A DNA stretch of 38,167 bases from Flavobacteriaceae bacterium (GTDB lineage Bacteria; Bacteroidota; Bacteroidia; Flavobacteriales; Flavobacteriaceae), in NCBI GenBank assembly GCA_002707745.1, contig PANU01000087.1:1-38167 (forward strand), read 5' to 3'. Shown here one piece after another: positions 1 through 38,167 of the stretch. Made by a program: the position numbers and the translations under genes. The first letter of the stretch is position 1. Each line of letters begins with the position of its first letter. Under the pieces are notes generated by a model. That model was not told the origin of the DNA and ran no database searches. It worked only from the letters and a program-made list of their open reading frames with translations.

Positions 1-40
1 ATCCCAAGTACGAAATCTTGAACAAACATATAAACCCCAT

Positions 41-75
41 CAAGCCCAAAAAAAGGGCTTGAGGTTTTTTCTTTT
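41..75 (+). terminator. Rho-independent terminator of an upstream gene outside the window
   Basis: A 7-bp stem (caagccc / gggcttg) around an A7 loop is followed within two bases by a T-rich tail. It reads as a terminator for a plus-strand gene that lies before the window. The T tail is one arm of the long palindrome at 63-124. Confidence 0.7.
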
Positions 76-124
76 TAAAATAGTACTTCGAGCGAGCTCG
101 GTACTATTTTAAAAAGAAAAAACC
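63..124. repeat. Long, nearly perfect inverted repeat between two facing terminators
   Basis: Two identical 24-bp arms (63-86 and 101-124, inverted) enclose a short centre that pairs again as cgagc-ga-gctcg (89-93 with 96-100), leaving only two unpaired bases at 87-88. Each arm begins with the T tail of a terminator, so the same tail follows two unrelated hairpins: 41-61 on plus and 121-144 on minus. It may be an inverted duplication of a terminator tail; a join artefact near the sequence edge is possible. Confidence 0.85.
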
Positions 125-144
125 AGCAACTCACGTTGCTGGTT
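108..144 (-). terminator. Rho-independent terminator of tRNA-Ser
   Basis: On the minus strand, aaccagcaac pairs with gttgctggtt over a 4-nt loop (121-144), followed directly by a T-rich run. It lies 8 bases beyond the tRNA-Ser 3' end and would terminate that transcript. Confidence 0.8.
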
Positions 145-152
145 TACTTTTG

Positions 153-240
153 CAGAGAGGAAGGGATTCGAACCCTCGATACGCTTTTGGCGTATACACA
201 CTTTCCAGGCGTGCGCCTTCGACCACTCGGCCACCTCTCT
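153..240 (-). tRNA. tRNA-Ser (anticodon GGA)
   Basis: Read on the minus strand, an AGAGAGG acceptor arm pairs with CCTCTCT. The D arm (GCCGAGTGG), the anticodon arm with loop CTGGAAA (anticodon GGA, reading UCC and UCU), a long variable arm (TACGC...GCGTA) and the T arm (GGTTCGAATCC) follow in order. The long variable arm and 88-nt length are typical of a class II serine tRNA. The discriminator is G and the CCA end is not encoded (GCA follows). A terminator hairpin follows closely, so it is probably transcribed alone. Confidence 0.97.
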
Positions 241-355
241 TTTTAAAACAATGCCAGTAAGCTCATATAAAGTTACCACCACTGACTAATACATTCTTTT
301 CAGGCTGCAAATAACGGCATTTTAAAACTTTCAGAAATGATTTTCACCTTAAAAA

Positions 356-1384
356 TTATGACATTTCTCCACGCAAGGAAGTTTCAAACAGTGTTTTAAA
401 ACTTCCTGGAGAAATCTTTCTTCCCAGTAAATACATTAATTTAGTTAAAGCAGCTTCGGTAGTGCAATCTTTTCCTGAAATTACGCCCATCTTTTTTAAA
501 GCTGTACTGGTTTCATACAATCCCATCGCGATACTTCCTCCAGAACATTGGGTAACATTAACAATTGGAACTCCTCTTTTTATCACTGCTTTTAATGCAG
601 AAGTAAACCACGGTTCTGTAGTTGCATTTCCGCTTCCATACGTTTCTATAACAAGCCCTTTTAAATTTTTATACCCTAATATATGTTCTATAGTAGCCTG
701 GTCTATGCCAGGGAACATTTTTAGCAACATAATACCGCTGGACATCGTGGTATGCGCTATAAATTTTTTTCTTCGGTTGGGAATATACAATGCGGTTGTA
801 TTTACCTGCAAATGCACACCACTTTCTGCAAGGGCAGGATAGTTTAAAGAAGCAAAGGCTTCAAAATGCTCGGCATTAATTTTAGTAGTCCGATTGGCAC
901 GATACAGTTTATACTCAAAATAAAGACACACCTCCGCAATCTTTGGGCGTCCTTTTTCTTGTAAGGCTGCAATTTGTATAGAAGTAATTAAATTTTCCTT
1001 AGCATCTGTTCGCAAATCCCCAATGGGCAATTGAGAACCTGTAAAAATTACAGGTTTACTAAGGTTTTCCAGCATAAAACTTAGTGCAGAAGCCGTATAA
1101 GACATGGTATCGCTTCCATGTAAAACTACAAAGCCGTCAAATTCGTTATAGTTATTTTCAATAAGCTTTGCTATAAGAGCCCAATAGGTTGGGTTCATGT
1201 TGGAACTGTCTATAGGGGCATCAAAACTGGTGGTGTCTATCTTACAATCTAATAATTTTAGTTCCGGAATGTGCTGCAATAATTCATCGAAATTAAAATT
1301 TCGCAAGGCTCCCGTTTCAAAATCTTTAATCATCCCAATCGTTCCGCCTGTGTAAATAAGTAAAATTTTAGGTGTTTCGGTCAT
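356..1384 (-). CDS. ansA: Type I (cytoplasmic) L-asparaginase
   Basis: Hydrolyses L-asparagine to aspartate and ammonia. Length (342 aa) and lack of a signal peptide fit the cytoplasmic type I family. The N-terminal signature TGGTIG is at residues 12-17 (T15 the likely nucleophile), and the second signature HGSDTM at 89-94 supplies T93 and D92. A lysine in NRTTK (about K168) fits the family's catalytic lysine. The ATG at 1384 follows tatD by only 15 bases, so the two are probably cotranscribed. The 115 bases downstream, up to the tRNA, hold no obvious gene or terminator. Confidence 0.93.
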   Translation of the reverse strand: MTETPKILLIYTGGTIGMIKDFETGALRNFNFDELLQHIPELKLLDCKIDTTSFDAPIDSSNMNPTYWALIAKLIENNYNEFDGFVVLHGSDTMSYTASALSFMLENLSKPVIFTGSQLPIGDLRTDAKENLITSIQIAALQEKGRPKIAEVCLYFEYKLYRANRTTKINAEHFEAFASLNYPALAESGVHLQVNTTALYIPNRRKKFIAHTTMSSGIMLLKMFPGIDQATIEHILGYKNLKGLVIETYGSGNATTEPWFTSALKAVIKRGVPIVNVTQCSGGSIAMGLYETSTALKKMGVISGKDCTTEAALTKLMYLLGRKISPGSFKTLFETSLRGEMS

Positions 1385-1399
1385 AGGCTGTTGCTTTTG

Positions 1400-2164
1400 T
1401 TATATACCAAATACTTCTTTAGAATTCCGGGTGGTACTACTAGCTACTTCTTCTTCGGAAATGTTATAAATTTCGGCCACTTTTTTACACACAAGCTCAA
1501 GATAACTACTTTCGTTGCGCTTTCCGCGGAAGGGTACAGGCGAAAGATACGGCGAATCGGTCTCTAGTACAATGTGTTTTATATCAATTTGATTTAAAAA
1601 CTGATCAATCTTTCCGTTTTTAAAAGTTACAACGCCCCCAATCCCTAATTTCATATTAAAACGTATTGCTTTACGGGCCTGTTCCAGAGTTCCTGTAAAA
1701 CAGTGAAAAATCCCGAAGAGCCTGTCATCTTTTTCTGTTTCTAACACTTCAAATATTTCGTCAAAAGCATCACGGCAATGGATTACAATAGGAAGTTTAT
1801 ACTTTTTTGCCAACTGTATTTGTGTTTTAAAAGCTGTTTTCTGAATCTCAAGAGTGCTTTTATCCCAGTATAAATCTATTCCTATTTCACCTACGGCATA
1901 AAAACGTCTTTTTTCAAATTGCTCTTTTACGTGTGTCAATTCATCTTTAAAGTTTTCCTTAACCGAAGTTGGGTGCAATCCCATCATTAAAAATATTTCT
2001 TTAGGAAATTGCTGTTCCAGCGCGTACATGGCCTGGGTAGATTCAGAATCTATAGCGGGAATAAAAAAACGGGACACTCCAGCTTCTCTGGCACGTTGTA
2101 TCATTGTTGTCCTGTCTTCGTTAAAAGCTTCACTGTATAAATGTGTATGGGTATCGGTTAACAT
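1400..2164 (-). CDS. tatD: TatD-family metal-dependent hydrolase (DNase-like)
   Basis: A TIM-barrel metallohydrolase of the TatD/YcfH family; characterised members act as Mg-dependent 3'-5' exonucleases or general DNases. Metal ligands are visible in the expected order: H6 and H8 (DTHTHLY), E93 (GEIGID), H129 (VIHCRDA), H154 (FHCFTG) and D203 (ETDSPYL). The 254-aa length is normal. The ATG lies only five bases after a perfect TAGATTTG -7 box (2170-2177), so the mRNA is predicted to be leaderless. It heads a two-gene unit with ansA. The physiological substrate cannot be told from sequence. Confidence 0.93.
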   Translation of the reverse strand: MLTDTHTHLYSEAFNEDRTTMIQRAREAGVSRFFIPAIDSESTQAMYALEQQFPKEIFLMMGLHPTSVKENFKDELTHVKEQFEKRRFYAVGEIGIDLYWDKSTLEIQKTAFKTQIQLAKKYKLPIVIHCRDAFDEIFEVLETEKDDRLFGIFHCFTGTLEQARKAIRFNMKLGIGGVVTFKNGKIDQFLNQIDIKHIVLETDSPYLSPVPFRGKRNESSYLELVCKKVAEIYNISEEEVASSTTRNSKEVFGI

Positions 2165-2169
2165 AGGTG

Positions 2170-2177
2170 CAAATCTA
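2170..2177 (-). promoter_or_regulatory. -7 box of the tatD-ansA promoter
   Basis: On the minus strand TAGATTTG matches the Bacteroidota consensus TAnnTTTG exactly. Only five bases separate it from the tatD ATG, which implies a leaderless transcript. Confidence 0.65.
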
Positions 2178-2299
2178 CATATTGAAATGCTTCAAACATT
2201 TTCTTTTCTCTTCAAATTTTATACAATAATTACCTATAAGGGTTATTTTCACTCTTATAGCCTACTTTTTACCTTTAAGGAAATTGACTACACCGCCAA

Positions 2300-2307
2300 T
2301 AAATTTG
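2300..2307 (+). promoter_or_regulatory. -7 box of the retropepsin-like gene
   Basis: TAAATTTG matches TAnnTTTG exactly and lies 38 bases before the preferred TTG start at 2346. It lies downstream of the ATG used in the extended ORF, which argues against that longer start. No clear -33 element at standard spacing was found. Confidence 0.45.
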
Positions 2308-2345
2308 AATCACTTCACTTTGCTCCTTATCTTTACCAAAAAAAG

Positions 2346-2786
2346 TTGTCCACCCTACGTACTTTATTAATAGAAACCGGATTTTATAGAATCCCACTTA
2401 CCAAAATTGCCACCGGGCACTATAAGTTTACCGCAAAAATAAATTCTGTTAACGGCTCTTTTATTCTGGATACAGGTGCTTCTACCAGTTGTATTGGGAT
2501 AGACCGTATTTCACACTTTTCACTACTTAATGAAGACAGTGAAATAAAAGCTGCAGGAGCCGGAGCTATTAATATGGAAACTCAAATGGCTCGAAATAAT
2601 ACGTTTTCAGTAAAAAAACTTCAGTTGTCTACTACCAGTTTTGTGCTTTTTGACCTTTCCCATGTGAACGAAGCGCTCGCCCAAGCCGATGAAAAACCCA
2701 TAGATGGTATTATAGGAGCAGATGTCCTTAAAAAATATCGTGCTGTGATAGATTATGGCCGTAATTGCTTCTATTTAAAAAGGTAA
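2346..2786 (+). CDS. Retropepsin-like aspartic protease domain protein (clan AA)
   Basis: A single-domain aspartic protease of the retropepsin type. The catalytic loop reads FILDTGAST, and the second conserved segment is DGIIGADVLKKY, the usual retropepsin pattern; one such domain must dimerise to be active. The ORF track begins at 2028 inside tatD antisense, which is not plausible. The first ATG (2187) gives an N-terminus that does not look conserved. I prefer TTG at 2346 (preceded by A7 then G), giving 146 aa, because a perfect -7 box lies just upstream and the protein then begins at the conserved part. No signal peptide is seen with this start. Substrate unknown. Confidence 0.8.
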   Translation: MSTLRTLLIETGFYRIPLTKIATGHYKFTAKINSVNGSFILDTGASTSCIGIDRISHFSLLNEDSEIKAAGAGAINMETQMARNNTFSVKKLQLSTTSFVLFDLSHVNEALAQADEKPIDGIIGADVLKKYRAVIDYGRNCFYLKR

Positions 2787-2841
2787 GCACTTCTCTTCAT
2801 TCTTTTTTAGTACCTTTAGATGTCTTAAACGATTGTACATC

Positions 2842-4842
2842 TTGAAAAAATATTACGCTTTTATTTTACTATTTTTTCCATTGTGCTTGTTGGCGCAAGA
2901 TATTTTATATTACCAAGCAGTTGCAGACACTACCCAAAACAAACTACTAAAGCTTGAAGCTCTGGATTCGGTTATATCTAAATCTTTCAGAAAAGACAAT
3001 GATACCTTTATTGCCTATAGCCAGGACTACATTGCTCTAGCCAAGGAAATTGATAGTATTGAAGCTGCCGCCCGTAAGGCTATGAACCTTCAATACACAC
3101 TCACCGCTTATAAAAATAATCCCCGTAAGGCTGTTACTATTATAAACAGCGTCTTGTCCGAAAAATATAAAATAAAAGACAGTTTTCTCCTTGGAGGCTT
3201 GTATTTAAAAAGAGGGGGAGCTAATTACAGGTTAGATTTTGAAAAAGCGATAGAAGATTTTGACCTTGCCATAGACAATTTTGGACAAAAAGACTCTGTA
3301 TATGTTGCAGACGCCTACTTATTTAGAGGACAGGTTTACTCTAACCTTGGACAATTTGTTCCTGCTGGTGAAAATTACGACCAGGCCTACAGGTATTTTG
3401 AAGCTTTAAAGGATTACCAATATATGGCGCATGCCCAACAAGGGAATATTACCATGTTTAGTCGAAATGGTTTTTATGAAAAAGCAAAAGAAGAGCGAGA
3501 TAAACTTATTACAAAACTTGAGGCTTTAAACCTCCAAGACTTTATAACCACCGAACTTTACAACCAGGCACTAGATTACCGCAATCAGAATAAGCCACAA
3601 CGTACTATTGACTATTTAAATAAAGCAAGTAACAATATTACTCCTAAAAGTAAAGGTACCGCTATTCATGTTTCAATAATAGCTGCATTGGTTTCTGAAT
3701 ATAGTTACCTTAACCAATATACCCAGGCAACCAAAAATTTAAAACTTCTGGAAGGCCATGCAAGAAATCTGGAACAAGATCAATATGCTAAACTTCCTTA
3801 TTACGATGCCAAAGCAAAATACGCCAACGCATTTGGAGACAGGAATGAAGCTTTGGTGTATGCAAATAAAAAGCTGGAAGCTGCCAAGAAACTTCGGTTT
3901 AAGGAAGAGATTATGGCATCCCATTTATTGCTTTCTGAAATTCAGGAAAATCTAGGCGATTATAAATCAAGTCTCGCTAACAAGAAATTATACTTGGCAA
4001 AAAAAGATTCTTTGTTTAACACCTCTTCGGCAAACTCACTTGCCTATTACCAAACGCTTTACGAGACCGAAAAAAAGGAAAACGAACTCATTTCAAAAAA
4101 TGCCAATATACAATTGTTAGAAAAAGACAACGATGCCTTTAAAAAGTTTATCTTTTTTATAAGTGTTGCGTTGTTGCTTACATTTGGCTTAATATTATTG
4201 TATCGCAACCAGCTTCATTTAAAAAAGAAAAAAACCCTACAGGAAGAATTTAGTCAGGAATTACTGGTCTCTCAGGAACGGGAACGAAAGCGTATTTCCA
4301 AAGACCTTCATGACGGATTAGGACAACAATTATTAGTACTTAAAAACAAACTTATTTCCTTGGGAAATACAGAAGCAAAAGAAATGGTAGATGCCACTAT
4401 TGAAGAAGTTCGTACAATTTCCAGAGATCTGCATCCCTTTCAGTTACAGGAATTAGGAATTACAAAGGCTATTGAACACACCATTACCCAAATAGATGAA
4501 AATACCACACTGTTTATTTCTTCGGAAATAGAAAATATTGATAATTTGTTTACGCCAGAACAAGAAGTAAACATTTATAGAATTGTTCAGGAAAGCTTGA
4601 GCAACACTTTAAAACACGCCAATGCCGAAGCCAGTAAAGTTTCAGTAAAAAAATTGGCCGATAAAGTAGTTATTTCAATACGGGATAATGGGAAAGGATT
4701 TGAATTCACCGAAAAATTAAAGAATATTAAAACCCTTGGCTTAAAAACCCTTATGGAACGCACCAGATTTTTAAATGGCCAGATGAAGGTACAGTCTAAA
4801 AAAACAGACGGTACGTTGTTAGAGTTTAAATTCCCTTATTAA
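2842..4842 (+). CDS. TPR-containing sensor histidine kinase (HisKA_3 / NarX-DesK type)
   Basis: An inner-membrane sensor kinase. TTG at 2842 gives a clean signal peptide (MKKYYAFILLFFPLCLLAQ); TTG at 2833 is the alternative. Residues about 50-400 are helical TPR-like repeats, predicted periplasmic. One membrane helix follows near 436-457, then a short coiled coil. The HisKA_3 dimerisation motif RKRISKDLHDGLGQQ holds the phosphoacceptor His (about residue 490). The ATPase domain has an N box (ESLSNTLKHA) and a G box (RDNGKGF). The stop overlaps the next gene's ATG by one base, so kinase and regulator are translationally coupled partners. The signal sensed is unknown. Confidence 0.9.
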   Translation: MKKYYAFILLFFPLCLLAQDILYYQAVADTTQNKLLKLEALDSVISKSFRKDNDTFIAYSQDYIALAKEIDSIEAAARKAMNLQYTLTAYKNNPRKAVTIINSVLSEKYKIKDSFLLGGLYLKRGGANYRLDFEKAIEDFDLAIDNFGQKDSVYVADAYLFRGQVYSNLGQFVPAGENYDQAYRYFEALKDYQYMAHAQQGNITMFSRNGFYEKAKEERDKLITKLEALNLQDFITTELYNQALDYRNQNKPQRTIDYLNKASNNITPKSKGTAIHVSIIAALVSEYSYLNQYTQATKNLKLLEGHARNLEQDQYAKLPYYDAKAKYANAFGDRNEALVYANKKLEAAKKLRFKEEIMASHLLLSEIQENLGDYKSSLANKKLYLAKKDSLFNTSSANSLAYYQTLYETEKKENELISKNANIQLLEKDNDAFKKFIFFISVALLLTFGLILLYRNQLHLKKKKTLQEEFSQELLVSQERERKRISKDLHDGLGQQLLVLKNKLISLGNTEAKEMVDATIEEVRTISRDLHPFQLQELGITKAIEHTITQIDENTTLFISSEIENIDNLFTPEQEVNIYRIVQESLSNTLKHANAEASKVSVKKLADKVVISIRDNGKGFEFTEKLKNIKTLGLKTLMERTRFLNGQMKVQSKKTDGTLLEFKFPY

Positions 4843-5474
4843 TGGAAAAACCCACAATTATAACAGCAGATGACCACCCCCTTTTACTAAAAGGGCTAAA
4901 TGATTTTTTGCTGGAGCGGGGTTATAATATTATTGGAAGTGGTTGTAACGGACAAGAAGCTTATGATCTTATTATTAAAGAAAATCCTAATATTGCCATT
5001 TTAGACATTCAAATGCCATACCTCTCCGGAATTGAAATTGCTGAAAAATGTAAAACAGATTGCAGGGAAACAAAAATAATACTTATTACTCTTCACAAAG
5101 AAAGAGAACTGTTTGAGCAAGCTAAAGAGTTAAACATTTTTGGTTACATTTTAAAAGAATTTGCACTGGAAGAAATTGAAAATTGCCTGCAAACTGTTAG
5201 TAAGGGTGATTATTATTTTAGCCCTAAAATTTCAAATAAACTTGAAAACAATAGTATAGACACTACTATATTAGATAGCTTAACACCTTCCGAAAGAAAA
5301 ATATTAAAGCTTATTGGTGAAGACAAAACCAACAAGGAAATAGCTTCCCTCCTCTTTATTTCGTATCGTACAGTAGAAAAACACCGAAGCAATATTATAA
5401 CTAAGTTACAACTGGAACATAAAACCAATAGTTTGCTTATCTGGGCAAAGGAAAATCATTCAAAACTCACCTAA
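4842..5474 (+). CDS. NarL/FixJ-type response regulator
   Basis: The partner regulator of the preceding kinase. The receiver domain (about residues 4-120) has the acidic pair D10-D11, phosphoacceptor D55 in AILDIQMP and the conserved lysine in YILKEF. A LuxR-type helix-turn-helix follows (about 145-205), with LTPSERKILKLI and NKEIASLLFISYRTVEKHRSNI. Length (210 aa) is normal. The ATG shares one base with the kinase TAA. No target genes are evident; the neighbours downstream are a 44-codon ORF and, on the other strand, the odh genes. Confidence 0.95.
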   Translation: MEKPTIITADDHPLLLKGLNDFLLERGYNIIGSGCNGQEAYDLIIKENPNIAILDIQMPYLSGIEIAEKCKTDCRETKIILITLHKERELFEQAKELNIFGYILKEFALEEIENCLQTVSKGDYYFSPKISNKLENNSIDTTILDSLTPSERKILKLIGEDKTNKEIASLLFISYRTVEKHRSNIITKLQLEHKTNSLLIWAKENHSKLT

Positions 5475-5633
5475 GCAAGTATACCAGAACAAACCCTGAA
5501 AGGCTTTACTTTTAAAAAAATAACAGATACTTAAAAGCTTTACGCATCTAAAACACATATTAATCAACATGTTACAAAAAATTACGTGTAAATACGTATT
5601 GTTTTGGTTTCAGATTTTTCCCACTTTTACAGT

Positions 5634-5768
5634 ATGGAAAATATAATAAAAACACCCGTGGCTAAAAAGAAACTAACATTACGACAAAAAATCACAATGA
5701 TCTTCTTAACCTCATGTGTTGTTTTTGTTGTTCTGTTAAATATTGTAAGTCTCATTTTAGCAATATAA
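5634..5768 (+). CDS. Small single-pass membrane protein candidate (44 aa)
   Basis: Too short for the ORF track. It encodes a basic N-terminus rich in lysine and arginine (AKKKLTLRQK) followed by one strongly hydrophobic helix of about 23 residues to the C-terminus, consistent with a single inner-membrane segment. It fills most of a 378-bp space and is followed by a strong terminator at 5797-5826. A weak -7 box (TTGTTTTG, 5599-5606) precedes it. I do not recognise the family. It might belong functionally with the upstream two-component pair, but that is only proximity. Confidence 0.5.
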   Translation: MENIIKTPVAKKKLTLRQKITMIFLTSCVVFVVLLNIVSLILAI

Positions 5769-5796
5769 TACTACCTTTTTCAACTAGCTATCAATT

Positions 5797-5826
5797 TAAA
5801 AACCCAGCCAATTGGCTGGGTTTTTT
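5797..5826. terminator. Bidirectional rho-independent terminator
   Basis: cccagcc-aatt-ggctggg is flanked by A and T tracts on both sides, so it can end both the 44-aa ORF (plus) and the odhA-odhB unit (minus). Confidence 0.85.
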
Positions 5827-5852
5827 AGTACCTGTCTTTTTTTGTAAGCAAT

Positions 5853-7163
5853 TTATAACTCTAATGCTTTTTTAATATCATTATCCATTAACAAATCTTC
5901 CGGACTTTCCAGTGCTTCTTTTACAGCTACCAAGAAACCAACCGATTCTTTTCCATCTATAATCCTGTGGTCGTAAGAAAGAGCTACGTACATAATTGGC
6001 GCAATAGTTACACCTCCATCTTTAGCGATAGGGCGTTCTACAATATTATGCATTCCCAAAATACCAGATTGCGGTGGATTAATAATTGGTGTGCTCAGCA
6101 TACTTCCAAAAACACCCCCATTAGAAATAGTAAAGGTTCCTCCGGTCATTTCGTCCACGGTAATTTTTCCATCACGAGCACGCAATGCCAAACGTTTTAC
6201 TTCACTTTCTACACCTCTAAAACTTAAATTTTCAGCATTACGTATTACGGGTACCATTAATCCTTTTGGCCCGGAAACAGCTATAGATATGTCTTTATAA
6301 TCGAACGTTAACATTTCCTTGCCGTCTATCATACTGTTTACGGCTGGGTACATTTCTAAAGCTCTTACAACTGCCAGTGTAAAAAACGACATAAAGCCAA
6401 GGCTTACCCCATGCTTTTCTTTAAAAGTTTCTTTGTATTCTTTTCTTAAGTCGAAAATTGCCGTCATATCTACCTCATTAAAGGTAGTTAACATGGCTGT
6501 TGTATTTTTAGCTTCTACCAGTCGTTCTGCTACTTTACGACGTAACATAGAAAGCTTAGTGCGGGAAGTACCTCTATCGCCGGTACCTGGTGTACCCATA
6601 GAAGGGGTTGCGTTTTCTGCATCGCTTTTGGTAATTCTACCGTCACGACCTGAACCCTTGACGTCTTTGGCATCTACTCCCTTTTCTGACAATATTTTTT
6701 TTGCTGAAGGAGAAGGTGTTCCTGTTGCATAGGTTTTGCCAGCATCTTGTTCTTGTCTTTGGGTAGAACCCTTTGATGGTTTTTGATCTAATTCTTCAGC
6801 TTTTTTGCCTGTATCCTTGTTTTTAGCATCCTGTTTATCCAAATCTGGGGCTGCATTTTCACCTCCAGATTCGTCACCTGGGTCATCGTAGGTTCTTGTC
6901 GACTCGTCTCCCCCGCCTGGTTTTTCAGCTTCGGTATCGATTAAACAAACTACTTCTCCTACCCCAACTGCATCACCTTCTTCGGCTTTAAGGGTAATAA
7001 TTCCACTGGCTTCTGCGGGAAGTTCCAGGGTAGCTTTATCGCTATCTACTTCGGCGATTGCCTGGTCCTTTTCAACCCAATCGCCATCTTCTACGAGCCA
7101 TTGCGCTATTTCAACTTCGGTGATGGACTCTCCCGGTGAAGGGACTTTCATTTCTAATGCCAT
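5853..7163 (-). CDS. odhB: Dihydrolipoyllysine-residue succinyltransferase (E2 of 2-oxoglutarate dehydrogenase)
   Basis: The E2 core of the 2-oxoglutarate dehydrogenase complex, passing the succinyl group from E1 to CoA in the TCA cycle. The N-terminal lipoyl domain has the lipoylation site DSDKA (K43). A charged acidic linker follows (about 80-140), then an E3/E1-binding motif ([16 protein letters not shown]) and the catalytic domain (about 200-436) ending with SYDHRIIDG (H399 and D403). The 436-aa length is normal. It lies 84 bases after odhA on the same strand, and the gap holds a small palindrome (7181-7200). Confidence 0.96.
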
Positions 7164-7180
7164 ACTAAATTATTTATTTC

Positions 7181-7200
7181 ATTCCCTCGAAGGAGGGAAT
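7181..7200. repeat. Small palindrome between odhA and odhB
   Basis: attccctc-gaag-gagggaat forms a hairpin within the 84-bp spacer between two cotranscribed genes. It has no T tail, so it is not a normal terminator. Its CCCTC/GAGGG core resembles the inner hairpins of the element at 10644-10724, so it may be a fragment of the same repeat family or an RNA processing structure. Confidence 0.6.
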
Positions 7201-7247
7201 CTATTATCTATTTCTATTCTTGTCTTAAATCAAAAATTATGAAAAAA

Positions 7248-10001
7248 CTATTTCATTTCCTTATCAAAAACGCTTTCAATCACTTTTAAATGTCTTGCTT
7301 TACTACGAACACTGCTTCCAGCTGCTGGCGCGGCGTACATTTTTCGGCTACATACGCGCCATGTTCTGGTGTCTTCATAATGAAGCAATAAATGTGAGTA
7401 GGCGCCCATATTACGGGGCTCTTCCTGTGCCCACACAATATCGTCTGCATTTTTATATTTTTTGATAATGGCTTTCATTTCTTCAATAGGTAGTGGGAAC
7501 AACTGCTCCACACGTACCAAAGCTACATCGTCCCGTTTGTCTTCTTCTTTCTTCTCCAGCAAATCATAATAAAACTTCCCGGTTAAAAATACGAGACTTT
7601 TTACTTTTGCTGCTTTTGCATCGGGGTCGTCTAGCACCATATTAAAACTACCCTGAGCCATTTCTTCTTTAGTAGATAGTACTTTTGGGTGACGCAACAA
7701 ACTTTTAGGGGTAAATACAATTAAGGGTTTACGATAGTTTACCTTTAGTTGTCTTCGCAACAGATGAAATAGCTGTGCTGGCGTAGTAACGTCGGCCACA
7801 AACATATTGTCCTTGGCACATAATTGCAGGTAACGCTCCATTCTTGCTGAAGAATGTTCTGCTCCTTGCCCTTCGTACCCGTGTGGCAATAACATAACCA
7901 ATCCATTTTGCAGCTTCCATTTGTCTTCGGCAGCCGAGATATATTGATCTATCATAATCTGGGCTCCATTACTAAAATCTCCAAATTGCGCCTCCCAGAT
8001 GGTAAGTGTAATAGGACTTGCCATAGCATATCCATAATCAAAACCAACTACTCCGTATTCTGAAAGTAATGAATTATAGATAAAGAAATTTGCCTGTTCT
8101 CCTTTTAACTGGTTCAGCAACACTATTTCCTCTTCGCTTTCTTCTACTTTTACTACGGCATGGCGGTGGCTAAAGGTACCACGCTCTACGTCCTGCCCAC
8201 TTATTCGTACGTCATGACCCTCTTTTAGCAACGAACCATACGCAAGTAATTCGCCCATGGCCCAATCCAGCTTATTGTCCTCAAAATACATGGTTTTTCT
8301 TGCCTCAATTAATTTTGAAATTTTACGTAAAAACTTCTTGTCTTTTGGTAATTGTGTAATTACTTCGGCTATTTCGGTAAGCTTCTCCAGGTCGAAGGAC
8401 GTATCGGCCGTTTCCATCATTTTGTCTTCTTCGGCTTGCTCGTACCCTTCCCATTCATCCTGCATAAAAGCAGTAATTCTTGTTTTTTCTTCTTTACGGG
8501 AATCTTCCAGATTTTCTTCCAGCTTGTCTTTATATTCCTGCTCTAAATTTTTAGTATATTCTTTTTCAATAACCCCTTCTTTAAAAAGCTTTTCCGCATA
8601 AATATCACGGGGGTTGCTGTGTTTACTAATAGCTTTGTATAGTTTGGGCTGCGTAAAGCGAGGTTCGTCTCCTTCGTTGTGTCCGTATTTTCTGTATCCT
8701 AATAAATCTATAAAGACATCACGACCAAATTTCATACGGAAATGCAATGCAAATTCCATAGCGTGCACCACGGCTTCCACATCGTCTGCATTTACATGCA
8801 AAACCGGCGACAAGGTTACTTTTGCCACATCGGTACAATAGGTTGAAGAACGACCGTCTAAATAATTGGTAGTAAAACCAACCTGGTTATTTACTACAAT
8901 ATGGATAGTTCCTCCTGTTTTATACCCCTCTAATTGTGCCATTTGTACAATTTCGTACACCAAGCCTTGTCCTGCAATAGCAGCATCTCCGTGTACTACA
9001 ATAGGCAAAACAGCTTTTGGATTTTCTTTGTGGTGGTCGTCTTGTTTGGCACGGGCAATTCCTTGTACCACCGCACCAACTGTTTCCAAGTGAGACGGGT
9101 TAGGGGCTATATTCAGATTTATTTCATGACCAGAATCTGTATTTCGCATAGAAGTCCATCCCAGGTGATATTTTACGTCGCCATCAAAAATATCCTCTGC
9201 GTAATCTTTTCCGTCAAATTCGCTAAAAATATCCTTAGCACTTTTTCCGAAGATATTGGTCAACGTACTTAAACGACCCCGGTGTGCCATTCCCATTACA
9301 AATTCTTTTACACCGTGAGATGCGGCATCTTCAATTAAAGAATCGAGCGCAGGAATTAAACTTTCTCCACCTTCCAGCGAGAATCGTTTTTGACCTACGT
9401 ATTTTGTATGTAAGAAATTTTCGAACGAAACGGCTTCGTTCAACTTCTTTAAGATTTGTTTCTTTTTTTCTGCTGAAAATTTAGGCTGATTGTCATTTAC
9501 ATTCAGCTTTTTTTGTATCCATTCAATCTCTTCAGGCTTGCGAATGTACATGTACTCAATCCCAATACTATCGCAATAAATATTGTTTAAGTGTTTAAGG
9601 ATATCTTCCAGATTACTTGGACCCATTCCCAAAACTTCACCTGCTTTAAAGGTTGTTTGCAGGTCATCTTTGGAAAGACCAAAGTTTTCAATATCCAGGG
9701 TTGGCTCATATTTTCTACGTTCCCGAACCGGGTTGGTTTTAGTAAATAAATGCCCGCGGGTACGGTAGCCGTCAATAAGTTTAATTACCTGAAACTCTTT
9801 TAAAACCGCTTCGGTAACTACAGCACCATCGGGAGCTTCTATACCAAGCCCTTCCAGCGAACCGCTTTCTATCCCAAAGTCGAAACCTTGGAAAAAAGCG
9901 CGCCAGCTAGCCTCAATGCTATCTGGAAATTGTAAATATTTATCGTAGAGATCTGCGATTTGCGCAGGGTGAACTGCATTTAAGAAAGAATATTTATCCA
10001 T
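7248..10001 (-). CDS. odhA: 2-oxoglutarate dehydrogenase E1 component
   Basis: Thiamine-diphosphate-dependent E1 subunit that decarboxylates 2-oxoglutarate and loads the lipoyl arm of OdhB. The N-terminus (YSFLNAVHPAQIADLYDKY) and the short E2-interacting segment match the family, as do HRGRLSTL, the TPP region (GDAAIAGQGLVYE ... NNQVGFTT) and the C-terminal PRNMGAYSHL. The tracked ORF starts 20 codons earlier in a poorly conserved stretch. ATG at 10001 gives MDKYSFLN, the usual beginning, and 917 aa. odhB follows in the same direction. Confidence 0.96.
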   Translation of the reverse strand: MDKYSFLNAVHPAQIADLYDKYLQFPDSIEASWRAFFQGFDFGIESGSLEGLGIEAPDGAVVTEAVLKEFQVIKLIDGYRTRGHLFTKTNPVRERRKYEPTLDIENFGLSKDDLQTTFKAGEVLGMGPSNLEDILKHLNNIYCDSIGIEYMYIRKPEEIEWIQKKLNVNDNQPKFSAEKKKQILKKLNEAVSFENFLHTKYVGQKRFSLEGGESLIPALDSLIEDAASHGVKEFVMGMAHRGRLSTLTNIFGKSAKDIFSEFDGKDYAEDIFDGDVKYHLGWTSMRNTDSGHEINLNIAPNPSHLETVGAVVQGIARAKQDDHHKENPKAVLPIVVHGDAAIAGQGLVYEIVQMAQLEGYKTGGTIHIVVNNQVGFTTNYLDGRSSTYCTDVAKVTLSPVLHVNADDVEAVVHAMEFALHFRMKFGRDVFIDLLGYRKYGHNEGDEPRFTQPKLYKAISKHSNPRDIYAEKLFKEGVIEKEYTKNLEQEYKDKLEENLEDSRKEEKTRITAFMQDEWEGYEQAEEDKMMETADTSFDLEKLTEIAEVITQLPKDKKFLRKISKLIEARKTMYFEDNKLDWAMGELLAYGSLLKEGHDVRISGQDVERGTFSHRHAVVKVEESEEEIVLLNQLKGEQANFFIYNSLLSEYGVVGFDYGYAMASPITLTIWEAQFGDFSNGAQIMIDQYISAAEDKWKLQNGLVMLLPHGYEGQGAEHSSARMERYLQLCAKDNMFVADVTTPAQLFHLLRRQLKVNYRKPLIVFTPKSLLRHPKVLSTKEEMAQGSFNMVLDDPDAKAAKVKSLVFLTGKFYYDLLEKKEEDKRDDVALVRVEQLFPLPIEEMKAIIKKYKNADDIVWAQEEPRNMGAYSHLLLHYEDTRTWRVCSRKMYAAPAAGSSVRSKARHLKVIESVFDKEMK

Positions 10002-10115
10002 AGTTGGATGCTTCAGCGTGTTGTTTAGATAAAACGGTACAAAAATACAATAATTCAACAAACCAACACATTGGCTTTTTGTATATTTATAAAACCAAAT
10101 CCTAAAATTTTCCTA

Positions 10116-10646
10116 ATGAAAATGCACTACCTCTGTTCTTTAAGAGTCCTAAGTATTTTAGTAGCCCTGGTATTACTTCCTAAATTAGGTTCTGCTCAGG
10201 AAGACACCAATCCATTTTGGCAGCAGGTTCAGTTTGGCGGAGGCTTAGGGGTTAGTTTCGGGAATGGCAACTTTAGCGGCACCATTTCACCCAGTGCTAT
10301 TTATAATTTTAACAGCTATGTTGCCATGGGGCCGTCCCTTATTTTTAGCTACCAAAGCAACAATGTTTTTAATGCTACATTATACGGAGGAAGCTGGATA
10401 ACCCTTTTTAACCCAATCAGGGAAATTCAGCTCTCTGCCGAAATTGAACAACTACGGGTACATACAGAAGTTAAAAATAATTTTGACATCCTTATTAAAG
10501 ACAATTTTTGGAATACCGCACTTTTTTTAGGAGCTGGCTATCGCGCAGGCTTCGTGACTATTGGATTACGCTATAATGTGTTGTATAAAGATAATGACAG
10601 CGTGTATGCTACGGCATGGAATCCTTTTGTGAGAGTATATTTCTAG
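10116..10646 (+). CDS. Secreted, probably outer-membrane beta-barrel protein of unknown function
   Basis: The tracked ORF begins with TTG at 10071; ATG at 10116 gives a better signal peptide ending GSAQ before EDTNPFW. The mature part (about 145 aa) is rich in alternating hydrophobic and glycine residues (FGGGLGVSFGNGNF, SPSAIYNFNSYVAMGPSLIF) and ends with an aromatic residue (FVRVYF), typical of small outer-membrane beta barrels. I do not recognise a specific family. The TAG stop is formed by the first three bases of the palindromic element that follows. Confidence 0.75.
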   Translation: MKMHYLCSLRVLSILVALVLLPKLGSAQEDTNPFWQQVQFGGGLGVSFGNGNFSGTISPSAIYNFNSYVAMGPSLIFSYQSNNVFNATLYGGSWITLFNPIREIQLSAEIEQLRVHTEVKNNFDILIKDNFWNTALFLGAGYRAGFVTIGLRYNVLYKDNDSVYATAWNPFVRVYF

Positions 10647-10724
10647 TCCCCTCCCTAACCCTCCCCAGAGGGGAGGGAATTTCTTAAAAAGCTCCTCCCC
10701 TTCGGGGAGGTTAGGTGGGGACTA
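10644..10724. repeat. REP-like composite palindrome supplying both flanking stop codons
   Basis: The 81-bp element has matching ends (TAGTCCCC at the left, its complement at the right) and two inner hairpins (ccctcccc-ag-ggggaggg and ctcccc-tt-cggggag). The first three bases are the stop of the gene at 10116-10646, and the last three, read on minus, are the stop of the gene at 10722-11696. GC content is far above the surroundings. It probably also acts as a bidirectional terminator, though there is no T tail. Confidence 0.8.
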
Positions 10725-11696
10725 CACAGTCCTTTCCATCAACCACTTTCCAAATGCTCTTAGTTTTTCCTTTTTTTCTTCGGAAAGTTTCAGGGTTTCC
10801 AGAATGGTATTTGCTTTTTGGGTATATGCTTCAATTTCTGCAATAGTGGCTTTTGCAGCTCCAGATGTTAGGAAAATCTCCTTGACCGTTTCAATTTTGT
10901 CTGCAGGATCTTTCGGATTAATATTGAACAAATGCACTAACGTTTCAGCATCTCCTTTTGTACTATTATTAAGTGCTGTTAAATACAAAAAGGTTTTTTT
11001 GTTGGCAATAATATCACCACCTACTTGCTTTCCAAATGTTTTTGGATTTCCAAAAGCATCTAAGTAATCGTCTTGTAATTGAAAAGCTATCCCCAGGTTT
11101 CTGCCAAAATCGTACACTCCCTGACAACAGCTGCTGGAAGCCTCGGCAACAATAGCTCCCATTTTCATGGCAGCACCAATAAGCACCGCGGTTTTGTAAT
11201 CTATCATTTTAATATACTCCGGAATGGTTACATCGTCACGGGTTTCAAAATCTACATCGTATTGCTGGCCTTCACATACTTCCAGTGCTGTTTTGCTAAA
11301 AAGTTTCGCCAGTTCCTGAAATTTTGCAGGTTCATAGGCTTCAAATAACTGGTAGGCTAAAATAAGCATGGCGTCTCCACTTAAAATCCCTGTGTTTACA
11401 TCCCATTTTTCATGAACGGTCTCTTTACCCCTGCGTAATGGCGCATTGTCCATAATATCGTCATGAATCAATGAAAAATTATGAAACAACTCTACTGCCA
11501 GCGCAGCATGCATAGCTTTCTCGTAATCATTTCCGAAAAAATCTGCAGTAAGCAGGGTTAATACAGGGCGCAACCTTTTTCCACCTAATGAAAGAATATA
11601 CTTCACAGGTTTATACAATTGTGTAGGTTCTTTTTCAATAACTGCATTTTCTAAGTGCGCTACGAGCGCTTGGCTATAAGTTGCGAGTAATTCCAT
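10722..11696 (-). CDS. Polyprenyl (probably geranylgeranyl or farnesyl) diphosphate synthase
   Basis: Trans-prenyltransferase that elongates allylic diphosphates with isopentenyl diphosphate. Visible motifs: GGKRLRP (38-44), first aspartate-rich motif DDIMD (79-83) and second DDYLD. A phenylalanine sits five residues before the first motif (F74), which in characterised enzymes limits product to about C15-C20; this is inference. The tracked ORF starts six codons earlier; ATG at 11696 (MELLATYSQ) fits the family and gives 324 aa. dxs, which makes the precursor entry of the same pathway, is in the window but not adjacent. The stop codon comes from the palindromic element. Confidence 0.92.
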   Translation of the reverse strand: MELLATYSQALVAHLENAVIEKEPTQLYKPVKYILSLGGKRLRPVLTLLTADFFGNDYEKAMHAALAVELFHNFSLIHDDIMDNAPLRRGKETVHEKWDVNTGILSGDAMLILAYQLFEAYEPAKFQELAKLFSKTALEVCEGQQYDVDFETRDDVTIPEYIKMIDYKTAVLIGAAMKMGAIVAEASSSCCQGVYDFGRNLGIAFQLQDDYLDAFGNPKTFGKQVGGDIIANKKTFLYLTALNNSTKGDAETLVHLFNINPKDPADKIETVKEIFLTSGAAKATIAEIEAYTQKANTILETLKLSEEKKEKLRAFGKWLMERTV

Positions 11697-11815
11697 AAAC
11701 AAAATTTGATGCAAAAATAAACTTTCCGAACAACTGTTCCTTATAAAATAAAGGGTTTACTATGTTTTTAATGGTTTAAAGACTGGCTAGAATGTTAAAT
11801 AATTACAAAAACTTT

Positions 11816-11843
11816 GGAAACTTTTATTGTTTTTAAAGTTTCC
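11816..11843. promoter_or_regulatory. Candidate operator of the TetR-type regulator
   Basis: A 9-bp inverted repeat (ggaaacttt ... aaagtttcc) with a 10-bp centre lies directly upstream of the -7 box at 11849-11856, over the expected -33 region. Position and symmetry suit autorepression by the dimeric TetR protein encoded next. Confidence 0.5.
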
Positions 11844-11848
11844 TTATG

Positions 11849-11856
11849 TATTTTTG
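11849..11856 (+). promoter_or_regulatory. -7 box of the efflux operon
   Basis: TATTTTTG matches TAnnTTTG exactly, 41 bases before the tetR ATG. The candidate operator ends five bases upstream. Confidence 0.6.
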
Positions 11857-11897
11857 CACCCGCTAATGAGAAAAACAGCTCTTACTGAGCTTATGCC

Positions 11898-12503
11898 ATG
11901 AAAGAAAAAATAATAGAAAAAGCTTCCGAAATGTTTATATCTCTTGGGTTTAAGAGCGTAACTATGGACGATATTGCTGCTGAAATGGGCATATCGAAGA
12001 AAACTATTTATACCCATTTCAACAATAAAGAAACCATAATTGCCGTGGTTACAGACGCTATTTTTGAGGAGATATCCCGAGATATTAACTGTATTTGCGA
12101 TCTCGAAAAAAATCCTATTGAAGAAACCTATGAAATAAAAAAGCGGGTAATGGAGCACATGTGTAATGAAAAGGAATCTCCTTCCCACCAGCTCCAAAAA
12201 TATTATCCCAACATTTATCAAAATATTAAAAATAGGCAATTCAGCCTTATGCAGGAATGCGTCGTAAAGAACCTTCATAGAGGTATAGAGCAACAATTGT
12301 TTAGAGAAAATATTGATGTACAATTTGTGGCTCGCATCTATTTTAATGGCGTTACCGGAATTAAAGACAGCAACCTGTTCCCCTCTTCTATGTTCGAAGG
12401 CAAGGAATTATATGAAACGTATCTGGAATACCACTTAAGAGGCATTGTGACACCAAAAGGCAGACAAATACTAAACCAACTTATACACTCAAACCAAGAT
12501 TAA
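11898..12503 (+). CDS. TetR/AcrR-family transcriptional regulator
   Basis: Probably the local repressor of the efflux operon it heads. The N-terminal helix-turn-helix reads FKSVTMDDIAAEMGISKKTIYTHFNNKETII (about residues 14-44), the standard TetR DNA-binding domain; the C-terminal ligand domain is divergent as usual. Length (201 aa) is typical. The stop overlaps the tolC ATG by one base. A candidate operator lies upstream at 11816-11843. An 11-codon ORF from 11866 ends inside its start codon (ATGA overlap) and could be a coupling leader. Confidence 0.93.
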   Translation: MKEKIIEKASEMFISLGFKSVTMDDIAAEMGISKKTIYTHFNNKETIIAVVTDAIFEEISRDINCICDLEKNPIEETYEIKKRVMEHMCNEKESPSHQLQKYYPNIYQNIKNRQFSLMQECVVKNLHRGIEQQLFRENIDVQFVARIYFNGVTGIKDSNLFPSSMFEGKELYETYLEYHLRGIVTPKGRQILNQLIHSNQD

Positions 12504-13876
12504 TGAAACAGTTTTTAATCGTATTATTATTAATTACGTCACTTACGGCTAGCAGCCAAGGCAAGGACTACTCCTTTAGTCTGGAGGAAGCCGTAACATT
12601 TGCAATAGATAGTAATTATACTGCACTTAATGCACGTCGGGACATTGCCAAAGCCATTAAACAAAAGTGGGAAACCACGGCAACGGGACTCCCTCAAATT
12701 AGCGGCGCCGTAACGTATCAGAATAATTTAAAACAACCCGTAACCCTAATCCCTGCAGAATTGAGCGGAGGTGCTCCTGGCACATTTGTACCTGTAACAT
12801 TTGGAACCAAACAAAATGCCAATGCAGTTGCAACGTTAAATCAGCTGATTTTTGATGGAAGTTATTTAGTGGGACTACAAGCCGCCAAGGCTTTTTTAGA
12901 TTTTTCTGAAAATGCCGCCGAAAAGACCAATCTGGAAGTAAGAAAAGGAGTTATTAATGCCTACGGAAGCGTTTTACTTAGCGAAGAGCTTATCGCTATT
13001 TTTGAAAAAAATAAGGAAGCCCTGGAAAAAAACCTCTTCGAAACCCGAAAGATTTTTGAAAACGGCCTCACCGAAGAAGAAAGTGTAGAGCAGCTGGAAG
13101 TCACCTTATTAGATATAGATACCCAGTTAAACAATGCACGTCGTAGCGCAACCATTGCACGACAAATGTTTAACGTAGCCCTTGGAATTCCTGTAGAAAG
13201 CACTGTCTTGTTTAAAGACACTTTAGATACCTTGGTAGAAGAAGGAACCAATCTTCAGTTACTGGACGAAAATTTAAACATTCAAGAAAACGCAGATTAT
13301 AAAATAGCCTACAACCTTACCGAACAGCGAAGTCTGGAAATGAAACTGGAAAAAAGCAAGGCACTCCCAACGCTTTCGGCTTTTGTAAATTACGGTACTT
13401 CGGCCAACAGCGATAGCTTTACTTTTTTCGACAGTGACCAGCTTTGGTTTCAATCGTCATTATTGGGCGTGAGTTTAAACGTTCCCATTTTTAGTAGTGG
13501 GATGCGAAGCGCCAGGACGCAACGTGCAAAAATTGCTTTAGATCAGGCAGAAACAGAACTGGAAGAAACAATTCAAAATGTAACCCTGCAGCTCAACACA
13601 GCAAAAAGCAACTACCAGTTTGCTATTGAAAAGTTTGAAAATGCAAAAAAGAATAAAGCCTTAGCCGAACGCATTGAAACTAAAAATCAAGTGAAATTTA
13701 CCGAAGGCCTAAGCACTAGCTTCGATTTACGCCAGGCACAAACACAACTATATACAGCCCAACAACAATACTTTCAGAGTATGCTGGACGTAGTAAATTC
13801 AAAAGCCGAAATAGAAACAGTTTTAAACACCCCGGATTTACGAATAGAATCTGAAGAGATAAAGGGAAAGTACTAA
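12503..13876 (+). CDS. TolC-like outer-membrane efflux protein
   Basis: Outer-membrane channel of a tripartite RND efflux system. The signal peptide (MKQFLIVLLLITSLTASSQG) is followed by two tandem outer-membrane-efflux repeats with long coiled-coil helices, for instance around residues 145-220 and 345-430. Length (457 aa) is typical. It overlaps tetR by one base and precedes the adaptor gene, so the whole export path is encoded in order: regulator, channel, adaptor, pump. Confidence 0.93.
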   Translation: MKQFLIVLLLITSLTASSQGKDYSFSLEEAVTFAIDSNYTALNARRDIAKAIKQKWETTATGLPQISGAVTYQNNLKQPVTLIPAELSGGAPGTFVPVTFGTKQNANAVATLNQLIFDGSYLVGLQAAKAFLDFSENAAEKTNLEVRKGVINAYGSVLLSEELIAIFEKNKEALEKNLFETRKIFENGLTEEESVEQLEVTLLDIDTQLNNARRSATIARQMFNVALGIPVESTVLFKDTLDTLVEEGTNLQLLDENLNIQENADYKIAYNLTEQRSLEMKLEKSKALPTLSAFVNYGTSANSDSFTFFDSDQLWFQSSLLGVSLNVPIFSSGMRSARTQRAKIALDQAETELEETIQNVTLQLNTAKSNYQFAIEKFENAKKNKALAERIETKNQVKFTEGLSTSFDLRQAQTQLYTAQQQYFQSMLDVVNSKAEIETVLNTPDLRIESEEIKGKY

Positions 13877-13919
13877 CAATCAATCAAAAAGCATGAACCT
13901 ATTTAAATATAATCAAGTG

Positions 13920-15086
13920 ATGAAATACTTCATATTACTTTTAAGCGTATCTATCTTCCTTACTTCTTGTGGTGGCGGTGGAGAAAAAACCGTAGAAGGC
14001 GTCATAGAAAGTGGCGACTTAGTAGCTCTTCAGAAAAAGAAGGATGAGCTTACTACGCAGCAACAGGAAATTCAGGAACAGTTAAAACAGTTGGATGAAA
14101 AAATAGAGGAGTTAAATCCTGAAAAAAACATTCCGTTAATTACTGCTTTTACAGCAAACGACACTGTGTTTAATCATTATGTAGAACTGCAAGGAAGCGT
14201 GGAAACCAAACAAAATTTGGTTATAACACCAGAAATGGGCGGTATTCTGCAACGTGTTTATGTAAAAGAAGGCGATAAAGTAAGTAAAGGACAATTGCTA
14301 GCAAAAGTAGACGATGGCGGACTTAGCCAGCAATTGGCGCAAATGCAGGTGCAGGCAGATTTAGCAAAAACCACCTTTGAACGTCAAAAACGTTTGTGGG
14401 ACCAAAAAATTGGGAGCGAAATACAGTATTTACAGGCAAAATCCAATTATGAAGCACAGCAGGAAGCCATTAACTCCATGAAGCAACAATTGGCAAAGTC
14501 TAGTATACGAGCGCCGTTTGCGGGGACGATAGACGATGTAATTACAGAACAGGGAAGCGTAGTTTCTCCTGGACAAACCCCAGTAGTTCGCCTGGTTAAT
14601 CTAAGCGATATGTACATACAAACCGATGTGCCTGAAACTTATATTACCAACATAAAAACAGGAAAAGATGTAGAAGTGATGTTTCCGGTGCTCAACAAAA
14701 CAATGGACGCTAAAATTAGACAAACCGGAGATTTCATAAACCCGGAAAACCGAACCTTTAAAGTTGAAATTGCTGTTCCTAACACCGATAAAACTATTAA
14801 ACCAAATCTTACCGCGCGTTTAAAAATTAACGATTACACCAATGAAAATGCAATATTGATCCCGCAAAGTATTATTTCAGAAAATGCCGATGGAGAACAA
14901 TACATCTACATCCTTGACAGCAAAGAGGGACAAAAAGCAGTTGCAAAAAGGGTTATAATTGAAACCGGGATTAGCCAGGGAGACGTAATTGAAGTCCTGA
15001 GCGGTGTAAAAGATGGTGACCAAATTATTGAAGAAGGTGCAAGAAGCGTAAAAGACGGACAAACTGTAAAAATAATTTCATATTAA
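13920..15086 (+). CDS. RND efflux periplasmic adaptor (HlyD/AcrA family), lipoprotein
   Basis: Links the inner-membrane pump to the TolC-like channel. Starting at ATG 13920 gives a lipoprotein signal with lipobox FLTSC (C17); ATG at 13893 is possible but adds a nine-residue polar extension. A short coiled coil precedes the core (about 35-65, QKKKDELTTQQQEIQEQ). Then come the biotinyl-lipoyl-like half-motifs (GILQRVYVKEGDKVSKGQLL and SIRAPFAGTIDDV) around a hairpin, and the beta-barrel and membrane-proximal parts to residue 388. It follows tolC closely. Confidence 0.92.
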   Translation: MKYFILLLSVSIFLTSCGGGGEKTVEGVIESGDLVALQKKKDELTTQQQEIQEQLKQLDEKIEELNPEKNIPLITAFTANDTVFNHYVELQGSVETKQNLVITPEMGGILQRVYVKEGDKVSKGQLLAKVDDGGLSQQLAQMQVQADLAKTTFERQKRLWDQKIGSEIQYLQAKSNYEAQQEAINSMKQQLAKSSIRAPFAGTIDDVITEQGSVVSPGQTPVVRLVNLSDMYIQTDVPETYITNIKTGKDVEVMFPVLNKTMDAKIRQTGDFINPENRTFKVEIAVPNTDKTIKPNLTARLKINDYTNENAILIPQSIISENADGEQYIYILDSKEGQKAVAKRVIIETGISQGDVIEVLSGVKDGDQIIEEGARSVKDGQTVKIISY

Positions 15087-15185
15087 AATTGGGACGTCAA
15101 TTCAAGTAATTTCAAAAAAGCTCTTTAGGTTTATTTGAAATTGTATCGAGAATATTACACAATTAGCTATTAATTAAAAGTTAAC

Positions 15186-15200
15186 CGCCTGCGCGGGCAT
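15186..15200. repeat. Possible REP-like remnant just before the RND pump gene
   Basis: The sequence cgcctgcgcggg is partly self-complementary and GC-rich in an AT-rich 118-bp spacer, ending shortly before the ATG at 15205. A similar short element (ccagcttacgccgg) occurs just before the aspS ATG at 18932, with related following bases (attactatg and ataactatg). Confidence 0.4.
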
Positions 15201-15204
15201 TACT

Positions 15205-18200
15205 ATGGCAAAGAAAAAGAAGAATACCGAAAAAGAGTTTAAACTCTCTTCGTGGGCCATTAATAACAAGACCACCATCTATGTGATGATGGCAATGATA
15301 CTATATTTAGGTATTTCGGCATATTTTAGTATGCCCAGAGAAAGTTTTCCGGAAATAAAGGAAACCAAAATATACATTAGTTCTCTTTTTCCAGGAAACA
15401 CGGCCGAAGATATTGAAAAGCTTATTACAGATCCGCTGGAGGACAAACTAAAAACAGTAAGTAATGTAGTTGAAATCACCTCTACATCGCAAGAAGATTA
15501 CTCCATGATAATTGTGGAGTTTGACGAAGGGATCCCGGTAGAACTCGCCAAGCAAAAAGTAAAAGACGAAGTAGACTCTGAAACTTCAGGGGAAGACTGG
15601 CCTACCTTTAATGGTGCCAAAGTGGAACCTAATATTTTTGAACTCACCCTTTCCGAAGAGATGCCCATTCTCAATATTAATATTTCAGGAAATTACCCTG
15701 TTTTAAAGTTGAAAGAATACGCAGAATACCTTCAGGATGAAATTGAAGACTTGCCACAGATTAAAAAAGCAGACATTCGGGGCGCACAGGAAAAAGAAGT
15801 GGAAGTAGCTGTAGACATCTATAAAATGATGGCAAGCAATGTGAGCTTTCAGGATATAAGCAGCGCTATTTCAAATGGAAATATGACCATGTCTGCCGGA
15901 AATTTTATCACCAGCGGGCAACGGCGAACCATTAGGATTTTAGGTGAAATTGACGACCCCCAAGAATTGAACAATTTTGTGGTTAAGTCTGAAAATGGAA
16001 ACACGGTCTACCTTCAGGATGTAGCCGACGTTAATTTTACTGAAAAAGACAGAACAACCTATGCCCGAGAATTTGGGGACCGCGTGGTAATGCTGGATGT
16101 TAAAAAACGTTCCGGGAAAAACATGGTGGCAGCCGCCGAAGAAATTCAGGTAATTGTAGACAACGCTATAGAGAACATATTTCCATCCAACCTTAACGTC
16201 TCCATTACCAACGACCAGTCCTCAAAAACCATTGGCCAGGTAGATGACCTGGTAAACAATATAATCTTCGGGATTATCCTTGTGGTAACGGTATTAATGT
16301 TCTTCCTCGGGTTTAAGAACGCTTTGTTTGTAGGGTTTGCCATCCCTATGTCCATGTTTATGTCCTTAATGATTTTAAGTCAGTTGGGATACACCATGAA
16401 TACAATGATTCTTTTTGGACTCATCATGGGGCTGGGAATGCTGGTGGATAACGGTATTGTGGTGGTAGAAAATGTGTACCGCCTCATGGATGAAGAAGGC
16501 ATGGGCCGTGTAGAAGCGGCCAAAAGAGGAATTGGCGAAATTGCCTTTCCTATTATCATTTCCACCTTAACCACGGTGGCGGCGTTTGTTCCGTTGGGAT
16601 TATGGCCAGGACTCATGGGACAGTTTATGATTTACTTCCCAATTACACTTTCGGTCGTGCTGGGGTCTTCTTTATTTGTAGCAATTTTCTTCAACTCGGT
16701 ACTGGTTTCTCAGTTTATGAAAACGGAAGACAGAAATATGCCGAAGAAACAATTGGTAAAAATTTCAGGGATTGTAGCAGGTTTTGGGCTTATCATCTTA
16801 CTTCTTGGCGGGGAATATAGAGGAATTGGAACCCTCTTGTTGTTTACAGCAGGGATGCTATGGGTGTATCGATTAGTCCTGCGAAAAATGGCCAACCGCT
16901 TTCAGAAAAAATCGCTGGTAAAATTAGAAAACTGGTACGAAAAACGCTTAACAGGTTCTTTCAAAAGTAAAAGACCCTACTGGATTGTTGGGGGAACGTT
17001 TTTATTACTTATTGTGGCATTTGTTGCATTTGGAGCTTCGGTAGCTTCACAACGTACCAAAATCGAATTTTTCCCGGACAACAAACCCAACCAGATTATT
17101 GTCTATATAGAATATCCGCAAGGAACAGATATTGAAAAAACCAACGCCATTTCCAAGGAAATTGAAGAGAAAGTTTACAACGTATTAAATAGTGATGCGT
17201 ATACAGACGGCGACTACAATTATTTAGTGGAAAGTGCTGTAAGCCAGGTAGGAGAAGGAGCTGGAAACCCGCAAACCGATGGTGGTTCTGCTGCCGAAAT
17301 GCCTCACAAAGGTAAAATTACCGCATCCATGCGGGAGTATAAATTCCGTCGTGGAGCCGACAGTGAAGAATTGCGACAAAAAGTTCAGGAAGCTTTGGTG
17401 GGTATCTACCCGGGGGTACTTATTTCGGTTGAAAAAGATGCCAACGGACCGCCGGCAGGTGCTCCTATTAATATTGAATTGGAAGGTGACGATTATGACG
17501 AGTTGATTGCAGCAGCCGAAAATATGCGCGAGTACATTAATTCCAAAAATATCGCTGCTATAGACGAGTTGAAAATTGACGTAAACAAAGACAAACCGGC
17601 GATGCAGGTAGTGGTAGATCGTGAAAAAGCAGGAGAATTGGGCATAAGCACAGGACAAGTGGGCCAACAGCTTCGAAACGCGATTTTTGGAACCAAGGCA
17701 GGGGTGTACAAAGAAGATGGTGAAGATTACGATATCTACGTACGGTTTGATGAAGAAAGCCGTTACAACGAAAGTGCTTTGTTTAATCAAACCATGACCT
17801 TTAGAACCAATACAGGGCAAATGCGGAGTGTTCCTGTTTCGGCAGTGGCAACAAAACGTAATAATTCTGGCTTTAGCGCTATTAAGCACCGGGACACAAA
17901 ACGTGTAGTAACCGTATATTCTGCACTGTCTCCAGGCTATACCGATGCTGGAGCGGTTGTTTCACAAATACAAAACGAAATGCGCTCTTATGAAGAGATC
18001 CCGGACGACATTAAAATTGACTACACCGGACAGATTGAAGAACAAAACAAGCAAATGCAGTTCTTAATGGGTGCTTTCTTTAGCGGACTTGGGCTCATCT
18101 TCTTGATTTTAATTTTTCAGTTTAATTCTATCTCTAAACCTACAATTATTATGATCGCTATTTTCCTCAGTTTTATAGGGGTATTTGGCGGTATTGTAAT

Positions 18201-18726
18201 TTCTGGTTCTCCATTTGTGATTATGATGACCATGATGGGGATAATTTCGTTAGCAGGAATTGTGGTAAATAATGGGGTGGTACTCTTGGATTACGCCCAA
18301 CTTCTTATAGACCGAAAGAAAAACGAACTGGATATAGACGAAGATGAATATCTTGAAAAAGAAGATCTTTTAGGTGCTATAATCAAAGCTGGAAAGGCAC
18401 GTTTACGCCCTGTTCTATTAACAGCTATCACGACTATTCTGGGGTTAATCCCGCTGGCAATAGGACTAAATATTGACTTTTTCTCCTTATTCAGTGAGTT
18501 TGATCCTAAAATATACATGGGGGGGGACAACGTTATTTTCTGGGGTCCTTTAGCCTGGACAGTGATTTACGGATTGTTAATTGCAACCTTCCTAACGTTA
18601 ATTGTAGTACCTGTGTTATTTTACATTGCAACGCGAATGAAAATGTGGTTACACAACAAGCGTAACCCCAAGCAGGAAGAGGTAATCCAGCCAAATGAAG
18701 ACATCAATTTAGAAGCAGCGGAATAA
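15205..18726 (+). CDS. RND-family multidrug efflux pump (AcrB/HAE1-like), enlarged
   Basis: Inner-membrane proton-driven pump of the tripartite system. Both halves carry the usual membrane helices and porter domains. In TM4 the motif is [12 protein letters not shown] (D415, N416), so only one of the two AcrB aspartates remains, and TM10 has [11 protein letters not shown] (N1022-N1023) in place of the AcrB lysine region; such variants are common in HAE1 relatives. Length (1173 aa) exceeds the usual 1030-1050: the central linker around residues 505-590 carries two extra hydrophobic helices ([31 protein letters not shown]). A G8 tract lies at 18519-18526. Substrates unknown. Confidence 0.93.
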
Positions 18727-18748
18727 AAATACATTCAAATTACCTGAA

Positions 18749-18788
18749 AAAAGAAGCTCTGTTCATACGATAGAGCTTCTTTTGTTTT
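18749..18788 (+). terminator. Rho-independent terminator of the efflux operon
   Basis: aagaagctct pairs with agagcttctt over an 11-nt loop and is followed by a T-rich tail. It separates the efflux operon from aspS, which has its own promoter. Confidence 0.85.
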
Positions 18789-18852
18789 TACAATTCATTA
18801 AAGTTCGGACAAGTATAACCCAAAATAGTTCTCCTAAACTATTTTATCTTCT

Positions 18853-18860
18853 TAAATTTG
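18853..18860 (+). promoter_or_regulatory. -7 box of aspS
   Basis: TAAATTTG matches the TAnnTTTG consensus exactly. It implies a leader of about 65 nt before the ATG at 18932 and places the upstream part of the tracked ORF in untranscribed DNA. Confidence 0.6.
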
Positions 18861-18931
18861 CACCCCTATTTCACTTTCGAAATAAAAAAAATTATTCATT
18901 AAAGCGATTCCAGCTTACGCCGGAAATAACT

Positions 18932-20680
18932 ATGTACAGAACGCACACCAATGGCCAACTGCGCGCCACAGATATCAACAAAAAAGTAACACTTGCCGGA
19001 TGGGTTCAAAAAACCCGGGATAAAGGTTTTATGGTTTGGGTAGATCTGCGGGATCGTTATGGCATTACCCAGCTTATTTTTGACGAGGAGCGAACACCAA
19101 AAGAAATGATGGAAACCGCCGCTCAATTAGGGCGTGAATTTGTGATACAAGTTACTGGAACCGTGATTGAACGTGAAAGTAAAAATCCAAATATGCCAAC
19201 TGGCGATATTGAAATATTGGTTTCTGAAATTTCTATTTTAAACAAATCCCTTACGCCTCCATTCACCATTGAAGATGAAACCGATGGTGGCGAAGACCTT
19301 CGGATGAAATACCGCTACCTGGACATTCGTCGGAAACCCGTACGAAATAATCTTGTGTTTCGTCATAAAGTGACCATGGCCGTTAGGAACTATCTTTCTA
19401 AAAAAGATTTTGTTGAAGTTGAAACACCCTACCTTATTAAATCAACCCCGGAAGGCGCCCGCGATTTTGTAGTGCCCAGCCGTATGAACGAAGGTCAGTT
19501 TTATGCCCTTCCGCAGTCCCCACAAACCTTTAAACAATTATTAATGGTGGGAGGAATGGATAAATACTTTCAGATTGTAAAGTGTTTTAGGGACGAAGAT
19601 CTTAGAGCCGACAGGCAGCCAGAATTTACCCAAATAGACTGCGAGATGGCCTTTATTGAGCAGGAAGACATCCTGAATACTTTTGAAGGGTTAACCCGCC
19701 ACTTGCTAAAAGAAATAAACGGTGTAGAAATAGGTGAGTTCCCAAGAATGCAATACGACGATGCCATGCGCTTGTACGGGAACGACAAACCCGACATTCG
19801 TTTTGGGATGCAGTTTGGCGAATTGAACCCAGTTGCCCAGCACAAAGATTTTAACGTGTTTAATACTGCTGAATTAGTAGTAGGCATTGCCGTTCCTGGC
19901 GGAAATAGCTACACACGAAAAGAAATTGACAAGCTCATAGATTGGGTAAAACGCCCCCAGGTAGGAGCTTTAGGAATGGTATATTGCCGCGTGAACGAAG
20001 ACGGAAGCTTTAAATCTTCGGTAGACAAATTTTACGATCAGGAAGATTTGGCCAAATGGGCCGAAGTAACCCAGGCCTCCCCGGGAGACCTTATTTGTGT
20101 ACTTTCTGGAGACACGCATAAAGTACGCGCACAACTTTCAACATTACGCATGGAACTGGCCGAAAGACTAGGTTTAAGAAAAGCAAACGAGTTTGCACCC
20201 CTTTGGGTCGTAGATTTCCCATTATTGGAACTTGACGAAGAAACAGGGCATTATCACGCGATGCACCACCCCTTCACCTCCCCTAAACCAGGTCAACTGG
20301 AATTATTAGATACAAACCCGGGCGAGGTAAAAGCAAACGCTTACGATCTGGTTTTAAACGGAAACGAGATAGGCGGTGGCTCTATCCGTATCCACGATAA
20401 AAAAACTCAGGCTATTATGTTGAAGCATTTAGGGTTTTCTGAAGAAGAAGCGAAGGCACAATTTGGCTTCTTAATGGATGCTTTTGAATACGGGGCACCA
20501 CCCCACGGCGGAATTGCATTTGGTCTGGACAGGTTGGTAGCTATTTTGGGCGGCCAGGAGACCATCCGCGATTTTATTGCCTTCCCTAAAAACAACGCAG
20601 GTCGAGATGTGATGATAGATGCACCTGCGCCGTTGGACAAAGAGCAGCTGGAGGAATTGCATTTGAAATTGGATTTGTAA
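18932..20680 (+). CDS. aspS: Aspartate-tRNA ligase
   Basis: Class IIb aminoacyl-tRNA synthetase charging tRNA-Asp. The N-terminal OB-fold anticodon domain ([23 protein letters not shown]) is followed by class II motif 1 (FVEVETPYL), motif 2 ([18 protein letters not shown]) and motif 3 ([15 protein letters not shown]). The bacterial GAD insertion lies between motifs 2 and 3. The tracked ORF extends 50 codons too far upstream; ATG at 18932 ([10 protein letters not shown]) gives 582 aa, the normal length, and leaves the promoter upstream. No asparaginyl-tRNA synthetase is in the window, so the discriminating type cannot be decided. Confidence 0.97.
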
Positions 20681-20736
20681 AAACAGTTTATTCCAGATTT
20701 ATACCTAAAATTTCTAATAAAGGGGACACTTAAATA

Positions 20737-20982
20737 ATGAGAACAGTACTTATAATTCTATTCCTGCTCATCGCCGCTTCGGTAGGTTACGGTTTCTACA
20801 TAAAACCAGAAGACCTTAAAACGGGAGAGTTTTGCATAGGAATTGGAATTTCCGGATTGTTTTTTGTCTGGATGCCAATTTTTATCTACCATCGTTGGCG
20901 TAAACGCAATTTTAAAGATTATATGCTCACTAAAGAAAACCTCGACAAAATGCGACAGGAGAGCAAGGATAAAAAAATGTAA
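20737..20982 (+). CDS. Small two-helix membrane protein, unknown function
   Basis: An 81-aa protein with two hydrophobic helices (about residues 3-22 and 33-52) and a basic, charged C-terminal tail rich in lysine and arginine that should be cytoplasmic. It lies 56 bases after aspS in the same direction and could be read through from it. A plausible A/G-rich region (aaaggggac) precedes the ATG. I do not recognise a named family; from its look it may be a conserved flavobacterial hypothetical. Confidence 0.7.
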   Translation: MRTVLIILFLLIAASVGYGFYIKPEDLKTGEFCIGIGISGLFFVWMPIFIYHRWRKRNFKDYMLTKENLDKMRQESKDKKM

Positions 20983-20992
20983 CCAGCTAATA

Positions 20993-21042
20993 GTTAACCT
21001 TTTTCAAGTCCAAAAATTGAGGAAATTTTGAAGGTTTTTTCA
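20993..21042 (+). terminator. Weak terminator-like inverted repeat
   Basis: aacctt...caa is complementary to ttgaaggtt, followed by a T run, between the 81-aa gene and the cold-shock gene. The stem is imperfect. Confidence 0.3.
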
Positions 21043-21049
21043 TAAATAG

Positions 21050-21092
21050 TTACATTTTGATAACCTACGGTTGCAGAAATCATGTAACTTTG
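21050..21092 (+). promoter_or_regulatory. cspA promoter with possible Pho-box-like pair
   Basis: TAACTTTG (21085-21092) is a perfect -7 box. Upstream, TTACATT (21050-21056) and TAACCTA (21061-21067) are spaced 11 bp apart like the Pho-type heptamers elsewhere, but the gap to TTTG is 21 rather than 22 nt and the -7 box is full consensus. The promoter call is sound; the operator is doubtful. Confidence 0.45.
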
Positions 21093-21121
21093 CCCCTTAT
21101 TAACTATATTTTTTTATTACA

Positions 21122-21319
21122 ATGGAAGGAACAGTAAAATTTTTTAACGAATCAAAAGGTTACGGATTCATCACAAATGATGAAACTGGAAAAGACATTT
21201 TTGTACACGTAACCGGACTTAACGGCGAAGCCCTTAACGAAGGTGACAAAGTAGAATATGTTGAAGAAGAAGGAAGAAAAGGAATGACTGCGGGACAAGT
21301 TCGCGTAATTCACGACTAA
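21122..21319 (+). CDS. Cold-shock domain protein
   Basis: A single cold-shock domain of 65 aa that binds single-stranded RNA and DNA. RNP1 is KGYGFIT (about residues 13-19) and RNP2 is DIFVHVTGL (about 26-34), both intact. The promoter lies close upstream, giving a leader of only about 25 nt, unlike the long thermosensor leaders of enterobacterial cspA. A strong terminator follows, so it is a single-gene unit. Confidence 0.95.
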   Translation: MEGTVKFFNESKGYGFITNDETGKDIFVHVTGLNGEALNEGDKVEYVEEEGRKGMTAGQVRVIHD

Positions 21320-21345
21320 GATATATATTCGTAAAACCAACCATC

Positions 21346-21378
21346 AAATCCCTCAGGTTTAAACTTGAGGGATTTTTT
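21346..21378 (+). terminator. Rho-independent terminator of the cold-shock gene
   Basis: aaatccctcaggttt pairs with aaacttgagggattt with a single mismatch, followed by a T run. Confidence 0.88.
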
Positions 21379-21413
21379 TGTGCCCTTAGCTTCGACACCG
21401 CTCAGCCTTCGGG

Positions 21414-21863
21414 TTAATTTAAATTTCGTTTTTCAATAAAAAATCGCTTTAATAATGCAGAGGTCTCTTTGGCCAGTACCCCTCCCTCCATCGTTGTTTT
21501 TGGGTGCAGCTTTGTACCCATATTAATACATCCCCTTTGTTCATCCCTCGCACCATATACAATTCTGGAAATCTGACTCCAAAACAAAGCACCCCCGCAC
21601 ATCTGGCAGGGTTCAATAGTAACGTACAGGGTACAATCTATTAAGTACTTTCCGCCTAAATAATTAGCAGCAGCAGTAATTGCCTGCATTTCGGCATGAG
21701 CCGTAACATCGTTCAGCGTTTCTGTAAGATTATGTGCCCTTGCTATAATTTGGTTGTTTACAACTACTACCGCACCAATAGGAATTTCACCTTTTTCATA
21801 GGCAGTTTCGGCTTCCTGTAAAGCCTTTTTCATAAAATACGTGTCGTCAAAAGGTTGTATCAA
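21414..21863 (-). CDS. tadA: tRNA(adenine34) deaminase
   Basis: Zinc-dependent deaminase converting A34 of tRNA-Arg(ACG) to inosine. The zinc motif is HAEM (H56, catalytic E58) plus PCQMC (C86 and C89). Length (149 aa) and the C-terminal RFF-EKR type ending fit TadA rather than cytidine or guanine deaminases, though close relatives exist. It is divergent from dxs, with a 198-bp space holding the dxs promoter and nothing else I can recognise. Confidence 0.92.
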   Translation of the reverse strand: MIQPFDDTYFMKKALQEAETAYEKGEIPIGAVVVVNNQIIARAHNLTETLNDVTAHAEMQAITAAANYLGGKYLIDCTLYVTIEPCQMCGGALFWSQISRIVYGARDEQRGCINMGTKLHPKTTMEGGVLAKETSALLKRFFIEKRNLN

Positions 21864-22046
21864 AAGTTAGTGGTATTAGTTACTAGTTAAAATTACAAAA
21901 TAGAAGATGCTAAACGTACTTTTACATCCTGAAATTTTAGCGATACATTATAATGCAAACTCTAATTATAGCTAACTGCGTGTTTTTTCTAAACGGCTAT
22001 AATACAAATTCCATTTTAGAATTCGCAAAAATGCATCGTAGCCACG

Positions 22047-22054
22047 TATCTTTG
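22047..22054 (+). promoter_or_regulatory. -7 box of dxs
   Basis: TATCTTTG matches TAnnTTTG exactly and lies seven bases before the TTG start at 22062, implying a leaderless or nearly leaderless mRNA. Confidence 0.55.
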
Positions 22055-22061
22055 CAGCATC

Positions 22062-23843
22062 TTGAAAAACCTATTGCAACATATAAATTCTCCTAGCGAC
22101 CTTCGGAAACTTTCCGAAGAACAACTCCCACAGCTCACCCGGGAACTACGTGATTTTATTATCAACGCCGTGGCTACCAAAGAGGGCCATTTAGGTGCAA
22201 GTTTAGGGGTAGCCGAACTGACGGTTGCACTACACTATGTTTTTAACACCCCTAAAGATCTATTGGTATGGGATGTAGGACACCAGGCCTACGGACATAA
22301 AATAGTAACAGGTCGCAGGGAGAATTTTTCTACCAACAGACAATTAAATGGCATTAGCGGATTTCCAAAACGTGCCGAAAGCCAATACGACACCTTTGGG
22401 GTTGGGCACAGCAGTACTGCAATTTCTGCCACCTTAGGAATGGCACTGGCAAATAAGCTAAAAGGTGCGCATGACCTTCAACATATTGCGGTGGTGGGTG
22501 ATGCTTCCATAGCCAGCGGGATGGCATTTGAAGCACTTAATCACGCAGGCGTTACCCAAACTAATATCCTGGTAATTTTGAATGATAATGCCATTGGAAT
22601 CGACCCCAGCGTAGGGGCTTTAAAAAATTACCTTACTCAAGTAAACCTGGACGGCGCCCCGGAAACCGACAATATTTTTGAAGCACTCAACTTCAAGTAC
22701 TCCGGCCCTGTTGACGGCCACGATCTCTCTGTTTTAATTACTGAAATGAGAAGATTGAAAAACATTGAAGGACCTAAATTACTCCACGTAATTACTAAAA
22801 AAGGCAAGGGATTACGCCAGGCTGAGGAGAATCAGGTAACCTATCATGCGCCAGGTAAATTTGATGCTAAAACAGGTGATTTATTCCCTAAGTCGGATGA
22901 AATACAGCCCCCGAAGTTTCAGGATGTCTTTGGAAGAACCTTGGTAGAATTGGCTTCAAAAAATGAAAAGATCGTAGGGATTACCCCTGCCATGCCTACA
23001 GGTAGCTCCCTAAAATTTATGATGGATACGTTTCCCGAACGTGCTTTTGACGTAGGCATTGCCGAACAACATGCTGTAACACTTGCCGCAGGATTGGCAA
23101 CCCAGGGAATGACGGTGTTTTGCAACATCTATTCTACCTTTTTACAACGCGCCTACGATCAGGTAATCCATGATGTATGTTTACAAAAACTCCCGGTAAT
23201 TTTTTGTTTAGACCGTGCAGGTATTGTTGGTGAAGATGGTGCTACCCATCACGGTATTTTCGACTTCGCATATTTACGGTGCATCCCAAACCTCATCCTA
23301 TTTGCACCAAGAAACGAAACTGACCTTCGGAATATCCTCTACACCGCTCAACTTGGACTAGACATGCCTATTGCCATAAGATATCCACGTGGTCGTGGGA
23401 CTATTTTAGACTGGGAGCAACCCTTTGAAACTATTAAAATAGGAACATCTCTTCAGTTAAAAAAAGGTGGTGCCCTTGCAGTTTTAACTATTGGAACTAT
23501 GGCAACTAACGCTACGGAAGCGATTGTAAAGGTTGAAAATTCTTCAGCTGAAAACATTGCGCACTATGATTTTCGTTTCCTGAAACCATTGGACGAGGTG
23601 CTATTACACGAAATTTTCAGCAAACACAAAAATATTATCACAGTTGAAGATGGCGTAAAAAAAGGCGGATTGGGAAGTGCTATTGTAGAGTTTGCTGCTG
23701 AGAATAACTACAAAAATAATATTAATATCTTAGGCATTCCAGATGAATTTCCAGAGCACGGGACTGTGGAAGAACTGCAGGAAATCGCAGGTATTTCAGC
23801 TAAAAAGATTCGGAACGCGATTGAGAATTTTCTTTTAAATTAA
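22062..23843 (+). CDS. dxs: 1-deoxy-D-xylulose-5-phosphate synthase
   Basis: First enzyme of the MEP isoprenoid pathway, joining pyruvate and glyceraldehyde 3-phosphate with thiamine diphosphate. The TPP segment GDASIASGMAFEALNHAG ... NDNAIGIDPSVG, the catalytic glutamate region (DVGIAEQHAVTLAAGLA), and GEDGATHHGIFDFAYLR are all intact. Length (593 aa) is typical of the phylum. The start is TTG; the only ATG nearby (22031) is out of frame. A perfect -7 box ends seven bases upstream. It converges on dgt. Confidence 0.95.
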   Translation: MKNLLQHINSPSDLRKLSEEQLPQLTRELRDFIINAVATKEGHLGASLGVAELTVALHYVFNTPKDLLVWDVGHQAYGHKIVTGRRENFSTNRQLNGISGFPKRAESQYDTFGVGHSSTAISATLGMALANKLKGAHDLQHIAVVGDASIASGMAFEALNHAGVTQTNILVILNDNAIGIDPSVGALKNYLTQVNLDGAPETDNIFEALNFKYSGPVDGHDLSVLITEMRRLKNIEGPKLLHVITKKGKGLRQAEENQVTYHAPGKFDAKTGDLFPKSDEIQPPKFQDVFGRTLVELASKNEKIVGITPAMPTGSSLKFMMDTFPERAFDVGIAEQHAVTLAAGLATQGMTVFCNIYSTFLQRAYDQVIHDVCLQKLPVIFCLDRAGIVGEDGATHHGIFDFAYLRCIPNLILFAPRNETDLRNILYTAQLGLDMPIAIRYPRGRGTILDWEQPFETIKIGTSLQLKKGGALAVLTIGTMATNATEAIVKVENSSAENIAHYDFRFLKPLDEVLLHEIFSKHKNIITVEDGVKKGGLGSAIVEFAAENNYKNNINILGIPDEFPEHGTVEELQEIAGISAKKIRNAIENFLLN

Positions 23844-23849
23844 ACTCGT

Positions 23850-23891
23850 TTCCCCTCATCCCCAGCCCTTCTCCCGCTGAGAAGAGTGCTA
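23850..23891. repeat. Possible REP-like element between dxs and dgt
   Basis: A pyrimidine-rich run (cccctcatccccagccc) followed by ttctcccgctgagaag lies between convergent genes and reaches into the TAG stop of dgt. It resembles the GC-rich element at 10644-10724 in position (between convergent genes) and in ending with TAG on the minus strand, but its pairing is weaker. Confidence 0.45.
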
Positions 23892-25226
23892 CAAGTTCCC
23901 ATTAATCTTCTGAAACAACTGCAATGCCTGTCCATCGGTGAGCATAGAAACGTGGTTGCAACACAGCATCAGGTAATCGTACGTATTGGAAGGGGTTTCT
24001 GTACCTTCAAAAGTTTTCAATAAAAGTTTATCGTAATGGCGCGCGGTTCCGTTGATTTCATTTTCAAAAGCCGTGGTATAAGCTTCCAGCAACGTGGAAA
24101 GGATCTGGTAACCAGCGAGTTCTTTTTCAACCACTTCGGGGCTTTGATACACTTTGGAAACACTTTCTTTTAGTATATCGGTTATCTGAGCCTGATAGCG
24201 GCTTTTGTCCAGCAATGCTTCGGTAAAATCACCTTTTAGAATAGCCTCTTCATTAGTAATAAAAAGCTCAACCGCTTCAGAAATCAGGGTATTAATGGCT
24301 AAGGAGCGCAAATATGCTAAGCGGTCTTTGGGCTGCGACAATGCAACATATTTTTCTTTATTAATAGTGTTTTTTACAAGTTGCAATAAATATTCCAGCG
24401 CGGTTTCTTCAGGAATCCAGCCCAGGTTAATTCCGTCTTCAAAATCTATAATAGTGTAGCAAATATCGTCGGCCGCTTCAACCAGAAAACACAAAGGGTG
24501 GCGATGATAACTCATTTTTCCATCGGCTTCGCGCTTAATGAGACCTAAATTTTCGGCTACTTTGGTAAAAAAAGGAACATCATTCTGGAAGACCCCGTAT
24601 TTTTTATCGGCTATGTGTTTTGTGGGTTTCTTTGGAAGGCTTTCCTTGGGGTATTTCATAAAGGCTCCCAACGTGGCAAAGGTTAATCGCAATCCCCCGT
24701 GCACACCATTTTTGGTTTCGGTTAAAATTTTAAAGCCATTAGCATTGCCTTCAAAATCTATCAAATCCTGATATTGTGTCGGAGTAAGTTGCGATTTAAA
24801 TCGTTTTCCTTTTCCGCTTAAAAAATACGTGCCAATAGCTTTTTCCCCACTATGTCCAAAGGGAGGATTGCCAATATCGTGTGCTAAGGAAGCCGCGGCA
24901 ACAATGGCTCCAAAATCGGTTGATTGGAATCCGTGAACTTTATGTAAATGTGGGTGTCTTTCAAGAATAGCCTTGCCAACTTGGCGCCCTAAAGAACGTC
25001 CAACTACGCTTACTTCCAGACTATGTGTTAAACGGGTGTGTACAAAAGAAGTCTTGGAGAGCGGAATGACCTGTGTTTTATCCTGTAAACTTCTAAATGC
25101 CGAAGAAAATATTACACGGTCATAATCTACTTCAAACCCTGTACGGGATTCGTTTTCTTCAATACGTAGTCTTTTTTTAGTGTCGCCCTGCTTTTGTAGC
25201 GAGAGCAAATCTTCCCAGTGCATCAT
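23889..25226 (-). CDS. dgt: Deoxyguanosinetriphosphate triphosphohydrolase-like protein (HD domain)
   Basis: HD-superfamily enzyme cleaving dGTP, or other dNTPs, to nucleoside and triphosphate. Metal ligands are seen in VHTRLTHSLEVS and AHDIGNPPFGHSGE, with a later AADDICYTIIDFEDG. Length (445 aa) is normal. The tracked ORF starts seven codons earlier; MMHWEDLLSLQKQGDTKKRLR fits the family start (ATG 25226 or 25223). It is divergent from the TonB gene, and a Pho-type promoter lies between them pointing away from dgt. Confidence 0.93.
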   Translation of the reverse strand: MMHWEDLLSLQKQGDTKKRLRIEENESRTGFEVDYDRVIFSSAFRSLQDKTQVIPLSKTSFVHTRLTHSLEVSVVGRSLGRQVGKAILERHPHLHKVHGFQSTDFGAIVAAASLAHDIGNPPFGHSGEKAIGTYFLSGKGKRFKSQLTPTQYQDLIDFEGNANGFKILTETKNGVHGGLRLTFATLGAFMKYPKESLPKKPTKHIADKKYGVFQNDVPFFTKVAENLGLIKREADGKMSYHRHPLCFLVEAADDICYTIIDFEDGINLGWIPEETALEYLLQLVKNTINKEKYVALSQPKDRLAYLRSLAINTLISEAVELFITNEEAILKGDFTEALLDKSRYQAQITDILKESVSKVYQSPEVVEKELAGYQILSTLLEAYTTAFENEINGTARHYDKLLLKTFEGTETPSNTYDYLMLCCNHVSMLTDGQALQLFQKINGNL

Positions 25227-25284
25227 AGTGGTAAATTGAAAGAGCAAGATACCAATTTCAGTAAAATTTAGGACAACAAAATCG

Positions 25285-25339
25285 TAGCATTTACATAACC
25301 TAAAAGTAACGCTTTGCCCAGCAATTAGGTATAGTTTTG
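25285..25339 (+). promoter_or_regulatory. Pho-type promoter P1 upstream of the TonB gene
   Basis: Three heptamers start 11 bp apart: TAGCATT (25285), TAACCTA (25296), TAACGCT (25307). Exactly 22 nt after the last one comes the TTTG of a perfect -7 box, TAGTTTTG (25332-25339). The same geometry recurs in four other promoters here. It points toward the TonB receptor, about 130 nt downstream. Confidence 0.65.
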
Positions 25340-25364
25340 ATGCATAGCAATAGTATAAACCTCA

Positions 25365-25452
25365 TAACATTAAGATAACACAAACCTTACTTAATGCTAA
25401 AACAAGCATAACATTTAGGTAACCAGCAATGAAGCATTTCAAAGTTTCTTTG
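25365..25452 (+). promoter_or_regulatory. Pho-type promoter P2 with six in-phase heptamers
   Basis: Heptamers start exactly every 11 bp: TAACATT 25365, TAACACA 25376, TTACTTA 25387, TAAAACA 25398, TAACATT 25409, TAACCAG 25420. The TTTG of a degenerate -7 box (TTTCTTTG, 25445-25452) follows the last one after 22 nt. The layout places an activator dimer array over the -33 region and extends it upstream by about five helical turns. Confidence 0.75.
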
Positions 25453-25475
25453 CACCAAATGAATAAACTACTTTG

Positions 25476-28262
25476 ATGAGCAAATTATTTACAGCAGCAA
25501 TGCTATTATTTACTGCCTTAACGTTCGCACAAACTGGGACGATAGAAGGTACATTAACCGACAAAGATGCCAATGGGGAACCCTTGCCGTTTGCCAATGT
25601 TATATTAAAAGGAACCACAAAAGGAACCACTACCGATTTTGACGGCAACTATAGTATAGAAAATGTCCCCGTTGGAAGTTATGTGATAGAATTCAGTTTT
25701 GTTGGGTATGAAACTGTTGAAATTCCAAACGTAACCGTTGAAACGGACAAATTTACACGGATAGATGCAGCATTAGGAGCCAGCGCAGCAGCCCTGGACG
25801 AGGTATTTATTACCGTACAAACCAGCCGTGAACGTGAAACGGCCTTATTATTAGAACAAAAAGAAGCGGTAGCAATTAAAGAGAGTATTGGAGCGGAGCA
25901 AATGGGTAAGCTTGGTGTTTCTGATGCTTCAAGCGCCACCACAAAAATTTCGGGGGTTTCTAAAACAGACGGAAGCGGAGATGTTTTTGTACGTGGATTG
26001 GGAGACCGTTATTTATCGACAACGCTTAATGGCCTGCCCATCCCTTCGGACGATGTGGAGCGCAAGAATATTGGTTTAGAACTTTTTAACACCCGATTGA
26101 TACAGAGCATTGGCGTGAGCAAGACTATGTCACCAAATCTTACTGCAGATCAGGCTTCAGGAACTGTTGATATTACTTCTAAAGAGTTGAGTGGAAGTTC
26201 GGAGCTTTCTGCTAAAGTTGGGGCTTCCGTTAATACCAATGTGTTACAGGACGGTGTTTTTGACAATTTTAAAGTATCTCCTAATAGCGACGATGTTACT
26301 GCGGGAATTTATGTTAAGGACTTTTCAACCAGAAGAGCCATTACCGAGCAAACCTGGGCACCACAAACCGCAAGTTTGCCTGTAAACAATTCTGTTTCCT
26401 TCAGTATAGGAAAAAAATTAGGAGATCGTTTTAAAGTGTTGTTAACGGCCGGACAGAATAGTACCTATGAATATCAAAACGGGGTGTTCCGTCAGTTTCG
26501 TTCCAACTTTATCGATGACTCCATTCCAGATGCGATTACCTGGAAAAAGGAAGTAGCTACTTCGGCATTATTTACGACCAAGTTTAAGGCAGACGATAAT
26601 AATGATCTGAAGTTTACAGCCTTAGTGATCAATAAAATTACCGATCAGGTTTTTGAAGGAGGGCGTGAAGGAACGGCCACTATTTTTGAAGAAACCGATG
26701 AAGGAGAAGCATTTCAGTTTGTTCGCGATCAAAACCTAAAGAAAACCCTGGTTTCCGTAACACAGCTATCTGGAGATCACGATCTATCTGAAAACAACAC
26801 CCTTACATGGGCAGGAGGTTACAACTTTTTAAGTGCCGATGAGCCTAACCGAATTAGGAACGAAGTTAATTTCAATTTCACCGAACCAGGACAAGAAGAC
26901 CTGGTACAGTTAGGACGCACTGGTGGTTTTCAGCAACGTAAGAGTGTTCAAAAAATTACCGATGTAGAATACAATGGTCGTATTGCTGATATGCTTAAGA
27001 TCTATGATGATGAAACTAATAAGTTCAATATAAATGTGGGCGCAGATTACCGTAAAAAAACACGTGAGTTTCGTTCTATTTTCTATGGGGTTGAAGAAAC
27101 AGTTCTTAATGCTGTAAACCCTGAATCCATAGATGCTATAGCCGAAATTTTTACTCAAGAAAATTTCGATAATAATATTTTAAAGCTAAATGAGATAGAT
27201 CCGGATTTTTATGATGGAACGCTACAAAGTGTTTCTGGGTTTGCAAATTTTAGCGGTACGTTAGGCAAGTTAAGTGTAGCTGCTGGACTTCGTTTTCAAA
27301 AAGACGATATAGATGTAGACTTCGATGTGAACAACTTCCCTGGAAGAACCGGACAAGCTACTAAAAACTACCGCAGACTTTACCCATCATTTAATGTGAA
27401 ATACGAAATAAATGAAGAACATAGTGTTCGATTTGCAAACAGTACTACGCGAACTCTTCCAGAATTCAAAGAAATTGCTCCTTTTGAGTATGTTTCTCCA
27501 CAAGCGCAGGTTACACGAGGTAATCCAGATATTGAAGCCTCTACAAATTATAACTATGATTTAAAATGGGAGTTCTTTCCATCAAACGATCAGTTAGTTT
27601 CTTTGACAGGTTTTTATAAAGAAATAGAAGACCCTATCAATAAAGTACAAGATCGTGGAGCAGCTGGAATATTCTCTTACTTTAATTCTGCGGAGAAAGC
27701 TGAAGTATATGGATTAGAAGTTGAAACACGAATTAACCTTATGGCAGGAGACGAGCAACCTAAACTTAGACTTGGGCTAAATGCTGCACGCCTTTGGACA
27801 AGCCAGGATTTGAAAGATGAATTGGATGCAGATGGAAATTTAATACGAACATTTAAATACAACAACAAAACCGAAACAGAGCTCCAGGGCGCTTCAGAAT
27901 GGATCGTAAATACTTCTTTAAATTTTGAAACAAACCAAGAATATCCATTAGACGCAACCGTTGTGGCAAATTATGCAAGCGATAGAATTTTTGCTTTAGG
28001 TTCTCCAGAATTTCAATCCTCTGGAGATATCAACTACAATGAAGCTATTATAGAAAATGGTTTTGTCACCCTGGACGCTATCATAAACAAAGAGCTTAAC
28101 GATAATTGGACACTTGGTGTTCAAGCAAAAAACATATTAAATCCAGAGATAAAAAGAACGCAACTCATTCGCCCTAGTACAACAGGTGTGGAAAGCGAAG
28201 AAACGGTACTTTCTTATACCAAAGGTGTACGACTGGGACTTACTATTAACTATTCATTTTAA
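25476..28262 (+). CDS. TonB-dependent outer-membrane receptor, probably phosphate-linked
   Basis: Outer-membrane active transporter. The signal peptide ends TFAQ; an N-terminal carboxypeptidase-regulatory-like domain (about residues 22-100, GTIEGTLTDKDANGEPL) is followed by the plug (ISGVSKTDGSGDVFVRGLGDRYL) and a beta barrel ending in a terminal phenylalanine (INYSF). ATG at 25476 gives 928 aa. A five-codon ORF from 25459 (MNKLL, stop) overlaps this start as TGATG. Two Pho-type promoters lie upstream and a surface lipoprotein follows 30 bp downstream, as in SusC/SusD-like pairs though the partner is not SusD. Substrate unknown; a phosphate-containing compound is inferred from context. Confidence 0.9.
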   Translation: MSKLFTAAMLLFTALTFAQTGTIEGTLTDKDANGEPLPFANVILKGTTKGTTTDFDGNYSIENVPVGSYVIEFSFVGYETVEIPNVTVETDKFTRIDAALGASAAALDEVFITVQTSRERETALLLEQKEAVAIKESIGAEQMGKLGVSDASSATTKISGVSKTDGSGDVFVRGLGDRYLSTTLNGLPIPSDDVERKNIGLELFNTRLIQSIGVSKTMSPNLTADQASGTVDITSKELSGSSELSAKVGASVNTNVLQDGVFDNFKVSPNSDDVTAGIYVKDFSTRRAITEQTWAPQTASLPVNNSVSFSIGKKLGDRFKVLLTAGQNSTYEYQNGVFRQFRSNFIDDSIPDAITWKKEVATSALFTTKFKADDNNDLKFTALVINKITDQVFEGGREGTATIFEETDEGEAFQFVRDQNLKKTLVSVTQLSGDHDLSENNTLTWAGGYNFLSADEPNRIRNEVNFNFTEPGQEDLVQLGRTGGFQQRKSVQKITDVEYNGRIADMLKIYDDETNKFNINVGADYRKKTREFRSIFYGVEETVLNAVNPESIDAIAEIFTQENFDNNILKLNEIDPDFYDGTLQSVSGFANFSGTLGKLSVAAGLRFQKDDIDVDFDVNNFPGRTGQATKNYRRLYPSFNVKYEINEEHSVRFANSTTRTLPEFKEIAPFEYVSPQAQVTRGNPDIEASTNYNYDLKWEFFPSNDQLVSLTGFYKEIEDPINKVQDRGAAGIFSYFNSAEKAEVYGLEVETRINLMAGDEQPKLRLGLNAARLWTSQDLKDELDADGNLIRTFKYNNKTETELQGASEWIVNTSLNFETNQEYPLDATVVANYASDRIFALGSPEFQSSGDINYNEAIIENGFVTLDAIINKELNDNWTLGVQAKNILNPEIKRTQLIRPSTTGVESEETVLSYTKGVRLGLTINYSF

Positions 28263-28292
28263 CATTAATTATTTATTAAACTTTAAACAACT

Positions 28293-30239
28293 ATGAAAAA
28301 TCTAAGAAATTTTACTAGAATTTTTGCGATACTAAGTATCGTACTAGCTGCTAGCTGTAGCAGTGATGACGACTTCGTTCAAAATGATGACGACACCGTG
28401 TCTGAAGAATTAGACCTTACAGGAGATATTACAGCAGACCGTATCCTTGACGCTACACAACAGTACACGTTGTCTGGACCTGTTTTAATTAAAGACGGAG
28501 CTAAATTGACCATTCCTGCTGGAACATTAATTATTGCTGAAGCGGGACAAGAAACCTACATTGCTGTAGAGAAAGGGGGTGAGATAGATATTCAAGGTAC
28601 TGCCAGCCTACCAGTAATTATGCGTTCTACCGCTGGGTCTCCGGGAGATTGGGGTGGTTTATTACTTTGTGGGAATGCACCAACTACTGAAGGTGTTAAT
28701 GTAATTGCTGAAGTAGGTGGATTAATCTACGGAGGTAATGAGCCAACAGATAGCTCAGGAAACATAGATTACCTTATCATCGAAGGTGCCGGATCACAAA
28801 TTAATCCAGACTCACAATATAATGGTCTTACGTTGTATGCGGTAGGATCAGGAACTTCTATCGACAACGTAGCTGTACTGAACGGTGCAGATGATGGTGT
28901 TGAATTTTTTGGCGGAACAGTAAGTGTTACCAACTTTTATTCTGAAAACAATGAAGACGATTCTGTAGATTGGACTGAAGGATGGAACGGAACTTTAACT
29001 AACTCTTATGTATTACATACACAAGAAGGTTTCTCTACTGCTGTTGAAGCTGACGGAGACAATGCGAACCCAAAACTTGTTAACTTTACCGCAAACTCTA
29101 CTGTAGGTGGAACTGCATTGCAGTTTAAGAAAGAATCTGGTGCGACCATTACAGGTCTTGCTTTAATTGGTTACGATATTTCATTGGATTTTAGAGATAA
29201 CGGTGCTTTTAGTAACGTGCAAATTGAAGGTGAAGATGCAAACCCCAATAATGCCTATGTAGCGGAGCCAACAGTAGACATCTCTACTTTTAGTTGGGTA
29301 AACTCTAACAACACTGGTGCCGAGGTAGTAATTTTAGAAGGCACTATAGCTGGAACTCAGACATTAGACCCTGGGACAAGTTATTTACTGGATGGTGCAC
29401 TTATTGTACCTAACGGAGCTAAATTGATAATTCCAGCCGGAACTAAAATTGCTGCTCGTCCAGGAGGACAGTCGGTTTATATAGCTGCACAGATTGGTGG
29501 GCAAATTGAAGTAAATGGTACTGCAGAGAATCCAGTTGTGATGTCGTCTGTTAGCGGACAACCTGGTGAGTGGGGTGGATTATTATTATGTGGTGATGCT
29601 CCAACAACCGAAGGGACAAATGTGATAGCTGAAGTTGGTGGCCTTGTTTACGGAGGTTCTAATGATGCTTCAGATTCTGGACAAATTAATTACTTAGTAA
29701 TTGTTGGTGCTGGAGCTCAAATTAACCCAGACTCTCAATTTAACGGCTTAACGCTTTACGCAGTAGGAACAGGTACAGAAATTAACAACGTAGCTGCCAT
29801 TAATGGAGCAGACGATGGTGTTGAATTTTTTGGTGGAACTGTAAGCATGACTAACTTCTATGCGCTTAACAACGAAGATGATTCTGTAGACTGGACTGAA
29901 GGATGGAATGGTACATTAACTAATGCATATGTACAAAACGATAACGCTGGTTTCTCTACTGCTGTCGAAGCTGATGGAGATAACTTTAATCCAAGTCTTA
30001 TAAACTTTACAGCTATATCCACTGTTGGTGGGACTGCCTTACAGTTTAAAAAAGAGTCTGGCGCTACCTTTACAAATGCTTTCTTAAGCGGTTATGATAC
30101 CAGAGTAGACTTTAGAGACAACGGAGCTCCTAGCAACGTAGTTGTAGACGGAACTCCATTAACAGGACCTGATGATGATGTGTTTAACGGGACTGCCGTA
30201 GACATTTCTATGTGGACTTGGATTAATGCAAGATTATAA
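28293..30239 (+). CDS. Beta-helix-like surface lipoprotein with internal duplication
   Basis: Lipoprotein with lipobox LAASC (C22), followed by SSDDD; an acid-rich stretch just after the cysteine is known in flavobacteria as a surface-export signal. The rest is two repeats of about 300 aa, each opening with an LDG/LSG-type segment and GAKLTIPAGT or GAKLIIPAGT and sharing GGLLLCG, AEVGGLIYGG, GADDGVEFFGGTVS, NNEDDSVDWTEGWNGTLTN and GGTALQFKKESGAT. The strand-rich, glycine-rich pattern suggests a right-handed beta helix. It lies 30 bp after the TonB receptor gene and is probably its partner. Relatives are, from memory, sometimes mislabelled as multidrug transporter. Function unknown. Confidence 0.8.
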   Translation: MKNLRNFTRIFAILSIVLAASCSSDDDFVQNDDDTVSEELDLTGDITADRILDATQQYTLSGPVLIKDGAKLTIPAGTLIIAEAGQETYIAVEKGGEIDIQGTASLPVIMRSTAGSPGDWGGLLLCGNAPTTEGVNVIAEVGGLIYGGNEPTDSSGNIDYLIIEGAGSQINPDSQYNGLTLYAVGSGTSIDNVAVLNGADDGVEFFGGTVSVTNFYSENNEDDSVDWTEGWNGTLTNSYVLHTQEGFSTAVEADGDNANPKLVNFTANSTVGGTALQFKKESGATITGLALIGYDISLDFRDNGAFSNVQIEGEDANPNNAYVAEPTVDISTFSWVNSNNTGAEVVILEGTIAGTQTLDPGTSYLLDGALIVPNGAKLIIPAGTKIAARPGGQSVYIAAQIGGQIEVNGTAENPVVMSSVSGQPGEWGGLLLCGDAPTTEGTNVIAEVGGLVYGGSNDASDSGQINYLVIVGAGAQINPDSQFNGLTLYAVGTGTEINNVAAINGADDGVEFFGGTVSMTNFYALNNEDDSVDWTEGWNGTLTNAYVQNDNAGFSTAVEADGDNFNPSLINFTAISTVGGTALQFKKESGATFTNAFLSGYDTRVDFRDNGAPSNVVVDGTPLTGPDDDVFNGTAVDISMWTWINARL

Positions 30240-30260
30240 TCCTCATTTTATAATTAGCTA

Positions 30261-30295
30261 AAAAGGGCGATCAAACTATGTTTGATCGCCCTTTT
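30261..30295. terminator. Bidirectional rho-independent terminator
   Basis: A perfect 15-bp stem (aaaagggcgatcaaa / tttgatcgccctttt) with a 5-nt loop separates the TonB-lipoprotein unit from the convergent MORN-like gene. A and T tracts on both sides allow termination of both. Confidence 0.9.
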
Positions 30296-30316
30296 ACTAT
30301 TTTAAATAGTATTCAA

Positions 30317-30697
30317 TTATTTATAAGATACCACACGAGTATCTTTTGCCTCCCACGTATTTACTTTAGCAATTTTAGAATTTGCATAGGTTACTTCTTT
30401 CATGGTATCTCCCTGGTAAAACTTCCAGGTCCCTACTTTGTTACCGTTGTTATACTGGGCAACCGCAGTTTTTTTTCCGTTGGCATCATAACTTACCCAT
30501 TCGCCTTGTAATTTATTTTCTTGGGTATAAAAACCTGTTTGCGCTATTGCGCCATTTTCGTGATATAAGGTGGCTTCAATAAGCCCGTCTACCAGTACAT
30601 ACTTGTCTTTAACGTCTTTGCTACATATTTTGCTACATTGTGCTACCGCTACATTAGCTAATAAACACACTACTAAAAGGGATATAATATTTTTCAT
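30317..30697 (-). CDS. Secreted MORN_2/YwqK-type repeat protein
   Basis: A 126-aa protein with signal peptide MKNIISLLVVCLLANVAVAQ. The mature part carries repeats of the MORN_2 kind: LYHENGAIAQTGFY, GEWVSYDANGKKTAVAQYNNGNKVGTWKFYQ. Such repeats are frequent in secreted Bacteroidota proteins and in proteins labelled YwqK antitoxin, but no toxin is adjacent. A perfect -7 box (TATTTTTG, minus, 30726-30733) lies upstream. A heptamer array on the other side of that promoter could place it under the same regulator as its neighbours, but the spacing does not fit on this strand. Confidence 0.75.
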   Translation of the reverse strand: MKNIISLLVVCLLANVAVAQCSKICSKDVKDKYVLVDGLIEATLYHENGAIAQTGFYTQENKLQGEWVSYDANGKKTAVAQYNNGNKVGTWKFYQGDTMKEVTYANSKIAKVNTWEAKDTRVVSYK

Positions 30698-30725
30698 AAC
30701 TACAGTTTTTTAACGTTCTATATAC

Positions 30726-30733
30726 CAAAAATA
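30726..30733 (-). promoter_or_regulatory. -7 box of the MORN-like gene
   Basis: On minus, TATTTTTG matches the consensus exactly, 28 bases before the ATG. Confidence 0.5.
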
Positions 30734-30742
30734 CAACATAGT

Positions 30743-30782
30743 TAACAATTTTGAAAGTATTTCATAACGTTATGGTAACATT
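30743..30782. promoter_or_regulatory. Heptamer array between the MORN-like gene and the small-RNA promoter
   Basis: On plus, TAACAAT (30743), a weak AAAGTAT (30754), TAACGTT (30765) and TAACATT (30776) are in 11-bp phase. Unlike the other arrays, no TTTG lies 22 nt downstream. It may bind the same regulator at a distance or act on the divergent gene. The rest of the 30698-31115 gap holds a palindrome, the P3 promoter, a short transcript and the P4 promoter. Confidence 0.5.
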
Positions 30783-30815
30783 AGGCGCATAACTTACTGT
30801 TTTATAGGCTGTTAT

Positions 30816-30846
30816 CCAATGTTAAGTTTTCAAAACTTAACATTGG
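30816..30846. repeat. Perfect palindrome containing two inverted heptamers
   Basis: Two 15-bp arms around a single central base form a perfect palindrome. Each arm holds TAACATT in opposite orientation (30838-30844 plus; 30818-30824 minus). There is no T tail, so it is more likely a DNA operator than a terminator. Confidence 0.8.
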
Positions 30847-30860
30847 AGGCTTCAATTACT

Positions 30861-30915
30861 TAATAATAGCTTAATATTTAGGTTACATTCAAGCGACATA
30901 GATGTACTTATTTTG
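30861..30915 (+). promoter_or_regulatory. Pho-type promoter P3 driving a short transcript
   Basis: TAATAAT (30861), TAATATT (30872) and TTACATT (30883) start 11 bp apart. The TTTG of -7 box TTATTTTG (30908-30915) follows exactly 22 nt after the last. The four-base spacer TAGG before the last heptamer is the same as in P2. Confidence 0.65.
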
Positions 30916-30919
30916 TAGG

Positions 30920-31010
30920 GTCGTAAGACATGCACATCTGTAAATCGTTTAAGTTTTTGTCAACTAGATTTTAATGTGTACTGGCTACCTTTTTTAGGGT
31001 AGCCTTTTTT
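30920..31010 (+). ncRNA. Putative small RNA (or tiny-ORF mRNA) under Pho-type control, about 90 nt
   Basis: This unit is bounded by promoter P3 (TTTG ending at 30915) and an intrinsic terminator (30983-31010), giving a transcript of about 90 nt, typical of a small RNA. It sits inside the phosphate block and ends before the porin promoter. The only ORF noted is 14 codons, ATG at 30930 (MHICKSFKFLSTRF, stop at 30972-30974); it might be a peptide or chance. I do not recognise a known RNA family. The start site is inferred from the -7 box and may be off by a few bases. Confidence 0.55.
30983..31010 (+). terminator. Rho-independent terminator of the short transcript
   Basis: ggctacc pairs with ggtagcc over an 8-nt loop and is followed immediately by six T. 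It isolates the short unit from the porin gene. Confidence 0.88.
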
Positions 31011-31043
31011 ATTTATACGAACACAAAATAATAGTTATAAATT

Positions 31044-31087
31044 TAATCATTACGTAACATTCAGTTAACATTGGTTTTAGTTCTTTG
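31044..31087 (+). promoter_or_regulatory. Pho-type promoter P4 of the porin gene
   Basis: TAATCAT (31044, weak), TAACATT (31055) and TAACATT (31066) are in 11-bp phase. The TTTG (31084-31087) of a poor -7 box (GTTCTTTG) lies 22 nt after the second and 11 nt after the third heptamer. The two perfect copies have a CAGT spacer. Confidence 0.7.
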
Positions 31088-31115
31088 CAGCGACAAAAAC
31101 TTAAAGACGATTGTA

Positions 31116-32318
31116 ATGAGAGTATCTTTCCTTCTTGTAGGGTTAACCTGCATGATTTTAAATATTGCTAATGCACAAGAAATTAGCGATGCTAAATTTG
31201 GTAAAGGTCTACTTAACTTTGTGGCAAAAGACAGTTCCTTCAGTGTAAATTTTGCACCTCGTATTCAGGGACGCTTTATGTCTGAGTGGAACCACAATGG
31301 TGACAACTACGGTAGCCCCGAGCACAACTTCTTAATTCGCCGAGCCCGACTTAAATTTGGTGGTTTTGCGTATTCCCCGAACCTAAAATATAAAATTGAA
31401 TTGGGACTCTCCAACCGTGATATTTCGGGAGGAAACCAATTTAACCGTAATACCTCCCGCATTATCTTAGACGCAGTGGTGATGTGGAATTTCTACGAAA
31501 ATTTCGAATTATGGGCAGGACAAACCAAGCTTCCCGGCAATGTGGAGCGTGTGGTTTCTTCAGCCAATTTACAGCTTATAGACCGCTCTTTATTAAACAG
31601 TAATTTTAATATAGATCGGGATGTGGGTATACAACTACGTCACGAGACTAACCTGGGAGGTAACTTCTGGACTCGCGAAAAAGTTGCTGTTTCCCAAGGG
31701 GAAGGGCGCAACGTAACGGAAGGCAACGAAGGTGGTTTGCAGTATACGGGTCGCTTGGAGTTTTTACCTTTCGGAAAATTTGCTTCAAAAGGAGATTATA
31801 CACAAGTTGATTTAAAAAGAGAAGCATCTCCTAAATTAATGATCGGGATTACCTACGACTACAATAACGATGCTGTTAAAACAAGAAGCAACCTGGGCTC
31901 CTATATGTTTTTGGAAGATGGTAGCTTGTATGAAACAGACATTACTACATTCTTTGCCGATGCCATGTTTAAGTACAAAGGTTTTGCCTTTATGGGCGAA
32001 TATGCTGCCAGGGATGCAGAAAACCCTGTTGCGGTAGAAGCCGACGGAAGTGCTACGGGCGATATTGTTCGTGTTGGAAATGCCTTTAATGCACAGCTCA
32101 GTTATTTATTCAAAAATAATTACGAAATTACAAGCCGTTATACCACTACCGATTTTAAATCGGTAACCAGTAGAGCACCGCAAGACCAATATACCTTAGG
32201 GGTGTCAAAATATATTGTAGGACATAAATTAAAAGTTCAGGGAGACGTGAGTTATACTACCCTAGATGGTAGCGAAGACAATATCATGGTAAGAACTGGA
32301 TTTGAATTACATTTTTAA
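31116..32318 (+). CDS. Phosphate-selective porin (OprO/OprP-like)
   Basis: Outer-membrane beta-barrel porin. The tracked ORF starts inside the promoter; ATG at 31116 gives the signal peptide MRVSFLLVGLTCMILNIANAQ and 400 aa. The mature N-terminus (FGKGLLNFVAKDSSFSVNFAPRIQGRF) and IRRARLKFGGFAYSPNLKYKIELGLSN are typical of the OprO/OprP family in this phylum; the barrel ends with phenylalanine (GFELHF). The next gene is a phosphate transporter, which supports passage of phosphate or polyphosphate, though the anion preference cannot be read from sequence. Confidence 0.88.
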   Translation: MRVSFLLVGLTCMILNIANAQEISDAKFGKGLLNFVAKDSSFSVNFAPRIQGRFMSEWNHNGDNYGSPEHNFLIRRARLKFGGFAYSPNLKYKIELGLSNRDISGGNQFNRNTSRIILDAVVMWNFYENFELWAGQTKLPGNVERVVSSANLQLIDRSLLNSNFNIDRDVGIQLRHETNLGGNFWTREKVAVSQGEGRNVTEGNEGGLQYTGRLEFLPFGKFASKGDYTQVDLKREASPKLMIGITYDYNNDAVKTRSNLGSYMFLEDGSLYETDITTFFADAMFKYKGFAFMGEYAARDAENPVAVEADGSATGDIVRVGNAFNAQLSYLFKNNYEITSRYTTTDFKSVTSRAPQDQYTLGVSKYIVGHKLKVQGDVSYTTLDGSEDNIMVRTGFELHF

Positions 32319-32327
32319 TAAAAGAGA

Positions 32328-32371
32328 TAACAATTTGGTAACAAATGGGCTCATTTAATTTGTGACATTTG
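32328..32371 (+). promoter_or_regulatory. Pho-type promoter P5 of the PiT transporter
   Basis: TAACAAT (32328) and TAACAAA (32339) with spacer TTGG are followed after exactly 22 nt by TTTG of -7 box GACATTTG (32364-32371). Only four bases separate this from the ATG, so the transcript should be leaderless. Confidence 0.68.
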
Positions 32372-32375
32372 CGCC

Positions 32376-34640
32376 ATGGAAGCACTATTTAATATGGAAA
32401 ATATTTATTTATTCATGCTAATTGCATTAGTTGTTTTAGCCGTGATAGATATCGTCGTTGGAGTAAGTAACGATGCTATAAACTTTTTAAACTCTGCTAT
32501 TGGTTCCAAAGCAATTTCTATGCGAACCATTATGATCGTGGCTAGTTTGGGTATTTTTATTGGCGCTGTCTTTTCCAGTGGCCTTATGGAAGTAGCCCGA
32601 AAGGGGATATTTGTCCCCGGACAATTCTATTTCGATGAGATCATGGTTATTTTTATGGCTGTAATGATCACAGATATCTTACTGCTGGATTTCTTTAATA
32701 CACTGGGTTTACCAACTTCTACAACAGTTTCTATCGTTTTCAACTTGTTAGGGGCTGCGGTTGTAATGTCCTGTATTAAAATAAGTAAGTCGGATACCGA
32801 AACACTTGCTAACCTTGCAGAATATATTAATACAGCAAAAGCTTTTGAAATTATCATGGGTATCTTATTATCTGTACTTATCGCTTTTACGATAGGAGCT
32901 TTGGTACAGTGGATTTCCAGATTAGTTTTCACCTTTCACTTTAAAGATAAAATGAAACACTTTGGAGCTGTGTTTGGCGGAATCGCATTAGCAGCTATTG
33001 GGTATTTTATTTTTATGAAAGGCCTAAAGGGAACCCCGTATTACGATGATTTTAAAGATATTATAGAAGGGAATGAGCTTGTAATATTGGGAAGTAGCTT
33101 TATATTCTTTACCTTATTTTCTTATGCTTTTCAGAAAATATTTAAGAAAAGTATCTTAATAATTGTAATTGCTGTTGGAACGTTTGGATTGGCTCTTGCT
33201 TTTTCAGGAAACGATTTGGTAAACTTTATCGGGGTGCCTATGGCAGCATACCATTCGTACGAATTTTGGGCAGCTTCGGGAGTAGATGCAAGTTTATTCT
33301 CTATGGAAATTTTAGAAAAGAAAGTACCTGCAGAACCGCTATTGTTATTTATTGCCGGTGCCATCATGGTAATTACACTTTGGTTCTCTAAAAAAGCCAA
33401 AACCGTTGCAGAAACCGAAATAAGTTTATCCCGTCAGGGAGAAACACACGAAAAGTTTGAACCCAATATGCTTTCCAGACTCATCGTAAGAGGAACCACT
33501 GGTCTGTCTTTTGGATTGGGCAAAGTTATTCCGGCAGCTGCTCAGGAAAAAATTAATAAAAGTTTTCAAAAACCCGACACGAAAGCCCTTACCAAGGATC
33601 AAAGTATAAATGCTCCTGCTTTCGATATGATTAGAGCCTCTGTAAACCTTATGGTTGCGGGTGTACTAATTTCAATTGCAACCACTATGAAACTCCCACT
33701 GTCCACTACCTACGTTACTTTTATGGTGGCCATGGGTACTTCCCTTGCAGACAGAGCCTGGGGAAGAGAAAGTGCTGTGTATAGAGTAGCCGGGGTTCTT
33801 AATGTAATTGGCGGATGGTTCTTTACAGCCATTGGTGCTTTTATTGCGTGTGGAGTTGTAGTGTTCCTTATACAATGGAACAAGGAGATTATGACCCCAA
33901 TACTCCTATTACTTACCGTTTTATTATTGGTAAGAAACTACCTTTCTCATAAAAAGAAAAGTGAAATATCCTTAGATCCAAGTAAACTAAAAAAGAGCGA
34001 AAGTAGTACGGTACAAGGTATTATTTCAGAAAGTGCCGACAACATCTCAAACGTCATTTCACGTACTAATAAAATTTATTCTATTGTGCTGAAAGGTCTG
34101 GCCAAAGAAGATTCTAAAGGACTTAAAAAAGGAAGAAAGCAAGTTGATAAGTTAGATGCAGAAATTGAAGAGCTACGGGACAATATTTTTTATCTCATTA
34201 AAAATCTGGATGAAACCAGTGTGCGTGGAAGCAATTTTTACATCATTATATTGGGGCACTTAACTGATATGGCACAGTCCTTGGATTTTATTGCCAAAAA
34301 GAGTTATAAACATATCAACAACAATCATAAAAAACTGAAATTCAGTCAAATTAAAGACCTTCAGGAAATAGACCAGACCCTTACTTCGGTTTTGGAAGAA
34401 ATAGAAGAAGTTTTTAATAGCCGAAAGTTTGAGCGTGTTAGTTTTGTACTTGCAAGAAAGAGTGAGGTGGAAGCAATGCTTTCTGATAAAATTCAGAAAC
34501 AAATTGACCGCACCCGAAGCGAAGAATCCAGTCCTAAAAATACAACCTTGTATTTTAATATTTTGTTAGAAACAAAAGACCTGGCTTCAGGGATTATGAA
34601 CCTGATGGAAGAATACTATTCAAGCTATAAACGCGAGTAA
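32376..34640 (+). CDS. Inorganic phosphate transporter (PiT) with C-terminal PhoU-like domain
   Basis: Inner-membrane low-affinity phosphate symporter of the PHO4/PiT family. The first signature is VGVSNDAINFLNSAIGSKAI (about 28-47); the second half has the matching segment LPLSTTYVTFMVAMGTSLADRAWG. About 11-12 membrane helices are visible to residue ~525. The last 210 residues are helical and charged, like a PhoU/DUF47 domain (LKKGRKQVDKLDAEIEELRDNI). Ordinary PiT proteins lack this tail, so it is a transporter-regulator fusion of 754 aa. Start ATG 32376 lies four bases after the -7 box. Confidence 0.92.
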   Translation: MEALFNMENIYLFMLIALVVLAVIDIVVGVSNDAINFLNSAIGSKAISMRTIMIVASLGIFIGAVFSSGLMEVARKGIFVPGQFYFDEIMVIFMAVMITDILLLDFFNTLGLPTSTTVSIVFNLLGAAVVMSCIKISKSDTETLANLAEYINTAKAFEIIMGILLSVLIAFTIGALVQWISRLVFTFHFKDKMKHFGAVFGGIALAAIGYFIFMKGLKGTPYYDDFKDIIEGNELVILGSSFIFFTLFSYAFQKIFKKSILIIVIAVGTFGLALAFSGNDLVNFIGVPMAAYHSYEFWAASGVDASLFSMEILEKKVPAEPLLLFIAGAIMVITLWFSKKAKTVAETEISLSRQGETHEKFEPNMLSRLIVRGTTGLSFGLGKVIPAAAQEKINKSFQKPDTKALTKDQSINAPAFDMIRASVNLMVAGVLISIATTMKLPLSTTYVTFMVAMGTSLADRAWGRESAVYRVAGVLNVIGGWFFTAIGAFIACGVVVFLIQWNKEIMTPILLLLTVLLLVRNYLSHKKKSEISLDPSKLKKSESSTVQGIISESADNISNVISRTNKIYSIVLKGLAKEDSKGLKKGRKQVDKLDAEIEELRDNIFYLIKNLDETSVRGSNFYIIILGHLTDMAQSLDFIAKKSYKHINNNHKKLKFSQIKDLQEIDQTLTSVLEEIEEVFNSRKFERVSFVLARKSEVEAMLSDKIQKQIDRTRSEESSPKNTTLYFNILLETKDLASGIMNLMEEYYSSYKRE

Positions 34641-34658
34641 TAACCAGGATACTATCCT

Positions 34659-34695
34659 TAAACCCCATATTGGCTTTGCTGATATGGGGTTTTTA
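34659..34695 (+). terminator. Rho-independent terminator of the PiT gene
   Basis: aaccccatat pairs with atatggggtt over an 11-nt loop and is followed by a T-rich tail. The tracked ORF of the next gene begins in this loop, so its true start is further down. Confidence 0.88.
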
Positions 34696-34771
34696 TTTTA
34701 TTTGCTTTTCTATAGACATGAAGCAACTTTCAGTATTGTTGTCTATCTTTAACTATCGAAACTACAAGCTT

Positions 34772-35479
34772 ATGAAATTTTATCTCCTAGCCTCCCTGCT
34801 GCTAATTTTGAACGTTACGAAACTATCTGCCCAAGAAATGAGCGCTTTAAATGTTTTAGAAAAAGCAATTGAGTACCACGATCCAAACGGAGCCTGGCAA
34901 CAATTTAACAACACGTTTCAAGTTACCATGACCACTCCCGGAAAACCCGACAGAGTAAGTGACATCCGTATAAACATTCCGCAAGATTATTTTAATCTTG
35001 TAAATAAGCGCGATGGAGATACCACTACCTACACCCTAAATAAAGGCAACTGCACTACCAGCATAACCGACTCCATAGCCCAGGCTGGCGCAAGAACCCC
35101 ATGTGAAACGGCTGCCCTTTACAAAAATTACTACACTTACCTCTACGGCCTCCCCATGAAGCTGAAAGATCCTGGGGCTAACCTGGCTCCAAAAGTTGAA
35201 AAAGTAACGTTTAAAGACAAAAAATATTTAAAGCTAAAAGTTACCTATGATGAAGCGGTAGGTAGCGATGTTTGGTTTTTCTACCTCAACCCAACCACCT
35301 ACGCTATGGAAGTATATCAGTTTTTTAAAGGCGAACCCGACGGCGCTGGAAAAGATACAGGCGAATACATACTACTCTCCGAAGAAAGCATTGTAAACGG
35401 AATTAAAATGCCAAAAGTCAGGGCGTGGTACTACAATAAGGATGATACGTACCTGGGAACAGATACCATTAGCAATTAA
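34772..35479 (+). CDS. Secreted protein of the DUF6503 type
   Basis: A 235-aa exported protein. ATG at 34772 gives signal peptide MKFYLLASLLLILNVTKLSAQ; the tracked start at 34670 lies in the terminator. The mature part begins ALNVLEKAIEYHDPNGAWQQF and includes RVSDIRINIPQDYF and GSDVWFFYLNPTTYAMEVYQF, which I take to be DUF6503, a flavobacterial family of unknown role; the DUF number is from memory. Two cysteines (GNCTT and TPCET) might form a disulphide. A -7-like box (TATCTTTA, 34744-34751) precedes it. No Pho-type heptamers are seen. Confidence 0.75.
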   Translation: MKFYLLASLLLILNVTKLSAQEMSALNVLEKAIEYHDPNGAWQQFNNTFQVTMTTPGKPDRVSDIRINIPQDYFNLVNKRDGDTTTYTLNKGNCTTSITDSIAQAGARTPCETAALYKNYYTYLYGLPMKLKDPGANLAPKVEKVTFKDKKYLKLKVTYDEAVGSDVWFFYLNPTTYAMEVYQFFKGEPDGAGKDTGEYILLSEESIVNGIKMPKVRAWYYNKDDTYLGTDTISN

Positions 35480-35548
35480 ATTACACTCCATCTAAAAACT
35501 GGCGTAAAATCTTATTCGAGGCTGGCTACTAATAGTTGTAATTAGGAT

Positions 35549-35590
35549 TTATAAAAAAAGGGAAACACTTTCGAGTTTCCCTTTTTATAA
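35549..35590. terminator. Bidirectional rho-independent terminator
   Basis: aagggaaac and gtttccctt form a strong stem flanked by A and T runs on both sides, between the DUF6503-type gene and the convergent nrdA. Confidence 0.85.
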
Positions 35591-35626
35591 ATAACGTATT
35601 TAATATTTTCCTTTCGGAAATATGGT

Positions 35627-38056
35627 TTACGAGCCACACATTAAACAATCTTCATCATTTTCATTGGCATTTTTGGACTGTTCCATTAGGTCTCTTAGCT
35701 CTTTTGCGGTTAATGGTTTGTCGTTAACTGCTTTGGTTGCGGTTACCTCGGCGGCTTCCACCATCGCTGCTACTGGCTCCTCTTTCTTCTCTTTTTTAAG
35801 TGTAAATTTAATTGCATCTACTGCGCTCTTGGTTCTCAGGTAATACATTCCCGTTTTTAAGCCGCTTTTCCAGGCGTAAAAGTGCATAGAAGTAAGCTTC
35901 GCCATATTGGCGTTTTCCATAAACAGATTCAGCGATTGCGACTGATCAATAAAATAGCCTCTGTGACGGGACATATCTATAATGTCTTTCATACTTAATT
36001 CCCAAACCGTTTTATACAGTTCTTTTAAATCCTGTGGAATTACGTCTACATCCTGGATAGAACCATTGGCACGCATAATTTCTTCTTTAAGATCGTCGTT
36101 CCAAAGGTTTAATTCAACTAAGTCTTCCAACAGGTGCTTGTTTACTACAATAAATTCACCACTTAATACACGCCTTGTGTAAATATTGGAGGTGTACGGC
36201 TCAAAAGCTTCGTTATTTCCTAAAATTTGTGAGGTAGATGCTGTTGGCATAGGTGCTACCAATAAGGAGTTACGCACGCCATGTTTTTTTACATCCTTAC
36301 GCAGTTTTCCCCAATCCCAACGACCGCTTAATTCTTCATCTTTTATATTCCATAGGTTGTGTTGGAACAAGCCTTCAGAAATTGGGGAACCTTTGTAGCT
36401 TTGGTAGGGTCCATCTGCTTTGGCTTCTTCCATAGAGGCTGTTACTGCTGCAAAATAGAGAGTTTCAAATATATCCTGGTTCAGTGTTTTTGCTTCGTCG
36501 CTTGTAAAAGGCATACGTAATTTAATAAACGTATCTGCCAGCCCTTGAATTCCCAAGCCAATTGGACGGTGACGGAAATTACTGTTTTCGGCTTCTTTTA
36601 CCGGGTAGTAGTTACGATCTATCACCACATTTAAGTTCTTGGTCACACGCTTGGTCACTTTAAACAATTCTTTGTGATCAAACTCTCCGTTTTTCACAAA
36701 CATAGGTAAAGCAATAGAAGCAAGGTTACATACTGCAACTTCATCTGGAGAGGTGTACTCCATAATTTCGGTACACAGATTAGACGAGCGGATAGTTCCT
36801 AAGTTTTTCTGGTTACTCTTACGGTTGGCTGCATCTTTATACAACATGTAAGGCGTTCCTGTTTCAATTTGAGATTCTAAAATTTTCTCCCAAAGTTCTC
36901 GTGCTTTCATTGTTTTTCTTCCTTTATCTTCTGCTTCGTACTTAAGATAAAGTGCTTCAAATTCTTCAGAATGCACATCACATAATCCCGGGCATTCGTT
37001 AGGGCACATTAAGGTCCACTCACCATCTTCTTGCACACGTTTCATAAATAAATCTGAAATCCACATGGCATAGAATAAATCTCTTGCACGCATTTCTTCT
37101 TTTCCGTGGTTTTTCTTTAAATCCAAGAAGTCCATAATATCTGCGTGCCATGTTTCCATATAAATAGCGAACGATCCTTTTCGTTTCCCACCTCCCTGGT
37201 CTACGTATCTTGCGGTGTCATTAAATACACGTAACATAGGCACAATACCATTGGAGGTACCATTAGTACCCGCAATATAAGATCCTGTTGCACGAATGTT
37301 ATGAATAGACAACCCAATACCTCCGGCAGATTGTGAAATTTTTGCGGTTTGTTTTAGTGTGTCGTAAATCCCGTCAATACTATCGTCTTTCATGGTAAGC
37401 AAGAAACATGAAGACATTTGAGGTTTTGGGGTTCCACTATTAAATAGTGTTGGGGTAGCGTGTGTAAAGTATTTTTTGGACATTAACTCATACGTCTCTT
37501 TTGCTGCTGCAAGATCGTTTAAGTGAATTCCAATAGAAACACGCATTAACATATGTTGTGGGCGCTCTGCAATTTGCCCGTTTAGCTTTAAAAGGTAAGA
37601 ACGTTCCAACGTTTTAAATCCAAAATAATCGTACCCAAAGTCACGGTTGTAGATAATGGTAGAGTCCAACTCATCTGCATTATCCTTAATAACTTTATAT
37701 ACCTCATCACTTAACAAGGGTGCTTTTTTACCTGTACGCGGATTCACATATTCGTACAGGTCTGTCATTACTTCAGAAAAGGTTTTCTTGGTGTTTTTGT
37801 GTAGGTTAGAGACCGAGATACGCGCTGCCAGACGTGCATAATCTGGATGGGATGTAGTCATAGTAGCCGCAATTTCGGCGGCCAGATTATCCAGCTCACT
37901 TGTGGTTACGCCATCGTACAATCCTTCAATTACCCGCATGGCAACCTTTACAGGGTCCACCAATTCGTTAAGGCCGTAACATAATTTACGTACCCGTGAG
38001 GTAATCTTGTCAAACATAATGGGCTCTTTGCGGCCGTCTCTTTTTACTACATTCAT
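35627..38056 (-). CDS. nrdA: Ribonucleoside-diphosphate reductase alpha subunit (class Ia)
   Basis: Large subunit reducing NDPs to dNDPs. It has an N-terminal ATP cone ([18 protein letters not shown]), the redox cysteine of MSSCFLLT, the NLCTE active site, the radical-transfer tyrosines in GMYYLRT and a C-terminal CLMC pair for thioredoxin. Length (809 aa) is typical. The tail before the cysteines (about 755-795) is low-complexity and charged. Upstream (minus strand) is a 9-bp tandem repeat reaching the window edge; nrdB is the expected neighbour there but is not visible. Confidence 0.97.
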
Positions 38057-38080
38057 TGTTCTTGCTTTTTGAGGTTAATT

Positions 38081-38167
38081 CTGTTGCTTCTGTTGCTTCT
38101 GTTGCTTCTGTTGCTTCTGTTGCTTCTGTTGCTTCTGTTGCTTCTGTTGCTTCTGTTGCTTCTGTTG
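38081..38167. repeat. 9-bp tandem repeat, open at the window edge
   Basis: The unit ctgttgctt repeats about 9.7 times with no visible change, starting 24 bases upstream of the nrdA ATG. On the minus strand the unit can read as EAT, KQQ or SNR in its three frames. The SNR frame ends at a TGA overlapping the nrdA start (ATGA), which would suit an upstream nrdB, but the gene itself is outside. Since the unit is a multiple of three, copy changes would not shift the frame. Confidence 0.95.

Follow-up and report, generated by a model that had tools for sequence, protein, structure and literature searches.

The window analysed, meaning the whole stretch of 38,167 nucleotides from a Flavobacteriaceae bacterium, contains a gene for a TonB-dependent receptor, followed in order by those for a 648-aa lipoprotein, an OprO/P-family porin and a PiT phosphate transporter. 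Six TAAC-type heptamers, repeated at an exact 11-bp pitch with starts from 25365 to 25420, precede the receptor gene, and a second set of three is located further upstream. The two sets, each with the -7 box that it faces, are denoted P1 and P2, respectively, and are listed here along with the first two genes.

25285..25313, plus strand: P2 heptamers TAGCATT (25285), TAACCTA (25296) and TAACGCT (25307), at 11-bp pitch
25332-25339, plus strand: P2 -7 box TAGTTTTG, fitting the TAnnTTTG consensus, 25 bp after the start of the last P2 heptamer (25307)
25365..25426, plus strand: P1 array of six heptamers at 11-bp pitch, conserved family-wide: TAACATT (25365), TAACACA (25376), TTACTTA (25387), TAAAACA (25398), TAACATT (25409) and TAACCAG (25420)
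25431..25441, plus strand: in-phase seventh position, GAAGCAT, occupied by TTACA in most relatives
25445-25452, plus strand: P1 -7 box TTTCTTTG, off-consensus at TA, whose register with the array is shared by relatives
25476..28262, plus strand: TonB-dependent receptor (CarbopepD_reg, Plug and beta-barrel domains), 928 aa, starting with ATG, orthologues found
28293..30239, plus strand: 648-aa lipoprotein with two predicted beta-helix domains, co-directional with the receptor

For the receptor, the likely start codon is the ATG at 25476, not the TTG at 25473. The pair of beta-helices predicted in the lipoprotein corresponds to an internal duplication; the homologous lipoproteins encoded next to Flavobacterium phoBR (L177, L179, L180) measure about 400 aa.

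The first-pass annotation of this region had placed six heptamers at 11-bp steps from 25365 to 25420, and three more at 25285, 25296 and 25307: all nine positions are exact. Same-strand direct repeats of at least two heptamers at 11-bp pitch, the first property looked for in a Pho box array, are therefore present as sets of six and three units, at period 11 only. Matches to TAAC in the P1 set score 22 out of 24 at period 11; TAAC is perfect in only four of the six units, and the two in the middle are weaker (TTAC, TAAA). A score above 19 is found nowhere else on either strand of the window, nor at other periods from 7 to 16, and a score of 22 was never reached when the 228-bp intergenic region was shuffled 2000 times with its dinucleotides preserved. 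The start of the last P1 heptamer (25420) is separated by exactly 25 bp from that of the -7 octamer (25445). Compared with TAnnTTTG, the flavobacterial sigma-A -7 consensus, the P1 box lacks the A, as is the case for most receptor promoters. At the seventh position, the TAAC-type unit has been lost in the genus to which the window belongs, and CATTT is kept. In Flavobacterium psychrophilum the -7 octamer spans positions -12 to -5 relative to the transcription start (PMC9723704), and on this basis transcription is predicted to start around 25457 for P1 and around 25344 for P2.

Conservation was evaluated on 103 non-redundant receptor upstream regions, from relatives picked by receptor similarity and phylogenetically non-independent. 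A six-unit array (at least 18 matches out of 24 at period 11) is present in 72% of them, when 200 nt are scanned, and in 81% when start codons are refined; other scanned periods yield such arrays in 0–3% of the regions, and shuffles in practically none. Where arrays had been found blind to the promoter, a downstream TTTG occurs in one register in 70 of 83. The region is A+T-rich, and might in principle owe its periodicity to chance or to the expansion of a short tandem repeat: this origin is extremely improbable, being refuted by the comparative data. Neither the 2000 shuffles nor any other period reproduces the array, the linkers differ from unit to unit, and the array is present in divergent relatives.

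When the receptor upstream regions are anchored on the -7 box, TAAC is perfect at -69 in 91% of them, at -58 in 73% and at -25 in 97%; the bridging unit at -47 is perfect in 4%, with an A at -45 in all. TAA is nearly always found in the -36 unit, and the -14 unit reads TTACA. Judged from these sequences, the family layout is that of two 22-bp Pho-type boxes (-69/-58 and -36/-25), with a bridge made of a degenerate, in-phase half-site, and a proximal TTACA. In the window's genus the layout is 11 bp longer: strong units lie at -80, -69, -36 and -25, with two weaker ones in between, and the -14 unit is lost. Within the genus, conservation is no lower in the two middle heptamers (7/7 and 6/7 invariant) than in the outer ones. 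It had been anticipated that an alignment of relatives would contradict the array if the middle heptamers were not conserved and the phase were random. Within the genus both expectations fail; across the family the first one holds, the bridging unit being degenerate, while the phase is strict. The array is therefore more aptly described as a pair of Pho boxes with an in-phase bridge than as six equal heptamers.

Another possibility is that the proximal pair (25409/25420) and the -7 box suffice, the other heptamers being remnants or neutral repeats. The PiT promoters, which keep just the -36/-25 pair, and the degeneration of the family bridging unit would agree with it; yet the distal -69/-58 pair keeps the high frequencies of perfect TAAC given above among receptors only about 30–85% identical, and the middle units are nearly invariant in the genus, so that a function limited to the proximal pair is unlikely. 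The second property of a Pho box array, a constant position and phase with respect to the core promoter in place of the upstream promoter element, is found in the -36/-25 core and in the shared TTTG register, where the start site is a predicted one. The sequence upstream of the receptor is a real, strongly conserved Pho-type promoter array, composed of two bridged boxes.

The upstream set had been described as out of phase with the array and endowed with a perfect -7 box of its own. Both statements are confirmed: TAGTTTTG corresponds to the consensus, and the offset between the two sets is 80 bp, that is 7x11+3. Although mutually out of phase, P1 and P2 are each in the same register with their own box: in both cases exactly 25 bp separate the start of the last heptamer from that of the box, and two likely promoters may therefore be recognized. 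The proposal of two tandem Pho-type promoters is sustained to this extent, with support for P2 coming mainly from within the genus. The -36/-25 module of P2 and its -7 box are found in exact form in the window and in G003, while in G004 the spacing is 1 bp longer (26 instead of 25); the -7 box is invariant in the three species, while flanking sequences have diverged. Outside the genus, only one other locus (L145) features a similar second module accompanied by a -7 box, and P2 is therefore probably real but local. Having the same geometry as P1, it would be active as a promoter and would read through P1 into the receptor gene. Alternatively, the 25285-25339 segment might be a chance or accessory site for PhoB loading, or control the divergent HD-domain gene, rather than work as a promoter. 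The rarity outside the genus and the altered spacing in G004 may be seen as indications in this sense; its orientation and -7 box, in contrast, face the receptor, the box has resisted the divergence of its flanks, and only about 0.02 P2-like modules are expected by chance in shuffles of all 104 upstream regions. This alternative is rather unlikely, and P2 is here regarded as a probable second promoter.

Promoters of the same kind precede the porin and PiT genes.

31044..31087, plus strand: porin promoter, with TAATCAT (31044), TAACATT (31055) and TAACATT (31066), corresponding to units -36, -25 and -14
31080-31087, plus strand: porin -7 box GTTCTTTG; the last heptamer starts 14 bp before it
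32328..32371, plus strand: PiT promoter, with TAACAAT (32328) and TAACAAA (32339), corresponding to units -36 and -25 only
32364-32371, plus strand: PiT -7 box GACATTTG; the last heptamer starts 25 bp before it

The -36/-25 core and its register are common to the receptor, porin and PiT promoters; the number of units differs. Counting units with at least 3 matches out of 4 and in register with the -7 box, the mean is 5.1 for the receptor, 3.2 for the porin and 2.3 for PiT. The first-pass annotation had claimed more heptamers at the receptor than at the other two promoters, and paired loci bear this out: the receptor has more units than the porin in 23 of 26 loci and more than PiT in 29 of 29, the reverse never being observed, and the porin has more than PiT in 11 of 17, with one case of the reverse. 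At the same loci, the upstream regions of the HD, DXS and MORN genes contain 0.7–1.0 units and almost never an array; the third property of a Pho box array, its presence upstream of phosphate-acquisition genes (receptor, porin, PiT) and near absence from unrelated neighbours, is thus also found. As the paired counts hold and these neighbours score low, the larger number of sites at the receptor is a conserved property. That more sites translate into a stronger or more graded induction is our inference; cooperative binding with such an induction, as had been suggested, is plausible.

PstB was sought as a marker of the Pho system in ten genomes: it scores over the cut-off in G011 only and just below it in G003, with no match over the cut-off in the window's genome, which is 82% complete. 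The porin and PiT genes were used as Pho genes instead. As the window's genome yields no PstB over the cut-off, PiT and the porin may constitute its main phosphate route.

The regulator was considered next to the gene context of the array. Of 95 loci, 27 have the receptor gene divergent from that for a PhoB-type response regulator, with the array between the two; in G011 the receptor is found near pstS, pstB, phoU and a porin. The window's genome contains one full-length PhoB-type match (G000:C86:2475-3158), located on a contig other than that of the receptor; a PhoR-type kinase and a GT28-type glycosyltransferase are encoded after it. This protein scores below the cut-offs of its two best-matching NCBIfam families, both describing PhoB (TIGR02154, 216.1 vs 296.2 bits; NF053854, 211.8 vs 270 bits), and thus falls outside the PhoB equivalogs; because of these scores, the name PhoB-like relies on synteny.

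The linkage of 27 of the 95 receptors to divergent phoBR, together with the strong phosphate response of the F. johnsoniae counterpart, makes PhoB the most likely regulator of the array. The region is, in all likelihood, the control region of a phosphate-starvation receptor operon, where phosphorylated PhoB would bind the in-phase heptamers, with P2 upstream. An activator of the OmpR family, PhoB would bind the TAACATT-type tandem heptamers as head-to-tail dimers; with one heptamer about every helical turn, an 11-bp repeat would bring all sites to the same side of the helix. The proximal pair, at -36/-25 counting from the first base of the -7 octamer and about -48/-37 from the predicted start site, overlies the position expected for a -33 element, and from there PhoB would contact the RNA polymerase on the TTTCTTTG box. 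The distal pair (25365/25376), linked through the weaker in-phase half-sites, would add cooperative occupancy.

Complete relatives encode 4–5 proteins with a Trans_reg_C domain, any of which could bind 11-bp repeats, and the motif of Riemerella PhoP has been likened to that of ArcA (PMC9603813). The array might accordingly be bound by another response regulator of the OmpR family, such as an RprY- or ArcA-like one, its link to phosphate being indirect. This is improbable, in view of the head-to-head arrangement across the array, of the identity of the array-bearing genes (receptor, porin and PiT, some relatives also having pst genes nearby) and of the phosphate response of the F. johnsoniae counterpart (PMC8115612); PhoB is retained as the preferred binder. 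Two minor features accompany the divergent arrangement. An additional pair of heptamers, located at -88/-77 and not in phase with the array, occurs in 18 of 23 upstream regions with a divergent phoB vs 8 of 47 others, and might possibly mediate phoB autoregulation. A conserved TACTTTTG -7 box also faces phoB in divergent receptor upstream regions (e.g. L113, L121, L133).

The presence of similar modules elsewhere was evaluated genome-wide. When the gap between a TAAC pair and a downstream TTTG may vary from 10 to 40, no enrichment is seen (36 vs 45 in the reversed control); a signal emerges only under constraint, when the gap is exactly 25 bp and TTTGC is required (48 vs 13 in ten genomes). 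Two matches at gap 25, in C18 and C68, were dropped, as they overlap coding sequences. In the window's genome and five others examined (G004, G009, G016, G022, G025), moxR is preceded at 43–49 bp by an exact module; near-identical matches are found in G003 and G005. In the window's genome the exact module lies at G000:C8:10808-10852 (L190, L086), 45 bp before a moxR/DUF58 (Bat-type) operon. A module of the same geometry is also found at G000:C103:11477-11520 (L088), about 28 bp before the gene for a 957-aa M16 peptidase. The site definition TAA-N8-TAAC-N25-TTTG would be usable to compute PhoB regulons from sequence.

The E. coli Pho box has a 7+4 bp layout and the consensus CTGTCAT. The array resembles it in being composed of tandem direct repeats, one heptamer every 11 bp, at the position of an upstream promoter element. 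Unlike it, the window features a TAACATT core instead of CTGTCAT and would operate together with the -7 box of Bacteroidota; receptor promoters, moreover, usually consist of two boxes and an in-phase bridge, with the register fixed to the -7 box. In E. coli the direct repeats bound by PhoB are found upstream of pstS, phoA and phoB, and some promoters contain more than one PhoB site (PMC10294691).

The PhoBR locus of F. johnsoniae (Fjoh_0541-0549; PUSIV) includes genes for a glycosyltransferase, OprP, PhoR, PhoB, a TonB receptor and a lipoprotein; under Pi depletion the receptor (Fjoh_0545) is up by 8.0 log2 and the lipoprotein (FII) by 9.9 log2 (PMC8115612). On the basis of locus layout and domains, the window's receptor would correspond to Fjoh_0545. 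The same gene types (receptor, lipoprotein, phoBR, glycosyltransferase, OprP-type porin) are present in the window's genome; unlike in F. johnsoniae, however, phoBR lies on a separate contig, and the receptor gene is clustered with those for the porin and PiT. As F. johnsoniae OprP shows no induction, a net increase is not necessarily to be expected of each gene in loci of this type. The terms "Pho box" and "promoter" are absent from the text of that paper, where binding sites are not described (PMC8115612).

In Riemerella anatipestifer, the PhoP motif obtained by DAP-seq has the core TTTAACA, and a role in oxidative stress and virulence has been proposed; PhoP binds the moxR promoter in vitro, and moxR is down by 2.0 log2 in the PhoP deletion (PMC9603813). 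The TAACA core and the moxR target are shared with the modules found here, which offers a separate, indirect line of support for a PhoB-type regulator; a point of difference is that the term "direct repeat" is absent from that paper, where no analysis of the -7 register was seen (PMC9603813). The TAACTGA repeats of Beggiatoaceae, Cyanobacteria and some Bacteroidetes were considered and rejected: their letters are like those of the heptamers, but they are repeats of one heptamer mostly located just upstream of start codons, without 11-bp spacing ahead of -7 boxes (PMC4679880). PhoB of B. fragilis is known genetically, and no binding motif for it was found in the corresponding paper (PMC3547664). 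No Pho box defined for the phylum Bacteroidota was found in the limited literature searched; for the marine and plant-associated members of this phylum, limiting phosphate is a factor that shapes their ecology.

A further Pho-type module is found upstream of the porin, ahead of a candidate small RNA.

30861..31012, plus strand: whole segment, comprising the small RNA and, ahead of it, the Pho-type module, with TAATAAT (30861), TAATATT (30872), TTACATT (30883) and a -7 box at 30908-30915
~30920-31009, plus strand: candidate small RNA of about 90 nt, with a terminator at 30983-31010, between the MORN gene and the porin

The small RNA, apparently Pho-driven to judge from this module, is probably part of the Pho regulon and a feature separate from the receptor array. 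Its core, GTTTTTGTC, is found in all 26 porin loci (one genome being counted twice); compensatory changes occur in 9 of the 13 predicted pairs, all in the terminator stem. From 30947, the core segment GTTTAAGTTTTTGTC is complementary to GACAAAAACTTAAA (31092), the predicted first bases of the porin mRNA, whose leader is the only one of its form in the window's genome. Mean duplex energy is -20.3 kcal/mol for own pairs, vs -17.3 for swapped pairs and -8.7 for shuffled leaders; own pairing was matched by none of 20,000 permutations, the related sequences being non-independent. A covariance model, in a test only partly independent since some genomes belong to the training set, retrieves the RNA from 34 of 61 family genomes, usually with a single match in each. 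Among its matches, a porin gene is just downstream in 27 of the 30 loci examined; in the 24 loci with a readable leader, again including some training genomes, own pairing is better than swapped (-22.5 vs -19.6; 0 of 20,000). No Rfam match at the gathering threshold was found between 20000 and 36000; the nearest weak match of the small RNA is MicA (24.4 bits, E 0.12). Across Flavobacteriaceae, conservation of the small RNA extends to sequence, terminator structure and co-varying pairing with the porin 5' end.

Taken jointly, these data may tentatively be read, with slightly less than even confidence, as a quantised Pho promoter code, where units added to an in-register core pair (-36/-25) would set both strength and phosphate threshold, the same core driving a conserved, porin-pairing small RNA as a post-transcriptional brake or timer. 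The porin would add the proximal unit; the receptor the proximal unit, the bridge and the second box. The number of sites is fixed for each gene across many genera, and the resulting natural series of 2, 3 and 5–6 in-phase units, with one register and one type of -7 box, makes the relation of operator copy number to induction strength and threshold directly testable.

Upstream of the small RNA module, further TAAC heptamers occur on the plus strand at 30743 (TAACAAT), 30765 (TAACGTT) and 30776 (TAACATT), spanning 30743-30782 with no obvious -7 box; they are followed, on the same strand, by a hairpin, CCAATGTTAAG..CTTAACATTGG, at 30818-30849. Heptamers and hairpin are partly conserved in the genus.
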